DNA of 64,000 nucleotides. Origin: Fuerstiella sp. Its GTDB lineage: Bacteria; Planctomycetota; Planctomycetia; Planctomycetales; Planctomycetaceae. Each line of letters starts with the position of its first letter. Within the stretch, counting starts at the first letter, position 1. A program made the translations under genes and the position numbers. Positions 1 through 64,000 of the stretch are shown here, piece after piece. Where the stretch lies: NCBI GenBank assembly GCA_022843805.1, contig JALHMY010000014.1, positions 51,328 to 115,327 of the forward strand. Direction: 5' to 3'. The notes under the pieces are model-generated. The model was not told the DNA's origin and did no database searches. It worked only from the letters and a program-made list of their open reading frames with translations.

Positions 1-60
1 GCGCCCACACGCTCTGGCAGCTTCCAGTGGAGTCATACCGTTTTCCTTTGCATAGTTGCG
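1..60 (-). pseudogene. Possible ankyrin-repeat remnant
   Basis: Read on the minus strand, the first 60 bases encode a stretch containing NYAKENGMTPLEAAR, which looks like the loop and first helix of an ankyrin repeat. A TGA lies immediately upstream at 61-63, so this is either a broken fragment or the start of a gene running off the window's left edge. The stretch is too short to decide. Confidence 0.25.
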
Positions 61-186
61 TCACCATGCAATTATATCCGGTAAAGAAGAACGTCGTCAA
101 ATCAGACGTTTTGTGTGCGCCGGCTTTCCAGGATCCGGTTTTCCCACCTGCTCTGAGTCAGGACCTGGAAAACAATAAGTTACCGC

Positions 187-262
187 CATAGTCGCCTTTC
201 GCTCCGCGAAAGAGCACTCTTTTGCGGAGCAAAAGGCGACATTTATTGTCTGACAGCGCCTT
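187..262. repeat. Palindromic dispersed repeat, copy 1
   Basis: A sequence of about 76 bp with a strong internal palindrome (arms starting GTCGCCTTT and ending AAAGGCGAC), followed by a tail ending in TGACAGCG. A near-identical copy lies at 7923-8000. Both copies sit just beyond the 3' end of minus-strand genes (stops at 292 and 8018), which suggests a REP-like or transcription-end element. No T-run is evident in this copy. Confidence 0.8.
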
Positions 263-291
263 ACGTCATTTGACGACCAAATCCTGACGGG

Positions 292-699
292 TTATGGCGC
301 AGACTGCGGGGCAATCGTCGACTGTTCGGGCAACTCCGTATCGCTGACTTCGGCTGAGAACTGGTGGTTTGGCCTGTACGGTGTTCGGCCCATCCAGGCT
401 TGAGGCTGTATGTGCTGCAGCCAGTCCTTTACGGTTGGAATCCAGCCGAGATCATCTTTGACGTGCTGTTCGGCCACAAATCTCACAGGAATCACTTTTC
501 CATCACTGTTAGTCAGCGTCTTTCCGTGAATGGCTTCGCAAAGAAAAATGCCCTCGCTGTGATGCCGTAACGCTCGATGACGAAAGTCCGCAAGGTGCGC
601 CTTGCTTTCGTCAAACCAGTCGTGAATGGCAAGATAATCGTTCGGGCAGCCACCAAACAACTTCGCTGACCGTTCCGCATGGTGCCATGGATGAGCCAT
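292..699 (-). CDS. DUF6915-like protein
   Basis: A 135-residue protein beginning MAHPWHHAERSAKLFGG, followed by DYLAIHDWFDESKAHLADFRHRALRHH split over the next 40 residues. This resembles, from memory, the DUF6915 family of small His-rich proteins of unknown function. The motifs FRHRALRHHSEGIFL and VRFVAEQHVKDDLG are the most family-like. The Pro/Ser-rich last 30 residues look like a variable tail. The start codon overlaps the upstream gene's stop (TGATG at 697-701), so the two are probably translated as a coupled pair. No signal peptide or membrane segment is visible. No function is proposed; the many conserved His could bind metal. Confidence 0.75.
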   Translation of the reverse strand: MAHPWHHAERSAKLFGGCPNDYLAIHDWFDESKAHLADFRHRALRHHSEGIFLCEAIHGKTLTNSDGKVIPVRFVAEQHVKDDLGWIPTVKDWLQHIQPQAWMGRTPYRPNHQFSAEVSDTELPEQSTIAPQSAP

Positions 700-1472
700 C
701 AGTTTTGCTCCCTGGAGTCATCTTCAGAGTGAGCGGGAAAACGAATGTTGCCACCCGCCACCGGCGTCGCCTGCGGATCATCTGTGATTGTACATGCACC
801 CAGGTCGGCGATGAACGATCCGTACATCTGATATGGCCCGGCCCCAAAACCGGAACCAAGCAACAGCGAGCCCCACTCTTCTGCCAGCGATTCCAGGACT
901 TCTTCGATGTGCTGGACATCCGTACGAGCATTCCCGGACGACTCATACAATAATTTCGCTTCACGCAGTACCGGTACCAGCCCGGACGCTGCCAGTCGCG
1001 AGGCGAGTTGAGCTTTGTCGAGAACACTGTCGGCCGTTCTCAGCGAATGAAACCACGCAAATCCTTCGTCGTTGCCACCATCATAGGCACATGTTACTTC
1101 AAGTCCGCCGATCCTTCTGATCGCTGGAATGACGACAAAGAACAGGTTCTTTTGCCGCTCCTGCTGTCTGGCCGATCGCCCCGAAACTGAGCTCATGGCG
1201 TCCGAAATGCTGATCATCGTGCGACCAGCTTTTGTCGTGCCGACGATCGCACGAAAAAACCGACTGAACAGTCCGCGTTTGGGAGCCGCCGGACGCTGGT
1301 CGATCGATATCGACAGCAGCTGTTGCGGAACTTCAAACCGGACGGGACTGGCAGCGCCTCCGAATTCTTCGGGCTTCAGATACTGATACTCTTCCGGCGC
1401 AGGCTCCGGCCAGTAATCATCACCCCGATCTTCAGGCCACTCGATGTTCTCAAAATCGTATATGAAGGGCAT
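699..1472 (-). CDS. Hypothetical protein coupled to DUF6915
   Basis: A soluble protein of about 257 residues that I do not recognise. The ATG at 1472 (MPFIYDFENIEW) is chosen because GGGAAG precedes it at a normal distance; an in-frame ATG at 1505 lacks such a site. The N-terminus is acidic and aromatic-rich, and residues 70-110 are basic. The middle (GLEVTCAYDGGNDEGFAWFHSL) looks globular. The stop overlaps the start of the downstream DUF6915-like gene, so co-translation is likely and the two may interact or share a role. No membrane segment, signal peptide or catalytic motif stands out. Confidence 0.7.
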   Translation of the reverse strand: MPFIYDFENIEWPEDRGDDYWPEPAPEEYQYLKPEEFGGAASPVRFEVPQQLLSISIDQRPAAPKRGLFSRFFRAIVGTTKAGRTMISISDAMSSVSGRSARQQERQKNLFFVVIPAIRRIGGLEVTCAYDGGNDEGFAWFHSLRTADSVLDKAQLASRLAASGLVPVLREAKLLYESSGNARTDVQHIEEVLESLAEEWGSLLLGSGFGAGPYQMYGSFIADLGACTITDDPQATPVAGGNIRFPAHSEDDSREQN

Positions 1473-1660
1473 GAGGACTTCCCGGTGGACGGAAACAGGA
1501 ACCATCGGGGAAGTGTCGGAAAGAAAACAGACTTGTCAAATGAGCCCAAAGCAGGAGCATTGGCATGCAGATCTGCCTGAACTGACCCCTGTTACGGGAA
1601 CTCTCTTCACGAGGGCTGTAAATTTCACGAACGCGGGTCACGCAGGTATCGCCAGGGGTC

Positions 1661-4600
1661 TTACTTCCAGGCAACCGACTGCGGTTTGGGGACGCCGATG
1701 AATACAATGTGACGGCCCGTATTGTCCCAGATTGCGCCATCTTTAGCAGGTTCCGCAGAGTGACCCGGAATCGGAGTGAGCTCGTCTGCTTCAATGTCGT
1801 ACTGGTGTAACAGGCCAGCTCGGGACATCAGAATATGGCGTCCATCAGGATGCCAGCTGAAGTTCGCCGACACTCCGTCTGCAGCAAGCACTCGGAATTC
1901 AGTTTCCGATCCATCAACCGACACAAGGGCCACTTTCGGTCCGTCGGTACAACGTCCATAAAATACGATTCGCCGACCATCAGATGACCATGCCATGTTC
2001 CACATGATCTGCTGGAACTCCGTTGCGTGTTGATTCGTCAGCAGCAGTTTTGTTTTCTTCGTGTTAACGTCGATCAGCGTCAGGTTCGCTCCGAAATCAC
2101 CTTCCGGAGTACGATTCTGCGATCCGAACACAATCCATCGACCATCCGGAGACCACTGACAGCCCCAGCCATCACCGGAAAGGACTTCACGCTGTGTTCC
2201 GTCGACGTTCATCAGCGTCGTTCCGTGGCCAGCCCAGGTAAATGCAATGCGTTTCCCATCCGGGGAAAAAGTCGGGATGATTCCCGGTCCAAGATCCTTC
2301 AGGTTGCTGCCGTCGCTGTTCATGATAAAAATTCGGGATGTGTTTGCGTTTCCCGTCCACGCATCAAAGGCAATCCGCAGGCCGTCCGGCGACCATTCCG
2401 GTGATCCGTGCCATACAAACTCGGGCGACGGCTGTGTCAGTTGTCTCAACTCTGTTCCGTCCGCCCTGATCGCAAACACCACTGGTTTGGGCTGATCATC
2501 AGGTCCAGGCAAACGCATCAGTCGCTCGGCGTACACCTCCAGCTTTGTCCAGTTCACCTGTGCCCGGCCTCGATTGTGCGCGATCGTGCGGATGTCCAGT
2601 GTTGCCGGGATCATGCGACAATTGTCCCACGTATGTTCCCCAATCATGCGAAAGGCCGTGGAATCATGATTCGCAAACAGCGTGGTGACGGTATCACCTC
2701 GACGAACAATTCGAAAGGTGCCATCAACAGCTTCCGTCGTCAGTTCATCACCCTCGGATCGGCCATTTCCATCGGGCGTGGGAGTCACAAAGGTGGAATA
2801 CACACGCTGCACCAGCGGACCACCTTTGCGGCGAATGAGCTCCACATGTTTGTCGCCGATGAAAAGACCAAGCCCGGCAGCAGAATAGAGGTCTGGCATT
2901 TGCAGGTCATCGAAATGCAGCTTCACATCGAAATCCCCATGCATTTCAACGACAGGCTGTATCACAGAATACGCCCAGCTGTCATCGTGAGAAACCTCTG
3001 AATGAATGACTCCGTCTGGAGTGGCATTCGGCTCCTGCTTGCCTGCTGGCCGCCGAAAGTAGCGATCCGGGAGTCCCGCCTGCGCAAAATCATGATGAAA
3101 TCGCGCCTGCAGTTGTGTTAAGCGGCCATCGAATTCCGCATACCGTGGGTCAGCGGATATTTGTTCGGAGACTGCCGGAACGGTCTTCGGCCAGTTGCCC
3201 TCAAGTACGACATTCCGAACTCGAATGGTGGAATCAGCATATCTGAAAAGTCCAAACGTGCGACAATTCATCGCTTCAGCACGCCATTCACAAATCCGCT
3301 CGCCGTTTAGTTCGAGCGTAACAAAGTCTGCCCTGATGGAGATTCTGATTCGATTCCAGTCTCCGGAACGGAGCGGCAACGGATGTCCATCCGGAAGCTG
3401 AGGTGAGACCTCAAACGAATTGTCCGGACTGAGTTCCGTGACGTCGTATCGACCGTCCGTCACTCGATGCAGTGCGACTCCGCCGGACTGAATCAGAAAC
3501 GCCACCCGATCAAGGGCCGGATGGGCGACCGCTGTTTTCGAATCATAGAAGAACTCGTAGGTGACCGCATCGTCTTCCATCAGCGGCCGCTGATAAGTGA
3601 GCAGGCTTTCTGCCAGTACATTCCGGTGCGTCTCACTGGCATTTGCAACAATCTGTCCGGTACTCTCCGGATCTGCTACCCACTGCCAGACTCCGTCATT
3701 GCCACCAATGGACTCATCGTAATAAGACACCCAGCCACGCAGATCCGGAAGGGCAGAAAGCGTGACCTTATCAGGAACCTCTGGGTGTCCCGTGATTCGA
3801 ACGTCGCGAACTCGCGCAGAGCTGATCGCTCCGCTGTGAAAACCGATCCAGGGATCATAGTGTTCCGGCAATACTTCGGAATGCACGGTTCGACCATCAA
3901 TGGAGATCGTCATCGTACCGTCGCGAACTACGGCTCGATATCGAATCCACGGATTCGAGATTCCCCAGTGCGGCTGAATGGCCGTCACAGTCGTTCCGCT
4001 GCTGAATGTTCCCAGGATCATTCCCTGCCCTGCCGCCGACATTCCGATAACGCGCCCGGCAACGGCAAGCTGAGTGACAGCGGGAAGGTAAAGATCGGCC
4101 TCAACTTCATATGTGCCTCGAAGCGGACTGCGATACAACAGGAAATCCATGTCATGGCCGCTGATGTGATGCAGTTCACGACCGATCGATGTCCAGCGAG
4201 CATCCGGAAATCCCGTGCCGCGAGTTTTCGAAATACGCCGACCAGCAGATAACCAGACGGTCTCAAAAAGTCCTTCCGGTAACGCTTCTTTCCTGTCCTG
4301 GAAACTGTTCCCGGCCGCGCGGGCTGATGCTTTCCGGTCCAGTGCAATGAGATGTGCCTGCCACAACTCTCTGCCGGTCACACTGCCAGGCTGTGCACCA
4401 CGTACTGTGATCGACGTCAGAAGGTCAGCGACCAGATTGTCCGCGTCGTAATGATGTACCGTGCGATAAAGAGCGAGCATTTCCGGCCACATATTGTCGA
4501 TCGTCATCACCGCGGATCTCTCGGAAGCCCGAAACAAGTCGTCTGCAGCGTTTTGTGCCGATGGCTGGTCGCCCAGTTCAAGGCTAACCAGCAGACGCAG

Positions 4601-5113
4601 CGAAGCGATCGCTTTAATCCGGGATTCATCAGCAGTGTGGGGCAGTGAGGCGACGCGATCGCGCACCTGCTGAAGTCGCCCAGCTTCTTTCGCCGCGTCC
4701 AGCAAATCGTAAACCGGGGACACCAGGCCGGAGTCTCCTGTCATGTTGATTCCGGCCGGTCCTCTATCCAGCTGTGCCAGGTCGTTCGGAACAAATTCGC
4801 CCCGTAGTTCAATCGCACCGCCACTCGATGTCGGGAAAATGGTGCTCATCAGAAACTCAAATCGCTTCGTCAGCGGCATCGCTGCAGCTCGCTGCCGAAT
4901 CACACTTACATTCTCTGCAATAATCGACTCGTCAAAAATCGCCCGAAGTGCCGTCGCCTTCGCAACAGAGTCATCCGCATCAACTGCACTGATGAAGAAT
5001 CCTGTTATAAAGGCACAAAGAATCAGCATGTCGGAAATTCTATTCAAAGTACAACAACGGACACTGCCCGATCGAAATATCGTTGAACCACTGTCACTCA
5101 GTTTGCTGACCAT
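1661..5113 (-). CDS. Large secreted PD40 propeller protein (DUF1581/1583-like)
   Basis: About 1150 residues. The ATG at 5113 is chosen because an excellent GGAGG lies six bases upstream; a longer in-frame start at 5176 has no such support. A hydrophobic signal segment (MLILCAFITGFFISAVDA) lies near residue 30. The central 650 residues contain two or three beta-rich sections of the planctomycete-restricted DUF1581/DUF1583 type (assignment from memory). The last 250 residues hold about five TolB-like PD40 blades, each with SPDG or SSDG cores (for example PEWSPDGLRIAF, PTFSPDGKRIAF, CQWSPDGRWIVF). The protein is probably exported and peripheral. Its role is unknown; the propeller suggests a binding scaffold. 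Confidence 0.8.
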   Translation of the reverse strand: MVSKLSDSGSTIFRSGSVRCCTLNRISDMLILCAFITGFFISAVDADDSVAKATALRAIFDESIIAENVSVIRQRAAAMPLTKRFEFLMSTIFPTSSGGAIELRGEFVPNDLAQLDRGPAGINMTGDSGLVSPVYDLLDAAKEAGRLQQVRDRVASLPHTADESRIKAIASLRLLVSLELGDQPSAQNAADDLFRASERSAVMTIDNMWPEMLALYRTVHHYDADNLVADLLTSITVRGAQPGSVTGRELWQAHLIALDRKASARAAGNSFQDRKEALPEGLFETVWLSAGRRISKTRGTGFPDARWTSIGRELHHISGHDMDFLLYRSPLRGTYEVEADLYLPAVTQLAVAGRVIGMSAAGQGMILGTFSSGTTVTAIQPHWGISNPWIRYRAVVRDGTMTISIDGRTVHSEVLPEHYDPWIGFHSGAISSARVRDVRITGHPEVPDKVTLSALPDLRGWVSYYDESIGGNDGVWQWVADPESTGQIVANASETHRNVLAESLLTYQRPLMEDDAVTYEFFYDSKTAVAHPALDRVAFLIQSGGVALHRVTDGRYDVTELSPDNSFEVSPQLPDGHPLPLRSGDWNRIRISIRADFVTLELNGERICEWRAEAMNCRTFGLFRYADSTIRVRNVVLEGNWPKTVPAVSEQISADPRYAEFDGRLTQLQARFHHDFAQAGLPDRYFRRPAGKQEPNATPDGVIHSEVSHDDSWAYSVIQPVVEMHGDFDVKLHFDDLQMPDLYSAAGLGLFIGDKHVELIRRKGGPLVQRVYSTFVTPTPDGNGRSEGDELTTEAVDGTFRIVRRGDTVTTLFANHDSTAFRMIGEHTWDNCRMIPATLDIRTIAHNRGRAQVNWTKLEVYAERLMRLPGPDDQPKPVVFAIRADGTELRQLTQPSPEFVWHGSPEWSPDGLRIAFDAWTGNANTSRIFIMNSDGSNLKDLGPGIIPTFSPDGKRIAFTWAGHGTTLMNVDGTQREVLSGDGWGCQWSPDGRWIVFGSQNRTPEGDFGANLTLIDVNTKKTKLLLTNQHATEFQQIMWNMAWSSDGRRIVFYGRCTDGPKVALVSVDGSETEFRVLAADGVSANFSWHPDGRHILMSRAGLLHQYDIEADELTPIPGHSAEPAKDGAIWDNTGRHIVFIGVPKPQSVAWK

Positions 5114-5196
5114 TCGAGTCCTCCTTCCTGTCCGATCTGAGGCTTCAAATTCGTTTTCCAGTTCACTGAGTGCCATCAGGCCAGCTCACTGCACAT

Positions 5197-6258
5197 TCAG
5201 CAGCGATCTGCCTTCAGTAACGCTCCGCCACAGCTCGATCCGGCACCGGCCGTGCAGCCGAAGCAATGACGACCAACAGCGATCGATCGATTCATCAGGT
5301 CTTTCGTGGAGATATGACTGATGTGAGTTCGCGCTTCGTTTGCCATCGGCAGATCCAGCATCTGATTGAAGTCGCAGTCGAACAGATATCCCTGCCAGTC
5401 CACCGAGATCGTCGAACGGCACATCAGACCGTCAACAGCGTCTCGATTGAATGAATTCACCAGCAGCGACATGTATTCCTCGTAACGGCCACTCGTGATC
5501 AGATCATCAAGAAATCGGCTGATCGGCATGTTGGTGATCGTGTACAACTGGTTGAACTCAATACTGTACCGTTGCCGCAGCTGATCCCGATAACTTTGTT
5601 CCAGCTTTTGCTGATTCGGAGGAAGAGACGGCCCGACCGGGTTATAAACCAGCGATAACGTCAGCTGACCTCCGTTTACACCATAGCCCAGACCGTTCAG
5701 CAGTTTCAGAGCTTCGATGGATTTACGAAACACTCCATCCCCTCGCTGCGAATCACAGTTCTCTTCCAGATAACATGGCAGGGAAGCAACGATTTCCACC
5801 TGATGATCAGCAAGAAACCGGGGAAGGTGAGTGTACCCCGGAGCTGACAGAATGGTGAGATTGCAGCGATCGATCACATGGCGATTCAGCCTTCGGACTT
5901 CCGTGACGAACCACTCGAAGTGCGGATTCATCTCAGGTGCCCCACCCGTGATGTCGATTGTCTGCACATCCGATTCGCGGATGATTCGCAGACAGTGTTC
6001 GAAATCTTCTCGGCTCATCAGTTCGCGACGATCCGGACCCGCATCCACATGGCAGTGTCGGCACGTCTGATTGCACAGTTTGCCGACGTTCACCTGCAGC
6101 GTCTGCAGTGTGCCTCGCCGCAAATCAGATAATCCGCTGTTTGCGAGCACAGCCTGGAACTGCGGCAGGCTCGTATTGCGGCGGTCTTCCAGAATCTCGC
6201 GCTGTCGCTCAACATCGGCTAATGGGTTGCCCTGACGAAGCAGAGAGAGTACTGACAT
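5197..6258 (-). CDS. arsS: Arsenosugar biosynthesis radical SAM protein ArsS
   Basis: A 353-residue radical SAM enzyme. The CNQTCRHC cluster motif (Cys about 62, 66, 69) would hold the SAM-cleaving 4Fe-4S centre. The C-terminus carries the extra Cys cluster CFGCTAGAGSSCGG typical of the radical SAM/Cys-rich family. Other family signatures are ITGGAPEMNPHF and the central LPCYLEENCDSQRGDG. Known ArsS proteins act on dimethylarsenite to join the deoxyadenosyl group to arsenic, feeding arsenosugar synthesis. The ATG at 6258 is preferred over 6291. It lies downstream of arsM on the same strand with a gap of about 170 bp containing a small hairpin, so an operon is likely. Confidence 0.9.
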   Translation of the reverse strand: MSVLSLLRQGNPLADVERQREILEDRRNTSLPQFQAVLANSGLSDLRRGTLQTLQVNVGKLCNQTCRHCHVDAGPDRRELMSREDFEHCLRIIRESDVQTIDITGGAPEMNPHFEWFVTEVRRLNRHVIDRCNLTILSAPGYTHLPRFLADHQVEIVASLPCYLEENCDSQRGDGVFRKSIEALKLLNGLGYGVNGGQLTLSLVYNPVGPSLPPNQQKLEQSYRDQLRQRYSIEFNQLYTITNMPISRFLDDLITSGRYEEYMSLLVNSFNRDAVDGLMCRSTISVDWQGYLFDCDFNQMLDLPMANEARTHISHISTKDLMNRSIAVGRHCFGCTAGAGSSCGGALLKADRC

Positions 6259-6294
6259 GCTGGTCTTTCTGTCTCGAAAACAAATGATCATTCG

Positions 6295-6315
6295 CCCACG
6301 GGCTTGCCCCGTGGG
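6295..6315. repeat. Short inverted repeat between arsM and arsS
   Basis: Perfect 7-bp arms (CCCACGG / CCGTGGG) around a 7-base loop. There is no T-run on either side, so it is more likely a small dispersed hairpin than a strong terminator. A similar hairpin (CCCAGGGC / GCCCTGGG) ends the window at 63980-63998. Confidence 0.5.
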
Positions 6316-6426
6316 TTTACAGCGCCTTTGCGCCAGGAAACCCGTTCGGTCTCAATAACCAGACCACCTGGCATCCATAGCGGCGGCCCTCGTGCCAGAG
6401 ACACGAGCAACACTGATTAAGAACTG

Positions 6427-7605
6427 CTAACAACATGGTTCATCCGGACCGCAGCAGGCGTTACCTGATTCAGAGGTTACCGAATACTCTGCCCCTTTAG
6501 TCTCTCGGGGATCACGCAGCTTCGCCCGTTTGCAGTCAAATATCGCGGCGGCATCGAGCGGAATCTGTTCCAGTGGCTCGATGGGCTCAAAAGTCCCTTC
6601 ATACGGAGCCTGTTGCAGTAACCGATAGGTCTTGTCACACACTGCCATTCGCTGACCGCGGACAAATACATGGCCGTCGTCATCTTCCACTCGCCGAAAC
6701 GGGCCTTTATAAACGAGCGCCTGATTGCGTTCGAGGCACGGTCCCTGTTTACCCTTCCATGCAATGACGGTCATCGACCGAAATTCGATTCCCTCAATCG
6801 TCTGCCACGGCTCTGGCTGACGCTTTGCAATCGAAATGCCGTGAAAACCGGCATTCGCAAAGGCTTCAGTGAACAGATCCTCCCGGAAGGCTCCCGAAAG
6901 ACAGCCAGACCAGAGATGGCCATCCTTCTGCATGTGATCGGGAACGGCTTCGTCGCTCACAATATCACTGATCACGGCCCGGCCACCGCGTTTGAGCACT
7001 CGAAAGATCTCACCGAACAACTGCTGGCGATCCTGTTGTCGAACGAGATTCAAAACGCAGTTCGACACTACACAATCCATCGAATCGCTTTCGATCAGAG
7101 GCTGTTCTGTTCGCAACTGCTCTTCCAGATGTCGACCCGCAAGCCATGCTGCAGAGCTGTTGACGGGATGCTGCGTGAGCCGGTCGTTCAGCAGCTCAAG
7201 GTCCAGCCGCAGATCCTGAATCATGCCATAACGAAAATCAACGTTGGAGTAGCCAATGCTGCGAGCGACTTCCTGGCGGTATTTGCGAGCCAGCGCCAGC
7301 ATCTCTGTATTGCAGTCGACTCCCGTCACGCGACCATCCGGACCGACTAACTGAGCCATGATGTAGCACAGCTTGCCTGCCCCCGATCCCAGGTCCAGCA
7401 CCGCGTCTCCCTCTTTGACGTAAACGCTGGGGTCGCCACAACCATAGTCCTTGTCGATGATTTCCTGCGGAATGGCTTTCAGGTACTGCCCAATATACTG
7501 AACCGGGCAGCACAACGCCGGTTCAACCTTCTGAGAAGCTGCCGCATATCGCTCATACACCGAAGCTTCTGCTGACCCGGCGAGCGTTGAAAGGGAATCC
7601 TGCAC
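6427..7605 (-). CDS. arsM: Arsenite S-adenosylmethionine methyltransferase ArsM
   Basis: A 392-residue protein starting at a GTG with AAGGA eight bases upstream. The class I methyltransferase fold is clear: DLGSGAGKLCYIMAQ (SAM-binding motif I, about residues 72-86), VTGVDCNTEML, and VLKRGGRAVISDI. Cys in SNCVLNLV and SGCLSGA match the arsenic-binding Cys of ArsM, with a further CC near residue 33. The extended C-terminus ends CCGPDEPCC, a likely metalloid-binding tail. The enzyme would methylate As(III) to di- or trimethylated forms, and with arsS downstream the product probably enters arsenosugar synthesis. No arsR-like regulator is seen nearby. Confidence 0.88.
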   Translation of the reverse strand: MQDSLSTLAGSAEASVYERYAAASQKVEPALCCPVQYIGQYLKAIPQEIIDKDYGCGDPSVYVKEGDAVLDLGSGAGKLCYIMAQLVGPDGRVTGVDCNTEMLALARKYRQEVARSIGYSNVDFRYGMIQDLRLDLELLNDRLTQHPVNSSAAWLAGRHLEEQLRTEQPLIESDSMDCVVSNCVLNLVRQQDRQQLFGEIFRVLKRGGRAVISDIVSDEAVPDHMQKDGHLWSGCLSGAFREDLFTEAFANAGFHGISIAKRQPEPWQTIEGIEFRSMTVIAWKGKQGPCLERNQALVYKGPFRRVEDDDGHVFVRGQRMAVCDKTYRLLQQAPYEGTFEPIEPLEQIPLDAAAIFDCKRAKLRDPRETKGAEYSVTSESGNACCGPDEPCC

Positions 7606-7879
7606 TTTTCACTTCCTTGAGCAAACGGCAAACTTTCCGGAATCACACGAACAATGTCGACTCGGTTCATGCTGAGTCGGCATCAGTGTAGTCCTATTGT
7701 TCCCGCAACTCGATTTCAACTCTGTATTGAACCTCTGCAAATCTCCGGAAAAGATTGTAAAGCGGGCGGTGAACAAAAGAACTTCGCTGGTGAAGGAAAA
7801 ACAACTGCTTCAGTCAATTCCCGGATAAGTGTGACGGTATTCGCATAGTCATTCGCATCGTCGCCCACGGACTAAGCGC

Positions 7880-7918
7880 AAAAAAAAGCCGCTGAGCAAC
7901 CTGTGCTCAGCGGCTTTC
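7880..7918 (-). terminator. Rho-independent terminator
   Basis: A perfect 13-bp stem (AAGCCGCTGAGCA with its complement) and a 5-base loop, followed on the minus strand by eight T. It lies about 100 bp past the hcp stop, with the palindromic repeat at 7923-8000 between them. Confidence 0.85.
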
Positions 7919-7922
7919 ATAT

Positions 7923-8000
7923 CATAGTCGCCTTTCGCTCCGCGAAAGAGCGTTCTTTTGCGGAGCAAAAGGCGACACTTCTTGTTTGACAGCGTCTATA
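7923..8000. repeat. Palindromic dispersed repeat, copy 2
   Basis: Near-identical to 187-262: the same palindromic core and tail, with a two-base change at the centre and a few changes in the tail. It lies between the hcp stop and its terminator, so it is probably transcribed as a hairpin in the hcp 3' UTR. Confidence 0.8.
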
Positions 8001-8017
8001 TGACAACCGTCTTTGGA

Positions 8018-8503
8018 TCAGCTTCGACCTTCGGCCGGGTTGTACTTGGCAGGCACGTTGCCCTTCTTGTCGCCGGTCTTCGGGTCAATCGTGATGTAAT
8101 TCCATTCGGCCTTGGTGTAACCCATCGTCACGCTTTCAGACGGTAGCGGGCTGCCCGAGGAATTCGCGAAGATCGAGTAGCTGCTGACAATCACGTCGGA
8201 CAGCTTGTAGGTCAGGTAAGGCTCCTGCTTGTTCTTGACGGTCGTGCAGAAGTGGATTTCCACGTCTTTGAAGAACGTCCCGTTCGCACAGGCTTCCTGA
8301 AGTTTGGTCGATGACTTGTCCAGCTGGCGAGTCACGGAAACGTCGCCCAGCGATGTTTCGCCCTTCGTACGCTGCTGGTCCTTGGCTCCCTGCGGAACTG
8401 ACCGGAAAATCGGTGAACTCATTGATTCAATCAGAATCCAGTCCTTGTGATCCTGGTCAGTTGCTTCGCCTTTGATATCGCCCAGTTTCATGAATGCTGG
8501 CAT
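8018..8503 (-). CDS. hcp: Hcp-family type VI secretion tube protein
   Basis: A 161-residue Hcp1-like protein. Recognisable features are the N-terminal FMKLGDIKGEATDQDHKDWI, the S-x-x-PIFRSVPQG region, TSLGDVSVTRQLDKSS, ACANGTFFKDVEIHFC and the closing MGYTKAEWNYITIDPKTG. Hcp forms hexameric rings that stack into the T6SS tube and can carry effectors. AAGGA precedes the ATG by eight bases. No sheath, baseplate or VgrG gene lies in the window, so this is an orphan copy, perhaps working with a T6SS or other contractile system elsewhere. The lipases at 15-21 kb are of effector-like families but are too far away to count as operon partners. Confidence 0.88.
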   Translation of the reverse strand: MPAFMKLGDIKGEATDQDHKDWILIESMSSPIFRSVPQGAKDQQRTKGETSLGDVSVTRQLDKSSTKLQEACANGTFFKDVEIHFCTTVKNKQEPYLTYKLSDVIVSSYSIFANSSGSPLPSESVTMGYTKAEWNYITIDPKTGDKKGNVPAKYNPAEGRS

Positions 8504-8955
8504 CGTCGTGGTCCTTCTCTAAACTGTGATGTGTATGTCAGCGGATCCTCTGGCTGATACATCTGCCAGCACGTCTTTCCGCACCGTTTTCCCTGACTTT
8601 GTGTCCGGTGTACCTCACCGGCTTACAACACTATCTTCTGTACTTTTCCCCGACGGTTGCGGGAATTCGGGAAAAAATTTGTCGACGGGAAAAAACAGGG
8701 CTGGGACCATATAAAAACAGCCCGATTAAAGAGGCCCGGCAACGTGAACCGGCTGGCTGGAAGCCCTCTCCACAGGACAATTCCACGGCAATCGCCGATT
8801 CATTCATGTCACTGCTTTGGCAATCCTGATCCGGAATCCTGTCTAAATCACGCTCCGCCATTCGACGAACTCGCGGCGCGGCGGATGGGAACAATCGTCT
8901 GTCCGGCTCCCCCAAAGATTCCAGTCTTTACTTTACCAAGTAATTGAGGTGCACA
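8504..8955. other. Intergenic region between divergent genes
   Basis: About 450 bp separating hcp (minus) from the DUF1579 gene (plus). It must contain both promoters. I see no gene, repeat or convincing hairpin in it. Confidence 0.4.
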
Positions 8956-9513
8956 ATGAAAATTAAACTTCCTGCGTTAATGATCCTTAGCTGCTGTCTG
9001 TTCCCCATCAGCGTCCCTGCGCAAGACCCCCAGGCGATGCCGGAGCCGACAAAAGAACATCAGTGGCTGAAACAATTCCAGGGAGAATGGACAACCCAGC
9101 AAAAAGGAGACCTGGGCCCTGGCCAGCCTCCCATGGCTTGTTCCGGAACCATCACTTCGCGCATGGTGGGTGGGTTTTGGGTTGTCAACGAAATGAAGGG
9201 CGACATCATGGGAGTCCCGATGACTGGCCTGCAGACCATTGGCTACGATGTCAGCAAAAAGAAGTATGTGGGTACGTGGGTCGATTCGATGACATCGTTC
9301 ATCTGGCATTACGAGGGAAACGTGGATGAAACCGGAAAAATTCTGACGCTGGAAGCCGACGGCCCAAACTTCATGGCAGAAGGCAAACTCACAAAGTTCC
9401 GGGATATCTATGAGTTTAAACCAACGGGGGAGATCGCCATCTATTCCAAAATGCTGGGAGAAGATGGCAAGTGGGTGACCTTCATGACGGGCGTTGCAAA
9501 GAAGAAGAAATAG
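8956..9513 (+). CDS. Secreted DUF1579 protein
   Basis: A 185-residue protein. A signal peptide (MKIKLPALMILSCCLFPISVPAQ) is followed by a DUF1579 domain, with KEHQWLKQFQGEWTT, a GTITSRMVGGFWVVNEMKG core, TGLQTIGYDVSKKKYVGTWV and a C-terminal beta-barrel half. The family is a lipocalin-like small barrel of unknown ligand, common in planctomycetes. The ATG at 8956 is chosen over an upstream TTG because GAGGT lies five bases before it. The gene is monocistronic, with repeat DNA immediately downstream. Confidence 0.85.
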   Translation: MKIKLPALMILSCCLFPISVPAQDPQAMPEPTKEHQWLKQFQGEWTTQQKGDLGPGQPPMACSGTITSRMVGGFWVVNEMKGDIMGVPMTGLQTIGYDVSKKKYVGTWVDSMTSFIWHYEGNVDETGKILTLEADGPNFMAEGKLTKFRDIYEFKPTGEIAIYSKMLGEDGKWVTFMTGVAKKKK

Positions 9514-9524
9514 AGTTCGGTTTG

Positions 9525-9825
9525 ACAACGAAACTCCCTCGGCCTTCGGCCGACCCCTCCCACTACGCTTCGCTGCGCGGGAGGGGAGGGTTTTAAAACC
9601 TCCTCCCCCGGCGAAGCCGGGGGAGGTCGATCGAGCGATAGCAAGATCGGGAGGGGGCCGGTGAACGGAGGGTTGCGGGTGTTGTTGGACCGGCGTTCTG
9701 TGCCACCCGCGGCGGGCCCTCCCCCGGCCTGACGGCCGACCCCTCCCACTTCGCTTCGCTGTGCGGGAGGGGAGGTTATTTAAACCTCCTCCCCCCAGAA
9801 AAGCTGGGGGAGCGAAACGGGTCGC
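9525..9825. repeat. GC-rich dispersed hairpin repeat, about 1.5 units
   Basis: Contains runs such as CCTCCTCCCCCGG and CGGCCGACCCCTCCCAC with internal hairpins. It is the reverse complement of the 185-bp unit arrayed four times at 37102-37741, with about one and a half units present here. Non-coding in either frame. Confidence 0.8.
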
Positions 9826-9840
9826 CGAATTTCCCTGCGG

Positions 9841-9987
9841 GACAATCAGGGAATCACTCACCACGTTGCGCGTGACGAAATCGAAGAAAGAACGAGGCTT
9901 CAGATTTCAGCCATGCCGGAAGGCCTTGCGGGCAGCCTGACTCCTCAGGAGTTAGCCAGTCTGGTTGCCTATTTGCAGTCGTTGTAA
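9841..9987 (+). pseudogene. C-terminal remnant of a PVC-type haem-binding protein
   Basis: The plus-strand reading frame ends DEIEERTRLQISAMPEG, then LAGSLTPQELASLVAYLQSL and a stop. This is the characteristic C-terminal end of planctomycete cytochrome-c-like dehydrogenase proteins, which usually run over 800 residues. Here everything upstream is replaced by the GC-rich repeat at 9525-9825, so only about 49 codons survive. It is a relic rather than a gene. Confidence 0.65.
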
Positions 9988-10066
9988 AGAGAAAATTCAT
10001 TGACAACAACTGTATACACACAGCGAATGCATACAAAGGTGCGACGCAGATGTTAGATTGCAGTCT

Positions 10067-10630
10067 ATGCCAACAGATGTGCCGGACAGCCAGCTTCTTC
10101 TGGATCGCGATTCAAACGCGTGGGACGAATTGTATCGCGCGGTCTGCCGACGAACTTATCGTCTGCTCCACACTGTAACTGGCGCGAAAAAGTCTGTTCT
10201 CGAAGAACTGAATCAGGAGGTCTGGCTGTCCGCAATCAGTTCCATTGAACGCTTCGATGCGACTCGAGGCACGCCTCAGGATTGGGTTCTCGGCATTGCT
10301 CGATTTAAGGGGCTGACTTATCTGAGAAAACAGTATACCAGTCGACTTGTTTTCGCTGGCAGCAGCAGTGAACTGCCGCAGCTCGCGGCGGCACCGGCCG
10401 AAACTTCAGATCGAGAAGAGCGTCTCATGTTATTGCGGGCAGCAATCGCTTCTCTGCCCGAGAACTGGCAGTATCTGCTCCGGCAGAAGTACGAAGCGGG
10501 ACTGAGTGTTAAAGAGATGTCTGAACTGGCCGGCATCACTGTCAAAACCGTCGAATCAAAACTCGCACGAGCCCGGCAGCGACTGCGAGATCTGTACCGT
10601 AACATTCTTCGGGAGATGCCTGAGTTATGA
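10067..10630 (+). CDS. ECF-type sigma-70 family factor
   Basis: A 187-residue sigma factor. Region 2 spans about residues 15-85 (WDELYRAVCRRTYRLL, ELNQEVWLSAISSIERFD, PQDWVLGIARFKGLTYLRK). Region 4 spans about 120-180 (LPENWQYLLRQKYEAGLSVKEMSELAG, with the helix-turn-helix running into TVKTVESKLARARQRLRDLY). The ATG at 10067 is preferred to the TTG at 10058. The stop overlaps the start of the next gene by ATGA, so sigma factor and membrane partner are coupled; this arrangement usually means the partner is its anti-sigma factor. Confidence 0.9.
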   Translation: MPTDVPDSQLLLDRDSNAWDELYRAVCRRTYRLLHTVTGAKKSVLEELNQEVWLSAISSIERFDATRGTPQDWVLGIARFKGLTYLRKQYTSRLVFAGSSSELPQLAAAPAETSDREERLMLLRAAIASLPENWQYLLRQKYEAGLSVKEMSELAGITVKTVESKLARARQRLRDLYRNILREMPEL

Positions 10631-12381
10631 ACGATGCGAATGAATTCTCCGACGAAGAACTTGCAGAAGCGTTCCGGCTCAGCAGCGCGGAAGAAACTCC
10701 TTCAGAGTCACATATTGAATCCCTGCGATCGCAGCTGCTGGCACAAACTTCCTCTTCAGGACGGGTATTGTCAGTGGAGAGGCTATCCGCTCGGGCGTTC
10801 GCAGTCTGCGGGTTGCCAGCACAGGAAACCACGACGGGACCATCGGATGTCCAGATCAATGGCTCAGCTCAGCGTGCGTTTGGGATTACGGGAAAGCTGG
10901 CTCTGTTCGCGGCAATGACCGCTCTGATTGTTGTGGCGGTCATGCCATTCTCCGTAAACGCAGCGGCCAGCCTGACAACGGCGCTTAGAGCCACTCGCAT
11001 GCAGTTGTGGATTCATGCGAAAACTGTGATTGAGCACGAAGGTGAACTGACCACGTCAGAGTCATGGTGTTCGCCACTGCATCGCATTGCCGCGTTTCGA
11101 TCGCCCCAGCATCTGCACTTTGTCAACTATCAGAGCGGGATTCAGTCGAGCAGTTCCATTGAGCGGAATATCATTTATCACTGGCGTGCCAATCCACGAA
11201 CGGAGGAATTCGGCCGAACTTTTGTTCTTGCTTTGCTCAGCGAAGACAATCTGCAGTCTGCACTTCCCATGCATACGATCAGTCGGATTCAGAAAAGCGA
11301 CATCCAGGTCAGTGGTCGTCCCGGAATACAGTATTCGTTTGCGCTTGAATCGAAGGATCAGCCCTCTGTTCGCCAGAAGGTTGTTGTTCAGGTCGATCGA
11401 AGTACACGACAGATCGTCGCATGGGATGAGGATCACTCGGGTGGCATGCGTGTAAAGACCGTGTTTGACTACCCGGAATCCGGGCCACGCGATATTTATG
11501 AACTCGGTGCCGCCAGAAATGCCGAAGTCGTCGATCGTGTTGCCAGCAGTGACATCGTCAGAATGGCCGAAAAGTTTGGACAGCAGGTTCTGAATTTCGG
11601 CGACTACGAAGCCATCGTCATTGACCAGCTGCAATCGAAGGACGGAAGTGACATCGGTGCACCGCTCTATCGTCGATTTCGTCGGGATGGTGTCCGGTTT
11701 CAGGTTGATTTGCTGAAAGGCAGTCAGCCGAATATTGAAGTCCCGCCTGATGCCGAGTTTTCGTGGTGGCAGTCGAATCAATCGCTGTTCCAATCGACGC
11801 CCCTCGCGCTGTGTGATGGCAAATCCTGCACAATTTACCCCTCAGAAGATGCTCGACTGGCTATTGCCGATGAACTGCTTCCGCTCTCCGGGACAGAATC
11901 TGTTGTCCCCATCATCGTCGCGGAAAACCAGACGGGTTCGATAACGATTCCCGTATGGCCGTCTGTCTGGCCGGAGTATGCATGTCGTCCAATGATCATC
12001 ACGAGCGATCCCACGGTTCGCTTTGAAATTGATCCCGCCGGAAGTGATGGACCAGCAGACACGCTTCGGCTGCGAGTGCTGAAACCTGACAGTCCATTCT
12101 CTGTGGAGCCCGCCAACTACTGGCTGGACCCTGATCATGATTACTGTGTGGTGAAATCGCTGATGTCAAAACCCGATTTCGACATGTTGGCCGGCAGTCC
12201 CCGGGAAAGAAAAATTCTCTTCGAATTTTCGGACTTTGTGCAATCACCCACCGGTATTCAGTATGCAAGAAAAAGGGTCAGCTCCGATTTGGGTACCCAG
12301 CAGCGACGACTGACACGATTCATCCTCAATACCAGCGTCTCCGGCTCGGCTCCCATGAATCCGTCTCCCCGGGAACACTGA
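10627..12381 (+). CDS. Membrane partner of the ECF sigma factor (probable anti-sigma)
   Basis: A 584-residue protein. An acidic, helical cytosolic N-terminus (EFSDEELAEAFRLSSAEE) of about 90 residues is followed by one transmembrane helix (LALFAAMTALIVVAVMPFSV, about residues 95-115) and a large extracytoplasmic part. The domain just after the helix (about 120-330) resembles LolA/outer-membrane-lipoprotein-sorting-like beta-rich modules seen in planctomycete anti-sigma proteins. The rest is unrecognised. The four-base overlap with the sigma gene and the cytosol-TM-sensor layout support an anti-sigma or sensor role, but no zinc-binding ZAS motif (HxxxCxxC) is visible. Confidence 0.65.
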   Translation: MNDANEFSDEELAEAFRLSSAEETPSESHIESLRSQLLAQTSSSGRVLSVERLSARAFAVCGLPAQETTTGPSDVQINGSAQRAFGITGKLALFAAMTALIVVAVMPFSVNAAASLTTALRATRMQLWIHAKTVIEHEGELTTSESWCSPLHRIAAFRSPQHLHFVNYQSGIQSSSSIERNIIYHWRANPRTEEFGRTFVLALLSEDNLQSALPMHTISRIQKSDIQVSGRPGIQYSFALESKDQPSVRQKVVVQVDRSTRQIVAWDEDHSGGMRVKTVFDYPESGPRDIYELGAARNAEVVDRVASSDIVRMAEKFGQQVLNFGDYEAIVIDQLQSKDGSDIGAPLYRRFRRDGVRFQVDLLKGSQPNIEVPPDAEFSWWQSNQSLFQSTPLALCDGKSCTIYPSEDARLAIADELLPLSGTESVVPIIVAENQTGSITIPVWPSVWPEYACRPMIITSDPTVRFEIDPAGSDGPADTLRLRVLKPDSPFSVEPANYWLDPDHDYCVVKSLMSKPDFDMLAGSPRERKILFEFSDFVQSPTGIQYARKRVSSDLGTQQRRLTRFILNTSVSGSAPMNPSPREH

Positions 12382-12416
12382 CATCGGGCGTAATTGTCGA
12401 CTTATGGCATGCGAGC

Positions 12417-12490
12417 TCGTACTCGTACTCAGCACCGCGGTACTCGTACTCGTACTCGATCACCACCAAAGCGACCAATATTCATGATGA
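12417..12490. repeat. TACTCG-rich dispersed repeat, copy 1
   Basis: Iterated TACTCG hexamers flank CAGCACCGCGG, followed by GATCACCACC...CATGAT. A second copy of the same order lies at 12781-12850 and a diverged, inverted-type version at 18601-18730. It translates as SYS or TRT repeats in several frames, which is an artefact rather than a gene. Confidence 0.7.
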
Positions 12491-12720
12491 ATCAGAACAC
12501 GCCCCCTCCCCGAACGACCTCGAAGAGTCAATTCCTGTTGCCAAATTTATGTTGCCATCGACTTCAAAGATCCCGAACGCAATCGATCGTCGTTCTTCCG
12601 GCTCTTTGTGTCTTCGCGCCTCTGCGTAAAATCCTTCAGTCACACAAAGACGCCAGGAAAACGGTCCTCGTCGACCCACGAACAAACTTCGCGAGAAAAA
12701 TCCCCGTCACTCCCGTCCAA

Positions 12721-12750
12721 ATCTTTCTGCCCAAAAAATCTTTCTGCCAA
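12721..12750. repeat. TTTCTGCC doublet
   Basis: Two TCTTTCTGCC motifs spaced about 16 bp apart. Similar doublets occur at 21497-21522 and, inverted, at 21751-21780. The surrounding DNA (12382-12987) otherwise holds no supportable gene. Confidence 0.55.
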
Positions 12751-12780
12751 TCAATGTCTTCGAGCCCCATCTTGCCGCTT

Positions 12781-12850
12781 TACTCGTACTCAGCACCGCG
12801 GTACTCGTACTCGATCACCACCGCCAAAGCCACCAGCGTTCATGATCGAA
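12781..12850. repeat. TACTCG-rich dispersed repeat, copy 2
   Basis: Same layout as 12417-12490 (TACTCG run, CAGCACCGCGG, TACTCG run, GATCACCACC, CATGATCGAAT). The pair form a direct repeat about 360 bp apart. Confidence 0.7.
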
Positions 12851-12987
12851 TCACAGCAAACACGCTCTTTCCGGAAACCCGTGCCACTCCCGTAAGAAAC
12901 AATTTTTGGCCGACTGTCCTTCACGCAATTGTGCACAGTTGCCGATGAAACCCTGAGGCGTCTGACTTGTTGCTGGGAGTGATCAGA

Positions 12988-13620
12988 ATGTTTTGCACAA
13001 ACTGTGGTCTTGAGGGTTCGGGCAACTTTTGTGGCGGCTGCGGAACGCGGATGCTAAGCAGCGGTTCGGGCGACAATCGGCAGATTTTGCCGGTTGCTGG
13101 CTGGGACAATGAAGTTCGGTACGAGGTGCTGCTGGCCGTTCCCGAGGTTCGCGACCGGCTCGCAAAGTGTCGTGGCCGAGCAACAAAGTCGATGACAGGC
13201 GAAGAATGGCTGGGGCTCTATGACAAGGCGTTCAATCCGATTCCCGGAGTATCTCTGAAAACGGTTGCATCAGTCGTCGCGCCCATTTATGCGAAGTTGG
13301 GTGTACGAACGGGAAAGACTCGGGCAGAAGATCTGCACCAGCCGATTGGCAGCACAATCGTTGATGTATTGTGTGCACTGGCGGAATCCGGACTCCCGCT
13401 GAATGAGGTTCATCAGGGAGAAACCGGATGCGTAATTGAAGCCAGTCTTCCATCCGATTTGTTATCGTTCGAAGGTCGTTTGGTGATCACGGTGGAACGG
13501 ACGACGTCCGGCACCCGAGTAGAAGCCGCTACCAACATCCCCGGCCAGTGGTTCGACTGGGGCAAGAGCAGTCGATGTCTGGAATCCCTCTTCGGCCGCC
13601 TTCACCAAAAAGCCGCCTAA
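12988..13620 (+). CDS. Zinc-ribbon protein of unknown function
   Basis: A 210-residue protein. The ATG at 12988 gives the N-terminus MFCTNCGLEG, continuing to NFCGGCGTRM, a four-Cys zinc ribbon. A short linker is followed by an unrecognised soluble domain (residues about 45-210) with motifs EEWLGLYDKAFNPIPGVSL and GCVIEASLPSDLLSFEGRLVI. The last third looks like a beta-sheet module of the kind seen in proteins handling hydrophobic ligands or phage-shock-like roles, but no family is claimed. No membrane helix. It is flanked on both sides by repeat DNA. Confidence 0.75.
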   Translation: MFCTNCGLEGSGNFCGGCGTRMLSSGSGDNRQILPVAGWDNEVRYEVLLAVPEVRDRLAKCRGRATKSMTGEEWLGLYDKAFNPIPGVSLKTVASVVAPIYAKLGVRTGKTRAEDLHQPIGSTIVDVLCALAESGLPLNEVHQGETGCVIEASLPSDLLSFEGRLVITVERTTSGTRVEAATNIPGQWFDWGKSSRCLESLFGRLHQKAA

Positions 13621-13645
13621 TCGCTCCCACTCCCGGTTTTCCGAG

Positions 13646-14250
13646 TGTTGAAACCCCCGGGCTACCATCAAACCTCGCTCCGCGAGGAACACGGCATGTT
13701 CGGGGTTACGGCGTGGCGCGGTACGGCGGAATGTCGATACCGCGGGCGTTTCGTGTTTGGCATGAACAACCGGCATGGTTTGCCTGGCATCCGCATTGGT
13801 TGCGATTTGCCGCGGAGCGGCATTTGATGGTAGCCCGGCCTTTCAAGGCCGGGTTTGAACGCCCATAATTCCCCATGTCGCGGAGCGACAATTGACGCAC
13901 CGCGGGTGATATCCGGCCCGGGGATTCTTCAATCGTCGCTCCGCGACTCGGCGACGCCATTCCCGATTTCCGGGGGTTGAAACCCCCGGGCTACCATCAA
14001 ACCTCGCTCCGTGAGGAACGCGGCGTGTTCGGGGTTACGGCGGAATGTCGATACGGCGGGCCTTTCGTGTGTGGCATGAACAACCGGCATGGTTTAGTCA
14101 GCAACCGCATGGGCTGCGATTTGCCGCGGAGCGGCATTTGATGGTAGCCCGGCCTTTCAAGGCCGGGTTTGAACGCCCATAATTCCCCATGTCGCGGAGC
14201 GACAATTGACGCATCGCGGGTGATATCCCGGTTCGACAATGATTCCATCG
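13646..14250. repeat. Two tandem copies of a RAYT-associated type repeat
   Basis: Two copies of about 270-330 bp, beginning GTTGAAACCCCCGGG at 13646 and 13976. Each contains a CTCGCTCCGCGAGGAA hairpin, a GGTAGCCCGGCCTTTCAAG hairpin and GTCGCGGAGCGACAATTGA. A third copy lies at 56733-56985. They directly precede the transposase gene at 14320, the usual layout of REP-like elements with their RAYT. Apparent ORFs across them are not genes. Confidence 0.85.
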
Positions 14251-14319
14251 TCCTTCCGTGACACGGTTTCCCTAAGGTTGAATCTGCCCCATTTCCACAC
14301 TTGCAACTTTGAGCCTCTC

Positions 14320-14772
14320 ATGGCAAACACCTACACATCGCTGCACTATCACATTGTCTTCAGCACAAAAAATCGAGAACCATGGATCAACCCGGAGATT
14401 GAGGAACGTGTCTGGTCCTATCTTGCTGGAATCGCCACAAAGAACCGCATGAAGCCGATTCAAATCGGCGGCGTCGACGATCATATTCACGCTCTTCTGG
14501 GGGCTTCAGCCACCCTCGCACCCGCGAAGATCGCACAGGTGATCAAGGGCGGTTCATCGACATGGATTCATACCGAGTTTCCGGAGCTGAAGTGTTTTGC
14601 ATGGCAGGACGGCTATGGAGCATTCACTGTCAGCAAGTCCTCGCTCCTGGACGTGAAGGCCTACATCCAGAATCAACGGGAACATCACAAACGACAAACC
14701 TACAAGGACGAATTCGTCGCACTCCTGAAACGCCATGAAATCGAATACGACGAACTTTATCTCTGGGACTGA
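14320..14772 (+). CDS. IS200/REP-associated tyrosine transposase
   Basis: A 150-residue Y1 HUH transposase beginning MANTYTSLHYHIVFSTKNRE. The metal-binding HUH motif is DDHIHALL (residues about 58-65). The nucleophilic Tyr lies in the helix SSLLDVKAYIQNQREHH (about residue 120). The family nicks and rejoins single-stranded hairpin DNA. A stand-alone TnpA with no TnpB, flanked by palindromic non-coding repeats, fits the RAYT domesticated class better than a mobile IS605. The start is chosen at MANTYTS; upstream in-frame sequence is non-conserved repeat DNA. No obvious subterminal IS ends were found. Confidence 0.88.
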   Translation: MANTYTSLHYHIVFSTKNREPWINPEIEERVWSYLAGIATKNRMKPIQIGGVDDHIHALLGASATLAPAKIAQVIKGGSSTWIHTEFPELKCFAWQDGYGAFTVSKSSLLDVKAYIQNQREHHKRQTYKDEFVALLKRHEIEYDELYLWD

Positions 14773-15130
14773 CAACGATGTCCCCAGGGAATCTCGGCGG
14801 CGAGCGATTCGCCCGGAACAAGACTGCGAAAATTCTCGGATCTCCAATGAACGCCGCCCTTGAAAAATGCTGCAATGCGATGCTCAACAGTCGAATTGCT
14901 TTTCACAAAGGACAAATGCTCTAAAGTACGTACGTCGCGAAAACCCCACTGGCGGTCCGGCGGAACTCTTGCAGGGTATATTTCCACCGTCTGATCGCCG
15001 GAACGGAATCAGCCGTTTCCACCAGCTTCTGAGTAGGAAGACATCAGCAATTCGATCATGATGTTCACGTTTCGATGCTGTCAGATTCAGTGGAACAGTA
15101 CGAAAGCGGCGCGTATACGGAAGGGAAGTG

Positions 15131-15412
15131 ATGTCGGACGTTACAGATTCTGCTGATGGAATACCCGAGCGACCCGAACGTGTGCAAATTTCCCGACGCC
15201 GAAAAAAGATCTGGCGAGAGGATATCGTAAAGACCGATCGCAGCTCCGCGGAAAAGGAGCCGAATGGGGCATCTGAGTGTGACTCGGAACATCGGTGGAA
15301 CGCGGTTGGACTCGCCATCTCCGGAGGGGGCATTCGCAGTGCCACGTTTGGTCTGGGAATTCTCCAGGGGCTCGCCTCGCTCGGAGTACTGAAATGTGTC
15401 GATTGCCCCTGA
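15131..15412 (+). pseudogene. Truncated patatin-like N-terminus
   Basis: 93 codons with a hydrophilic leader followed by VGLAISGGGIRSATFGLG, the glycine-rich oxyanion-hole region of patatin lipases. The frame then stops after KCVDCP, exactly where the nucleophile elbow should begin. The intact patatin gene 38 bp downstream has the same segment (GLAISGGGVRSATFALGVLQ), so this is a decapitated paralogue or the debris of a recombination. A normal ATG with GGGAAG upstream means a short peptide could still be made, but it cannot be a lipase. Confidence 0.7.
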
Positions 15413-15449
15413 CCAGTTTGAGAAGACCGATTACAGGAATTAACTTACG

Positions 15450-18400
15450 ATGACACAACAGCAACTTTGGTCCGAGTGGTTTCAGACACATCTTCAGGAT
15501 TTGTGGGATTTGTTTCAGGGTCTGACGCTGGTCCAGAAGCCGGCTGACGAGCCCGGCTGGTCCGTGGACAAGTGGCAGCCTTCGGAGAATGACAGGGCGT
15601 TTGCGTGGGATCTGTATGTGGAGCTGCGTACTCGCATCTCGACTCAGCCGCTGCACTTTCTTTCCGGCGACGAAGCTACGGCGCTCGACAGCCTCTTTCG
15701 TTTGTTTCAGATCGTTCGTGATCTGCAAAAGAAGCATAAAGTGGAAGCGATTGTCACGGCTTCACTCACCAACGTTGTGCTCAACGGCGATATTCGTCCG
15801 CTGACAGCTCGATGGCACCGGAGAAAAGTGGAAGGGAAACTGCATCCGGAGGACTTGCGGCGGGAATTTCGCACTGCACTTCTGAATCTGCAGCCTCGAC
15901 TTCGCGAGTTTCGGCACCTGCTTCTCAGAATCGCTCGCTCCGGAGTTGAAGACGGTTCGGAATTCGAGCTCAAAAGAGTTCAAAAGCGGGAAACGGTGCC
16001 GCTCGGGGACGTCATCACTTACGACAGGCTTCTCGGTTACGACTGCACCTGCAAAGAATGCACCTGTCCGGTGACAAAGGACGATATCGTCTCGATCATT
16101 TCCGCCGAAACGTACGAAATCCAGAATCGACGTGACGCGGTACAGCAAGCCGAAAACACCGTTGCACTCGGACAGAATTTGCCAGAGAAAACCGCGAGTG
16201 TGGCGGCCGCTCTCGAAGAATTCGGGAACACCCGTCCGGGCGACAGGAGCTATCGACCCGTGAATGATGTCGTCGGTCTTGCGATTTCCGGCGGTGGAGT
16301 TCGATCGGCCACGTTTGCACTCGGCGTATTGCAGGGACTGACTCATCGCGGCATTTTTAAACAGGTCGATGTCGTTTCGACGGTCTCCGGTGGCGGTTAT
16401 CTCGGTTCATTTCTCAGCACCTGGTTGAATACCAGTGATCCGTGCTGCGGTCCGTCGATTGACAAAGCCCCGTTCAAACCGGAAGTTGCCGGAGATTCTC
16501 AGGCGATCCGATCACTTCGGAACAACAGTCGCTACATTCAGCCGTCGAATTTCTGGAGATGGATGACGACCGTCGGACAGGTGGCCTACGGTATCGCCAG
16601 TAACCTGATCCTTCTGAGCCTCTGGGTGTTTATTGCTGTTCTGCTGACCGATGCCTGTGCGCGGGACCAGATCACTATTGTCTGGTCTGAAGCAATGGCA
16701 GCAAATCCGGTAACAGAAACCGGCAGCGACTGGAGCCTGAACGACTACAGTAAAGGCTGCCTGCTTGTCAGCGGACTGATGCTGTTCTTTCTGCCCATCG
16801 TACAACGACTGCGAAAGCTGTGGGGCCGAAGTTTTTCGAAGGCTGGCTGGTATGAGATGACCACTCCGTTTGTCTTCGTCGTCACCGGTGTCATCATTCT
16901 TTTGAATCTGACTCCCAACTTTCATTACCTTTACTATCGATTCATGCACTGGATTGGGGAGGCTGTTTTTAATGCGGGGGACAGTCCGGGCGGATGGTCG
17001 CTGACGGCAACATTCGTCGCGGTCAGCAACGGGATTGGTTTGCTGATGGCTCGTGGTAACTGGCTGAAGGAACTCGCCAAAAGTTTTCCGATTCTCGGCA
17101 AAGGCGTCTTCCTGCTGCTGTGGATGTGCGGTCCGGTTTTATTCCTGTATTCCTACTTTGAACTCTGCCGAGTTTACATAGCGCCTGGTGATGTGACGGT
17201 GTCGTTGGGAGGGATGGTGTTTCCTGCCGAGCGGTTCATTCTGGGGCTCGCCGTCGGCAGCTTTCTGTACTCAGCTGCGGTGAATGTGAATTTCACGTCT
17301 CTGCATCGATTTTATCGTAATCGACTGAGCGACACGTACTTGCTTGAGCATTCGGAAGAAGGCAAGCCGAAGTCCGTGAGCCGTCAGCTGCTCAGCGAGA
17401 TGCGGCAGCAGAAAGAAGCCACGGCCCCCTATCACCTGCTGAATGCGGCATTGAACCTGCCGTCGTCAGAAATTGATGATTTGCGAGGAAGAAACAGCGA
17501 CTTTTTCCTGTTCTCCAAGCATATCTGCGGCAGCCCTGTGATCGGCTATCAGAGCACAAAGAACTGGGAGGATTCTGACGGGCATCTTGATCTTGGGACA
17601 GCGATGGCGATTTCAGGAGCCGCCGCTGCTCCTCAGATGGGCATGGGCACTATCAAAGGCGCCAGCTTTCTGATGACTCTGCTGAACGTCCGGATGGCTT
17701 ACTGGCTGCGACGTCCATATGACGGAGAATGGGGAGTCCTGATTCGCAGAATGCTGACAGGACCAGGACCGATGTACCTGTGCCGGGAAGCTCTGAATGC
17801 GATGTCGGAGGAGTCCGCTTATCTGAACATCTCGGACGGTGGCCATCTGGAGAATCTTGCGATTTACGAGTTACTCCGCCGCCGTTGCCGGTTCATTATC
17901 GCGATTGACGGTGAGCACGATCCGGAGCTGACATTTCCCAGCCTCCGAAAACTGCAGCGATTTGCTGAGGTGGATCTGGGGACGACGATTGACATTGATG
18001 TTGAACGCATCGAATGGAATCTCCCGTCAATCTTTCAGCCATCGGATAAGGGGGAAAAGCTGGTCGAGGACAAAGCAGCCGAGCGAAGGAAACCGGAACC
18101 ATTCTTCCAGCGATTCAGCCGCGGACACTTTGCGATTGGAAAGATCACCTATCCGAACGTCGAGGTTAAAGGAGACGACGGCAGGACAGTTATCGAAGAA
18201 GTGACCGGCTGGCTGCTTTACATCAAGCTCAGCATCACCGGCAACGAACCGGACTACATCCACGACTACCGCCGCCAGCACCCGGACTTCCCGCACCAGA
18301 CGACGAATGACCAGGTCTTTGAAGAAGATCAGTTCGAAGCCTATCGCGCGCTGGGTGAACATGTCGCCGGAGACCTGTTCGCGGAAGAGATCCTCAACAA

Positions 18401-18482
18401 CTGCCCCCAGCCCGTCAACGGGTCATCGGCACTTCAGGTTGAACAGTGGTTTCAGGCGGTAGCGACGACGATGTATTCGTAG
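15450..18482 (+). CDS. Patatin-like membrane phospholipase
   Basis: A 1010-residue protein. Residues about 10-160 form a helical domain (SENDRAFAWDLYVELRTRI, DIRPLTARWHRRKVEGK) that recurs at the C-terminus of the DUF2235 protein at 19610. A Cys-rich insert (CTCKECTC) follows near 195. The patatin domain starts at about 275 with GLAISGGGVRSATF, has the nucleophile Ser in STVSGGGYLGS (about 313) and the catalytic Asp in ISDGGHLENLAIYE (about 794). Five or six membrane helices (about 375-620) are inserted between these, so the lipase is probably held at the membrane. It likely hydrolyses phospholipid acyl chains. Several such lipases act as anti-phage or T6SS toxins, but that is inference here. 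Confidence 0.85.
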   Translation: MTQQQLWSEWFQTHLQDLWDLFQGLTLVQKPADEPGWSVDKWQPSENDRAFAWDLYVELRTRISTQPLHFLSGDEATALDSLFRLFQIVRDLQKKHKVEAIVTASLTNVVLNGDIRPLTARWHRRKVEGKLHPEDLRREFRTALLNLQPRLREFRHLLLRIARSGVEDGSEFELKRVQKRETVPLGDVITYDRLLGYDCTCKECTCPVTKDDIVSIISAETYEIQNRRDAVQQAENTVALGQNLPEKTASVAAALEEFGNTRPGDRSYRPVNDVVGLAISGGGVRSATFALGVLQGLTHRGIFKQVDVVSTVSGGGYLGSFLSTWLNTSDPCCGPSIDKAPFKPEVAGDSQAIRSLRNNSRYIQPSNFWRWMTTVGQVAYGIASNLILLSLWVFIAVLLTDACARDQITIVWSEAMAANPVTETGSDWSLNDYSKGCLLVSGLMLFFLPIVQRLRKLWGRSFSKAGWYEMTTPFVFVVTGVIILLNLTPNFHYLYYRFMHWIGEAVFNAGDSPGGWSLTATFVAVSNGIGLLMARGNWLKELAKSFPILGKGVFLLLWMCGPVLFLYSYFELCRVYIAPGDVTVSLGGMVFPAERFILGLAVGSFLYSAAVNVNFTSLHRFYRNRLSDTYLLEHSEEGKPKSVSRQLLSEMRQQKEATAPYHLLNAALNLPSSEIDDLRGRNSDFFLFSKHICGSPVIGYQSTKNWEDSDGHLDLGTAMAISGAAAAPQMGMGTIKGASFLMTLLNVRMAYWLRRPYDGEWGVLIRRMLTGPGPMYLCREALNAMSEESAYLNISDGGHLENLAIYELLRRRCRFIIAIDGEHDPELTFPSLRKLQRFAEVDLGTTIDIDVERIEWNLPSIFQPSDKGEKLVEDKAAERRKPEPFFQRFSRGHFAIGKITYPNVEVKGDDGRTVIEEVTGWLLYIKLSITGNEPDYIHDYRRQHPDFPHQTTNDQVFEEDQFEAYRALGEHVAGDLFAEEILNNCPQPVNGSSALQVEQWFQAVATTMYS

Positions 18483-18600
18483 TGCCCTGCGTATTCTTCG
18501 TCAGTGACGCTCGATGAGGCACGCAGGCAGCAGGAGCAGTTTAAAATGACTGAAACGGGCAGATTCGAATTTTGTTGGGATCTTATAGAAATCTCTCTTC

Positions 18601-18730
18601 GTGCTCGTACTCAGCTTTGCGGTACTCTTACTCGCTCGACGCTCCGGCACTGCGTTGGTTCGCAGGATCTACCGCATCATCACGCCTTTTTTGAGTACGA
18701 GTACCGTTGCACTGAGTACGAGTACGATAT
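18601..18730. repeat. TACTCG/CGAGTA inverted dispersed repeat
   Basis: CTCGTACTCAG and GGTACTCTTACTCG on the left, and GAGTACGAGTACC and GAGTACGAGTACG on the right, give an inverted arrangement around about 60 bp. Related to 12417-12490 and 12781-12850. It lies directly upstream of the antitoxin-like gene and could form a hairpin in its leader. Confidence 0.6.
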
Positions 18731-18747
18731 CGGGGTATAGTCTGAGC

Positions 18748-19011
18748 ATGACCGCAAAACTGACCAAAGAACTGGCTGCCGCCCTGAACGCGACCGGAGA
18801 GAGTGAACTCGAAGTCGTCGATCCGGAGACGTGGCGCTTGTACTTCATTGTCGATAGCGAGACCCATCGACAGGCGATGGAAGCTCTTTGCCGTCAGCAG
18901 GATTGCGACACCATTGCTCAGGGCATCGCGAAGATGGAGGCGGGTGAGGGAATTCCCGTGGCAGAAGCTCGTAAGCTAACCCGTGACAGGCTCCTGGCAC
19001 TCAAGCAATGA
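18748..19011 (+). CDS. Antitoxin-like small protein
   Basis: An 87-residue protein starting MTAKLTKELAAALN with a beta-rich N-terminal half (ELEVVDPETWRLYFIVD) and helical C-terminus (GIPVAEARKLTRDRLLALKQ). The size and layout fit a type II antitoxin. Its stop overlaps, by ATGA, the start of a ParE-like toxin fragment at 19008, the standard antitoxin-toxin order. Since the toxin is truncated, this antitoxin is probably an orphan. Family assignment is by context rather than by a clear DNA-binding motif. Confidence 0.65.
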   Translation: MTAKLTKELAAALNATGESELEVVDPETWRLYFIVDSETHRQAMEALCRQQDCDTIAQGIAKMEAGEGIPVAEARKLTRDRLLALKQ

Positions 19012-19166
19012 CGTTCCGCGTCATCATTTTTCCGCAGGCCCAACGAGACATCGATCGCAACGCAGACTGGTGGGCCGATCATCATTCCGTTGAACAGGCG
19101 GTACGGTTGTCTGGATTCAAACAGGAGGTCACGGAGGAAACAGAGGAATCTCCGGGAATGCGCTGA
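19008..19166 (+). pseudogene. Truncated RelE/ParE-family toxin
   Basis: The reading frame begins MTFRVIIFPQAQRDIDRNADWW, split here as MTFRVIIFPQAQRDIDRN then ADWWADHHSVEQA, the first strand and helices of ParE/RelE toxins (normally 90-105 residues). After about 36 residues the frame enters the dispersed AACAGGAGG repeat at 19114 and stops after 52 codons, so the catalytic/C-terminal half is missing. The repeat apparently replaced the toxin's end. Confidence 0.7.
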
Positions 19167-19250
19167 GTGATTGTTCATCTCCGTTTCCTCCGTTTCCTCC
19201 GTTTCCTCCTGTTCAATTCCGAGTCACAGTTCACGGTATCAGCCGCTGAT
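19114..19250. repeat. Purine-rich dispersed inverted repeat, copy 1
   Basis: Left arm with AAACAGGAGG and CACGGAGGAAACAGAGG, right arm with CTCCGTTTCCTCCGTTTCC and CCTCCTGTTC, then GAGTCACAGTTCACGGTATC. An inverted copy lies at 48861-48975, sharing the central GAATGCGCTGAGTGATTGTT-like spacer. It truncates the ParE-like gene. Confidence 0.75.
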
Positions 19251-19609
19251 GATCGCCGAGCACCGCGTTTCGCCTGACCGCCTCGCCTCGGTTTTTTCTT
19301 ATGCAGATCTCCACTCTTAGTCTTCGGCCTGGTGAGATCGCTGGGTAGTGGCTTCGATGATGACAATGAATCTTTCGTACGTTGGCCAGCGCCAGTTCTC
19401 ATTTGATACCGTGACCGGTTACCTTTGCCCATTGATCCGCAACTTACCGTCCGCCGTCTATGCCTCGGTTTTCGTGCCGGCACTCTCTCAGGTATCATGA
19501 GCTTGTCAAAGAGATCGTTTGGGAAGTCGATTGATCAGCCCACATTTGACGTCGAACATGCACGCTGGACAGCATTGCAATTCAGCAACGTTTCAGAAGG
19601 GATTTTAAG

Positions 19610-21145
19610 ATGGCGCTTTACGCTTTCGATGGCACATGGAACGATTCCAGGGCTCCTGACGACGAGAGGAATCTCAAGCTGGATACCAACGTGCATCGCT
19701 TTCGTGTGCTTTACACGGGCAGGCGGGAGTATGTGGATGGCGTGGGAAGTCGGTTTGGGATCATCGGAAAGATCTTTGGTGGCCTCACAGGAGCCGGGGC
19801 TGCTCAACGCGTCGAAGAGAACTTCGAAGCTCTGAAGAAGAACTTTGAAGCCGGCGACACAGCGATTGACATCGTCGGATACAGTCGAGGTGCCGCGATC
19901 GCACGGATGTTTGTGCATCGGATCGAACGAGACTTTGACTCGCTTTGCCTGAACGGAAAACGCCTGAACGAGCCACCAGTCATCCGCTTTCTCGGACTGT
20001 TTGATACCGTTGCCTCGTTCGGAATTCCATGGGATCCCGACGAACGCGGATTTGTGCCTGATGTTACTGAGACGGTCCAGAACACGTTTCACGCCATGGC
20101 TCTGGACGAAACGCGTGAGACATTCGGGATTGAACGCTGTCTTGGCAATCGACGAAAGATCACGGAAGTCTGGTTTCGCGGAAGTCACGGCGACATCGGG
20201 GGCAATGCTACGTACGTAAACCGGGACGTTGAAGTCTCCAATCGCGACCGCTCTGATATCGCGCTCAACTGGATGCTGGCCAAGGCCAATGCGTGCGGCG
20301 TCCCCGTACCGGCCAGGCTCGATGAAGCCGTTGTGGCTCAGGATCAGAATCGCAAAGAGGCCCCCGTCACTCTGCGAAGCGAACCACTCAGGATTGGAAA
20401 CGCAGGAACGCTTTCACGGCGGATTCATGTGGGCGATCTCGTTCATCACACCGTGGAAAAGTCTGAATTGACTCGAGGCATTGATGGACGACTGTTGCGA
20501 CGCATCAGTGTGCCAGCGCGAATCGAAGATGCTCACCTCGAACAGAGAAGTAAAGCTCTCATATGGATTGCGCCACAGACTGCCGTCGATGCGGCCGACA
20601 GGGTGGAGAAAACAATCTCTTCCAACAGCAAGCCGACGATCGTGGAACTGAGTTCGCGGCGATATCCCTTTGATGTGTTGCCTGCGCGAACATGGAAGTC
20701 GTGGTTTGAGCGTTGGAAGATCGACCACGTGAACTTCGATGATCAGCGTCTGCTCGAATTCTGGGCACCTTCAGAGGCGGACCGCGCGCTGGCGTGGGAT
20801 CTTTACATCGAGCTGCAGACACGCATTACCACGCAGGAACTGAAGGACGACGACGGAGACGATATCACGGCGCTGACCAGTGTCTTCAAGCTCTTCCCCC
20901 TTTCCCGCGAGTTCATGCACAAGCATGGGTTCAATTGTGCGAACACTGCAACACTGATGACTGCCTGGCTGAACCAGAAAGTCCGACCCTTCACCGCCAG
21001 GTGGCACAAACGCTCCGTCGCCGAAAAATGGTCCGAGACTCCGGGCGGTCCACATCCGGAGTTCCGAGAAGAGTTGAAAGCCCTCCAGCCCTTCCTTCGG
21101 CAATTAGCGTCAGCGCTGTCACAACTGGCGGACGTACAACTCTAG
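19610..21145 (+). CDS. DUF2235 (Tle1-like) alpha/beta hydrolase with shared C-terminal domain
   Basis: A 511-residue protein. The N-terminal DUF2235 domain has MALYAFDGTWND (strand 1), the nucleophile elbow IDIVGYSRGAAIARMF (Ser about 89), FLGLFDTVASFGIP and the late catalytic His region RGSHGDIGGN. The family includes T6SS phospholipase effectors. Residues about 365-500 carry the same helical domain as the patatin protein (APSEADRALAWDLYIELQ, VRPFTARWHKRSVAEKW). AAGGG precedes the ATG by nine bases. There is no signal peptide or membrane helix. A phospholipase toxin or immune effector is likely; the shared domain may be a common recruitment or lipid-binding module. Confidence 0.85.
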   Translation: MALYAFDGTWNDSRAPDDERNLKLDTNVHRFRVLYTGRREYVDGVGSRFGIIGKIFGGLTGAGAAQRVEENFEALKKNFEAGDTAIDIVGYSRGAAIARMFVHRIERDFDSLCLNGKRLNEPPVIRFLGLFDTVASFGIPWDPDERGFVPDVTETVQNTFHAMALDETRETFGIERCLGNRRKITEVWFRGSHGDIGGNATYVNRDVEVSNRDRSDIALNWMLAKANACGVPVPARLDEAVVAQDQNRKEAPVTLRSEPLRIGNAGTLSRRIHVGDLVHHTVEKSELTRGIDGRLLRRISVPARIEDAHLEQRSKALIWIAPQTAVDAADRVEKTISSNSKPTIVELSSRRYPFDVLPARTWKSWFERWKIDHVNFDDQRLLEFWAPSEADRALAWDLYIELQTRITTQELKDDDGDDITALTSVFKLFPLSREFMHKHGFNCANTATLMTAWLNQKVRPFTARWHKRSVAEKWSETPGGPHPEFREELKALQPFLRQLASALSQLADVQL

Positions 21146-21853
21146 AGTCTCTCGTGACCGGCGTTATCGAAACGAGGGGACAGGCTCCATTAGATGCTGT
21201 TCGAATCGCCCGTTTGAAACAGAGATTCACTGATGAAAGTTTTTGTAATTGGTGGCTTGACCGAAAATGCTGACTCCGAAGAGCTATCTCGTCTTTAGAA
21301 GATCGGACTATCGATTGGGAACCGACCACCATGGTCTGGGAGATTTCTGTGCCAATTGGAATCCAGCACAAAATCCGGGAACGGTGTCGCCACGCGACTG
21401 TTTTGACCACTGTCAACGGGAATCATCGGATTTCTATCATTCGCACTTCTGTGCGAGTCCTAACTCACCGGACATTCGATCTTCCACTGCGATTCATTTT
21501 TCTGCCCTGAAATTTTTCTGCCAACCATCCAAGTGCGACTGGCTCCGGGCTCCCCCCATAAGAAATTCCTGCGTTTCATTCGTGTTCTCTGTGTCATCTG
21601 TGGTTAAAAATGAACCGCGGATCACACGGATGAATCACAACACGGCCCTGTCGGTTTGCTGTCGAACAAATCATTCAGGGTGGAGCTGTCACAGCGAGTC
21701 TTGCATCTATGGCGAGCCACTGTTCCACCGTTTGAGGCGGCGGATGCAAGTTGGCAGAAAAATTATTTGGCAGAAAAATTGGGAAAGAACCGACAAGGTG
21801 CCTGGGAGAGCTCCAGCCGGGTGCTCCGTTAAGATAAAGCGTTCGGGTTGGAG

Positions 21854-21909
21854 GTAGTGGATCTTGCTAAAGATCCCCTGGCTGCAGGACCTTTAGCAAG
21901 GTCCACTAC
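21854..21909. repeat. Imperfect 56-bp palindrome
   Basis: GTAGTGGATCTTGCTAAAG pairs with CTTTAGCAAGGTCCACTAC around a short GC-rich centre (about 24-bp arms with one or two mismatches). No T-run follows. It resembles a small MITE or REP hairpin. Confidence 0.7.
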
Positions 21910-22075
21910 CCGAAATTCAAAGCGTGACAAAGCACGAGTGAGGATTTCTTCAAAAATCACTGAGGGACTCGAAAGTCGCGGCAGGGCGCGAGTCCTCCGG
22001 ATTCCTGGCACGGGACGGCTTGCGTCGTTCCACTGATTCCGTCTCTAATTTCTGTGGGGTCCTTAGTGGCACTTT

Positions 22076-22158
22076 AGTCGAGCACTGCAGAACGCATTTG
22101 ACTGAAGCCGAAACGAGGTGGTCAGCCCTTCGCTACGCCTGATACCGTAAACGGTTAC
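22076..22158. repeat. Dispersed repeat paired with 49046-49129, copy 1
   Basis: Shares CACTGCAGAACGCATTT, GAAGCCGAAACG, a CAGCCCT block and a GTAAACGGTTAC end with 49046-49129 in the same orientation, at roughly three-quarters identity by eye. Non-coding. Confidence 0.6.
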
Positions 22159-22203
22159 GGATTCGGTCCGATCTCGACTACGTGAATCATCTGCTGTTTG
22201 TGT

Positions 22204-23523
22204 TTATTCTGGACGGCTTTCTTTTAGTAGCGTCGCGGTCTTCCAGTTTTCTTCTGCGATGATGCATCGGAATCCGACGTCGGGTATCGATGAAGTTGGT
22301 TCGACAACATAGCGAAAAGATGGATGCGTTTTCCTTTCAAAACTAATGGTTGACTCTTCATCAATAGTTGACTGACTGTTATAGCGTAGAGCGCCTGGAA
22401 TTGACCGTGGTAGTCCGCGAATAACGACTCCTTCCTCATCTCCCAAAGGGTCAACGACCGCCTTATCAGAGTACAATCGTGGACCGTCAGAACAGAATTC
22501 TCCGGTGCCGGACAGCATGCTGCGGAGTCCCCACGGATTCGAACTGTCAACTCGATCAAAATCCAAGTTAAAATGCGGGCCATCCTGTCTTCCCGCTCGG
22601 CAGGCAAACTCCCATTGGGCATCGGTGGGGAGTGAAACTGAAACCGTTCCGAGATGATCGCTTAGTAGCGAGCAGAACCGTTGAGCCTCCCAAATATTCA
22701 TGCGAACAGCTGGGCTCAAGGATGCCGTATCAGTCTTCCTACTGGTAAGCATCACTCGATTGTAAAGCTCAGTGGAACACTTCGTCTCAAACATCCAGAA
22801 CCCGCGAGTCAGCGTCACCCAATGTCTCGGCCCGTATTCATCAAACAGTCCTTCGAACTCTTCAGCAACTCCCCTCTGGAACTGCCCTGGTGGAATCCAG
22901 CGCAGACGCTGCTGAATACCGTCAACGTCAAAGCTGCACCACGGCCCAAATTCATCGTGGCCCCATTCGGAGGCCCAGTTGGGAGGTGTACCATCGGCAA
23001 GCGGATGCACTGTTGCAGATGGCTCCAAACGTCTCAAATCGATAAGGCCGCTGGAGCTCAAAGGGCTTTCCAATTTGCCGCTGATGGCTTGCAATTCGCC
23101 ATCACCAGCAGTGCTCAATAAATGTACCAAATCCTTGTCCAGTACCATGCCGACATCAGTGCCACGGAGACTTTCCAGAGCCTGCCAGGCGAACGCTTCG
23201 TGTTTGACAATCGTCGCTTCATATTCTCCAGCGTCGACTCTGCGAAGAAGCAAGAAATCGTTTGGCTGAACATCGGATCCAAGTACAGGTTTCATACGAC
23301 GAAGATGGACTTCCCCCTTTGCATACAACGTGATGAATGCAGTAAATTTTTCAGGAATTCCTTTGACCTGGTGCGTGACGGTGAACGAGCACTGAGGGCG
23401 AGCAGCATCGTTCAGCTTTGGGAAATACTCCAGGCAGTTGAGCGGGACATAGATTTCTCCATGCGTTTTCGCTCCAGTCAGTCCGAGCTCATTTCTCGAT
23501 AACTTCTTTACAAAAAGTTCCAT
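22204..23523 (-). CDS. EcoRII-N/B3-like domain fused to FGE-sulfatase domain
   Basis: A 439-residue protein. Residues about 1-110 (LFVKKLSRNELGLTGAKTHG, EIYVPLNCLEYFPKLN) resemble the B3-like effector-DNA-binding domain of EcoRII and related restriction enzymes, whose pattern is KRLSxNDTGxTGxHQxGxYIP. Residues about 195-430 form an FGE-sulfatase (C-type-lectin-fold) domain: WIPPGQFQRGV, TRGFWMFETKCSTELYNRV, VSLPTDAQWEFACRAG and a closing VGFRCII. The final variable segment is less canonical than in the neighbouring protein. It is last in a minus-strand operon with the vWA-like/FGE, MoxR and TIR genes (82-bp gap). Likely a sensor or adaptor that may read nucleic acid; it lacks any obvious nuclease. 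Confidence 0.75.
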   Translation of the reverse strand: MELFVKKLSRNELGLTGAKTHGEIYVPLNCLEYFPKLNDAARPQCSFTVTHQVKGIPEKFTAFITLYAKGEVHLRRMKPVLGSDVQPNDFLLLRRVDAGEYEATIVKHEAFAWQALESLRGTDVGMVLDKDLVHLLSTAGDGELQAISGKLESPLSSSGLIDLRRLEPSATVHPLADGTPPNWASEWGHDEFGPWCSFDVDGIQQRLRWIPPGQFQRGVAEEFEGLFDEYGPRHWVTLTRGFWMFETKCSTELYNRVMLTSRKTDTASLSPAVRMNIWEAQRFCSLLSDHLGTVSVSLPTDAQWEFACRAGRQDGPHFNLDFDRVDSSNPWGLRSMLSGTGEFCSDGPRLYSDKAVVDPLGDEEGVVIRGLPRSIPGALRYNSQSTIDEESTISFERKTHPSFRYVVEPTSSIPDVGFRCIIAEENWKTATLLKESRPE

Positions 23524-23608
23524 CACGCTTCGTTCCCAACTACCACATTCGCTGGACCAATCGGATAAAGTCTTCCTCTGACCTTGGCGTATTGGACCAC
23601 AGCATGCT

Positions 23609-26600
23609 TCACATTGGTTTCAGCTCATTCGGACCGTCGTACAGATCTTCCTGGCTCAAGCCCTTACGTTTTCGACTGAACCCTGTCGAAGATTTGCCGC
23701 GAGGCGGCAATTCGCGTGCGCCGTCTTGCGGGCTGCCGCCACGTGGCGACTTGCTATCGCTCATCGCCGCCTCGCGGGCTGGTTCCGGGCTGGGCTCAGG
23801 CGAACTCAGACAGCGGAAGCCAAGGTAGAAGTTCCGGACCACCGGGGGGCGCGCATCGCGGTAGGCAGCACGAACGTACCCGGCAGAGTCGTACCAGCTG
23901 CCGCCACGAACGACACGGAGCGAGCGGGCCGAGCGGTCCGAGCGGACCGAGCGGGCCTCACCAAACGGATTCATCACCGACTCCTTCGAATATTTGCGAG
24001 GTCCATCAAGGCACCACTCCCACACGTTGCCGAGCATGTCATACAATCCCCAGGCGTTCGGCTTTTTCTGTTTGACGTCCTGAGTGTGACCGCCACTGTT
24101 GGCGTTATACCAGGCGATGTCGTCCAGTTCCCCATAGCGGTCACCAGCGTTTCCCGCACGACAACTGTACTCCCATTCAGATTCCGTAGGAAGCCGCAGG
24201 TGCAATTCCGTGACTTGAGAGTTGATTTGGTCCACAAAAGCTGCGACTTGTTCAAAACTGACAGTTTCCACTGGACGTTGATCGCCGGGGAAATTGAACT
24301 CAGCTTTTATTCCTGACAATTTCCAAAACTGCTGAGTACAGGGCGTATCAAACATCCAGAAGCCATGTGTGAGTGTCACTGAATGCTGAGGTTGCTCTTC
24401 AATCCATGAATATTCTGGCTTGTTCACTGATCCCATCAAAAACTGTCCTGGTGGAATCCATCGAAGCCGTTGTCGGACTCCCTTGAGTTCAAACTCGGCC
24501 CACAGTCCATAACGATCGCGGCCGGAGGCGACGGCCCAGGGAGGTGGCGGTGCCAGTTCCAGTGACAGGATTTCGCAGTCCGTTTCCATTTGCATGACGC
24601 AGGTTGCGGGGAGAGAAATCCTGGTCGCCGTGGAATTGTCGCGGAGTTGAATCATTCGGGAAAAATGGGGCGCCCCAGAATCTCCGACGGAAGGAACTGG
24701 AGGGCTGGCGCCCTTCCGCTCGCCCAAAAAATTTCGGCCGCGCTGCGGCAATTCGCGTACGTCGTTTTGCGGGCTGCCGCCACGCTGCGACTTGCTCCCG
24801 CTCATCGCCGCCTCGCGGCTGGGCTCCGCTTCGGGCTCAGGAGAACTCAGACAGCGGAAACCAGGATAGCTGTACCGGTACTCCGGACGGAACGCATGGC
24901 GGTAGGCAGCACGAACGAGCCCGGCAGAGCCGTTCCAGCTGCCGCCACGGACCACAAGGGACGCGCGGATTTTACCTGATTCATACAGCGGGTCAACTTG
25001 CGAAGATTGATCATACTTGCGATAAGCGTGGTCTCGACACCATTCCCAGACATTCCCGAGCATGTCATAGAGGCCAAAGCCGTTGCATTGTTTCTGGCCG
25101 ATGTCATGTGTTGTTCCAGCACTGTTACCATCCCACCATGCGATTTCGTCCAGTTCACCGTAGCATGCTTGCGACTTGTCCTGATCGGTACCCGGTCCGC
25201 GACAGGAATACTCCCATTGGGCTTCCGTGGGCAGATGAATTCCTATCCCGGGCAACCCTCGATTAAGTGCCTCATTGAACTTCAGAGCATCGTCCCAACT
25301 GACAGATTCGACCGGCAGCCGGTCTCCTTTGAAATGACTCGGATCGGTTGCCATCACGGCGGACCAGAGTTCCTGAGTACACTGAGTTTCAAACATCCAG
25401 AACCCTCGGCTGATCTCTACCCGATGCTGTGGTCCTTCATCTTCGTAGCGCCCTTCTTCATTCTCCGGAGAACCCATCAGAAATTCACCCGGTGGAACCC
25501 ATCGAAGAATCTGTTCAACATCCTTCACCCGAAACGAACACCACGCCCCATATTCGTCCGTGCCGAAGCGATGTACCCAGGAGGGTTTCTTTCCACCGAG
25601 CCAAAACCTCGCTTCGGTAAGTGCTTCTCGTAACAGTCTTCGTTCGTGAATCCATACGACCGGCTCTGAACATCGAATGGTGACCAGCAGACTAACAACT
25701 GGGTTCGATGCCATAGGCTCGTCGCCTGGACCAGAGACCGACTGCAAGTCTGCGTGGCTTAGTACCATGTTTCCGCCTCGCTGACCGACACGTATCTCTG
25801 AGTTCGCTTGTGTGGCTGTCGGAATTGCATTGATCATCCACGGGGGAGCGTCGGAAACCTCCAAGGTTTGTGTCTTCTTCACCAGGGTCAGCATTGCCTG
25901 TGACAGCCGCTTCGGCAATGCAGAGTTCTTCGGCAACCGATGTGCACAGCGTTCGATCCATGCCAACGTTTGTGTGCTGAACTTGTCGCCCCCCAATTCT
26001 GCCAACGCACAGTAGTAGGCCTCGGCCAAATTAAACAGTTCGGCGTCCACCATGCTTCGTGAATCCTGGTCCAGGCTCACAACTTCTTCAAAGTGAACGG
26101 CCGGGTGAAGCGTCTGCCTTGCCGCCAACAAAGTCTCAAGGATTTCTCGACGCAATTTTCTGTCGAGCTTCGCAAACCTCCCGATTAGCGAATCCCGCAC
26201 CTTTGCATTGACAGCTCCGGCGACACTGTGCGGGATGTCCAGAAATGGGTGTTGCCAAACAAGCGATTCCAGTTCGGGGTTTGATTGAAATTCACGAGTC
26301 AGCAAACGCACTGCTCGAAGCAGTTGAGGCTCCAGCCGAATACAAGGTGCGAGGAACTCCAGAAGCCGATCAACTTTGAGATTTGTAGCTTCCGAACCGC
26401 TATGCTGAGTTGTCTGCTGCCAATGAATCGTCTGCCATCGCTGTTGCAACAAATCGGACAATGCATTTGTGTGTAACGGAACGAGGGCAATGGCAGGGTT
26501 TCCATTCTCGCGCAACAGATCACCAATCCGGAGCCAGACAGTTTCGTGATGCACGTTGTCACCCCGAGCCAATCCCCCTAAATCCGTTAGTGCCAATACG

Positions 26601-27367
26601 AGCGTCCCGGGAGCGGGCGGCTGCCAGTCGAGGCCGACAAGCGAAGTCGGAAAACAATACTCCGGCTGGGAGTGGCCATCGTGAAGCCGTGCAACTTCGA
26701 CACTGCATTCCGGGTAGACTTCTGTGACAATCTGCGCGACTTGATCTTCATCAAACCAATACGGAACGAGCCGCCGGGCACGATCCTGAATCACGCAGAT
26801 GTTTTGTCCCCAGACTCGGCGGTGCTTTCTGGGTACCGACCTTAGAAATTCGCCCCTGGAGATGCGATCGACGGCCTTCGGGATGTCCAACTGCGATGCT
26901 GATGATCGGGTCGGGGCAATGGCTCGCAGCTTTGTCAGCAGATAATTTCGAGCAGCAAGTGATTGTGGGGGAAGTGATTTTCCAGGATCAAACGCCGCTG
27001 CTTTCAGGATCTCAGCAGGCGAACGCCCCAGAGTAATCTGGTCCGATTCCGGCTCGCTTCCATCTTTAGCCTTCTGATCTGACAGTTTGCTGTGGAAACC
27101 GGTCACTCGCCAGTATTGAGTCGGCGCGGGTTCAAAAGTCGTCCAGCCATTCTGAGACTCACTATCCCTAAGCTGAATACCCTCTGATCCGTTGTTCGGT
27201 GGATTCTGTTCATCGGACTTTTCTTCAGTTGTCTCGGGACCTAACTCAAAGTTGAAAGCCCTCACAATCCCGGCGAACTTCTCCAGGCTGCCTGCTTCGT
27301 CTGGAAGAAGCTCAATGAGATCTGACCGCCCCACAAGTCCACGATGCTTTTGAGACAGCCTTTTCAT
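23609..27367 (-). CDS. vWA-like MoxR partner with two FGE-sulfatase domains
   Basis: A 1252-residue protein. The N-terminal 330 residues include a Rossmann-like segment (WGQNICVIQDRARRLVPYW, GTLVLALTDLGGLARGD) similar to the divergent vWA region of SAV_2336-type MoxR partners. An alpha-helical section follows. Two FGE-sulfatase domains occupy about 610-840 and 960-1190, each with LRWVPPGEFLMGS or LRWIPPGQFLMGS, LPTE-x-EWEYSCR, YDMLGNVWEWC and VVRGGSW...GFRCLSSPEP ends. A basic, Pro-rich linker follows each domain. The ATG overlaps the MoxR stop by four bases. Known systems pair MoxR with vWA proteins to control an effector; here the lectin-fold domains probably sense the trigger. The two C-terminal segments look like DGR-diversified variable regions (23815-23910, 24851-24950). 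Confidence 0.8.
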   Translation of the reverse strand: MKRLSQKHRGLVGRSDLIELLPDEAGSLEKFAGIVRAFNFELGPETTEEKSDEQNPPNNGSEGIQLRDSESQNGWTTFEPAPTQYWRVTGFHSKLSDQKAKDGSEPESDQITLGRSPAEILKAAAFDPGKSLPPQSLAARNYLLTKLRAIAPTRSSASQLDIPKAVDRISRGEFLRSVPRKHRRVWGQNICVIQDRARRLVPYWFDEDQVAQIVTEVYPECSVEVARLHDGHSQPEYCFPTSLVGLDWQPPAPGTLVLALTDLGGLARGDNVHHETVWLRIGDLLRENGNPAIALVPLHTNALSDLLQQRWQTIHWQQTTQHSGSEATNLKVDRLLEFLAPCIRLEPQLLRAVRLLTREFQSNPELESLVWQHPFLDIPHSVAGAVNAKVRDSLIGRFAKLDRKLRREILETLLAARQTLHPAVHFEEVVSLDQDSRSMVDAELFNLAEAYYCALAELGGDKFSTQTLAWIERCAHRLPKNSALPKRLSQAMLTLVKKTQTLEVSDAPPWMINAIPTATQANSEIRVGQRGGNMVLSHADLQSVSGPGDEPMASNPVVSLLVTIRCSEPVVWIHERRLLREALTEARFWLGGKKPSWVHRFGTDEYGAWCSFRVKDVEQILRWVPPGEFLMGSPENEEGRYEDEGPQHRVEISRGFWMFETQCTQELWSAVMATDPSHFKGDRLPVESVSWDDALKFNEALNRGLPGIGIHLPTEAQWEYSCRGPGTDQDKSQACYGELDEIAWWDGNSAGTTHDIGQKQCNGFGLYDMLGNVWEWCRDHAYRKYDQSSQVDPLYESGKIRASLVVRGGSWNGSAGLVRAAYRHAFRPEYRYSYPGFRCLSSPEPEAEPSREAAMSGSKSQRGGSPQNDVRELPQRGRNFLGERKGASPPVPSVGDSGAPHFSRMIQLRDNSTATRISLPATCVMQMETDCEILSLELAPPPPWAVASGRDRYGLWAEFELKGVRQRLRWIPPGQFLMGSVNKPEYSWIEEQPQHSVTLTHGFWMFDTPCTQQFWKLSGIKAEFNFPGDQRPVETVSFEQVAAFVDQINSQVTELHLRLPTESEWEYSCRAGNAGDRYGELDDIAWYNANSGGHTQDVKQKKPNAWGLYDMLGNVWEWCLDGPRKYSKESVMNPFGEARSVRSDRSARSLRVVRGGSWYDSAGYVRAAYRDARPPVVRNFYLGFRCLSSPEPSPEPAREAAMSDSKSPRGGSPQDGARELPPRGKSSTGFSRKRKGLSQEDLYDGPNELKPM
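23815..23910 (-). other. Candidate DGR variable region in the second FGE domain
   Basis: Encodes RGGSWYDSAGYVRAAYRD and the following segment up to GFRC. Compared with 24851-24950, the framework codons are nearly identical in DNA while codons in between differ at several bases (for example TAC GAC versus AAC GGC, AAC TTC TAC versus TAC AGC TAT). That is the pattern expected of AAY template codons randomised independently. No matching template was found in the window. Confidence 0.5.
24851..24950 (-). other. Candidate DGR variable region in the first FGE domain
   Basis: Encodes RGGSWNGSAGLVRAAYRH and the following segment up to GFRC. It is the partner of 23815-23910; differences fall in codon blocks separated by conserved TCTGCCGGG and GTTCGTGCTGCCTACCGC frameworks. 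Confidence 0.5.
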
Positions 27368-28356
27368 TCATCATCCTTCTGCATCTCCGCAGCCTTGCGA
27401 ACAATGAATCTCCGGACATCCTTCAGCAGTGTAAGTTGTCGTTGAATATTTCCTTCGCCTCGCCTGATGACGGCTCGTACCATGTCGAGATACTCAGCCT
27501 GTCCTGGCAGAGGCTTGAGTCGATCTGCTTCCGCCTTGTCGCGATCTTCCCAGAGAATCTTTGCAGCTTCCTCAAGGACCTGTCTCTCGGTCTTGTCCGA
27601 AAAATGCGAATCTCCAACTTCCACCAATCTCCTGACCAATGGCTCTCTCTGTGTCGGTAGAGCCAAGTGAAGGGCAGCGCAGCGGCGCTCAAAAGCAGCG
27701 GGAAGGATTCGTTCCTCGTTTGTTGTGATGATGATCAACGGCGCTGGAATGCCTTCCGCTAGCCTGACTGGGCTGGCGATGTCGGGCGGTGTAAACTCGC
27801 ACAACCCCAAAGCTTCCAGCAATCCGTTCGGCACATCCGTTTCCGCCTTGTCGATTTCGTCGATCAATACAACCCAGCCGTTTCTTGCCTGCGTCTCGTT
27901 TTCGCCTTGCCTGAGCGGCGTAGCAGCTTGTGGAAAGACCGTCGTCGCAAGCTGCTCAGCTGCCCCTTTAGCATCGAAGGCCCACCAAAGAGGCCCTGGT
28001 TTGACAAATCGTCTGATCGCGAGTCGCGATCTCATGTCCTCTGGCTTCTCATCGAGGCGCAATTGAGCCTCAGCGAGCCGAGCTACCGCGTCAAACTCAT
28101 ACATCAAGTCCCGCGACTCAGTCCTTGAATCTACAACTTTGGTAATAAAGGCTCTTTTCAGCTTCTTTGCAGCCGCCTCGGCCAATTGGCTCTTCCCAAC
28201 CCCAGGCTCCCCTCGTACCAGCAGCGGACGTCCCGAACCGATTGCCGCATTGATTGCATCCACGCTGCGCTGATCAAACTTGTGCACCCGCTCAATGCCG
28301 TCTCCGTCTTTGGATAGCGTGATCGGATCTCCGAGCGACTCAATAAACTCGTCCAT
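27364..28356 (-). CDS. MoxR-family AAA+ ATPase
   Basis: A 330-residue protein. Walker A GEPGVGKSQLAEA (about residues 48-60), Walker B GWVVLIDEIDKAE (about 160-172), sensor 1 IIITTNEERILPAAFERRC and an arginine-finger-like RRC follow the MoxR pattern. The protein would use ATP to remodel its vWA-like partner. The ATG at 28356 is chosen (MDEFIESLGD); an in-frame TTG at 28395 would overlap the upstream TIR gene by 28 bases. The stop overlaps the next start (ATGA at 27364-27367), so MoxR and the vWA/FGE protein are made together. No transmembrane part. Confidence 0.88.
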   Translation of the reverse strand: MDEFIESLGDPITLSKDGDGIERVHKFDQRSVDAINAAIGSGRPLLVRGEPGVGKSQLAEAAAKKLKRAFITKVVDSRTESRDLMYEFDAVARLAEAQLRLDEKPEDMRSRLAIRRFVKPGPLWWAFDAKGAAEQLATTVFPQAATPLRQGENETQARNGWVVLIDEIDKAETDVPNGLLEALGLCEFTPPDIASPVRLAEGIPAPLIIITTNEERILPAAFERRCAALHLALPTQREPLVRRLVEVGDSHFSDKTERQVLEEAAKILWEDRDKAEADRLKPLPGQAEYLDMVRAVIRRGEGNIQRQLTLLKDVRRFIVRKAAEMQKDDE

Positions 28357-28367
28357 TGTAATTCCAA

Positions 28368-29789
28368 TCAGCGTTTTCCAAATCTCTGTCGACAACGAAT
28401 CACATGCAGGATAGAAGCCTCATGTTCGTCTGCCTCGTCCTCACGCGAGACAATTTCGACAAAAGCCAGTTTCGGCACAAGGTTACAGACTTCCTGCAGA
28501 CAGCTGATCGCAGCACTTCGCTGTGTCCCATTCGTCGAAAGTTGCACCAGTCCATACACCGTCATCTTCTTTTGATATGAATAGGGGCCAATCCATGCGT
28601 TCAACCGCGTCGCCAACGCCTTGACGGTCCCGAGCCCTGTGTCCTTCGTTCCCTGAAAGTCCGCCGAGAACTGCTGAACGAGATCCTGCATCAGGAGCTC
28701 GACGCTCCAGATTTGATCGTCCGGGCCAGTCTCTGGTGCTTCCATGATCTCGAGTGCCGCACGGCCGATGATCTTCTCGCTCTTCTCCTTATTCTCGCTC
28801 AACCTGTTCGGAACAGTTCTGAACGTACATGCGGCAGGTCGACAGTCGATCCCTGCCATAATGATCTCCGCGATTGATGCGTCGCCTGCACGTTGTTCCA
28901 CAAGACGCACACTCTTCTCCAACATGGTCTCCTGCAACTCTGCCAAATCGTCGCAATAACGTAAAGGCAGCAGGCAGTCCAGCAGTTTCCCAACGTGTTC
29001 GACATCGCACTCGGCACAGTGTTCCAGAACTTCATTGATCGCGAATGATATCTTGACGAGTGGCTCCAGAACGAGGAGTCGACAGAATTCAGTTCTGCTG
29101 AGACTACTGTCGCCAAGGTCAGTTACAGCAACCAATCGCTCGAAGCCGTTGACTGAAACGCGTTCAACCGTCTTCTTCAAATCCTCTTTAAGTTTCTCCA
29201 GGGTGCCAAACTGGTCGAGCTCTCTTCGTAAACGACGACTCCTTGAGGCGACTTTTTCTGCAAGACGTCTGACTTCCACGAAGAAGGTGGCGTGATCTGC
29301 ATTGTCCACATTGGGGATGGGATGGCCGATACGAATTCGATGGTGGTCATTAGCAGCCACGGTATCGTCCTGCCAGAAATAGCGCCCTCGGATGTTTTCG
29401 AATTCCACTGGTCTCTCGTCGACCGGAAGATTCCCAATATCAACGAGAAATACTCGTTCAGTCGGATAGGATTTTACGTGGGAAGACAGGAAAAAAGCCT
29501 CACGCTCTGATCTGCACCATTTTGAATGCAAGTAACCGCGGGAGAGAATCACGACAAGACAAGCGGACTTCTGAACGGCATTTCGAATTTGCGTTTGCAG
29601 CTTTTCCTCGGTGTCGATGTGCGACCCATCCCACCATACGCGATCTGCTGCTCTAACACCAAAGGCTGAATTCAATTCTTCGCCAAGATGCCTGACGAAC
29701 GCGGCAACCCATCCGTTCCGGGACGGAGTGTCGTCAACAGTCGCGTAGCTGACGAAAACGTCATGTTCAAATCCTGGGACGTATGCCAT
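28368..29789 (-). CDS. TIR-domain effector of the MoxR operon
   Basis: A 473-residue protein. The N-terminal TIR domain spans about residues 6-190: HDVFVSYATVDD (strand A/BB region), VWWDGSHIDTEEKLQTQI, ACLVVILSRGYLHSKWCRSEREAFFL. The Glu after WCRS is the expected NADase catalytic residue. The C-terminal 280 residues are helical (EKLKEDLKKTVERV) and end in a beta-rich segment; I do not recognise a family. The ATG at 29789 (MAYVPGF) is preferred over an upstream start. It is the first gene of the TIR-MoxR-vWA/FGE-B3/FGE unit, with 11 bp to MoxR. Likely an NAD-consuming or signal-making effector held in check by the ATPase module. Confidence 0.82.
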   Translation of the reverse strand: MAYVPGFEHDVFVSYATVDDTPSRNGWVAAFVRHLGEELNSAFGVRAADRVWWDGSHIDTEEKLQTQIRNAVQKSACLVVILSRGYLHSKWCRSEREAFFLSSHVKSYPTERVFLVDIGNLPVDERPVEFENIRGRYFWQDDTVAANDHHRIRIGHPIPNVDNADHATFFVEVRRLAEKVASRSRRLRRELDQFGTLEKLKEDLKKTVERVSVNGFERLVAVTDLGDSSLSRTEFCRLLVLEPLVKISFAINEVLEHCAECDVEHVGKLLDCLLPLRYCDDLAELQETMLEKSVRLVEQRAGDASIAEIIMAGIDCRPAACTFRTVPNRLSENKEKSEKIIGRAALEIMEAPETGPDDQIWSVELLMQDLVQQFSADFQGTKDTGLGTVKALATRLNAWIGPYSYQKKMTVYGLVQLSTNGTQRSAAISCLQEVCNLVPKLAFVEIVSREDEADEHEASILHVIRCRQRFGKR

Positions 29790-30087
29790 GATGATTGTTC
29801 CGGATGCCTGTCTGGCCTTTTGCAACCCGCACTCCAAAACATAGGGCAGGGTGTCCTGAATTCAGTTCGCCCTGCGGCCGATTGAGTAATCGCGCGTGCG
29901 AGAGTATTGCCGATACCCTCAGGGAATTCAAACGGGCGGCCTTTCTTACCAGGGACCTCGAAGGGCATCCGGCGATCGCAACTTGTCCGATGATCAACTG
30001 CCACCCGTCCGATTCTGCGGGCGCCGCGTAAAATGCCATTCTGGCAGAACCAGAACATTGTGTCGGCGACATTACAGGTCGCCGACA

Positions 30088-31026
30088 CTACTTTTTCTTC
30101 GCCTGATACACTCGTGTTGCCCCGAGTGTAAACATCATGAGCGCACGGTTGATGTCTGCGGTGCTGAGCAGGGTGATGAATTCGTCCGGTGAAAGACGAG
30201 CATTGTCGGCAAGGTGGGAGATGTCCTGTGAGTGAAGGAATGCAAGCGCGTTCCACGTATCGGGCGAATTCCCGTTCAATACGCTCGGGCCTTCATCGAC
30301 AGGATACGGGTACGTATCACGGTATTGTTCCATCACCCGCCGTGCGGGATCCGGGGTTGCGAAGTGTTCAGTATCACTGGGAGAGATGCGACGACGAAGA
30401 AGTGCATCAGCGATGAGTTTCGAAACACCGCCAAGGGCACTGGCGAGGTACAGCGGTTTGCTCGCTCTGATTGTCAGAATGGCTTCTTCGAGCACACCGG
30501 GCAGTCGGCGCTCCGGCTTGTTTTTACCGCCTCCGAGGCACAATTGAACGTCAGTCAGCTGAGTGAGCTGCTTTCTCATCGCCGTCAGGGATCTGCATCG
30601 GCAGAATACGGCCTCGTCTGACCGGGGACTGATCGCAGAAGTGTCGATTCCCTCGGCTTCAACCTGTCGAATCTCAAGTATGCCGGCTTCAATCAGGTCC
30701 GTCGCTGTCGAGTCGTCCTTCGGCGGCTGATCAGGCCACGCCAGCAGATTGATGATCGAAGGGGCCGCTGGCTGATTAAAATAATCGCCACGCCACTTTC
30801 CCAGATCGCGTGCTCTCGCGGCCAGATGGTGCATGACTCCGCCCAGCTTCCAGCGATGGCCCAGAACTAATTTTCCGCCTTCCCGAAGGATATGACCGGA
30901 CTCCTGAAACATCAGTCGATTTACGTAATCTTCCGTCGACACGCTCTCGTCTTCAGACAAGTTAGACGCAGAAACGGTGATTCCGAATGCCATGCCCACA
31001 AACTTGCGGGAGTCAATAATCTTCAT
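30088..31026 (-). CDS. SLOG-family nucleotide-sensor protein (SLOG cluster3-like)
   Basis: A 312-residue protein. Rossmann-type SLOG features: GMAFGITVSASNLSED near the N-terminus, then GHILREGGKLVLGHRWKLGG (compare the LLADGHRLCFGG motif of the paralogue at 37771), and a second half with SLTAMRKQL, CLGGGKNKPERRLPGVLEEA and PLYLASALGGVSKLIAD. SLOG domains bind or process nucleotide derivatives, including TIR-made signals in Thoeris ThsA. No SIR2, nuclease or membrane domain is attached, so its output is unclear. It follows two TIR genes (32-bp gap). The C-terminal helical tail (DEFITLLSTADINRALMMF) is unassigned. Confidence 0.75.
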   Translation of the reverse strand: MKIIDSRKFVGMAFGITVSASNLSEDESVSTEDYVNRLMFQESGHILREGGKLVLGHRWKLGGVMHHLAARARDLGKWRGDYFNQPAAPSIINLLAWPDQPPKDDSTATDLIEAGILEIRQVEAEGIDTSAISPRSDEAVFCRCRSLTAMRKQLTQLTDVQLCLGGGKNKPERRLPGVLEEAILTIRASKPLYLASALGGVSKLIADALLRRRISPSDTEHFATPDPARRVMEQYRDTYPYPVDEGPSVLNGNSPDTWNALAFLHSQDISHLADNARLSPDEFITLLSTADINRALMMFTLGATRVYQAKKK

Positions 31027-31058
31027 AGAGAAATTGCCTGATCTAACGCCGTACGAGC

Positions 31059-32201
31059 CTACACGGGCAGTGGCCGAAATTGTTCCAGAACTTCCAGCTG
31101 GAGCTTCGATTCCATCGATGCCAGCCAGTTACGAGCCGCCAGCAGCTCGGCTTCGAAGACCTGAGACTGTGGGACAATCCAGTATTGCGAAAGCTCGGCT
31201 CCCGTTGTCATCGCGGAGAGGCAGGGAAATCGTGGCCAGACACGAAACGTGACGTCAGGACAGTCCACTGTCTTCTCGTCGGCAATGGCCTGCATCAACA
31301 GCAGCCGCAGATGTTCCCGCAGAGCCGCTGAGAGAACTCGATGAGTATTTCCATCGGCAATTCTTACGGTAGGCATTGCAGAAAATGGAAGGTGGCTCGG
31401 ACCGGAAACAGATGTCATCGACATCGCATCGACTACAACAATTGGTACTCCGTGCAGGAGTGCCGACTCAAATTCCTGCCGACAGGCCAGCCGCTGTTCA
31501 TAGGCAGGAGTTCTCAGGGCAATCATGACGCTGCTCGATGCGGCCGATTCGAGCTTTGACGCCCAGTCGGAACCGGAGGCAATGTCTTTTGCATCGTAAA
31601 TGCACTCCAGTTCCTGGATCTGTTCGATTGATTGCTGCAACGCCTGAGCGAAGAAGACGCCGTCCACTTTGGCGTGACTGATGAAAAGTTTCAGACTTTC
31701 CGAGTTCTTCGACAGTCCCATGACCAGCCGAGCTCTATGAAGTGCCTGTAATGCCAGACGAAATGGGCGAATGCGATTCTCGCCGAGCGTTGCTGATTCC
31801 GTTGCCTGCCGTCGGCTGAAGACGGCCGGAAGTGAGTTCTGAGCGGTTTCAGAATAGCTGTAGCACAGCGCATTACGACTGCCGAATTCCTCTTTCGGGA
31901 GCGTCAGCGCGACTCTGTTCAGAGCCTCCGCAAACTCCGGTGTATTGACCATCACTTCAGAAACAAGAATCACGTAGAGAGTCGGAGTCTCCTCGCGACT
32001 GAGAGCCTGGTCCACTTCTGCGGGAGTGCTGCATCCCAGGACCTGAACTCTCTCCCAGGGATCTTCAAAGTCAAAAAACTGTGAAATCGATTTGTCCGGG
32101 CGTACGTATTCAAAAGCGCGAGTAATCGTGCTGACGTAGGGTTCCGACACTCGATCGTTCGGATGGTAGATCAGTACGACATCCAGAAGCGACTTCTTCA
32201 T
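31059..32201 (-). CDS. TIR protein with an N-terminal TIR-like half
   Basis: A 380-residue protein. Residues about 5-165 form a Rossmann-like unit (LDVVLIYHPNDRVSEPY, PTLYVILVSEVMVNTPEF) that looks like a degenerate TIR. Residues about 170-300 are a clearer TIR: SLKLFISHAKVDGVFFAQAL, CIYDAKDIASGSDWASKLES, SSVMIALRTPAYEQRLACRQE, with a Glu in the CRQEFE region at the catalytic position. A similar two-part protein with its own SLOG partner is at 38673. The start overlaps the upstream ThsB-like stop by four bases (ATGA). Probably makes a nucleotide signal from NAD on infection (inference). Confidence 0.78.
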   Translation of the reverse strand: MKKSLLDVVLIYHPNDRVSEPYVSTITRAFEYVRPDKSISQFFDFEDPWERVQVLGCSTPAEVDQALSREETPTLYVILVSEVMVNTPEFAEALNRVALTLPKEEFGSRNALCYSYSETAQNSLPAVFSRRQATESATLGENRIRPFRLALQALHRARLVMGLSKNSESLKLFISHAKVDGVFFAQALQQSIEQIQELECIYDAKDIASGSDWASKLESAASSSVMIALRTPAYEQRLACRQEFESALLHGVPIVVVDAMSMTSVSGPSHLPFSAMPTVRIADGNTHRVLSAALREHLRLLLMQAIADEKTVDCPDVTFRVWPRFPCLSAMTTGAELSQYWIVPQSQVFEAELLAARNWLASMESKLQLEVLEQFRPLPV

Positions 32202-32773
32202 AATTCTCGCTCCGACAGGGACTGAAGGATTGGACGCGGCGTGTCAGCGTTTTCGTCCCAGGGATACTCCTTCAACGCTTTCAAGGCCGAATAATTAATC
32301 GATGACCGAAAGTGTTTTCTCCGTCGCTCAGCGTTCTCGATCCACTGCTGTATCTGGCTCGGGTCCTCGATCCACTTCCGAATCAGGGCGAACTCCCACT
32401 TTACCCGATCATGAAGTCGCAATGGAATATTCTCCGGCTCATAGTACGGCATTGAAAAATCAGAATGCTCCGGAAGAATAATTCCCAGCAGTCCTGCACC
32501 CGAATTTCCCGTTCGGGGTGCAGTCGCAAGAGCGATCTCAAGATCTACCCAGCGGCTTTGTCGCGTCTTTGGGCCAATCAGCACAACCACGATGCTGCAG
32601 TGAGTCAGCATGGATTCTGCCCGCTGTTCGATATCGTTGCTGACATTGTCGTCGCGACACGACGAAATGGTCAGTTGCATCGGCTCCATAAGTTCACGAA
32701 ATCGGGCCGCGTAGCGTTGATCGTCCTGGACGTAGCTCAGGTAAACATGATGCGGAGAATTGTCAGCGACCAT
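32198..32773 (-). CDS. ThsB-like TIR protein (DUF1863/PF08937 type)
   Basis: A 191-residue protein. HHVYLSYVQDDQRYAARF, SSCRDDNVSNDIEQRAESML, CSIVVVLIGPKTRQSRWVDL (Glu following in the WVDLEI motif) and GAGLLGIILPEH match the TIR-like family that includes Thoeris ThsB, which makes a cyclic ADP-ribose-like signal. The C-terminal 60 residues (REWI-type helix, then FRSSINYSALKALKEYPWD) also fit that family. It is the first gene of a three-gene unit ThsB-like TIR / TIR / SLOG with four-base coupling to the second. Confidence 0.82.
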   Translation of the reverse strand: MVADNSPHHVYLSYVQDDQRYAARFRELMEPMQLTISSCRDDNVSNDIEQRAESMLTHCSIVVVLIGPKTRQSRWVDLEIALATAPRTGNSGAGLLGIILPEHSDFSMPYYEPENIPLRLHDRVKWEFALIRKWIEDPSQIQQWIENAERRRKHFRSSINYSALKALKEYPWDENADTPRPILQSLSEREL

Positions 32774-33041
32774 CGTCCTGTTCCCAAAGCGGAAGCGAGC
32801 GATCCTTAGAATTCTCTGAATTTTAGACGCTGCGAGCGGGTTTGGAAAAGATGGCAGGAAAAAAGATGAAGAATGATGGGTGCACGAGCGGCGATCATCG
32901 ATTTGCGTGCTCCAGTATGCCTGGCTAAGTTCACACGATTCGATGATTGTACGACAGAATTGTAGAGTTGGGGGTGTACTGGTGATGCGACGCCGGATCG
33001 CGGAGCGATCCGCGACTATGGGGCAGATTTTTCGGTGCAGG

Positions 33042-34745
33042 TCACCGTTTCACTGGCTGTTGAAGGGACTTGATTCGAGCCTGCAGCTGGTCGCGACGGG
33101 CTGTTTGTGAGGGGCTGAGTCCTGTGTCGGACACAGCTTTGAGAATTTCCGTGGCTCGCAGAACGTCTTCAACCGCCACGGCTCGTTCGGCTCCGGTCAG
33201 CCATGCATCATTCGCCCTCGGAACCTGCTCGCTGCGCTGATAGCAGGCGGCCAGCCTTTCATAAAGTTCAATTGAGCCTACGAACGACCTTCCTTTTCGT
33301 TTCCGGACTTCATCTTCCGCATTGATGGCAAGTGACCACTGGCCGAGCGGCGAGCGAGCATCGTCAGGTGAACCAGGCGAATCTCCTCGCTGATCAAGCA
33401 GTTTGCCGAGCACAGTGTGAAAATGCACCAGCGTCTCCCAGTCGGATTCTGTCTCCGGCTGAGCCACATACATGCCTGATTTGGCATGGAAAATGGCGTC
33501 GAAGACGCGGTCAAAATACTTCCGGAAGAACTCCGGATCCTCTTTCTTCGAAAACAGTGATACGACTCCCAGGGATGCTCGAGTATTCTGACGATCGGTC
33601 CCCCACGCCAGCAGATACAGAAACAGTGCTCGCTCCGCATTGCGGGGTCGCAGCGGCTGGTCTGTGCCCCGCGGTTCGCGAAAGGCATACCAGTCCGCCA
33701 CTGAAGTCACGAACTCAGACCATCCCGCCGTGAGGCTCGCAGATCCCTGTTGCGTCCACTTAAACTGCAGGTTGCTTGCCCGTAGAGACTCGAGTATCTC
33801 GAAGCCGACCTCCACGCCACTGCCTGTGGCCACCCTTTCCAGATCTTTGATCAGATCCGCGGGACAATCAGCGTCTCGAAGTGTGGCGACGTACAAGCCG
33901 ATTTGATCGTCCTGCGGACCCCGGTATTTGGCTGCCCATCCTGAACAAAGGCCACCAACCGCGTCTCTGACAACTTTATCTTCCCATCGCGACTCACGAG
34001 CCTGGATTACTCGTCTGGCCAGTTTAATTGCCTGATCCGGGTTGCCGGATTTCAGAAACTCATCGGAGAGCCTTCTCACACTGTCGCCTTCCGACGGATT
34101 CTCCTGCAGAGACTGTGCCACCGTGACATCAATCAGTCGATCGGCGGCTGGTACAAAGCCAGGATTGTTCGCAAGCACCGTTCGATACGCTTTGGCGGCA
34201 TCAGGCAGTCGTTTCTGTTCCTGCAGTGCACGTCCGATGTTGTAGTCGAGAACGGTGAGCTGCTGAGAATCAAACTGACTGCGATCGCATGCCTCCAGTT
34301 CCTTCAGCGCGTTTCCGGCATCGTTCTTCTGCATATAAACGGAAGCAAGGTGAACACGAGCCAGAGCAGCGCTTTTGGGATCCTTCATTCGAACGACGCT
34401 GCGAAAACTTTCTGCCGCTCCTTCCAGCGCTTTCTCCTTCACTTCCGGGTCGGAGTCTTCGCCAGCCAGATCGAACTGCAGGCGGCCCAGTTCAAACAAC
34501 TTTTGAGCGGCAACCGGACCCTGATCCGGATCATTGACGATCGACAAATGCTCTGCCTGAAACGCACCCAGCGATTCTCGCCATTTGCCATCTTTCCGCA
34601 ACTGCACGGCATTGCGAGTCGCCGTGTCCGGAAAGGCAGATTTCTGAGTGCGATCCGGCACAGGCTGCGCGTGAAGAAGTGGTGAACAGCATGTCAGAAT
34701 CAAACTGGGGCAAATCATCAGGATCATGCAGCAGAATCTTCGCAT
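33042..34745 (-). CDS. Exported TPR-repeat protein
   Basis: A 567-residue protein. The ATG at 34745 has AAGGGG six bases upstream. A signal or lipoprotein-like leader (MRRFCCMILMICPSLILTCC) precedes a series of TPR-like helix pairs, clearest at about 85-215 (AAQKLFELGRLQFDLAGE, ALARVHLASVYMQKNDAGNAL, DYNIGRALQEQKRLPDAAKAY) and again near the C-terminus (ELYERLAACYQRSEQVPRAN). No catalytic motif. It follows the SEFIR protein and a small secreted protein on the same strand with 20-50-bp gaps, so the three probably form one operon at the cell envelope; TPRs would supply protein binding. Confidence 0.75.
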   Translation of the reverse strand: MRRFCCMILMICPSLILTCCSPLLHAQPVPDRTQKSAFPDTATRNAVQLRKDGKWRESLGAFQAEHLSIVNDPDQGPVAAQKLFELGRLQFDLAGEDSDPEVKEKALEGAAESFRSVVRMKDPKSAALARVHLASVYMQKNDAGNALKELEACDRSQFDSQQLTVLDYNIGRALQEQKRLPDAAKAYRTVLANNPGFVPAADRLIDVTVAQSLQENPSEGDSVRRLSDEFLKSGNPDQAIKLARRVIQARESRWEDKVVRDAVGGLCSGWAAKYRGPQDDQIGLYVATLRDADCPADLIKDLERVATGSGVEVGFEILESLRASNLQFKWTQQGSASLTAGWSEFVTSVADWYAFREPRGTDQPLRPRNAERALFLYLLAWGTDRQNTRASLGVVSLFSKKEDPEFFRKYFDRVFDAIFHAKSGMYVAQPETESDWETLVHFHTVLGKLLDQRGDSPGSPDDARSPLGQWSLAINAEDEVRKRKGRSFVGSIELYERLAACYQRSEQVPRANDAWLTGAERAVAVEDVLRATEILKAVSDTGLSPSQTARRDQLQARIKSLQQPVKR

Positions 34746-34795
34746 CTCATTCCCCTTTTCCCACACGAATGACGTGGAACCTCGGCCGCCGCAAT

Positions 34796-35614
34796 TCAGA
34801 GCATCGGCAGGCTGTCAAAGGAATTCTGCGAGTCCAGATAAACTTCACCTTCCGTACCATCAGGTGGTTTGCGGGTAAAGAACTCGACAATGATCCATCG
34901 CGATGAGCCACCATCTGTTATCGCCGGATACTGTCGACCTGTACCTCGGACTTTGAGGCGATCTTCGGTGAACTGGTCGGGCAGATAGACAAATTCAAAC
35001 GCAACGCCTTTATCTCTCAGTATCGGATGGTCTGTTTTTACAAAACCGAACGCGTCCGGTATCTCCGGAGCGGGACGATACACGGCCGTACCAACGGGAA
35101 TCGTCTGCCGCAGCTTTGTGCGGAATCGTTCGAACGAATCCAGTTCCAGCAGCTGAACTCGAAGGCGATCGACAATCGCAAGGTGCAAATCATTCCCTTT
35201 CGGTCCGCTTTCGTTGGGGAGAATACGTCCGGTTTGCCACAACCCGCAGTCGCATATTATCTCGGGTGGTTTATCGGGACGTATCAGTTGCAGATTGAAG
35301 AGCCAGTCATTTGGCTGCATAACCAGTATGATCTGCAATGTTCCCGCCTGCCCTGGCTGTTCCGTCCAGTGAAGTGGCCAGCACAGCGCCGACCAGAGAG
35401 CTCGTTTGTTAAGTTCCTCAACGGTACGACGACACACTTCCTCTTCAAAGGCTTCCATACTGCCATATTGTGATACGAACGCAGCATAGCGGTGAGTAAA
35501 TTTAGGTCCGTCCAGCTTCAGTGTCAGCAGCAATGACGGAGGAGTTGATGCCATGGCCTGCGAGACGCAAAGGCAGGACAGCACGAACACCAAAGGAAGC
35601 AGGCAGCGTTGCAT
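34796..35614 (-). CDS. Secreted protein of unknown function
   Basis: A 272-residue protein with a clear signal peptide (MQRCLLPLVFVLSCLCVSQAMA). The mature part has GSMEAFEEEVCRRTVEEL, a WSALCWPLHWTEQPG segment and a beta-rich C-terminus with PAITDGGSSRWIIVEFF. I do not recognise the family. It lies between the SEFIR-membrane gene (21 bp upstream) and the TPR gene (about 50 bp downstream), so a joint envelope role is likely. Confidence 0.7.
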   Translation of the reverse strand: MQRCLLPLVFVLSCLCVSQAMASTPPSLLLTLKLDGPKFTHRYAAFVSQYGSMEAFEEEVCRRTVEELNKRALWSALCWPLHWTEQPGQAGTLQIILVMQPNDWLFNLQLIRPDKPPEIICDCGLWQTGRILPNESGPKGNDLHLAIVDRLRVQLLELDSFERFRTKLRQTIPVGTAVYRPAPEIPDAFGFVKTDHPILRDKGVAFEFVYLPDQFTEDRLKVRGTGRQYPAITDGGSSRWIIVEFFTRKPPDGTEGEVYLDSQNSFDSLPML

Positions 35615-35635
35615 TGTTAAGCCTCTGATGTGAAG

Positions 35636-36997
35636 TTACGGCTCTGGTATGATCATTGAAGTCTGTCCATCGGCGACGCTGAATTCAAGTGGTCCCACCA
35701 TTAAAACGCCCGCCGCGTTAAAGACTTCTATCTTCAGCTGACCGGGAATTGACAGCGTTGGCTCGGACACAATCTGGTTGGAATCACCCGGCGAGCCTGA
35801 GTCACCGGGGGAGCTCGACTCGTTCGTCAGCACAATCGTCTTTCCTGAAAACTCCCCGGAAAAGAGTTCCCGCTGATCATATGCGATTTTTATTGCGGCC
35901 TTCGGTTCGTCGGGACTTCCTGGAAGTATTCTGCGTAATTCTTCCGAGCACTGAAGCATGATTCGGACGGATTGCACGAACAGATCGCTGCTGACACGCA
36001 ATGGACGCCAGGGCCCGACGACAGGCATGAATGATTTTTGTTTCGGAGCAACAATCGTCAATGGTTTTCCCCACGGCGGGCAGAAAAACAATTGACGATT
36101 CCCGTTACTGAGCCTTCGCGGAGTTGTCTGACCAGCTGTCGTGACTTCGATCGCATCAACGCCCGATGGCAGGGACTCGATGAGAACAAAGGTGCAGGAA
36201 AACGAAGTGACGATAGCGACAAAAAGCAGGCCGAGCGACATCTTTTTTACAAGCTGATTGTCGTCCCATAAAGTCTGGCACAGATGACCCACAGAGGCTG
36301 GCAACAGCCCACGTCGCCTGAGAATTTCAATTGCCGCGAAGATTGCCGTCATCACGAAGCACACTGCTGCAGATGCGATCATTCGCATTTGGAGACACCA
36401 CACTGCCGCAAGTGCGAAGATCACCGTCTGCAAAATCAGCGATGCAGGAACAGCGGTGGAGATTTTTTCCTCACTCCATTTGTGAACAGCCTGTAACCCG
36501 CGTTTCAGAGCGCCAAGCGGCGCTGGTTTCACACCACTCTGCATCAGCAGCGCGTTATAAAGTTTCTGGTAGCCAGCGTCTGTATCGAGCAGATACCGAG
36601 TCTGCCCTCTCATCGGTTCGGGGATAAACTTTGAGGACTGTTCTGTGAAGAGGACCGGAATGAACTTGTTGGAAACAGTGCGAGCGTCATAGAGCTCACC
36701 AGTGATGATAGCACCTTCCCAGTCCACACCCCGACCTGTGTCCGGCACTTCATGGCCTCTGAAGCGTCGGTAATACGTTTCCGTACAAACGCACAGCACA
36801 CGTGTGGCCTTTTCGAGACCATTCATCATCCATCGAGGCCAGCCTTCGGGCGGTGAACCTGAAGGGAAATACTGGTCGAGGATGGTTTCAATGCCGTCTT
36901 TGCGCAAATGCTCCGACAGATTCAAAACGCGTTTTGCATGGTCTTCTGAATCGTGGCTGTAGCTGATAAAGACAACCGGATGATTTTCGTGGGCCAT
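35636..36997 (-). CDS. SEFIR-domain membrane protein
   Basis: A 453-residue protein. The SEFIR domain is at the N-terminus: HPVVFISYSHDSEDHAKRVL, DGIETILDQYFPSGSPPEGW, KATRVLCVCTETYYRRFRG and WEGAIITGELYD, with FIPVLF strand E. SEFIR is a TIR relative. Three hydrophobic segments (about 180-200, 205-225, 250-275) follow, then a beta-rich extracytoplasmic C-terminus. The ATG at 36997 (MAHENHP) is chosen over a TTG at 37078. The layout suggests a transmembrane receptor with an intracellular SEFIR signalling head, with the secreted and TPR proteins downstream as partners. Confidence 0.82.
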   Translation of the reverse strand: MAHENHPVVFISYSHDSEDHAKRVLNLSEHLRKDGIETILDQYFPSGSPPEGWPRWMMNGLEKATRVLCVCTETYYRRFRGHEVPDTGRGVDWEGAIITGELYDARTVSNKFIPVLFTEQSSKFIPEPMRGQTRYLLDTDAGYQKLYNALLMQSGVKPAPLGALKRGLQAVHKWSEEKISTAVPASLILQTVIFALAAVWCLQMRMIASAAVCFVMTAIFAAIEILRRRGLLPASVGHLCQTLWDDNQLVKKMSLGLLFVAIVTSFSCTFVLIESLPSGVDAIEVTTAGQTTPRRLSNGNRQLFFCPPWGKPLTIVAPKQKSFMPVVGPWRPLRVSSDLFVQSVRIMLQCSEELRRILPGSPDEPKAAIKIAYDQRELFSGEFSGKTIVLTNESSSPGDSGSPGDSNQIVSEPTLSIPGQLKIEVFNAAGVLMVGPLEFSVADGQTSMIIPEP

Positions 36998-37101
36998 TTT
37001 GAGTCCAAACCCATCGAGTAATGCCACCAGTCCTGCAGGGAGATCCGCCAGCGTATTGGAACCGGATTGGAAATTCAAGTTAGGTCTCGCAGTAGCCGCG
37101 G

Positions 37102-37741
37102 CCCCCTCCCGATCTCGCTGCCGCTCGCTCGACCTCCCCTAGCTTTGCTGGGGGAGGAGGTTTTTATAACCTCCCCTCCCGCGCAGCGAAGCGAAGTGGG
37201 AGGGGTCGGCCGTCAGGCCGGGGGATGGCTCGCCGCGTGTGCACTCAACGCCGCCCCAATAACACCCTCGCCCCGCTGTTCACCAGCCCCCTCCCGATCT
37301 CGCTGCCGCTCGCTCGACCTCCCCCGGCTTCGCCGGGAGAGGAGGTTTTGGTAACCTCCCCTCCCGCGCAGCGAAGCGAAGTGGGAGGGGTCGGCCGACA
37401 GGCCGGGGGAGGGCCCGCCACGTGTGCACTCAACGCCGTCCCAATAACACGCGCAACCCGCTGTTCACCAGCCCCCTCCCGATCTCGCTGCCGCTCGCTC
37501 GACCTCCCCCAGCTTTGTTGGGGGAGGAGGTTTCTATAACCTCCCCTCCCGCGCAGCGAAGCGAAGTGGGAGGGGTCGGCCGTCAGGCCGGGGGAGGGCC
37601 CGCCACGTGTGCACTCAACGCCGTCCCAATAACACCCGCAACCCACCATTCACCCGCCCCCTCCCGATCTCGCTGCCGCTCGCTCGACCTCCCCCAACTT
37701 TGTTGGGGGAGGAGGTCTTTATAACCTCCCCTCCAGCACAG
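37102..37741. repeat. 185-bp tandem repeat array
   Basis: Units begin CCCCCTCCCGATCT at 37102, 37287, 37472 and 37657, an exact 185-bp period; the fourth unit is cut short near 37741. Each unit contains two hairpins: a CCTCCCCC-rich one and one built on GCAGCGAAGCGAAGTGGGAGG with GGCCGTCAGGCC. Inverted units of the same family are at 9525-9825. Apparent proteins across it are artefacts of the repeat. Confidence 0.95.
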
Positions 37742-37770
37742 CCAAGCGAATTCGCCTTACCTCTAACTCT

Positions 37771-38676
37771 TCACGCTGCCCCAACCTGCTTCGCGGCGTC
37801 AGCAGCCAAGCTGATCACACTGCGGTTATTCTCCTCCAGCAACGCAGAACGAATGACTGACGGGGACAAGCCATTTACTGATTCTTCAGAATGAATGGCG
37901 GTGCGAAACTGCGTCACCAGCTTTTGTATTTCGATCATTCGGGCGTTCAGTTGTTCGCGTTCACTGTCCGTCAGCAGAGCATCACGATCGGCGTCAGCAC
38001 TCTCAGCGAGGTTTAACTGTGACGGCCACGAAGCAGAGGGATCAATCAGGAAATCGGCGAGCAGACGAGCGCAGCCGCCAAACCCGCCGAGGACCAGCAC
38101 AGGTTTTTTCAGTTTGAGCGTGCAGGCGACTTCTTCGAGAATACCGGCCATCCAGCCGGATGCTCCAGTCACCCGGCCACCCCAGACGATGCGAAGATCG
38201 GCGTCCCGTGCCGAGCGATCTCGCATGGCAGTCAGGGCGTTTGAGTTATGTTTCTTTTCGACAGCTGGCTCGGCATCCGAGTCTAAAACATTCTGCGGAA
38301 TTCCCGGAGGGTCGATGCCGATGAACTGGCAGATGCCCACCAGGCGAGCTCGCTGATCTTCTGTGATCTTCCGCGAGTGTGGCCATGCGGAATAGTTGAC
38401 CAGCGGCCACGTTTCCGGCTTCGTGACATCCACCTTTGCGGCCGCTTTGTCATCAAGCCATTTTTCGGCTGTCTCGATCAGATACTTTGTCAGGTCTTTG
38501 CCAGGGTCGCCGAGTGTGCCGCCGAAGCAAAGTCGATGGCCGTCCGCCAGCAGTCGCATGGCCATTCGTACCATCAGTTCCTCAACGTGCTCCACCCCGA
38601 TCCCATGAGCGGCCAGTTCACTGTTCACTCCACCCGCCGACAATGCGACCAGAAGACCGCGTTTCGCACCTCTCAC
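37771..38676 (-). CDS. SLOG-family nucleotide-sensor protein, second copy
   Basis: A 301-residue SLOG cluster3-like protein beginning at a GTG. Features: RGLLVALSAGGVNSELA, MRLLADGHRLCFGGTLGDPG (ligand-binding glycine loop), a second half with ALTAMRDRSARDADLRIVWG, ASGWMAGILEEVACTLKL and PVLVLGGFGGCARLLADFL. It is homologous to 30088-31026 in the same order of motifs. GTGA overlap with the upstream TIR stop (38673-38676) and GAGGAG eight bases before the GTG show coupled translation. No effector domain is attached; a signal-binding partner of the TIR enzyme is the natural reading. Confidence 0.78.
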   Translation of the reverse strand: MRGAKRGLLVALSAGGVNSELAAHGIGVEHVEELMVRMAMRLLADGHRLCFGGTLGDPGKDLTKYLIETAEKWLDDKAAAKVDVTKPETWPLVNYSAWPHSRKITEDQRARLVGICQFIGIDPPGIPQNVLDSDAEPAVEKKHNSNALTAMRDRSARDADLRIVWGGRVTGASGWMAGILEEVACTLKLKKPVLVLGGFGGCARLLADFLIDPSASWPSQLNLAESADADRDALLTDSEREQLNARMIEIQKLVTQFRTAIHSEESVNGLSPSVIRSALLEENNRSVISLAADAAKQVGAA

Positions 38677-39920
38677 GACATTATCTCCTCAAAACTCACC
38701 AGTTCCGTATTCCTGCCGAAAGATTCAATCGCCGAATCGAGATCAAGCTTGTCCGAATCCGATAATCCGTATCCGGGATAAACAATGCGTACGATCGATG
38801 AGAATCGCTGTTTCAGCTGGGATCGAAGTTTTAACAGCGTCCATTCATCAGGCACCCAGGTAATGTAGCAGGATTTCTTCCAAAGTGAGTTCTTCCGCGT
38901 GCGGTCATAGTTTTCAAGATTCACTGCCACACGGCGATGAACCTGGCCCAGCAGGACTTCAAGAACCAAACGATCCACAACTCGTTCGGTGGTCTCTTCG
39001 ACTTCCATCGAGTTCCAGCCGATTCGAGGTGCTCCATGAAGTGCCGCAGCTCCCCTGACAAACTTCGCCCCGGGATTGTGCACGGCAATCACAGGCTGAA
39101 TCTTCCAGACATTCGTACCCTTCGGGTACAGTAAGGCTGGAGTTCTCGCCAAACCGGCTTCTCTTCTGCACCACGGTCGAGTTGGATAGGCATCCGTAAC
39201 AGTCGCTATCATGGCGGCTGTGTCTGCGGCGGCCGCACTTTCCATCGGCCTGCGCCACGACGAACCATATGGCAGGTCATTGGAATCGTACCATGGCACC
39301 AGCTGCCCGAAACTTCGGACGCCGTCGCGGATTGTTTCGGCAATGTGTCGCCCATCTCTCTTTGCGTGGCTAAGAAAGACGTTAAGCGGAGGAGGATTCT
39401 CTGCGCCGTCGCCCCGCAGAAGTCGAGCCGCGGCCTCGGTGACGGCTCTTCGCAGAACAGCAATCTGTTCTGACAACGTCAGTTCCAGCAGTCGAATAGG
39501 ATTGAACCCTTCATACAAAGGACCGGTACGGTAAAAACTTTCATGCAGGGCGGTTGGCAAAAGCATCACCTGAGGAAGGGACGCTCTGGCTGAAGGTGTT
39601 TTTGCCGAAGCAAAGTTCTGTCGCATTTGAGTCACAGCCGTCGCCATCGCAACCATAGCGGCACGCCATCGCTCGTCCGCAACGAGCTTTTCGTCCACCA
39701 GAACGACAACCACATTCAGTGCGGCCTCGTGAAACCTGATCTCGGGCTGCAGCAAGCCATTTTTATCCAGCGTCCTCCGGTAATACACGGGCAGGCCAGC
39801 GCCGCTTTGATCACCGGACAGGTAACCCAGCCGGAACCAGTCGTAGAGGCTTTTTGCAAGTCCTTCAGCGACTTTACATTGCGGGTGATGAATCACGTAG
39901 ATCGAGACAGGTGTGGTCAT
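38673..39920 (-). CDS. TIR protein with an N-terminal TIR-like half, second copy
   Basis: A 415-residue protein. The N-terminal half (VSIYVIHHPQCKVAEGLAKS, ALNVVVVLVDEKLVADERW) looks like a degenerate TIR. The second half is the active-looking TIR at about 180-320: LNVFLSHAKRDGRHIAETI, WYDSNDLPYGSSWRRPMESA, MIATVTDAYPTRPWCRREAG with the Glu of WCRRE at the catalytic position. A C-terminal extension (about 330-415) has KKSCYITWVPDEWTLLKLRS. It is coupled to the SLOG gene at 37771, a duplicate of the TIR-SLOG pair at 30-32 kb. Confidence 0.8.
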   Translation of the reverse strand: MTTPVSIYVIHHPQCKVAEGLAKSLYDWFRLGYLSGDQSGAGLPVYYRRTLDKNGLLQPEIRFHEAALNVVVVLVDEKLVADERWRAAMVAMATAVTQMRQNFASAKTPSARASLPQVMLLPTALHESFYRTGPLYEGFNPIRLLELTLSEQIAVLRRAVTEAAARLLRGDGAENPPPLNVFLSHAKRDGRHIAETIRDGVRSFGQLVPWYDSNDLPYGSSWRRPMESAAAADTAAMIATVTDAYPTRPWCRREAGLARTPALLYPKGTNVWKIQPVIAVHNPGAKFVRGAAALHGAPRIGWNSMEVEETTERVVDRLVLEVLLGQVHRRVAVNLENYDRTRKNSLWKKSCYITWVPDEWTLLKLRSQLKQRFSSIVRIVYPGYGLSDSDKLDLDSAIESFGRNTELVSFEEIMS

Positions 39921-40060
39921 AGTTGTGTATCCGGTTTGTCGTTGAAAATGTGATCATAGTCCTGCAATGCATCTCCACGCCACATCCCGCTCGGGCGATT
40001 GGGAAATTTTTGTCAGGCAGACAGGTTCGTCTCCTGGTGTTCCACGAAGGGACGCAACCC

Positions 40061-40267
40061 ATGCTCGGCAAAGCGGGGAAATCAATCGCCTGCATTCCTG
40101 ATGGTGGACTCCTCTCAGATCGAGATGTCCTGCGGCAGTTTCTGCTGTTTGAACGCACCTTCGGCAGAGAGCTGCATGCGCAAGTTGTACGCCAGAACCA
40201 CCAATTGTCAGAGACGGAATGGGCGTTACAGGTTGAACTTCGATCCTGGCGAATCTCCGAAGTTTGA
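40061..40267 (+). CDS. Possible small protein
   Basis: 68 codons from an ATG with GAAGGG nine bases upstream (MLGKAGKSIACIPDGGLLSD, ending VELRSWRISEV). The frame is open upstream to 39923 and has protein-like codon use, so it may instead be the end of a longer, degraded gene. Nothing is recognised. It sits between the divergent TIR gene and a lipoprotein gene. Confidence 0.3.
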   Translation: MLGKAGKSIACIPDGGLLSDRDVLRQFLLFERTFGRELHAQVVRQNHQLSETEWALQVELRSWRISEV

Positions 40268-40328
40268 ATCGGTGTGTTCCGATCAACCTGTGGGGCGATC
40301 GAGTACTCCCTGGTTGGGATTGGATGTC

Positions 40329-40922
40329 ATGCAAAACAGAGTGATTGGTCTTTTATTGATCTGCGCGTCCGGATGTGCATCCTGTCATCAGCAGCCCGCT
40401 GCTCCGTCCGGGATTCCGATGGCTGGCATGACAGCTGGTCCGGCGCATGTACATTCTTCAGAGGCAATACCAGCGGTGGGCATTGGCTGGGAGACGGTTT
40501 CGTTCTCTATTCCAAAGCCAAAGCTGTTTGCCGTTCCGAAGCCACAACAAGGACCTCAGGTTGTCGGAATTCCTATTCTGACAGGAGGTCCGACAATGAC
40601 AATGGGCCAGCCGGCGATGATGGCCCAGCCTGCCATGATGGGGCAGCCAGCAATGATGGCCCAGCCGCAATACGTTCAGGCGCAGCCTGCGATGGTACCG
40701 CAGTCGAATCCGGCTCCACAGTCTAATCCGACTCCACAATCGTCCCCGCCGTGCAACACATGTGCCCCGTGCACAACTCAGCAGGGATGTGCAGAAGAGG
40801 GTTGTCAGAGCCAGAGTCAGGTCATTCAGGAGTGCGATGCGCTGATGGGGGAAATCGCAGAACTGCAGCGACAGATCAGTGTTCGAGCTGGCAGTAAGGC
40901 ATCCGTTGATATGGTGGACTGA
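40329..40922 (+). CDS. Met/Pro/Gln-rich lipoprotein
   Basis: A 197-residue protein. The ATG at 40329 gives a short lipoprotein leader (MQNRVIGLLLICASGCASC, lipobox ASGC). The middle holds imperfect repeats of QPAMMAQ / QPAMMGQ and PQSNPAPQSNPTPQS. A Cys-rich patch (PPCNTCAPCTTQQGC) is followed by a short coiled-coil tail (CDALMGEIAELQRQI). The low-complexity plus Cys plus coiled-coil plan is shared with the proteins at 42124 and 43132, suggesting a family of envelope proteins. No enzyme motif. Confidence 0.7.
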   Translation: MQNRVIGLLLICASGCASCHQQPAAPSGIPMAGMTAGPAHVHSSEAIPAVGIGWETVSFSIPKPKLFAVPKPQQGPQVVGIPILTGGPTMTMGQPAMMAQPAMMGQPAMMAQPQYVQAQPAMVPQSNPAPQSNPTPQSSPPCNTCAPCTTQQGCAEEGCQSQSQVIQECDALMGEIAELQRQISVRAGSKASVDMVD

Positions 40923-41163
40923 TCAGCCGGCAATCTGCGACCGAGCAGGCCAGACACATCGGCGACTGGTTCGATAGTCGCTCAGCTATCGGCAGTGGCT
41001 GCCGAATTAAGGTCGCGGAAAGTGATTTCCGCCACACATCTGGCAGGCCGTCAACATTGAGCACCATTCTGGTGGAGATCCGTTCGATTTCTCTGGGGAA
41101 CAAGCGTGGTATGAAATACAACACCCGTTGTCTTTCCACAATTGTTTCGCCCGGAATGCTGAC

Positions 41164-41886
41164 GTGTCAAGCCTTGAGCAGGACATCCAGAAGACCCTGA
41201 GTCGTGTTAGCGTGCTTGAACGCCGACTGCGACTGCACTCGGCAATTTCCTTCACTCTTGGATGCCTCCTTCTTGGAGTTATTCTGCTGGGAGCAGGGCC
41301 GGGAAAGTTTGAAGAAATTCAGGCGTCCCGTTTTGTCGTGAGTGATGAATCGAATCAGCCTCGTGCACTCCTGACATCACATCGGGGAACAACTGTCCTG
41401 TCGATGTTTGATGCAGCGAACAAAGTGCGAACTCGTCTTGCCGTCATGGAAGATGGTCATCCCGAACTCACATTGCTCAGTGAATCGGGGCAGACTCTGA
41501 TTCGGCTGGCCGAACGACAGGGGGCAGTGTTGCTGCAGATGGATGATGGCCGGGGTATGGGGCAGCTGACGCTCGGACAAACCAGCGAGCAGTTTGGCAT
41601 CAATGTGAGCCAGAGTGACGGCCAGGCGGGCGTACGACTCAGGGCCGCCGAAAATACGCCACAACTTGCAGTTGTCGGCCCTGACGGGAGCGGGGTCTTT
41701 CAGGCATTTTCCAACGCCAGTAAGGCCGGAATATCCATCTCAGACAAAGACGGAACACCAGCGGCGGTGCTTGTCTTGCAGGATCACGGTCGTCCAATGC
41801 TGCTGCTCCAGGGACAACAGAAGCGAACAATATTTGTTCCTCAGGAAAACGTCGCCACGCCGCCGGCTGCAAATTCCGGGCGATAA
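41164..41886 (+). CDS. Membrane-anchored beta-repeat protein
   Basis: About 240 residues. A short cytosolic coiled coil (SLEQDIQKTLSRVSVLERRL), one membrane helix (ISFTLGCLLLGVILLGAG), then a series of about 25-residue beta units each ending in patterns such as RFVVSDESNQPRALLTS, TRLAVMEDGHPELTLLS, GISISDKDGTPAAVLVL. Such repeats probably form a beta-solenoid or fibre outside the membrane. The start is uncertain: no in-frame ATG precedes the coiled coil, so a GTG at 41164 or TTG at 41128 must be used. Confidence 0.65.
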   Translation: MSSLEQDIQKTLSRVSVLERRLRLHSAISFTLGCLLLGVILLGAGPGKFEEIQASRFVVSDESNQPRALLTSHRGTTVLSMFDAANKVRTRLAVMEDGHPELTLLSESGQTLIRLAERQGAVLLQMDDGRGMGQLTLGQTSEQFGINVSQSDGQAGVRLRAAENTPQLAVVGPDGSGVFQAFSNASKAGISISDKDGTPAAVLVLQDHGRPMLLLQGQQKRTIFVPQENVATPPAANSGR

Positions 41887-42123
41887 AGTCTTTAGCGAAT
41901 GTCTGCGAATTAGCAATGAAACGGCGAATTCCTGCTAATCCCGGCGAATCCGTGCCAGAATCGTCAAATTCCACGGCAACGTTCGGGGAACATGCAGAAG
42001 CCTGCTAACTTTTTCTGGCCACTCGAAGCATTTGGGGACAGACTGTGCTGAGTTGTTTCCGGAGCCAAAACTCCCCTTCTCCCCCTTTGAGCAGTCGCAA
42101 AAAAGTCGCCCTGGGAGTATTTC

Positions 42124-42840
42124 ATGAGACCATTGCTGTTCACACTGTCCGCAGCCCTTTTTCTGACTGCACAATCAAACGCATGTGATAAATGTAACAG
42201 GGTACAGGCAAACTATTATGCTCAGCCCTATGCGGTTGCCCCCTACGCGGTTGCCCCGTATGCAGTCAGCTCTGCCCCAATGACGTACGTTCCTGCAACG
42301 TACAGTTCACCGACCCAGTTAACATTTGTTCCATCGTCCGCCGCATATGCACCATCCTCGTTTGCTGCGGCAGGTTATGCTCCGGTTTCTGTGCTGGGCC
42401 CTGCAACGTATTCGACCACGTTTGCAGCACCCTCAACCCAGGCATTTTTCGTACCTTCCAACGTCCTGGTTAACTCAGCTTCAGATAGCCCCAGCACTCA
42501 GTCGCTTACTCAGCAGGGCCTGATCGATTCACTGATCGGAGCTGGACGGCCTGCCGCCTGCGAATTTTGTCGCGTCATTGGGTGTGACAGTAACGGAAGC
42601 GGCGGTTCCGGCAGGGACCCACTGACAGACTTGAAGGACACAATTAAGGGAATTGGTGAGTTGATTCGTTCGATCAAAGGGTTGGAGAAAGATCTCAAGG
42701 ATTCACTTTCGTCGGACGTTGAAGTCGAGCCTGGCGACCTGCAAATTGCAGAACTCACACGCCTGCGGAATGATCTTCGAGCCATAAATGCTGCCGCGAA
42801 TGAGACTCAGCTTGCTTCAGGTGACTCGAATGTGAAGTAG
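42124..42840 (+). CDS. Secreted YAVAP-repeat protein
   Basis: A 238-residue protein with a signal peptide (MRPLLFTLSAALFLTAQSNA), a CDKCN motif, tandem PYAVAPYAVAPYAV repeats, a Ser/Ala/Pro/Thr-rich region and CEFCRVIGC. The C-terminal 70 residues are charged and helical (DLKDTIKGIGELIRSIKG). A terminator follows at 42958. It is probably an envelope structural protein; the related layout of its neighbours is the only functional clue. Confidence 0.72.
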   Translation: MRPLLFTLSAALFLTAQSNACDKCNRVQANYYAQPYAVAPYAVAPYAVSSAPMTYVPATYSSPTQLTFVPSSAAYAPSSFAAAGYAPVSVLGPATYSTTFAAPSTQAFFVPSNVLVNSASDSPSTQSLTQQGLIDSLIGAGRPAACEFCRVIGCDSNGSGGSGRDPLTDLKDTIKGIGELIRSIKGLEKDLKDSLSSDVEVEPGDLQIAELTRLRNDLRAINAAANETQLASGDSNVK

Positions 42841-42957
42841 TTCCAGCCTCAGAAGTGCCTGTCGAATGAACGAAAGGATGACTCGAAGTCATACTCTCAG
42901 ACTTGCTCAGTTCTGGCGACTGTAGGACTTAGTCCCGAGGTAACGTTTTTTAGCGAA

Positions 42958-43000
42958 GGGCCGATCGCAGGATTGACTGCGAATCGGCCCATTTGTTTTT
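42958..43000 (+). terminator. Rho-independent terminator
   Basis: Stem GGGCCGATCGCAG / CTGCGAATCGGCCC with one bulged base, loop GATTGA, tail ATTTGTTTTT. It ends the 42124 gene and precedes the 43132 gene. Confidence 0.8.
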
Positions 43001-43131
43001 GATTATGCCAGGGGGGTTTGACTCGCCCGTCCCTGGCCTGTCGACGATTTAAGCAGGGGGAATTGGCTCAACCGGCAGCTCTCTCAATGACTGCCACACC
43101 GACGGAAGATTCAGCGTCAAGAGGACGAACA

Positions 43132-43971
43132 ATGGTATTCCACTCGATTCGAATTGCATCAGCGATTCTCTTTGCCAGTGCCACTGGCGCATCTGCCATG
43201 GCACAGTTTCACTCGCCGTCCTGTGCAGTACCATCTGAGCCAACATGTGCTGTTCCTCCGGTGCCCTGTGATGCAACCTGTGCGGCTCCAGCCGGATGTT
43301 CATCCTGCGATCACCAGTCAGGGACCTGTTACCAGTCGCAGCATGTCAATTGTGCACCTCAGTCCAGAGGTCTTTTCGGATGCGGGCTGCGCCCCTTGTT
43401 CAACTGGACCAAAATCGAGGTTGAAAACAAAGAACGGTGCTGCAAAACGCAATCGCAGTGTTGCCAGCCACAGATGGCGACGGTGCCGACAATGGCGTAT
43501 CAGCCGGTTCAGTTGCAGATGACTGCTTATCAGCCGGTCATGATGCAGGCGATGGCCCCGGCAGCAGTTTTTCAGCCAGCTGCGGTTCCTGCGACCTTCG
43601 TTCCGCAGGCGATTCAGCCAATGACGATGATGGCGGCACCTCAGCAGTTTGTTCAGCCTGTGTCGATGGTCAGTGCACCGCAGCAGTATGTGCAGACCGT
43701 TGCCGTCGCTCCACAGCAGTTAGCAGCAGTACGCCCGGCATCAACGCCTGCCTGCAATCTTGAGCAGGTCTGTAAAGACCTGGACGACCTCAAGGCACGC
43801 GTTTCAGAGCTTTCAAGGAAGATTGAGACATCCTCAGGCAGCTCGGTATCGGTTGCAGTCGATGAACGACTGTCGAAAACAGAGCAGGCCATTGAAAAAC
43901 TAAATGAAGCCAGCAACCTGCAAACGGAAGTATTGAAGGAAATGAAGAAACAACTTGATGCAAAGAAATAA
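43132..43971 (+). CDS. Secreted Cys/Gln/Pro/Met-rich protein with coiled coil
   Basis: A 279-residue protein. The ATG at 43132 has GAGGA seven bases upstream. Signal peptide (MVFHSIRIASAILFASATGA, SAMA), a Cys-rich region with CAVP, CSSC and CCKTQSQCC, then PMTMMAAPQQFVQPVSMVSA-type repeats, and a C-terminal coiled coil (LEQVCKDLDDLKARVSELS, KTEQAIEKLNEASNL). The plan is that of the proteins at 40329 and 42124. The Cys may form disulfides in a cell-surface layer. A terminator follows at 44001. Confidence 0.72.
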   Translation: MVFHSIRIASAILFASATGASAMAQFHSPSCAVPSEPTCAVPPVPCDATCAAPAGCSSCDHQSGTCYQSQHVNCAPQSRGLFGCGLRPLFNWTKIEVENKERCCKTQSQCCQPQMATVPTMAYQPVQLQMTAYQPVMMQAMAPAAVFQPAAVPATFVPQAIQPMTMMAAPQQFVQPVSMVSAPQQYVQTVAVAPQQLAAVRPASTPACNLEQVCKDLDDLKARVSELSRKIETSSGSSVSVAVDERLSKTEQAIEKLNEASNLQTEVLKEMKKQLDAKK

Positions 43972-44000
43972 ATCGATCCTTTGCTGAGATGCCTTATGAA

Positions 44001-44031
44001 GCCTGCCAGTCTAACCCTGGCAGGCTTTTTC
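44001..44031 (+). terminator. Rho-independent terminator between convergent genes
   Basis: Perfect 9-bp stem GCCTGCCAG / CTGGCAGGC, loop TCTAACC, followed by TTTTT on the plus strand. It abuts the stop of the minus-strand gene at 44031. Confidence 0.88.
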
Positions 44032-44945
44032 TATTGGAACTGCCGCTCAAGCTTATCGATCGCATTCCTGTTCCCTGCGACCGTCACCTTTGCTGACGCA
44101 ACATCGATCACGCGTACATCCTGAATTCGTTCCTGTACAAGGAAATCAAGCAGCTTCTGCGCGGCTGGCCTGGATGGTAAACGGAGTTGTCGACGCACCA
44201 GTCCAGAGCTGTCCTCCCCATCATCCGAGGTGTTACCGGAAGCGGCATCAATCTCAGGAGACTCGACACCCCTGTCCTGAAGTTCCTGCCGAGTCAGCAC
44301 TCTCACACTGCTGACACCCCTGATCTCTTTAAGCCGAGCCTCTGCTTGGGGTGAACTGCAGATAACGTAGGCGCTGGACTTATCCTTTCGATCACGAAAC
44401 AGCCACTTTGCTCCCGCGATCGCGTTCGCCTCTGACTGAACTTCCTTTCGATCTGCTCCCTTTTCCATCACCAACAGTATAACATGCGAGGTCCGATTGC
44501 TCTGCCCCGACTTCGAATCAGACAAAACATATTCTTTATCTACACGCACCTGGATCACTGCCGGATCCCGAGCCAGGTACTTGAATGCTTCATTTTGTTT
44601 GGAGATGTCGATTCGGTAATTGATAATCTTGTGAAGCTGTCCATCCGGGTCACCAATCGACGGAGCATCTGAGTAAAAGAAATTCGAAACCTCAGGGAAC
44701 TTGTGAAAACGGCCGAGTTTCTCCCGGACATACTTCTCACAAACCTTGTCAACTTCGTCATCAGAGAACAACTTGTATTGGTTGTCATCATCTGCTTTCC
44801 GAATACGCTCCACGTCAAGAAAGATGATGACGTAGACATACTCAGGATCGTCCGCGAGCACACCTGCATTCGTCGACGCGCACAAGAACGCCGGTGACAA
44901 TAACCAGCATGCCATCAGGAGCAAGGAAGGGTATTGACTGGCCAT
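44031..44945 (-). CDS. Exported protein divergent from the subtilase
   Basis: A 304-residue protein. The ATG at 44945 gives a signal peptide (MASQYPSLLLMACWLLSPAF) and has AAGGA nine bases upstream. After it, EYVYVIIFLDVERI begins a small alpha/beta unit reminiscent of protease prodomains (inhibitor I9-like), and repeated beta-alpha-beta units follow (SSAYVICSSPQAEARLKEI; VRVIDVASAKVTVAGNRNAI). It is transcribed away from the subtilase at 45411 from a shared region of about 465 bp. A role as a chaperone-inhibitor or substrate-binding partner of that protease is inferred from position and fold only. Confidence 0.6.
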   Translation of the reverse strand: MASQYPSLLLMACWLLSPAFLCASTNAGVLADDPEYVYVIIFLDVERIRKADDDNQYKLFSDDEVDKVCEKYVREKLGRFHKFPEVSNFFYSDAPSIGDPDGQLHKIINYRIDISKQNEAFKYLARDPAVIQVRVDKEYVLSDSKSGQSNRTSHVILLVMEKGADRKEVQSEANAIAGAKWLFRDRKDKSSAYVICSSPQAEARLKEIRGVSSVRVLTRQELQDRGVESPEIDAASGNTSDDGEDSSGLVRRQLRLPSRPAAQKLLDFLVQERIQDVRVIDVASAKVTVAGNRNAIDKLERQFQ

Positions 44946-45320
44946 GGTAGCATTCCTTACCTCTGGAATTCCGAACTCGTTCTGTACAGTTTGACCTGGG
45001 TGAGTTTTCTTTCCAGGCAGCACCTTCATTCTATTGGTGCGTTCGTCTGTCGTCCATCGCTTTCCGCAACGAAGTTCCATGGAAACGGCAGGCGAACAAC
45101 GGGGCCGACGCACCCTGACCTGCACGCAATCATGCCCGACAGTTTTCTGCAACCATGACGCATCAGGTCTTTCCCGCTTCAGCCTGCAGAGGCCGGAGGA
45201 ATAACGAAAAACTCAAAATTCCTGCACGCCCACCCGGTTTGCTTCTGGAGTTTCATGGCACACCATCGTCAAATGGCAAAAGTGCGGCTCATGGGGAACA
45301 GGAAGATTGGGGCGTTTGGG

Positions 45321-45348
45321 TTGACATGCTGCAAGGCCTTGTTACAAC
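45321..45348 (+). promoter_or_regulatory. Possible sigma-70 promoter of the subtilase gene
   Basis: TTGACA at 45321-45326 and TACAAC at 45343-45348 with a 16-bp spacer, about 60 bp before the ATG at 45411. The -35 is perfect and the -10 matches at four of six. Confidence 0.35.
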
Positions 45349-45410
45349 TAGGGTATTGCTAGTAGCAGCCTATGATGTAGTCTTGATGAATTCTCTAAGA
45401 GGTCATGGTC

Positions 45411-47360
45411 ATGAAGCATTTTTGTGGCATCCTTTTCACCGTCATGCTTGTTGTCTTTCCTTGCACTACATCCAGTGCTCAGGATCTTGACGAACGATAC
45501 GTTATTGTTCTGCTGGATGACCCCGTTGAGGAAAGTGTGTCCAGCTACTCGCAGTTTGTGGCTCAAGCTGACGTTAAGGACACACTTTCCATACTGTCCG
45601 ATATTGAGGAAGCCGAGTTTCCAGACAATCAATCTGACCCTTCATACCGGCAGTTGGTGCTTGAGAGTGCAGGCGCCGCGGTACTTCCCATTACAAGCGG
45701 AAAGTATTCCGCCGTGACCGAAAAACTGGTCGAGGAGAATATCAAGTTTATTCCGTCATACGTTCGCGAGCTGCCTGATTTCAAAGTGGTGGCGCCACTC
45801 TTCTCGGCCCAGTCGGCGAATGCCCGGTACCCGGAACTTACATGGGGAGTCGAGAAAATCAACGCTCACCGCGTATGGGATGACTTTTCTCTTACGGGAA
45901 GTGGCCAGCGAATTGCCGTGATTGACTCCGGGTTTTATTCGTCATCCAGATTGGCTCCCTGGTTCAGGAACAGCAAAGTTGTTCTGGACAAATCGAATGA
46001 CTTCTTCGGACCAAAACGTTCAACAGACGACGTTTCTCTCGCCATCAGCCCGCAACAAGGTGGTCATGGGACACATGTTGCCGGCACGATCGTTGGTCAG
46101 CAAGGACTGGGAGTTGCTCCCGGAGCAGAACTTATCGTCATGAAGGTTTTTGGTGCACTGCCAGGAAGCAGCAAAATTACAACAACTGACGCCATCGTTC
46201 TCCAGGCAGTTAATAAAGCGATTGCAGATCGTGTTGATGTCATCAGCCTCAGCCTGGGCGCGCCACGCACCCCGGAAACACAAGAGGTTTGGGACAAGAT
46301 ACTGAAAAGAGCCGACGATGAGGGAATCAATGTCGTCGCAGCAACAGGAAACGCAGGGAGCCTCTCTCCGTCGATTCCGGCAGCCGGCAGCCACGCCATA
46401 CCGATTGGTGCAACCGACACGAATGATCGACGAGCAGCTTTCAGTCAGGGATTCACAGGGCTCAACCTCGGATTCATGGCCCCCGGTGTGGCGACGAAAT
46501 CCGCAGGGGAAGGCAATTCACTGCGAACTCTTCAGGGAACCTCAATGGCGACGCCGCACGCTGCGGGTTCCGCCGCTCTCGTCAGAGCCGCCGTCGGTCG
46601 TCGTCTTTCCAGGAGTGAACTGGGTGAGATCCTGAAAAAGACTTCGACGAAACTCACGGGAGGATTTCCACAGGTAGGCGATGGGCGAATCGACGTGTTT
46701 GCTGCCGTGTCTTATGTAGGAGGCAATCCCGATCCGCCGAATAAACCTGACAATTCTGACGCTGTTCGTCGAATTGAGAAGGTGATTTCAAGTCAGGAAG
46801 ACAATATTAAAGAGCTGAAGAGTCTCCTTGAAAGCCTCAAACAAACAAGTACGACAACCCCACCTGAAAATGTCAATTCTGACCCAAAGATCGGGAAAGA
46901 GATTTCACGTATCGAACGGTTGCTTTTGCTTGAGCGAACAGAGCGGCGACTGGAAAAAGCAGTTCATATCGAGAAACAGCAAACAGAACAGTATGAGGCA
47001 GCCAAAAAAGCACTGCAGCAGGCGGAAAACAGGCATAAGAAGGCCCGAGCCGAAAGGGCAAAGAGCCAAAAGACGCAGAAGGAAGCTTTAGACAGCGAAC
47101 AAAAAGCAGCTACCGCCTGGGAAGAAAATACGGCCGATGACAATTTAAGCAGTCATCACAAAGATGCTCGTGAAAAACTCAAAGTGGCAAATGAGGATCT
47201 GAAGATCAAAACGGAGGCAGAGCGTAATGCGAATACTCAATTTAAGGCAAGCGAGGCGGAAGTTAACGAAACGCACGCAGCCATGAAACATGCCACTGAC
47301 GAAGTAAACAAGCTCAAGGGTCAATTTGGAAAACTTGAGGAAGAAACGGCTATTGAATGA
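45411..47360 (+). CDS. Secreted subtilisin-family serine protease with coiled-coil tail
   Basis: A 649-residue protein. AGAGGT lies seven bases before the ATG at 45411 (another ATG at 45405 is too close). Signal peptide (MKHFCGILFTVMLVVFPCTT), a prodomain (about 25-130), then an S8 catalytic domain with Asp in IAVIDSGFY (about 169), His in GGHGTHVAGTIVG (about 218), and Ser in LQGTSMATPHAAGSAAL (about 374). After the domain ends near 430, a long charged coiled coil (about 450-649; QYEAAKKALQQAENRHKKAR) extends to the C-terminus, an unusual addition that may tether the protease to a partner or the cell surface. Confidence 0.92.
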   Translation: MKHFCGILFTVMLVVFPCTTSSAQDLDERYVIVLLDDPVEESVSSYSQFVAQADVKDTLSILSDIEEAEFPDNQSDPSYRQLVLESAGAAVLPITSGKYSAVTEKLVEENIKFIPSYVRELPDFKVVAPLFSAQSANARYPELTWGVEKINAHRVWDDFSLTGSGQRIAVIDSGFYSSSRLAPWFRNSKVVLDKSNDFFGPKRSTDDVSLAISPQQGGHGTHVAGTIVGQQGLGVAPGAELIVMKVFGALPGSSKITTTDAIVLQAVNKAIADRVDVISLSLGAPRTPETQEVWDKILKRADDEGINVVAATGNAGSLSPSIPAAGSHAIPIGATDTNDRRAAFSQGFTGLNLGFMAPGVATKSAGEGNSLRTLQGTSMATPHAAGSAALVRAAVGRRLSRSELGEILKKTSTKLTGGFPQVGDGRIDVFAAVSYVGGNPDPPNKPDNSDAVRRIEKVISSQEDNIKELKSLLESLKQTSTTTPPENVNSDPKIGKEISRIERLLLLERTERRLEKAVHIEKQQTEQYEAAKKALQQAENRHKKARAERAKSQKTQKEALDSEQKAATAWEENTADDNLSSHHKDAREKLKVANEDLKIKTEAERNANTQFKASEAEVNETHAAMKHATDEVNKLKGQFGKLEEETAIE

Positions 47361-47516
47361 CCGTTGTGATTTGCAAATCCCTTAAGTGATGGTCAACACT
47401 CGAATCGGAGTTGTTGATCAAATTGATGCAGCGCACTGGGATTGAGTCCACTTCCGCCGGAGTCCTTCAGACTTCAGGGACTCCGGTTTTATTGGCGCAA
47501 AGCACGGGACAGACGC

Positions 47517-48581
47517 ATGGCTTCGTTTCTTGAAGTAGTGGGCGCGATTCAGGATTTCAGAACTGAATTATTCCAGCTGCGATCCTCGTCAGCGGCGAAT
47601 CTGCGAGCTGCAACTGCAAAAATCGGATTGCGAGGCCTGCTGGGAGTCAATGTAAGCCCATTACAGAACATTCACGCTACCGGAATCGGAATTCGCCGGA
47701 AAGCAGGACGACTTTTTCCACTGGAATTTGTCATCAAGCTCTTCGTTTTCCACAAAGTCCGAGACATCACACCGAAACTGATTCCACCACTCCTCAGGAA
47801 TTCATTTCAGGGAGTCGACATTGATGTGGAAGAATTACCGGTTCTCGAAATCCAACCTTCGACGCCTCGAAAACCGGTTCATTCGACCAGAAGTCCGCAG
47901 AGAGAAATTGTGGCCGGAATGGAGATTCAACCCTTGGGCGCAAGTTTTACCGGAACACTGGGTGGATTTGTTCGCAGTGTAACGGGCAGCCCGGAAACAA
48001 TCTTTGCCCTCAGCAACAATCATGTCCTTGCCAATACAAACAAGCTCCCGACCGGAACTGAGATCGTTCAACCTTCCTCAAACGGCCCTTCGGATATTTT
48101 TGCCAGACTCTCAAACGTTGAGACTATTCATTTTCCCTCACTGGCTAATCCATACCCGCCGATGAACCGAATCGATGCGGCGATTGCCAGAGTCACTGAC
48201 GCAACTTTCGTCACAACGAAGAAAATACATGGAATCTCGAAGTATACACCTTCGATCTTATCTGCAAAACCTGGCATGAAGGTGATGAAGTCTGGCAAGA
48301 CGACTGGTGTGACTCACGGCACTGTCACGGCCATTGACGTCAGTGGAGTGAAAGTCAATTATGGAACGCCCTCCGCCCCACAACTCGCAGCATTTGATCA
48401 CGTTTTAAATATCGAAAGTCCTGGAGGTCCCCCTTTCAGTCAGAAAGGAGATTCCGGCTCGATGATCCTGGATTCAAATACCGGCTGTCCTGTCGGACTT
48501 CTCTTTGGGGGTGACCAGACAGTTACGGTCGCATCTGACATGCACCAGATTTGTAATCGCTTTAATGTTATTCCGGTCTGA
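47517..48581 (+). CDS. Trypsin-fold serine protease
   Basis: A 354-residue protein without an obvious signal peptide. The chymotrypsin-fold triad is visible: His in FALSNNHVLANTN (about 169), Asp in NRIDAAIARVT (about 219), Ser in QKGDSGSMILDSN (about 312). A GLLGVNVSPLQNIHATGIGI N-terminal region precedes it, as in Nal1-type and other bacterial trypsin-like proteins. The ATG at 47517 (MASFLEVVGA) is the best start. It is 156 bp downstream of the subtilase, same strand. The lack of a secretion signal suggests an intracellular protease, of a kind also used as effectors in conflict systems, but no such link is shown. Confidence 0.82.
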   Translation: MASFLEVVGAIQDFRTELFQLRSSSAANLRAATAKIGLRGLLGVNVSPLQNIHATGIGIRRKAGRLFPLEFVIKLFVFHKVRDITPKLIPPLLRNSFQGVDIDVEELPVLEIQPSTPRKPVHSTRSPQREIVAGMEIQPLGASFTGTLGGFVRSVTGSPETIFALSNNHVLANTNKLPTGTEIVQPSSNGPSDIFARLSNVETIHFPSLANPYPPMNRIDAAIARVTDATFVTTKKIHGISKYTPSILSAKPGMKVMKSGKTTGVTHGTVTAIDVSGVKVNYGTPSAPQLAAFDHVLNIESPGGPPFSQKGDSGSMILDSNTGCPVGLLFGGDQTVTVASDMHQICNRFNVIPV

Positions 48582-48860
48582 ACGGACACCGTGGCTCGTG
48601 AGCCTCCAATCTTCACCAGCCCAGTCTCTTGCTGATGGCATGTGTCATTAACGGACAACAGTGGCGGTGCAGGCACCGAGGTCATTGTGAACCGGCACAA
48701 CTTTTGAATTAACCGTTCACGGTATCAAATTGGACCTGGGTCAAACTAAGAAGAGTGGACAGCGCTGGCCACATGCCGAAAACAACAACGCCACTTCTTC
48801 GATTTTCTGAAGTCATCCATCGCAGCGAAGCTCAACAATCAGCCTGCTCCATCGCTCCTC

Positions 48861-48975
48861 AACGGCTGATAACGTGAACGGTGAGTCGAATTCGAACAGG
48901 AGGAAACGGAGTTCAACGATCACTCAACGCATCCCGGTGACTCCTCCGTTTTCTCCGTTACCTCCTGTTTGAATC
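48861..48975. repeat. Purine-rich dispersed inverted repeat, copy 2
   Basis: Inverted copy of 19114-19250: AACGTGAACGGTGAGTCGAA, AACAGGAGGAAACGGAG, then CTCCTCCGTTTTCTCCGTT and CCTCCTGTTTGAAT, with the same kind of central spacer (ATCACTCAACGCAT). Confidence 0.72.
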
Positions 48976-49045
48976 AAACAGAACGATCGACGGTTAGGAG
49001 TGTACTTCGCAGATACCGCGTTCCCAAACAAGTCCAACTGCGTTG

Positions 49046-49129
49046 AGTCGAATACTGCAGACCGTATTTTGACCGAAGCCGAAACGCATTGATCAGCCCT
49101 CGTCAACGGCTCATCCCGTGAACGGTTAC
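49046..49129. repeat. Dispersed repeat paired with 22076-22158, copy 2
   Basis: TACTGCAGACCGTATTT, GAAGCCGAAACG, CAGCCCT and GTGAACGGTTAC occur in the same order and orientation as at 22076-22158, 27 kb away. Confidence 0.6.
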
Positions 49130-49190
49130 TATGGCCACAGGGCCTGTCGGCCACGACAACGATTCTGTCTCCATCCGCTGGCCGCTTACA

Positions 49191-49273
49191 AAACGCGCGC
49201 GCTCCGCTGCGCGGATCGCCGCAAAAGGGTAAATCGCAAAACCGCAAACAGGAAAACAGACCGTAAACTGCTA
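49191..49273 (-). other. Conserved flank with hairpin downstream of VR1 (probable DGR target-recognition site)
   Basis: Immediately 3' of the variable region, about 80 bp match the same position after VR2 (52922-53008), including GGTCTGTTTTCCTGTTTGCG-like sequence and a GCGCGC...GCGCGC hairpin with an AGCGGA loop. DGR targets typically carry such a hairpin close to the VR end. The template copy lacks it. Confidence 0.65.
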
Positions 49274-52039
49274 CGGAGTCCTGGAAATCCGAAAACCGTT
49301 GAAGTCGCCACGCCTCTCGGGCGCTTCACCGTAGCGATCCGCCGACCGCAGATTCTGCGGAATGCAATCGACGAACGAGCCGCCCCGCAAAACACGAGAA
49401 TCGCCGACGTAAAATCGGTCCGCAGAAATCGCGATGTCGCTGGCGTACCAGGTATCGCACCACTCATACACGTTGCCTGACATCTCCATCAGCTGCCAGG
49501 GATTCGCGTGCTGTTTGCTGGCGGGAGTCGCGTGGTTCGTCCCAAACGTACATTTTGAGTCGTCCATGTCGTGACCCCACCAATAACGCGTTCTTGTTCC
49601 GGCGCGGCACGCATATTCCCATTCGATTTCGGTCGGCAAACGTGCGCCACACCATTTCGCAAAACACCATGCGTCATACCATTTGACTAAGAGGACCGGA
49701 CAGTCTGGTTCAGGACTGTAGTTCTCCAAATCATTCGCGATAGTAAAATCATGTTGATGCGTCGGGTCGTACAGCCAATACTGTGCCTTAGTCACAGGGG
49801 TGTTCGCCATGTGGAAGGGCATCACCTTCATCTGGATCTGCGGTTTCTCCTCAGAATGTGCATCCAGGTCCGTATCGGGGGAACCCATCAGAAACGTCAG
49901 GCTGTCGCGTTCGGGATTCGGCGGACAGGGGCAAAAACTGTCTTCAATCTCTCTGGCGAGCAGGTTCCCTGCAGCCAGCAGATTCGTGTATTCGGTCCGA
50001 AACACATTCAGGATCTCACAGCCGGCCGCCGAGGCTTCCATGACCTTCCATGCCCGGTAAATCAACTCGCTGGGACGACGCCCCTGAGCCGGGACACGAT
50101 AAAGGTGCGACAGTGTGGCCGTCCGAATGGTGGCGTCTGCCACGGCATCTGGCATCTCGATGGCGAATCGCCAGGCCCAGTACCAGTCAGGTACCGCTGC
50201 CAATCGGCTCGCGTCACCGATGCACTGATCGTTAGCATATCGAGCCAGCTGCAGACCGCAATAGAATTCCATCATGCCGCGGTGCTGCCAACTGAGCATC
50301 GTCTGGCTGTTGCCTTCCAGAATACAGTGGTTGGTCAGGTTCGTAACCGAACGGATCAGCGTCCATTCACGATCGCTGATACCGTTTCCGCACCGACTTG
50401 CCGCACCACGTTCAATCTGGTCAACGGTGTCGACGCCCCGGGCGGCGTATCCGTAAAGTTCCCGAGTCATCATTTCGAAGGCAACTGCCGACAGAATCTG
50501 TTCGACGCGGCGAGTCTGCCGATCATCGAAGTTTGGATCAATCATTCGACCGGAACGCAGAATCAACTGATAGCTGGCCTGCAGGTAGACCTCTCCGCGA
50601 GTGCTGAAGCTCCTGATGGTCTGGTCCTGCTCCAACAGTTCCCGCACGATCCTCAAAACGCTGGGAATGCGCAGCAGATCGCGGACATGAGTATGTTGGG
50701 GGAACAACTCATCAATATCGTACTCCGCCAGATAAGAGGCAATTTGCTCATCATTAAACCCTTCAATCCGGGCAAACCGCCATTCATCGCCCCGAAAGAG
50801 GTTTCGGCGATTGAGGTCGACCTTGTACGAACGCCCTGTGATGATGGCACGACACTTACGTCCCGCACCGCTCAAAAACACTGACACACCACGAATTACG
50901 GTATCGTTATTCACCTGATCAAGCCCATCGAGGATGAGCAGAACCCTCCCCTGAAGCAGCGCCCAAGTTACAAGGTCATCCGGAGACACCCGAGGCTCAT
51001 GTTCACCGCAATCGTCGGCAATTGCATCGGCGAGGGCGCGATGGAAGTCGGTCGGCCAGTCCTTCTCCCACTGTTCCCAACGCACTGCGAGACCAGGCTT
51101 GCCGTCGAACAGGGAATCTTGTCCCGTCCTGCTGCTGGCGAACGCCAGGGCTCGGCGTGTGAATACCGACTTCCCGGCACCGGCGTCTTCAGCCAGACAG
51201 AGCCGTCTGGAGGTCCGCAGCAGCTTTTCCAGTTCCAGTTCGGCGCTGTCACCATCCGCAGCAACAGGCTCGTACGCACTGTGCCCGTCTGCACCATTTT
51301 CCTCAATGCCCTTCCGGATGTAACCGAAGCGACTCGCCACCTGCGAAAACTGCGATTCTGGCTTCAGGAGTGAGTAGTGTGGTTCCACATAATGATCCAG
51401 ACGATCCTGCTGATCGCGCTGGCCATTCAGGCAGGACTGCCAGATTTGAGTCTGACGTGTGGCATAACGCATAAGCACGCGATCGAACAGCTGGGTTGCT
51501 GTGGGACCAGCCGAGTGGCTCACTCCAGTGTCGCGAGAACAGTACTGCAAGGCCCTGAGGACCAGTCGCTGCAGTTCATCCGTAGTCCTGAAGAACTGGC
51601 AGACCAGCCCCTGACCGTCCAGATTCATGACTTCCTGGCGGAATGCTTCCTGTTGACTGCCGTATTTATGATCGATGAAGACCGTACCCGGCAGTCCCTC
51701 GGATTTCTCGTCCAGCAGAAACACCAGCAGTGTTTTCCCGGCCTCTTTGGCAGTCCGGAATTCCTGCCGCGTGTACGACACGTCGGGCTGGTCGCGAGCT
51801 GGCATCCCGTACCGGAATCCGAGGATTCCCAGGTAGACGTCACACTCCAGCACGTGTTTGCCGTCGAGTTCCGTCGGCGTCACGGATGCCGCTGGAAAGT
51901 CTCGCATGTCCACTGCCACCATTCCGGCTTCGCGGACTGCATCGAGTGCTGCGGTGACAAAACTGCGAGACGCCGGATGTTCCGCCATTTCGCTGGTATG
52001 ACTCAGAAATACTTTCAGCGTTCTCGCTTGTCCGTTCAT
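49271..52039 (-). CDS. DUF4062-NACHT-type STAND receptor with DGR-variable FGE domain
   Basis: A 922-residue protein. N-terminal DUF4062 (about 8-165; LKVFLSHTSEMAEHPASRSF, VYLGILGFRYGMP), a TIR-like signalling head. A NACHT-type NTPase follows with Walker A LAEDAGAGKSVFTRRAL (about 286) and Walker B GRVLLILDGLDQVNND (about 366), then helical linker. An FGE-sulfatase, C-type-lectin-fold domain (about 715-922) has LTFLMGSPDTD, LPTEIEWEYACRAG, MSGNVYEWCDTWY. It ends in the variable region SRVLRGGSFVDCIPQNLRSA to the stop. The domain order effector-STAND-sensor is that of an NLR-like receptor. The final 40 residues match the template at 52253-52376 except at adenine-rich codons. Confidence 0.88.
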   Translation of the reverse strand: MNGQARTLKVFLSHTSEMAEHPASRSFVTAALDAVREAGMVAVDMRDFPAASVTPTELDGKHVLECDVYLGILGFRYGMPARDQPDVSYTRQEFRTAKEAGKTLLVFLLDEKSEGLPGTVFIDHKYGSQQEAFRQEVMNLDGQGLVCQFFRTTDELQRLVLRALQYCSRDTGVSHSAGPTATQLFDRVLMRYATRQTQIWQSCLNGQRDQQDRLDHYVEPHYSLLKPESQFSQVASRFGYIRKGIEENGADGHSAYEPVAADGDSAELELEKLLRTSRRLCLAEDAGAGKSVFTRRALAFASSRTGQDSLFDGKPGLAVRWEQWEKDWPTDFHRALADAIADDCGEHEPRVSPDDLVTWALLQGRVLLILDGLDQVNNDTVIRGVSVFLSGAGRKCRAIITGRSYKVDLNRRNLFRGDEWRFARIEGFNDEQIASYLAEYDIDELFPQHTHVRDLLRIPSVLRIVRELLEQDQTIRSFSTRGEVYLQASYQLILRSGRMIDPNFDDRQTRRVEQILSAVAFEMMTRELYGYAARGVDTVDQIERGAASRCGNGISDREWTLIRSVTNLTNHCILEGNSQTMLSWQHRGMMEFYCGLQLARYANDQCIGDASRLAAVPDWYWAWRFAIEMPDAVADATIRTATLSHLYRVPAQGRRPSELIYRAWKVMEASAAGCEILNVFRTEYTNLLAAGNLLAREIEDSFCPCPPNPERDSLTFLMGSPDTDLDAHSEEKPQIQMKVMPFHMANTPVTKAQYWLYDPTHQHDFTIANDLENYSPEPDCPVLLVKWYDAWCFAKWCGARLPTEIEWEYACRAGTRTRYWWGHDMDDSKCTFGTNHATPASKQHANPWQLMEMSGNVYEWCDTWYASDIAISADRFYVGDSRVLRGGSFVDCIPQNLRSADRYGEAPERRGDFNGFRISRTP
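49274..49402 (-). other. DGR variable region VR1
   Basis: On the minus strand it matches the template from ATTCTCGTGTTTTGCGGGG to GGTTTTCGGATTTCCAG. Framework codons (CCGCAGAATCTGCGGTCGGC, CCCGAG, GGTTTTCGG) are identical; template AAC/AAT codons are replaced by GAT, TAC, GGT, GAA, AGG, GGC, GAC, TTC. Most changes are at A; three are at a third-base C. One extra codon is present in the first block. Confidence 0.85.
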
Positions 52040-52252
52040 GAATCAGAATTACCCGCCACGTTGTTGAATCAAACATGACCCGGCAGGACGTTCGAACCTT
52101 GCGGCCTGCCAGCCCCACCGGGTCATTGTCATGTTTTGGCCGGAGAAAAAATATCGCCGACACAGGAAGGGAGACCGTGGACTGCACGCGGCACAGCTGA
52201 CGACTCCGTGAAGTCATCAATTCAGGCATATTCGCTGATCAACAGCAAAGCG

Positions 52253-52376
52253 CAGTGCTGGAAATCCGAAAACCGTTGTTGTTGTTACGGTTCTCGGGCG
52301 TGTTGTTGTTGCGATTCGCCGACCGCAGATTCTGCGGATTGTTGTTGAACGAGCCGCCCCGCAAAACACGAGAATT
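52253..52376 (-). other. DGR template repeat (TR)
   Basis: Non-coding, adenine-rich on the minus strand: blocks of AAC/AAT triplets separated by the same framework as VR1 and VR2 (CCGCAGAATCTGCGGTCGGC, CGC, ACGCCCGAG, CGT, GGTTTTCGGATTTCC). At its 3' end it reads AGCACTGCG where both VRs read AGGACTCCG, the kind of G/C difference that distinguishes IMH* from IMH. It lies between the Avd-like fragment and the DUF4062-NACHT gene. Its AAC tracts are 3 and 4 triplets in the first and last blocks, versus 4 and 4 in VR1 and 4 and 5 in VR2. Confidence 0.88.
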
Positions 52377-52619
52377 CGGTCCCCCTCCCGCAGCCAAATT
52401 TAACGCCCGGCAGCAATTTTCGCAAACTTGTAGTTGCCAAACCCTGACTCACCCGGCGTGAAGCCGGGCTGGGGTCGACATAGGCTGGCTTCCATCAGAT
52501 GAGCACTTGAGAGGTCCTTTATCGTCGTTGAACCCGGACCACACCAACCGTCGAAAGCTTTGTACTTCACACAATCGCGGTTGATTTTCTGACGCCGTTT
52601 GTTTGGTTCCAGCAATCGC

Positions 52620-52847
52620 TCAGTTCCGTGGCACCTTACAGTGCATTTCCAGAATGCCGCGTCGGTCGCGAGTGACTCTGGCTCGAATGAGTTTTTCAAG
52701 GATCTGATACTGCGGATGCTCCATCCGCTGGCCAAGTGTAAATCGATGCTCGCGGGAGAACTTGCCAATCTTCGGCGCCAGCCAGAGAATCAGTTCGTAG
52801 TACGCACGGATCACCGGCAACTCTTCCGAACGGTTTGGATCAGCCAT
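52620..52847 (-). pseudogene. avd: Truncated Avd-like DGR accessory protein
   Basis: 75 codons: MADPNRSEELPVIRAYYELI, then LWLAPKIGKFSREHRFTLG, QRMEHPQYQILEKLIRAR and TRDRRGILEMHCKVPRN. The first 65 residues match the four-helix bAvd protein that binds the DGR reverse transcriptase. Intact Avd is about 110-125 residues; here helices 3 and 4 are missing and no other frame restores them. The order VR2, avd, TR on one strand is the usual DGR layout. It is either inactive or a short variant. Confidence 0.75.
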
Positions 52848-52921
52848 GCAGACACATTTTCCTTACAAACAAATTCTTCAACGCGACGGACGCGCGAGTC
52901 GCAGTGAGATTCCTGGTTTTG

Positions 52922-53008
52922 TAATTCGCGCGCTCCGCTGCGCGAATCGCGGTAAAAGGGTAAATCGCAAAATCGCAAACAGGAAAACAGACAGAACATA
53001 AACCGCTA
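52922..53008 (-). other. Conserved flank with hairpin downstream of VR2
   Basis: Matches 49191-49273 in sequence and position: TTTTCCTGTTTGCGATTTTG, ATTTACCCTTTT, then CGCGCAGCGGAGCGCGCG hairpin. It begins right after the stop codon at 53006-53008. Confidence 0.65.
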
Positions 53009-53373
53009 CGGAGTCCTGGAAATCCGAAAACCGACGTCGTCGTAGTTACGGTACTCGGGCGTGCCGTAGCTGCGATTCGCCGACCGCAGATTCTGCGGAT
53101 CGCCGCTGACGAGCGAGCCGCCCCGCAAAACACGAGAATCGCCTTCTTCGAACTTATCCCAGCACCATTCGCACAAATTGCCATGCATATCAAACACGCC
53201 CCAGGCGTTCGGAATTTTCTGACCACACGTCTCAGCTGACTCGACACCGAAGACTGCGTAGTCTGCCAGAAGCTCCGTTTTCTCACCAAAACAATAGCCC
53301 TGTGCACTTATCGCACGACAGGCGTCCTCCCATTCGACTTCTGTGGGTAATCGGAACCCCTGCTGACAGTTTC
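53006..53373 (-). pseudogene. Frame-shifted C-terminal part of the TIR-STAND-FGE receptor
   Basis: In the frame offset from the gene at 53308, the sequence continues as GFRLPTEVEWEDACRAIS, QKIPNAWGVFDMHGNLCEWC and DSRVLRGGSLVSGDPQNL to a stop at 53006, completing the FGE-sulfatase domain and VR2. The switch is at GGAGGAAACTG (around 53366-53376); one extra G would give a continuous reading with NCQQGFRLPTE. So the receptor is either inactivated by a one-base deletion, misread in sequencing, or recoded. Confidence 0.82.
53009..53140 (-). other. DGR variable region VR2
   Basis: Same framework as TR and VR1. Template AAC codons are replaced by GTC AGC GGC, AGC TAC GGC, TAC and TAC GAC GAC GTC, all changes at A positions apart from tract-length differences and one TTC to CTC. 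It encodes the last 40 residues of the frame-shifted FGE domain. Confidence 0.85.
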
Positions 53374-56300
53374 CTCCGGTTCGACAACGGCCTTAATGAT
53401 ATGCCCCCCATTGCCTCTTTCAATCTTTTCTGAGTCGGCGAACTTGTAGAATGGTTGGAGGCCGTGTCTGACACTCAGTGCATTGCAGAACTCGATGGCG
53501 TCATACCATGAAACGAATGCCACGGGCATCCGCAGCCGGTCGGACACTTTAGAAACATTCTCGTTGGAAGTATCTCGAAATTGCGGCAGAATCAATTCAA
53601 ATTGTTCGACGGTGATTTCCCGATCTGATATCCAGATCGCGGGAAATGGTACGGATTCGTCGCTCTCGGCGGGGTCTCCAGTCCAGCCGCTGTTCTCACC
53701 TCCGCCAACGTCATCCGTTACCGAACCGATCTTAAAGTCGTGCGACGGAATCCTGATCATCGTCAAACCGGCTGAGTTCTCAAGATGCTCCCACTCAGGC
53801 TCCACTTCAAGTTGGGGGTGTTCCTGAATGAACTGCCCAAGTTCTTCTTCTGTCGCGCCCTGCTGAAGCAAAGCCCATCGGGCGGCACTATGGGTGCCGC
53901 CGTCTGCAGCCGTCTGATAAAGCTTCTTCAGGACGTTGTGGATCGCAAGCTTGCCCTCCTTGCCGAGTTTGCCTACTGCGATACACAACGCCGCACGGGC
54001 GTCAGCGATAAGCGTCTCGTTTTCCATCAAACCCGCCACCCGAACCAGGTCTCCGGGAAAATCCTTGAACCCATGAATCAACGAAGTGCGTTTCGAAGGA
54101 TCTGGCTGCAGCTTGCAAACTGCGTTGACAAGCTTCGTGAATCCCAGTTCTCCAGCCACGATCACAAAGCGGTTCTTCGCTGAATCATCCTCAGAATTTT
54201 CAATTCGGCTGTTCAACTGTTTCTGTAACTCGTCCCCGAATTCCTCCTTCATTGCCGAGAGTGCGTCGATCAGGTTTTCGCCCTCTTCCTTCGGAAGCTC
54301 AGGAATGCTGCGGATTAAGAACATTAATACGTCAGAATCGGCTGCGGAGAGCCTGACGAGTCCGTATGCCGCGTGCAGGCGGTGCGATGGTTCACGGTTC
54401 TGATCAGTGTTCGCGAACGCTTCGCGGAGCAGGGGAACTGCAAGGGCTGGAGACCGGCTCAGTTCATCAAGATAGGAGTGCACGCGGCCCGCTCTTGTTT
54501 CCAGGAGCGATTCTACCAGGCCTTCGACACGGATATTGAGATTCGCTCTATCCCAGGCGTATCCTAGACCCAAGAATAACGCTGACAATAAGCTGGCGAT
54601 GATCCACACTCGCCGACGCTGTTTGTGCAGGGCGTCAAGGCTCGCATTGATGAAGGCGCACTCAGGTCTATCAAGTTCGTTCGATCGAGACGGAAAGAAT
54701 TCCTGTGCATCACGAAGCTGATTTCCTCTCAGCAATGGCGGATCGGGATCTTGTTTGAATCCTTCCAAAAGTGGTTGCAGGCGACTTCGCCACTGCAGGA
54801 ATTTGCGATCCTTATCGACCCAGTGCTTCAGCCGTTCCCATCGCCTCAGGAGTTCCTCATGTGCGACTTCAACCGTCTCACGTTCAGACTCCTCATTAAG
54901 GACTTCGGTCCCAGCAGACTCGATTCTTGTCGTGACCAATAGTCGTTCGTCTGCCAGATTCCGGGCGACCCGTTGCGAAGTGTCGCCAAGTCTGTGCAGA
55001 CTCAGCCGTCGACGTGTGTCCTCTTCAGTCTTCGCCCCAGCCTGGACCAGGTTTCGAAACAGCATCTCTGCAGCCGCTTGTTCGTCAGCACTCAGTGTTA
55101 AAAACACGGTCTCAGCCCGTGTCGCAATGGCACCTTTCAGACCCTTCATCCCCCCATAGGCGTCGTGTGTCAACTGGCCGTCGCCACGACGACACTTCCA
55201 GAGATCTTCCAGTACAAATTCCAGCAGAGGCAAACTTCCCGGTTCGTCGCCGGCATCGTCGAGAATGCGATCAATGAGTCCGTCCTGAAACGTCAGCCCC
55301 ATTTTGCTGGCGGGTCCTTCAATCGCACTGCGTTGTTCTTTCCGATCCATCGGTCCCAGATCGAGCCGACTGTGGTCCAGCCTGTCCAGCAATGGTCGAT
55401 TCTGCAGGATCTTTCCATAGAAATCCCATCGAACCGCAAGCACGACCGAAAGCGGGGAATTGGCCCGTGAGGTCGCCTCCAGCAGTTCCTGAATAAAACG
55501 ATTCCGCTGAACATCGTTCCTGCAGGTTGTGTAGAGTTCTTCCCACTGATCCACAAACAGCAACAGTCGGTCAGTGCCTTTCTGCTGCCGCAGACCTTCA
55601 GTCACCATGTCCCACAACGGAACCCGGCCCTGTTCCAGATCGTCCGCCAGGGCTTTGCGTTTTCGGATCAGATCAATGCCCGACAATTCAGGTTCCACGA
55701 GTGGCAGGATCACATCGGCCAGCGAGTGCAGCGGATTCTCTCGGGGAAACATCGTCAGGATATCCCACACGGGCCCCTGACCACGTTTTCGCAACTGAGG
55801 AATCAGCCCGGCTCTGACCACCGAAGACTTTCCACTGCCAGAGGCACCGGTGACCGCCACAATAGATGACTTCTCAATCAGTTTCACAAGATCGTTTGTG
55901 TATTTTTGACGACCAAAGAAGAACTCGGCGTCCTCTTCGCGAAAGGCCAGCAGCCCGCGATATGGACAGATCATAGCCCGTGGTTCGGGCCTGCCCTCCC
56001 GATTCACTGCTTCACCCCTGATGGCGGCAGCCAGGGCGTCAAGCTGTTCTGAGTCTGCGGGATCCTTCCGCAGGTCGATCCACATCAGCTGTTTCATGAA
56101 CCCCAGTGGTGGCTCACAACCCGGAAGCAGCACCGGGATCACTGGAAAATCATTTCTGCCGGCCAGCTGATCCAATGCCCAGGCACGCTCCCGCTGCTGC
56201 CAGCGACCCATCTCGCCCGGTCCAACGAACATTGCCACAGATCGGCTGGTTGAAAGCGCTCGTTCGAGTGCCTCGACCCAGTCTCGCCCCGGCTGCAGAT

Positions 56301-56421
56301 ACCAGCGATCTACGAAACATCTGCACTGCCGGTTACCGAGTTCTTTGGCCACTCGCTCCACGATGGCGTGGTCCCGCGAGTTGTAGCTGAGAAATGCGTC
56401 ATAGGTTGAGGTGACTGGCAT
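53308..56421 (-). CDS. TIR-nSTAND1 receptor with HEAT-like repeats and FGE start (frameshifted)
   Basis: 1037 residues before the premature stop. TIR at about 5-130 (YDAFLSYNSRDHAIVERVAK, GRWQQRERAWALDQL with the Glu at the catalytic position). CPYRGLLAFREEDAEFFFGR introduces the nSTAND1 NTPase: Walker A VTGASGSGKSSVVRAG (about 192), Walker B LLLFVDQWEELYT (about 287). One membrane helix (WIIASLLSALFLGLGYAW, about 607) is followed by HEAT-like helical repeats (640-890), then the start of an FGE-sulfatase domain (LTMIRIPSHDFKIGSV, VAFVSWYDAIEFCNAL). The frame then breaks; the rest, with VR2, lies at 53006-53373. Full length would be about 1135 residues. A membrane-linked NLR-like immune receptor with a hypermutable sensor is the best reading. 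Confidence 0.85.
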   Translation of the reverse strand: MPVTSTYDAFLSYNSRDHAIVERVAKELGNRQCRCFVDRWYLQPGRDWVEALERALSTSRSVAMFVGPGEMGRWQQRERAWALDQLAGRNDFPVIPVLLPGCEPPLGFMKQLMWIDLRKDPADSEQLDALAAAIRGEAVNREGRPEPRAMICPYRGLLAFREEDAEFFFGRQKYTNDLVKLIEKSSIVAVTGASGSGKSSVVRAGLIPQLRKRGQGPVWDILTMFPRENPLHSLADVILPLVEPELSGIDLIRKRKALADDLEQGRVPLWDMVTEGLRQQKGTDRLLLFVDQWEELYTTCRNDVQRNRFIQELLEATSRANSPLSVVLAVRWDFYGKILQNRPLLDRLDHSRLDLGPMDRKEQRSAIEGPASKMGLTFQDGLIDRILDDAGDEPGSLPLLEFVLEDLWKCRRGDGQLTHDAYGGMKGLKGAIATRAETVFLTLSADEQAAAEMLFRNLVQAGAKTEEDTRRRLSLHRLGDTSQRVARNLADERLLVTTRIESAGTEVLNEESERETVEVAHEELLRRWERLKHWVDKDRKFLQWRSRLQPLLEGFKQDPDPPLLRGNQLRDAQEFFPSRSNELDRPECAFINASLDALHKQRRRVWIIASLLSALFLGLGYAWDRANLNIRVEGLVESLLETRAGRVHSYLDELSRSPALAVPLLREAFANTDQNREPSHRLHAAYGLVRLSAADSDVLMFLIRSIPELPKEEGENLIDALSAMKEEFGDELQKQLNSRIENSEDDSAKNRFVIVAGELGFTKLVNAVCKLQPDPSKRTSLIHGFKDFPGDLVRVAGLMENETLIADARAALCIAVGKLGKEGKLAIHNVLKKLYQTAADGGTHSAARWALLQQGATEEELGQFIQEHPQLEVEPEWEHLENSAGLTMIRIPSHDFKIGSVTDDVGGGENSGWTGDPAESDESVPFPAIWISDREITVEQFELILPQFRDTSNENVSKVSDRLRMPVAFVSWYDAIEFCNALSVRHGLQPFYKFADSEKIERGNGGHIIKAVVEPEETVSRGSDYPQKSNGRTPVVR

Positions 56422-56555
56422 GCCGGGTTTGTCCGTGCGGATCTGGTTATCACGACGTCCTGCATTCTGAACTCATTAAACTCGCAGGCCATATGTGTGC
56501 AGGATCCGATATTTTTGCCACGTATTTCACTGTTTCTCCGACTCTCTGGCAACCG

Positions 56556-56606
56556 CCCGTCGGCGGAGCGACGGGTGTGCAGTACATCCGTCGCTCCGCC
56601 GACGGG
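56556..56606. repeat. Perfect 19-bp inverted repeat
   Basis: CCCGTCGGCGGAGCGACGG and CCGTCGCTCCGCCGACGGG around a 13-base loop. No T-run. Within the upstream region of the TIR-STAND gene. Confidence 0.85.
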
Positions 56607-56732
56607 ATTTGGCAGCGGTTGAGATTCCATCAACGCAAAACAAGAAGTTTTCCGGCAGTTGAAAACCTGGTCATTAACTCGCAATGCAGGAATTGCTTGT
56701 CTTGAAATCAGCTTTGCGTTGGTAATGACAAC

Positions 56733-56985
56733 CGTTGAAACCCCCGGCTACCTCCAAACCTCGCTCCGCGAGGAGGGCAGCTTTCGGTCCGATCGCCGGG
56801 GATGTGACGATACCCGTTGGTTCCCATCCGAAGGTGCGATTTGCCGCGGAGCGGCAGTTGATGGTAGCCCGGCCTTTCAAGGCCGGGATCGAACGGCCCA
56901 CAATTCACCGTGTCGCGGAGCGACAATTGACCGCCCGCGGGTGATGCCCGGTTCGGCAATGATTCAATCGTCGCTCCGCAGGTCC
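56733..56985. repeat. RAYT-associated type repeat, copy 3
   Basis: Starts GTTGAAACCCCCGGCTACC and contains CTCGCTCCGCGAGG, GGTAGCCCGGCCTTTCAAG and GTCGCGGAGCGACAATTGA in the same order as the two copies at 13646-14250. It is about 43 kb from the transposase, so the element has been dispersed. Confidence 0.82.
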
Positions 56986-57019
56986 ATTTCAATTACCCAA
57001 TTTTCGAGGTTAATGACAA

Positions 57020-57065
57020 GGCCGACAGGCCAGGCTGTCCTCATTTCACGTCTGGCCTGTCGGCC
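57020..57065. repeat. 14-bp inverted repeat
   Basis: GGCCGACAGGCCAG and CTGGCCTGTCGGCC around an 18-base spacer. A partial copy (GGGCCTGTCGGCCACG) is near 49140. No gene is supported between 56422 and 57447. Confidence 0.7.
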
Positions 57066-57447
57066 ACGGGCTAAACAATCTGCGCGAGTCATACGGAAGA
57101 CACTGTTCCAGGAGACACAGGACCGATCCCGTTTGCCAGCAGACGATGAAGGAGAATTCATGATGCTCAAAGACAGCGGCATGCCAGCCACCCAACCCTT
57201 TGAGGCTTTGGACCTGCCTGTGCCAATGTCCTGCAGAAGCTTCTTAAACAGTCCCGTTACCATCATTCGATATTTCAATGGAAAGAGATTGAATTGAAAT
57301 ACGTACTGAACACAGCGAACAAATACCAATGTCTGCGAATCGGGTTCAGCACCTTTTGACAGACGGCAATTCGGCTACTGACCTGAATCTTTTTCCAGCA
57401 ACTCATTGAATTTGCCAGCGAATGAATTGCAGCCACCACATTTTGCA

Positions 57448-58728
57448 TCACTGAGCCGTCCCGAAGTCGATGTAGAATCGGCCGCCCACTTCTTTTAACT
57501 GGCGGCCGAAGTTGCCGTAGTCCTTCAGGAGATTGACGATCTGCCGGAGGGCTGTCGCGCCAGACGAGACGTCATTTTCCACAGTGTTCGGAAGATTCAG
57601 CTTTTGACGCTGCTCGGCGATCATCGGATGCGTGATAAATTTAATCCTCTGGTCTCGAATCTGAACATATGATGCGGCGTTGTCTGCCGAATGGGCTTTA
57701 AGCTCGTCAAGCGCGATCAGTATTTCCATAAAGCGCGATCGAGGCCCTTTGTCATCGTCGATCAGAAACTCTTCGAACTGATCGATCGGAAGCACGACAG
57801 TGGCGTCTTTCCTGCCAGAGCTGATAACCAAATCGCTGAGGACTGACATAAAGGCACTGGCGACCTGTTTAATGTCAGGATCAAGCAGCTGCTGCAGAAG
57901 CTGTTCCCGTTTTGCCGCCAGACCGACGTGTCCCATGCCGCTGGACTCATAGCAGGCAAGAATGTTGCTGATCAGAGCAGTGAAGAGCGAATCGTCGTGA
58001 TCCCGCAAGCCATATCGCAAACAATCCAGCACCAGCCATTCCGAGCGAAACGCTGAATGGCTCAGGCGAGGCAGAACTCCGGCCATTAACAGTGATGATT
58101 TCCCGCTGCCCGATCCGCCAACCACCAGAAGCAGTCGAGGCTCCCCACACCTGCGCATCTGCCGCAATTGCTCCAAAAGAGCGGCCGTCTCCTCTTCGCG
58201 GCCGAAGAACACAGGGGCGTACCGTGCGTCGAACGCCATCAGACCGGGATAAGGGCAAGCGTCGATCGTGCCATCGGCCAGATTTTTCAGTTGGGGATTC
58301 GGCCATGGCAAATGATCTGTCGGACTCAAGCCCTGGGCCTTCAGATCATCAAACAACCGCTGGAAAGCAGCCTCGACGTCCGGCCCGCCTGCCCGATGAA
58401 TAAAAATTGCCTGATATTCGGCCACCGTGCTTCGGTCACATTCGTCAATCACAATCGGGAAAATCTGTTTCCCGGCCATCTTGGCGGCAGTCAGTTCTGC
58501 AAAGCACCATCTGGACTGAAACCAGTTGGGCGAGCACAGCACGAGCATTGCGTGCGAGTCTCTCAGGTGGTCATAGATGGCGCGTTCCCATTTCTCCCCC
58601 AGCCGAATTCCTGACCGCTGGTCGCTGTCCAGAAATTGCTGCTCGCAGGAATAACCGCGGTCCCTGAGTCGCTGCTGCAGATCAAGGGCTGCCGCTTTGT
58701 CTTCTGTGCTGTGGCTGATGAATAGCAT
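57448..58728 (-). CDS. Short TIR-nSTAND1 protein, probably truncated
   Basis: A 426-residue protein. The ATG at 58728 gives MLFISHSTEDKAAALDLQQR, a TIR domain to about 130 with VLCSPNWFQSRWCFAELTAA (catalytic-position Glu in WCFAE). CPYPGLMAFDARYAPVFFGR leads into an nSTAND1 NTPase with Walker A LLVVGGSGSGKSSLLMAG (about 211) and VVLPIDQFEEFLID (about 311). The protein ends soon after the NTPase core, whereas relatives continue for several hundred residues with sensor repeats. The last 70 residues (THPMIAEQRQKLNLP, GGRFYIDFGTAQ) are unlike the usual continuation, suggesting a recombination or lost 3' end. It may still act as a regulator or TIR effector. Confidence 0.8.
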   Translation of the reverse strand: MLFISHSTEDKAAALDLQQRLRDRGYSCEQQFLDSDQRSGIRLGEKWERAIYDHLRDSHAMLVLCSPNWFQSRWCFAELTAAKMAGKQIFPIVIDECDRSTVAEYQAIFIHRAGGPDVEAAFQRLFDDLKAQGLSPTDHLPWPNPQLKNLADGTIDACPYPGLMAFDARYAPVFFGREEETAALLEQLRQMRRCGEPRLLLVVGGSGSGKSSLLMAGVLPRLSHSAFRSEWLVLDCLRYGLRDHDDSLFTALISNILACYESSGMGHVGLAAKREQLLQQLLDPDIKQVASAFMSVLSDLVISSGRKDATVVLPIDQFEEFLIDDDKGPRSRFMEILIALDELKAHSADNAASYVQIRDQRIKFITHPMIAEQRQKLNLPNTVENDVSSGATALRQIVNLLKDYGNFGRQLKEVGGRFYIDFGTAQ

Positions 58729-58779
58729 GCTTCTGCAATCTCGCCTCCGGAAGAAAATGCAAACATCCCACGACGCCAT

Positions 58780-59689
58780 CTGGAATCGTCATTAACGCGT
58801 GCGGCAATCCGTACCCATACTGATACAAACGAGCAGTTCATCGCTTACGTACTGCACAATGCGAAACTGCATTATAATATGACTTAGCAGAAGGAACGAT
58901 TGCCAGTTTTGCTACCTGATAACGACCTCAGATTTACGGTCCATAAAGAGAAGACTTTAACTTTCGCAGATCCCATCGTCAATTGTGGAAGAGGATAGCG
59001 TACGAAGAATAAAACCCGCTCCCCGGGGTAGACAAGACTACGGCCCTTGTTCGATGCCCATCCGCAACCGGATTTTCTGATTACAGCCGCAGATCATTCT
59101 TTCCTCTTAAAGCTCACTCTTACACCAGAATGTTCGCGTACCGGGCTCAACAACACAGAAATTGAGCATCAGCAAACAAGATGATTGACCATTCAGTGTC
59201 TGAAAACGTTACAGAGCTTCGCGTTACAGCGAGGGAGCCCCGTCTTTTTTGCGAATCTCTGGTCAGAAAATTCAGAAACTGACGAGCTCCACGGCTCACA
59301 CTTTCGTACGTCCCTACCGTATTTGTCATTACTCTGTCTAATACTTTTTTCACCAACGTAGCTCATCTGCCCATCTTATCCACACTTACACCAACTAGCA
59401 GTGCATTCCCTTAGAATTAAACAGATTACGTGAAATCCGGGTATAGTTTTTCTAGAAGCCCTGTTCCTCGGCTATAGGTCCCGATATCATGTTTTCGAAA
59501 ACTTATTATATGTGATCGCAGCCGCTGCGATTTTTTTCAATCGCTTGTCCTGGTTGACGCTGCCCCGGGAATTCTTGTGATCGCCTTTGAGTGTTGCTCC
59601 GTCTTCAATCAGAGCAGTTTTTCCGGAGTGCGTCTGATCAAAATGGGTGTCGATTCAGTATTCTGCTTCAAATCGTATGGAGACCATGT
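58780..59689. other. Long intergenic region
   Basis: About 910 bp between divergently transcribed genes, lower in GC than its surroundings in places (58860-58900, 59390-59530). I see no gene or repeat. A small hairpin with a T-run is at 59517-59540. Confidence 0.45.
59517..59540 (+). terminator. Weak terminator-like hairpin
   Basis: ATCGCAGC and GCTGCGAT arms with almost no loop, followed by seven T. No plus-strand gene is known upstream, so it could be an attenuator of the 59690 gene or chance. Confidence 0.3.
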
Positions 59690-60364
59690 ATGTCGCGTTT
59701 ACTTTCTGCTTTGCCTGGCATTGCCGTGTTTGCATCGTCAGTTTTATTTGCATCATCGGGCCTCTCGGACGACACCAAATCCGGCTCTAAGCTGACCAAA
59801 GGGATTGCTGTCCCTTCAAACCTCGGATTCTCGACAAACATCTCCCCGGACGCGCAGGCAGCAACCATCATTTTTGACAATCTGGGGGTCACAATCGACC
59901 CTGCGAAAAAAAGTGCGGCAGCTGCATCGAATCAGACTGCGATCAAAACAAAAGTTGCAACGCTGAACATCCCCTACTCGACCGACCAGCGAAGTGTTTC
60001 GATGACAATGGACCTTCGCGGGGTTGCAGACGTCGATTCGTCAGCTTCAGCCCGGTTGATCGCCTGCGTCGGTGATAAGACGCATGTCGTGAGCCTGGTG
60101 AAATCAAAAGCGGAAAAGTTGGAATTGAAAGGGAATTTAAAGATTGCCGTGGCTGAAGAACAGTTCAGCTCTCAGATGTTCGACTGGCAGGACCGAGTTG
60201 AGTTCACGGTTCAGACTCATGCGTCCAAACCGGTGATGCAGGTCACGTTGTTCCTGGTTGTGGAGCACGACACAGACACATCAGACGCCGGGGCCGCGTC
60301 GCTGTGGATCGATTCGCTGGACCTTGAAATTGTGAAGCCCGGCAAAGCTGCATACAAGCGATAA
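59690..60364 (+). CDS. Secreted protein of unknown function
   Basis: A 224-residue protein. The ATG at 59690 starts a signal peptide (MSRLLSALPGIAVFASSVLF). The mature part has a beta-sandwich feel (KVATLNIPYSTDQRSVSMTM, DLRGVADVDSSASARLIACV, DRVEFTVQTHASKPVMQVTL) ending SLWIDSLDLEIVK. I do not recognise the family. Genes on both sides are separated by long gaps, so it is probably monocistronic. Confidence 0.7.
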   Translation: MSRLLSALPGIAVFASSVLFASSGLSDDTKSGSKLTKGIAVPSNLGFSTNISPDAQAATIIFDNLGVTIDPAKKSAAAASNQTAIKTKVATLNIPYSTDQRSVSMTMDLRGVADVDSSASARLIACVGDKTHVVSLVKSKAEKLELKGNLKIAVAEEQFSSQMFDWQDRVEFTVQTHASKPVMQVTLFLVVEHDTDTSDAGAASLWIDSLDLEIVKPGKAAYKR

Positions 60365-60527
60365 TTCACTCCATCCGCTTTTCCAGTGCAACAGCAGTCT
60401 CCACAAAGATTTGGGTTCCAGAGACAGAAGAGGTGCGCGTAGCAGGTGACGTGATGGTCGATTCCCTGCCATCACCGGGTACAGCAACGCGATGTACCTC
60501 ATGTGTCGTCTGGCGTTTTTTTTACCA

Positions 60528-60641
60528 CAGATGGGGGGGCGAAGCTCCTGCTGAGCCGAAGAGAACAGATGGGAAGGCAAAGCTCCTGCTGAGCCGAAGT
60601 GAACAGATGGGAGGGCGAAGCTCCTGCTGAGCCGAAGACAC
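60528..60641. repeat. 38-bp tandem repeat, three units
   Basis: Units begin CAGATGGG at 60528, 60566 and 60604, each with GAAGCTCCTGCTGAGCCGAA (unit 2 has one change). Exact 38-bp spacing. Downstream DNA to 61058 holds a CATCTGTGAGAATCTGTGTC stretch also seen near 21585, and no gene. Confidence 0.85.
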
Positions 60642-61058
60642 TCGGCAGTATCCTCGCCCTCCCGGTAAAATCGATTTTGCCGCTCGCCTAAGCACAAGCA
60701 CGAACGCCCCTGTCATCTGTGAGAATCTGTGTCATCTGTGGTTTAATGAGTTCTGTGCTTTGACTACCGATCCCAAAGGCAGCAACTGAAAATGGGAGGT
60801 GTTCGAGGCCCCCTGAAAGGTCACTGCCGTGGCACAGATGTCCGCAGTTAGGTCAACGAGACTCTTCGGATTTCTATCACGCGCACTTCATTGATCCCTG
60901 AATCGGATGATCCACGGTTCATGGCTCATACAGAGAGTTAACTTCTTAGCGGCTCAACCATCTGAATACTTCCGGTGGACGAACTTGTCGAGTAGACGAC
61001 AACAGCCGTAATTTTGTCGAATGATCATTAGATTCGCTTCATAGAAGGTGGAAAATTC

Positions 61059-62813
61059 ATGAACCGTTTTCTTTCCCCGGTTTGCATGACCCTGAGTCTG
61101 GCAGTTTTCCTGTTCGGAGAATCCATTGCCTGTGGCGGTGATACTCTCAATGCGAATGACATCTCATTCCTGTGGCCGCTGCCGACTGATTCCAATGCTG
61201 CCGCACTCTTGATTAGTGCTGATGAAGCTCTAACCAACGGTTCGTCGATTTGGCCTCAGGCCGACTTTGATCAGATGATGAGCATTGCCAGATCGACTGC
61301 TGTGGTCGATGGGCAACCGATTGTTTTTCCTGCCAATGAGGGCATTGATACCCTGCACTCGTGGAAAATTGCGGGAATTCGAATTGATCCTTCCGCTCCC
61401 GGCTGCCATTCCTCAATTCAGGCGGCGTTTGGGGAAACTCCGCAGATTCGGCTTGTGGTGCAGCCCATTCGATTGGAGACGGGGTCGAAGTTTCGGATCC
61501 ATGATATCGCGGCGCATTTGGGCTTCGACTTTTCCACCACACCCGGCAATGCGGATCGTGTGAAGTTCAAGGCGATTGTGGACGAGCTTGTCGCCATCAA
61601 ACATGCGATCCAGGCACAGGGCGTCGCAACAGACGAGAAGCTCGGGGTACATCCGGGCTTCGCGAACCCCAGCGTCGATCTGACAGGTAAATTGCGGGCA
61701 TTTCTTCAGAGGCACCTGCCGCACGGCCGACTCAACACCATCGCATTTATGGGAATTCGACGACCAGAACCCTGGATCTTCTTCGTCGCCAACAGAAACG
61801 CGGCTGGTGACTTCGAACCACTCCCTTTGCGAACTGCGAACGGCAGTACGGCAATCCAGTTTTTGCAGACCGACCCGCAGAAAGTCAGACCTGCACCGAC
61901 CAATTCGCAGTTTGGAACGTTCGGGGTCAGCACGATGGAATTAATGACAGCGTTGAATCTCGAGGCCGAAGCAGGGCTGTCACCTGTCAGCCAACTGGGT
62001 CGCAAACTTAAGGTTCGCGAAATTCCGGACGTGATCGCCAACCCTGTGTTATCGCATGTTTTCAACACGGATTGCATCAGTTGTCATACTGAGAGTTCAC
62101 TGCGGTCTGAGCGGGCTCTCCCTCCGGCTGGCGCACCACTGGCAGCCGAAGGACCAGGATCCAGGCCAGAGGCCTTGCCAGGAGACGTCTGGAATATCCG
62201 CAACTTCGGCTGGGGGATTGGTTCGGGTAACGGTGAAAAGCGGGCGACAGCAACTTTGCGTGTCGCGAACGAAGCGACGGAATCGGCCGAGTATATCAAC
62301 CGAGTCTATCTCAGTCCGCCGCAGGCGACGGGCACGGCACCGCCAACAGCTGCCGGTGCGATAACAGAACCCGAAGGTGTTTCGCATGCCCTGACGCTGG
62401 TCATGAAAGCGGACGGTCCGATAAAATATGCTGCACTCAAGGCAAAGATCACACAACTTCAGGCAGGACCTCCGGCAACGAATCCCATTCGAATCGCCCT
62501 TGAGAAACTGGAGAAAGTTCACTTTGCCCGGTTCGTTTTCATCGACGAATCAGAAACCGTAATGGTCATTACGACTTTTGACGACGATTTCGACGCGTAC
62601 CTTGATCTCTTTGTCGACAACATCGGTGACGTCTTCGACCTGATTCTCTCTCATGTCAAAGATGCTCCCCCGCTGCCAGTGTCTGACCATCGGGAGGAAT
62701 TCAATGAATTCGTTCGCAAACACGATGTGCCGGCTGTGGGCGGATTGTATAGCGCCTATCCCAAGCTGCGGGCGACCGACATCCGCAGGCAGGCAGAAGA
62801 ATCGACTGATTAG
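61059..62813 (+). CDS. Exported haem-c-binding protein
   Basis: A 584-residue protein. A signal peptide (MNRFLSPVCMTLSLAVFLFG) precedes a periplasmic protein with one haem c motif, CISCH in VFNTDCISCHTESS (about 345). The C-terminus (KVHFARFVFIDESETVMVIT, then DDFDAYLDLFVDNIGDVFDL) resembles, from memory, a domain also found in planctomycete peroxidase-associated proteins. AAGGTGGAAAA precedes the ATG. It probably takes part in electron transfer or oxidation outside the cytoplasm, with substrate unknown. Confidence 0.72.
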   Translation: MNRFLSPVCMTLSLAVFLFGESIACGGDTLNANDISFLWPLPTDSNAAALLISADEALTNGSSIWPQADFDQMMSIARSTAVVDGQPIVFPANEGIDTLHSWKIAGIRIDPSAPGCHSSIQAAFGETPQIRLVVQPIRLETGSKFRIHDIAAHLGFDFSTTPGNADRVKFKAIVDELVAIKHAIQAQGVATDEKLGVHPGFANPSVDLTGKLRAFLQRHLPHGRLNTIAFMGIRRPEPWIFFVANRNAAGDFEPLPLRTANGSTAIQFLQTDPQKVRPAPTNSQFGTFGVSTMELMTALNLEAEAGLSPVSQLGRKLKVREIPDVIANPVLSHVFNTDCISCHTESSLRSERALPPAGAPLAAEGPGSRPEALPGDVWNIRNFGWGIGSGNGEKRATATLRVANEATESAEYINRVYLSPPQATGTAPPTAAGAITEPEGVSHALTLVMKADGPIKYAALKAKITQLQAGPPATNPIRIALEKLEKVHFARFVFIDESETVMVITTFDDDFDAYLDLFVDNIGDVFDLILSHVKDAPPLPVSDHREEFNEFVRKHDVPAVGGLYSAYPKLRATDIRRQAEESTD

Positions 62814-62947
62814 TTTCCCGACTGATGAGCTCCTGCCACCGGTGCTGTCTCTGGAAGCATCAGTCGGTGGCTGGACTCGAACGCACCGATCCCGCTTTGC
62901 TGCGGCTTTGTTCGGCGGCAATGGCCTTACCTTTGCCGCCGATTTTT

Positions 62948-63412
62948 TCAGGCATATTCCGGGTGCGACGAAATGAAGCCGTCTATCTTCTTTTTGGCCG
63001 CCTTACGGCGCAACAAGCCCACTCGCCCTGCAATCTCTCCCTTTAATCCACCAAACGCCTGCCGAGCCCACTCCAGGGCGTTACAGGTATCCCTTTGAAC
63101 AATGATCAATTGATCCTGGAACTCAAATGCAGATTCGATTTTGTTAACCACTGTGCGGCCGGTGTCTGAGAAAACATAAGTGTCGACAATTCGTGCCCGC
63201 ACGATATTTCCCGTAGCCTTTATCCCTTCGATCTCAACCTTGATGCCGTTATTACAAATCATCTGCCACATCGCATGAATTTGCTTTTTGCCATTCAGCC
63301 GGAAAGCAATATCCGTGAAGCTGGCACTGGTGTGATAGCATTCGGCCATCGATTTGTGATCCAGGGATTGATAGGCCGTCAGAAACCGCTCAATGAGCTG
63401 TGTGTATTCGTT
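62948..63412 (-). CDS. NTF2-like (SnoaL-type) protein
   Basis: A 154-residue protein. The ATG at 63412 (MNEYTQLIERFLTAYQSLD) starts a cone-shaped NTF2-like fold: HKSMAECYHTSASFTDIAF, LNGKKQIHAMWQMICNN, VRARIVDTYVFSDTGRTVVN, IIVQRDTCNALEWARQAFGG. Such proteins bind small hydrophobic ligands or act as isomerases; the pocket residues cannot be judged here. A basic tail (LLRRKAAKKK) follows. It converges with the haem protein gene and has no operon partner. Confidence 0.82.
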   Translation of the reverse strand, partial: NEYTQLIERFLTAYQSLDHKSMAECYHTSASFTDIAFRLNGKKQIHAMWQMICNNGIKVEIEGIKATGNIVRARIVDTYVFSDTGRTVVNKIESAFEFQDQLIIVQRDTCNALEWARQAFGGLKGEIAGRVGLLRRKAAKKKIDGFISSHPEYA

Positions 63413-64000
63413 CATTTCAAACCTGACAGAGTTGATTAGGGAGACGAAAGTCGTCGGCAAATGCCGTGTGCCGAAACACTCACAAAGCAAAGCTGTTCGA
63501 GAGCGATTGGGCAGGACACGGAGCCAATTCTGCCCGCTTGTCAAACCATTCCAATTTGCATAAGCTTCTGGACACCACCCGTACGCGAGATATAGGACAA
63601 ACTATCTAAGAATTGCATTCTCGTCGCATCTGAAGCTGAAATGCAAGTGGGTTCGATATTCGCTTTAAGATTTCACGTCATTCAGATTTTTAGAATGACG
63701 TTCATGCGTATTCCACGAGGTCAGGGTCATGCTCTGTCAGACGTCGATGCGACCTCGTCCGCCGCCGGACCGACCTTTTCTGCAGTGTCAAACACCCGCT
63801 GACAATCGCCACCCTGTACGGTCTTCCGCTGGAATTCCAGCCACTCGTCCTGACAGCTTTCGTCCTACTGTGATTTCGATGTCACCTGGCCGTCGAGTCT
63901 CATCGTACCACACATCTTTTGTGTGATAAAAAATGAGCGGCACGTCAGAACTCGGGGCCGAAGGTCCGGAAGGTGAAAGCCCAGGGCAACGCCCTGGGAA
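63413..64000. other. Terminal intergenic region
   Basis: About 590 bp with no gene I can support. The last bases form a short hairpin (CCCAGGGC / GCCCTGGG, 63980-63998). Confidence 0.4.

Follow-up and report, generated by a model that had tools for sequence, protein, structure and literature searches.

The window analysed here, a 64,000-nucleotide stretch of a Fuerstiella sp. contig, contains a template repeat (TR) and two variable regions (VR1 and VR2) that end two receptor genes (Table 1), and the question is whether these receptors are still being rewritten by a diversity-generating retroelement (DGR). In a sequence-only reading the variable part had been taken as a rapidly evolving sensor. 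The DGR template, the adenine-biased writing and the two targets were all upheld, while rapid evolution at present was not supported: an RT (reverse transcriptase) is missing from the locus, none of the four RT genes found in the assembly carries the DGR motif, only part of avd is left, and a frame break interrupts the gene hosting VR2. The locus is probably a decayed DGR, with the TR and two written tips of predicted STAND receptors left, the RT gone, avd cut and rewriting stopped.

Table 1. Coordinates of the DGR-related features within the window
Feature	Position	Strand	Description
Inverted repeat, same position past VR1 stop	49196..49213	minus	5-bp stem
VR1 host gene	49271..52039	minus	Intact, 922 aa; Pfam DUF4062, NACHT and FGE-sulfatase, all above cut-offs
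VR1	49274..49402	minus	3' end of DUF4062-NACHT-FGE gene; base counts against TR
TR	52253..52376	minus	AAC/AAT-rich, outside any long open frame; alignment and base counts
Stretch matching G136 RT residues 341-389	52288..52434	minus	tblastn E 7.7e-11; E 2.2e-9
Sequence in place of avd end and RT of G136	52402..52647	minus	No homology to G136 cassette
avd fragment	52620..52847	minus	75 aa and stop; NF033474 positions 1-58 of 104, 40.9 bits, E 2e-10
Inverted repeat, candidate homing-site hairpin	52924..52947	minus	8-bp stem, about 60 nt past VR2 stop
VR2 host, end part (FGE and VR2)	53006..53392	minus	Other frame; Pfam FGE-sulfatase positions 107-253 of 255
VR2	53009..53140	minus	3' end of TIR-nSTAND1-FGE gene; base counts against TR
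VR2 host, front part	53308..56421	minus	TIR_2, nSTAND1 and start of FGE; 1037 aa; Pfam

Adenine-biased copies of a template repeat

The common framework of TR, VR1 and VR2 on the minus strand, first noticed in the sequence-only reading, was confirmed by alignment. When the changes were counted by template base over both comparisons, they were concentrated at adenine. VR2 differs from the TR at 15 of the 32 template adenines and, by a single T>C change, at one of the 85 bases that are not adenine (Fisher p 2.4e-9), in agreement with the earlier statement that it departs from the template almost only at adenines, and VR1 differs at 17/32 adenines and 4/85 other bases (p 1.5e-8). Adenine thus accounts for 15 of the 16 changes in VR2 and 17 of the 21 in VR1; the kindest gap placement gives 18 adenine and 3 non-adenine changes for VR1. 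With VR2 as the reference, none of its 17 adenines differs from the TR. This pattern is DGR writing.

Across the whole genome the TR matched itself, VR2 (84%), VR1 (82%) and one further sequence at 68% (E 0.003), the remaining 16 matches being short and all of E 0.3 or more. The TR is shorter than VR1 by one codon and than VR2 by two, within the AAC runs, so the template from which they were last written was not exactly this TR. An argument from this mismatch that the TR is dead was weakened by the RT-bearing contig of a relative (G130:C202), where the TR is longer than the VR by one codon.

Receptor genes carrying the variable regions

Both host genes end in a Pfam FGE-sulfatase domain, as in the sequence-only reading, which placed these ends in the C-type-lectin fold, and the proposal that they encode STAND receptors with TIR-like heads also stood, the heads being TIR (TIR_2-nSTAND1) in the VR2 host and TIR-like (DUF4062-NACHT) in the VR1 host. 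The STAND layout of effector head, STAND NTPase and C-terminal sensor is present in both, in the VR2 host over two frames. Two FGE-like stretches were also read by eye in a further gene (23609-27367) of the window, which has no TR.

In the VR1 host the DUF4062 domain was detected at Pfam E 2.5e-12 and the Walker A motif reads GAGKS. Its structure matches were FGEs, matched by both sequence and fold, and NLRP3/NLRC4. Glu 93, assumed to be the candidate catalytic residue, is kept in 16/16 homologues having DUF4062. The FGE domain matches Treponema denticola variable protein 1 (PDB 2y3c; sequence E 2.1e-8), a DGR target with the CLec fold; that chain is not known to contain STAND or TIR parts. 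Among ten sequences of the VR1-host family, compared between species, the hypervariable codons are those that are AAC or AAT in the template: mean pairwise identity was 0.105 at these 15 codons, whereas 25 other codons of the VR averaged 0.83. Comparison with one 77% orthologue gave dN/dS values of 0.148/1.13 for the part preceding the VR and 0.268/0.281 for the VR itself.

The VR2 host is split over two frames, and four intact homologues span both pieces. Programmed frameshifting at a run of G (53404-53409) was considered; of these homologues, P0034 and P0037 continue to align in the first frame beyond this run, and P0035 and P0036 stop before it. The gene is likely a pseudogene, unless the frame break is an assembly error, which it could be. 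A search with the VR2 end piece retrieved five proteins, and no strain variant of the piece was among them. With PADLOC the VR1 host had no match and the VR2 host weak ones; the matches for a third gene were of TIR type.

The avd remnant and the missing reverse transcriptase

One of the closest comparisons is with an intact DGR of the relative G136 (G136:C67, locus L095), which likewise has an FGE target, an avd gene, a TR 88% identical to that of the window and homology continuing past the TR. It differs from the window in its complete avd, which is separated from the TR by a gene for a 389-aa RT. In place of this RT the window has an unmatched stretch of about 230-245 bp, between the end of the avd homology at 52647 and the restart of cassette homology at 52402. 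Within it, 52429-52477 is a dispersed repeat with at least 26 other genome matches at E <= 0.01 (40 of the 51 candidates scored). Derivation of the stretch from the group II intron on C167 was rejected, since it showed no match to that contig. The match to the end of the G136 RT (Table 1) lies mostly inside the TR; in G136 the RT frame extends into its TR.

The avd fragment aligns to residues 21-84 of the G136 Avd and scores below the curated cut-offs of both models (NF033474, 40.9 against 80 bits; bAvd, 21.5 against 40 bits). No DGR-type RT was found at the locus. A search of the whole assembly with PF00078 detected four RT genes, one a group II intron RT with a maturase domain, two retron-like and one unclassified. 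The DGR motif GxPxGNxTSQ is in none of the four, and the G136 RT as query also retrieved no DGR-type RT from the assembly. Based on these searches, the locus was filed as a DGR remnant and not as a functional DGR. A second avd locus, on another contig, is likewise without an RT. C140 has a full-length avd match, and no TR elsewhere was found for its VR, which at E <= 0.01 matched only itself, the window TR (68%) and 25 bases of VR1. Neither the avd fragment nor the absence of the RT had been mentioned in the sequence-only reading. Rfam models gave nothing at gathering scores over the window.

TRs 80-88% identical to that of the window occur in G136, G118 and other relatives. The GxPxGNxTSQ stretch was present in 16/30 of the relatives' RT loci, and 18/23 of their avd loci had an RT match with the same query.

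Candidate hairpins past the variable regions

A repeat able to form a hairpin or cruciform is required downstream of a DGR VR (PMC3240598). The stem past VR2 was equalled by 17 of 2000 shuffles, and that past VR1 by 1080/2000, which alone is no better than chance; the VR1 flank can be aligned with that of VR2. For other stretches the numbers of equalling shuffles, again out of 2000, were 9 (L062 VR), 600 and 362 (L061), 879 and 184 (G136), 489 (C159) and 956 (past the TR). Since only the VR2 and L062 stems clearly beat the shuffles among the nine stretches, a conserved hairpin was rejected as proof of a homing site.

Is the locus still being written?

The presence of a template and adenine-changed copies, with no RT found, suggests that the receptors once diversified themselves and are frozen today; the shortened avd and the missing RT likewise indicate that rewriting has probably stopped. 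In the ancestor, TR RNA would have been copied by the DGR RT together with Avd, the adenines being misread, and the cDNA would have taken the place of the 3' end in each receptor gene, altering the tip of a C-type-lectin-fold sensor. A deletion accompanied by the gain of repeat-bearing sequence may then have removed the avd end and the RT. The DUF4062-NACHT-FGE receptor was likely retained as a fixed sensor, its NADase-like head acting when the trigger is bound. Other DGR loci are reported in which MITE-like repeats have taken the place of the RT gene (PMC10907252).

Counting against a frozen locus, VR2 is as free of non-adenine changes (1/85) as the VRs that lie next to an RT in relatives (0 to 6 of 66-69 positions). 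Writing could therefore be recent, or could continue in trans, and in an assembly of 172 contigs the RT could sit in a gap. In PMC10907252, RT-less loci were found to diversify in nature all the same, and trans action was inferred for DGR 4 and 5 of Thiohalocapsa. Copying of the TR into VR1 and VR2 by RT and Avd supplied from elsewhere (a gap, plasmid or mobile element), with which the clean VR2 and the full-length avd match on C140 agree, is nevertheless quite unlikely: the genome is rated 100% complete, neither the PF00078 matches nor the G136 query disclosed a DGR-type RT, and TR, VR1 and VR2 differ in length. Intact and broken DGR variants are reported to coexist in single aggregates (PMC10907252), so that other cells might keep avd and RT, the RT-less form being a variant or a misassembly of a fragmented genome. 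The RT-replacing stretch, however, is interior to a 115-kb contig in which avd, repeat and TR are contiguous without a gap, and the second locus without an RT lies on another contig; we consider a strain mixture or artefact unlikely. FGE domains without a TR do exist, as in gene 23609-27367, and ordinary FGE domains with a decayed copy containing a chance AAC-rich stretch could in principle mimic a DGR. The adenine bias (p 1.5e-8 and 2.4e-9) rules out ordinary FGE repeats, and with the adjoining avd fragment and the homologous cassettes carrying RT and TR it makes a locus of non-DGR origin extremely improbable.

Relation to known systems

DGR targets of STAND/FGE type and RT loss to repeats have already been published (PMC10907252). 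In the multicellular bacterium Thiohalocapsa PB-PSB1, DGR 3 and 6 (clade 5D) diversify putative STAND/FGE antigen sensors (PMC10907252); as in the window, the targets number two, each with the STAND NTPase in the centre and the VR in a CLec/FGE domain at the C-terminus. TIR heads are known in that clade, and at some loci the RT genes were lost to repeats. PB-PSB1 keeps other DGR RTs, whereas none was found in the assembly studied here.

The literature search returned no paper naming both DGRs and DUF4062, the TIR-like NADase domain. In a preprint (PMC13174449), DUF4062 proteins, including bacterial Swarozyc and human TEP1, NWD1 and NPHP3, are described as TIR-like NADases, and NAD+ hydrolysis and phage defence by a Klebsiella DUF4062 protein are both reported to need the active-site Glu. 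The VR1 host resembles these proteins in its DUF4062 head, placed next to NACHT as in the human proteins, and in the conserved Glu, and differs in its DGR-written C-terminal FGE/CLec sensor; its own NADase function is a prediction. A further, more tentative possibility is immunity of a write-then-lock type: a hypermutation cassette would have shaped the sensor tips of receptors armed with an NADase and later been lost from both loci of this genome, leaving the written receptors fixed and passed on in the manner of germline immune genes.

The VR1 host connects diversification by DGRs with DUF4062, a head domain that was recently described as an NADase and also occurs in the human vault protein TEP1. 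Surveys for DGRs may overlook loci of this kind when the RT is their starting point. If the RT is truly gone, the genome provides a natural still of a hypermutation system, in which the template remains together with its two written copies and an intact receptor, and the locus makes it testable whether DGR-written sensors stay useful once writing ends.

Probable loss of the reverse transcriptase from the locus

The elements of the diversity-generating retroelement (DGR) are aligned on the minus strand in the order TIR-nSTAND1-FGE gene, avd fragment, template repeat (TR) and DUF4062-NACHT-FGE gene. The window forms the final 64 kb of a 115-kb contig, and the analysis covers this single assembly (9.2 Mb, 172 contigs, completeness rated 100%). 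A third TIR-nSTAND1 gene of 443 aa adjoins the DGR locus (window 57448-58779, minus strand); it matches positions 1-175 of the 379 in the nSTAND1 profile, is without FGE and looks truncated.

Features of the DGR locus and of the second remnant in the same genome
Feature	Position	Strand
TIR-nSTAND1-FGE gene, ending in VR2	56421 to 53006	-
avd fragment	52847-52620	-
Template repeat (TR)	52376-52253	-
DUF4062-NACHT-FGE gene, ending in VR1	52039-49271	-
Second DGR remnant	L027 7064-14918 (G000:C140)	

In the nearest intact cassette, found in a relative (G136:C67), the order is FGE target, avd, a 389-aa reverse transcriptase (RT) and TR. Residues 21-84 of the G136 Avd match window 52838-52647, and residues 341-389 of its RT match 52434-52288, mostly within the TR, which is explained by the RT of G136 having a frame that extends into the G136 TR; a weak RT match is also located in VR2. 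DNA homology to the G136 cassette restarts at 52402 and continues for 323 bases (80%) through the TR and beyond, and the stretch of about 230-245 bp between the homologous parts shows no homology to this cassette. Comparison with G136, where homology breaks off and then restarts, thus shows that the window locus has lost the last part of avd together with almost all of the RT. Within the unmatched stretch, 49 bp belong to a repeat for which at least 26 further matches were counted in the same genome, and a repeat-linked deletion may have removed this last part of avd and the RT.

By tblastn with the G136 RT, an RT was detected at 18 of the 23 avd loci of relatives, including G136 itself as the source of the query and one with only a partial RT (G133); six further loci with weak NF033474 matches, at which Avd and RT matches were both missing, were left out of the 23. 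Four of the five avd loci without RT match lie at most 660 bp from a contig end, the exception being G071. The DGRs at two loci are apparently decayed: at L047 (G133:C217) just RT residues 109-181 are left, directly after avd, and at L054 (G071:C420) avd is split in two pieces, with no RT within 1.5 kb. Loss of the RT is therefore uncommon in the family, yet not unique. In another relative, the orthologous receptor pair (L061 2173-5195, G130:C201) is separated by an intergenic gap of 128 bp, in which no TR, avd or RT is present. The frameworks of the three TRs read in G130 differ from the present one, and a candidate match is located on G130:C34.

The second DGR remnant of the window's own genome consists of a gene of 2208 aa, judged by eye to be kinase-like at its start and FGE-like at its end, with a VR-like terminal stretch; an avd match and then repeats follow. 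This avd match scores 87 bits against a cut-off of 80 and, with 100 of 104 positions, is of full length. No RT match was detected on this contig, and no TR matching the VR-like end was found in the genome.

Supply of an RT in trans was examined by a PF00078 search of the own genome, which gave four matches. One carries a group II maturase domain (best NCBIfam match group_II_RT_mat, 297 bits, cut-off 300), two have retron_St85_RT as the best match (176 and 212 bits, cut-off 235), and the last, unclassified, matches weakly and sits in a frame of 1065 aa. None of the four contains the GxPxGNxTSQ stretch, which is present in 16 of 30 RT loci of relatives, 14 of these 16 sharing a contig with an avd match; among the other 14 loci, L085 has a variant motif, two have no readable motif and the rest resemble other RT types. 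Searched with the G136 RT, the own genome gave five matches up to E 10: the group II intron RT, the stretch in the TR, the RT in the 1065-aa frame (E 7e-6), a match in the VR2 region and a last one at E 1. A trans-acting DGR-type RT was thus not found in the own genome, either among the PF00078 matches or with the G136 query.

Adenine-directed changes in the variable regions

The TR was compared with both VRs over 117 aligned bases, 32 of them A. In VR2, 15 A and 1 other base are changed (Fisher p 2.4e-9), as expected from the sequence-only reading, which claimed that VR2 differs from the TR almost only at adenines. The same count by template base showed concentration at A also in VR1, with 17 A and 4 other bases changed (p 1.5e-8), or 18 and 3 under the best gap placement. 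The changes at A were A>G and A>T, and no A>C was detected in either VR.

As a yardstick, ten TR/VR pairs of relatives were examined (96-99 bases each; RT in the examined sequence for all except the L062 pair). In each of these pairs, between 12 and 20 adenines were changed; changes at other bases numbered 0, 0, 0, 0, 1, 6, 0, 0 and 0, 1. Judging from the non-A counts, VR2 looks as fresh as VRs adjoining an RT, and VR1 is perhaps slightly older. The first and last AAC/AAT runs include 3 and 4 codons in the TR, 4 and 4 in VR1, and 4 and 5 in VR2; TR and VR of relatives were of equal length in 11 of 12 pairs, the second VR of G130:C202 being one codon off. Slippage in the triplet runs, either during writing or afterwards, would explain this mismatch.

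Elsewhere in the window, a 1252-aa gene (23609-27367, minus strand) includes two stretches that, as read by eye, resemble FGE and that end in GFRC. When a VR-like stretch of this gene was aligned to the TR, no adenine bias was seen: 21 of 29 A were changed, and so were 26 of 67 other bases.

Variation between species was analyzed in ten sequences, the VR1 host of the window plus nine homologues of 62-76% identity; P0009 was dropped because its sequence ends ahead of the VR. Mean pairwise identity was 0.105 at the 15 template AAC/AAT codons scored (one sits in the TR gap). At 25 further codons of the VR it was 0.83, and over the remaining protein 0.68. The residues at the template CAG codon (Q, L, R) and at ATT (I, F, L, V) in these ten sequences are those reachable by altering the A. 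Against one 77% identical orthologue, dN/dS was 0.148/1.13 before the VR and 0.268/0.281 inside it; the low dS in the VR of this pair fits overwriting from similar templates. One member sequence of the VR1 host protein is listed in five contigs, possibly from one sample.

Receptor hosts and relation to known systems

Both hosts had been read as receptors with TIR-like heads, in agreement with the domains detected: DUF4062, NACHT and FGE in the VR1 host, and TIR_2 and nSTAND1 in the VR2 host. DUF4062 is reported in PMC13174449 to act as a TIR-like NADase, both in phage defence and in TEP1, and to adjoin NACHT in four human proteins. For the predicted whole-protein model of the VR1 host (mean pLDDT 78; 33-47 immediately before the VR, 49-82 inside it), the structural matches include formylglycine-generating enzymes as well as NLRP3/NLRC4. 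By sequence, its FGE domain matched 29 distinct PDB sequences, including Treponema denticola variable protein 1. The VR2 host has a frame break at about 53359-53410, and both pieces are covered by four homologues, P0034-P0037. Two proteins of relatives, P0013 and P0016, carry a trypsin-like protease head (PF13365) instead of DUF4062 on the same NACHT-FGE body, a case of head swapping on a common sensor.

DGRs that have two STAND/FGE targets and TIR heads are already described in PMC10907252, as are loci where MITE-like repeats have taken the place of the RT gene, and diversification acting in trans (further literature: PMC7159879, PMC8144416, PMC3240598). No paper with both 'diversity-generating retroelement' and 'DUF4062' was found in a search that covers few subscription journals. 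As far as these sources extend, the system is thus of a kind already known, and what is new is the use of a DUF4062 protein as target, together with a genome from which DGR-type RTs are apparently missing altogether.
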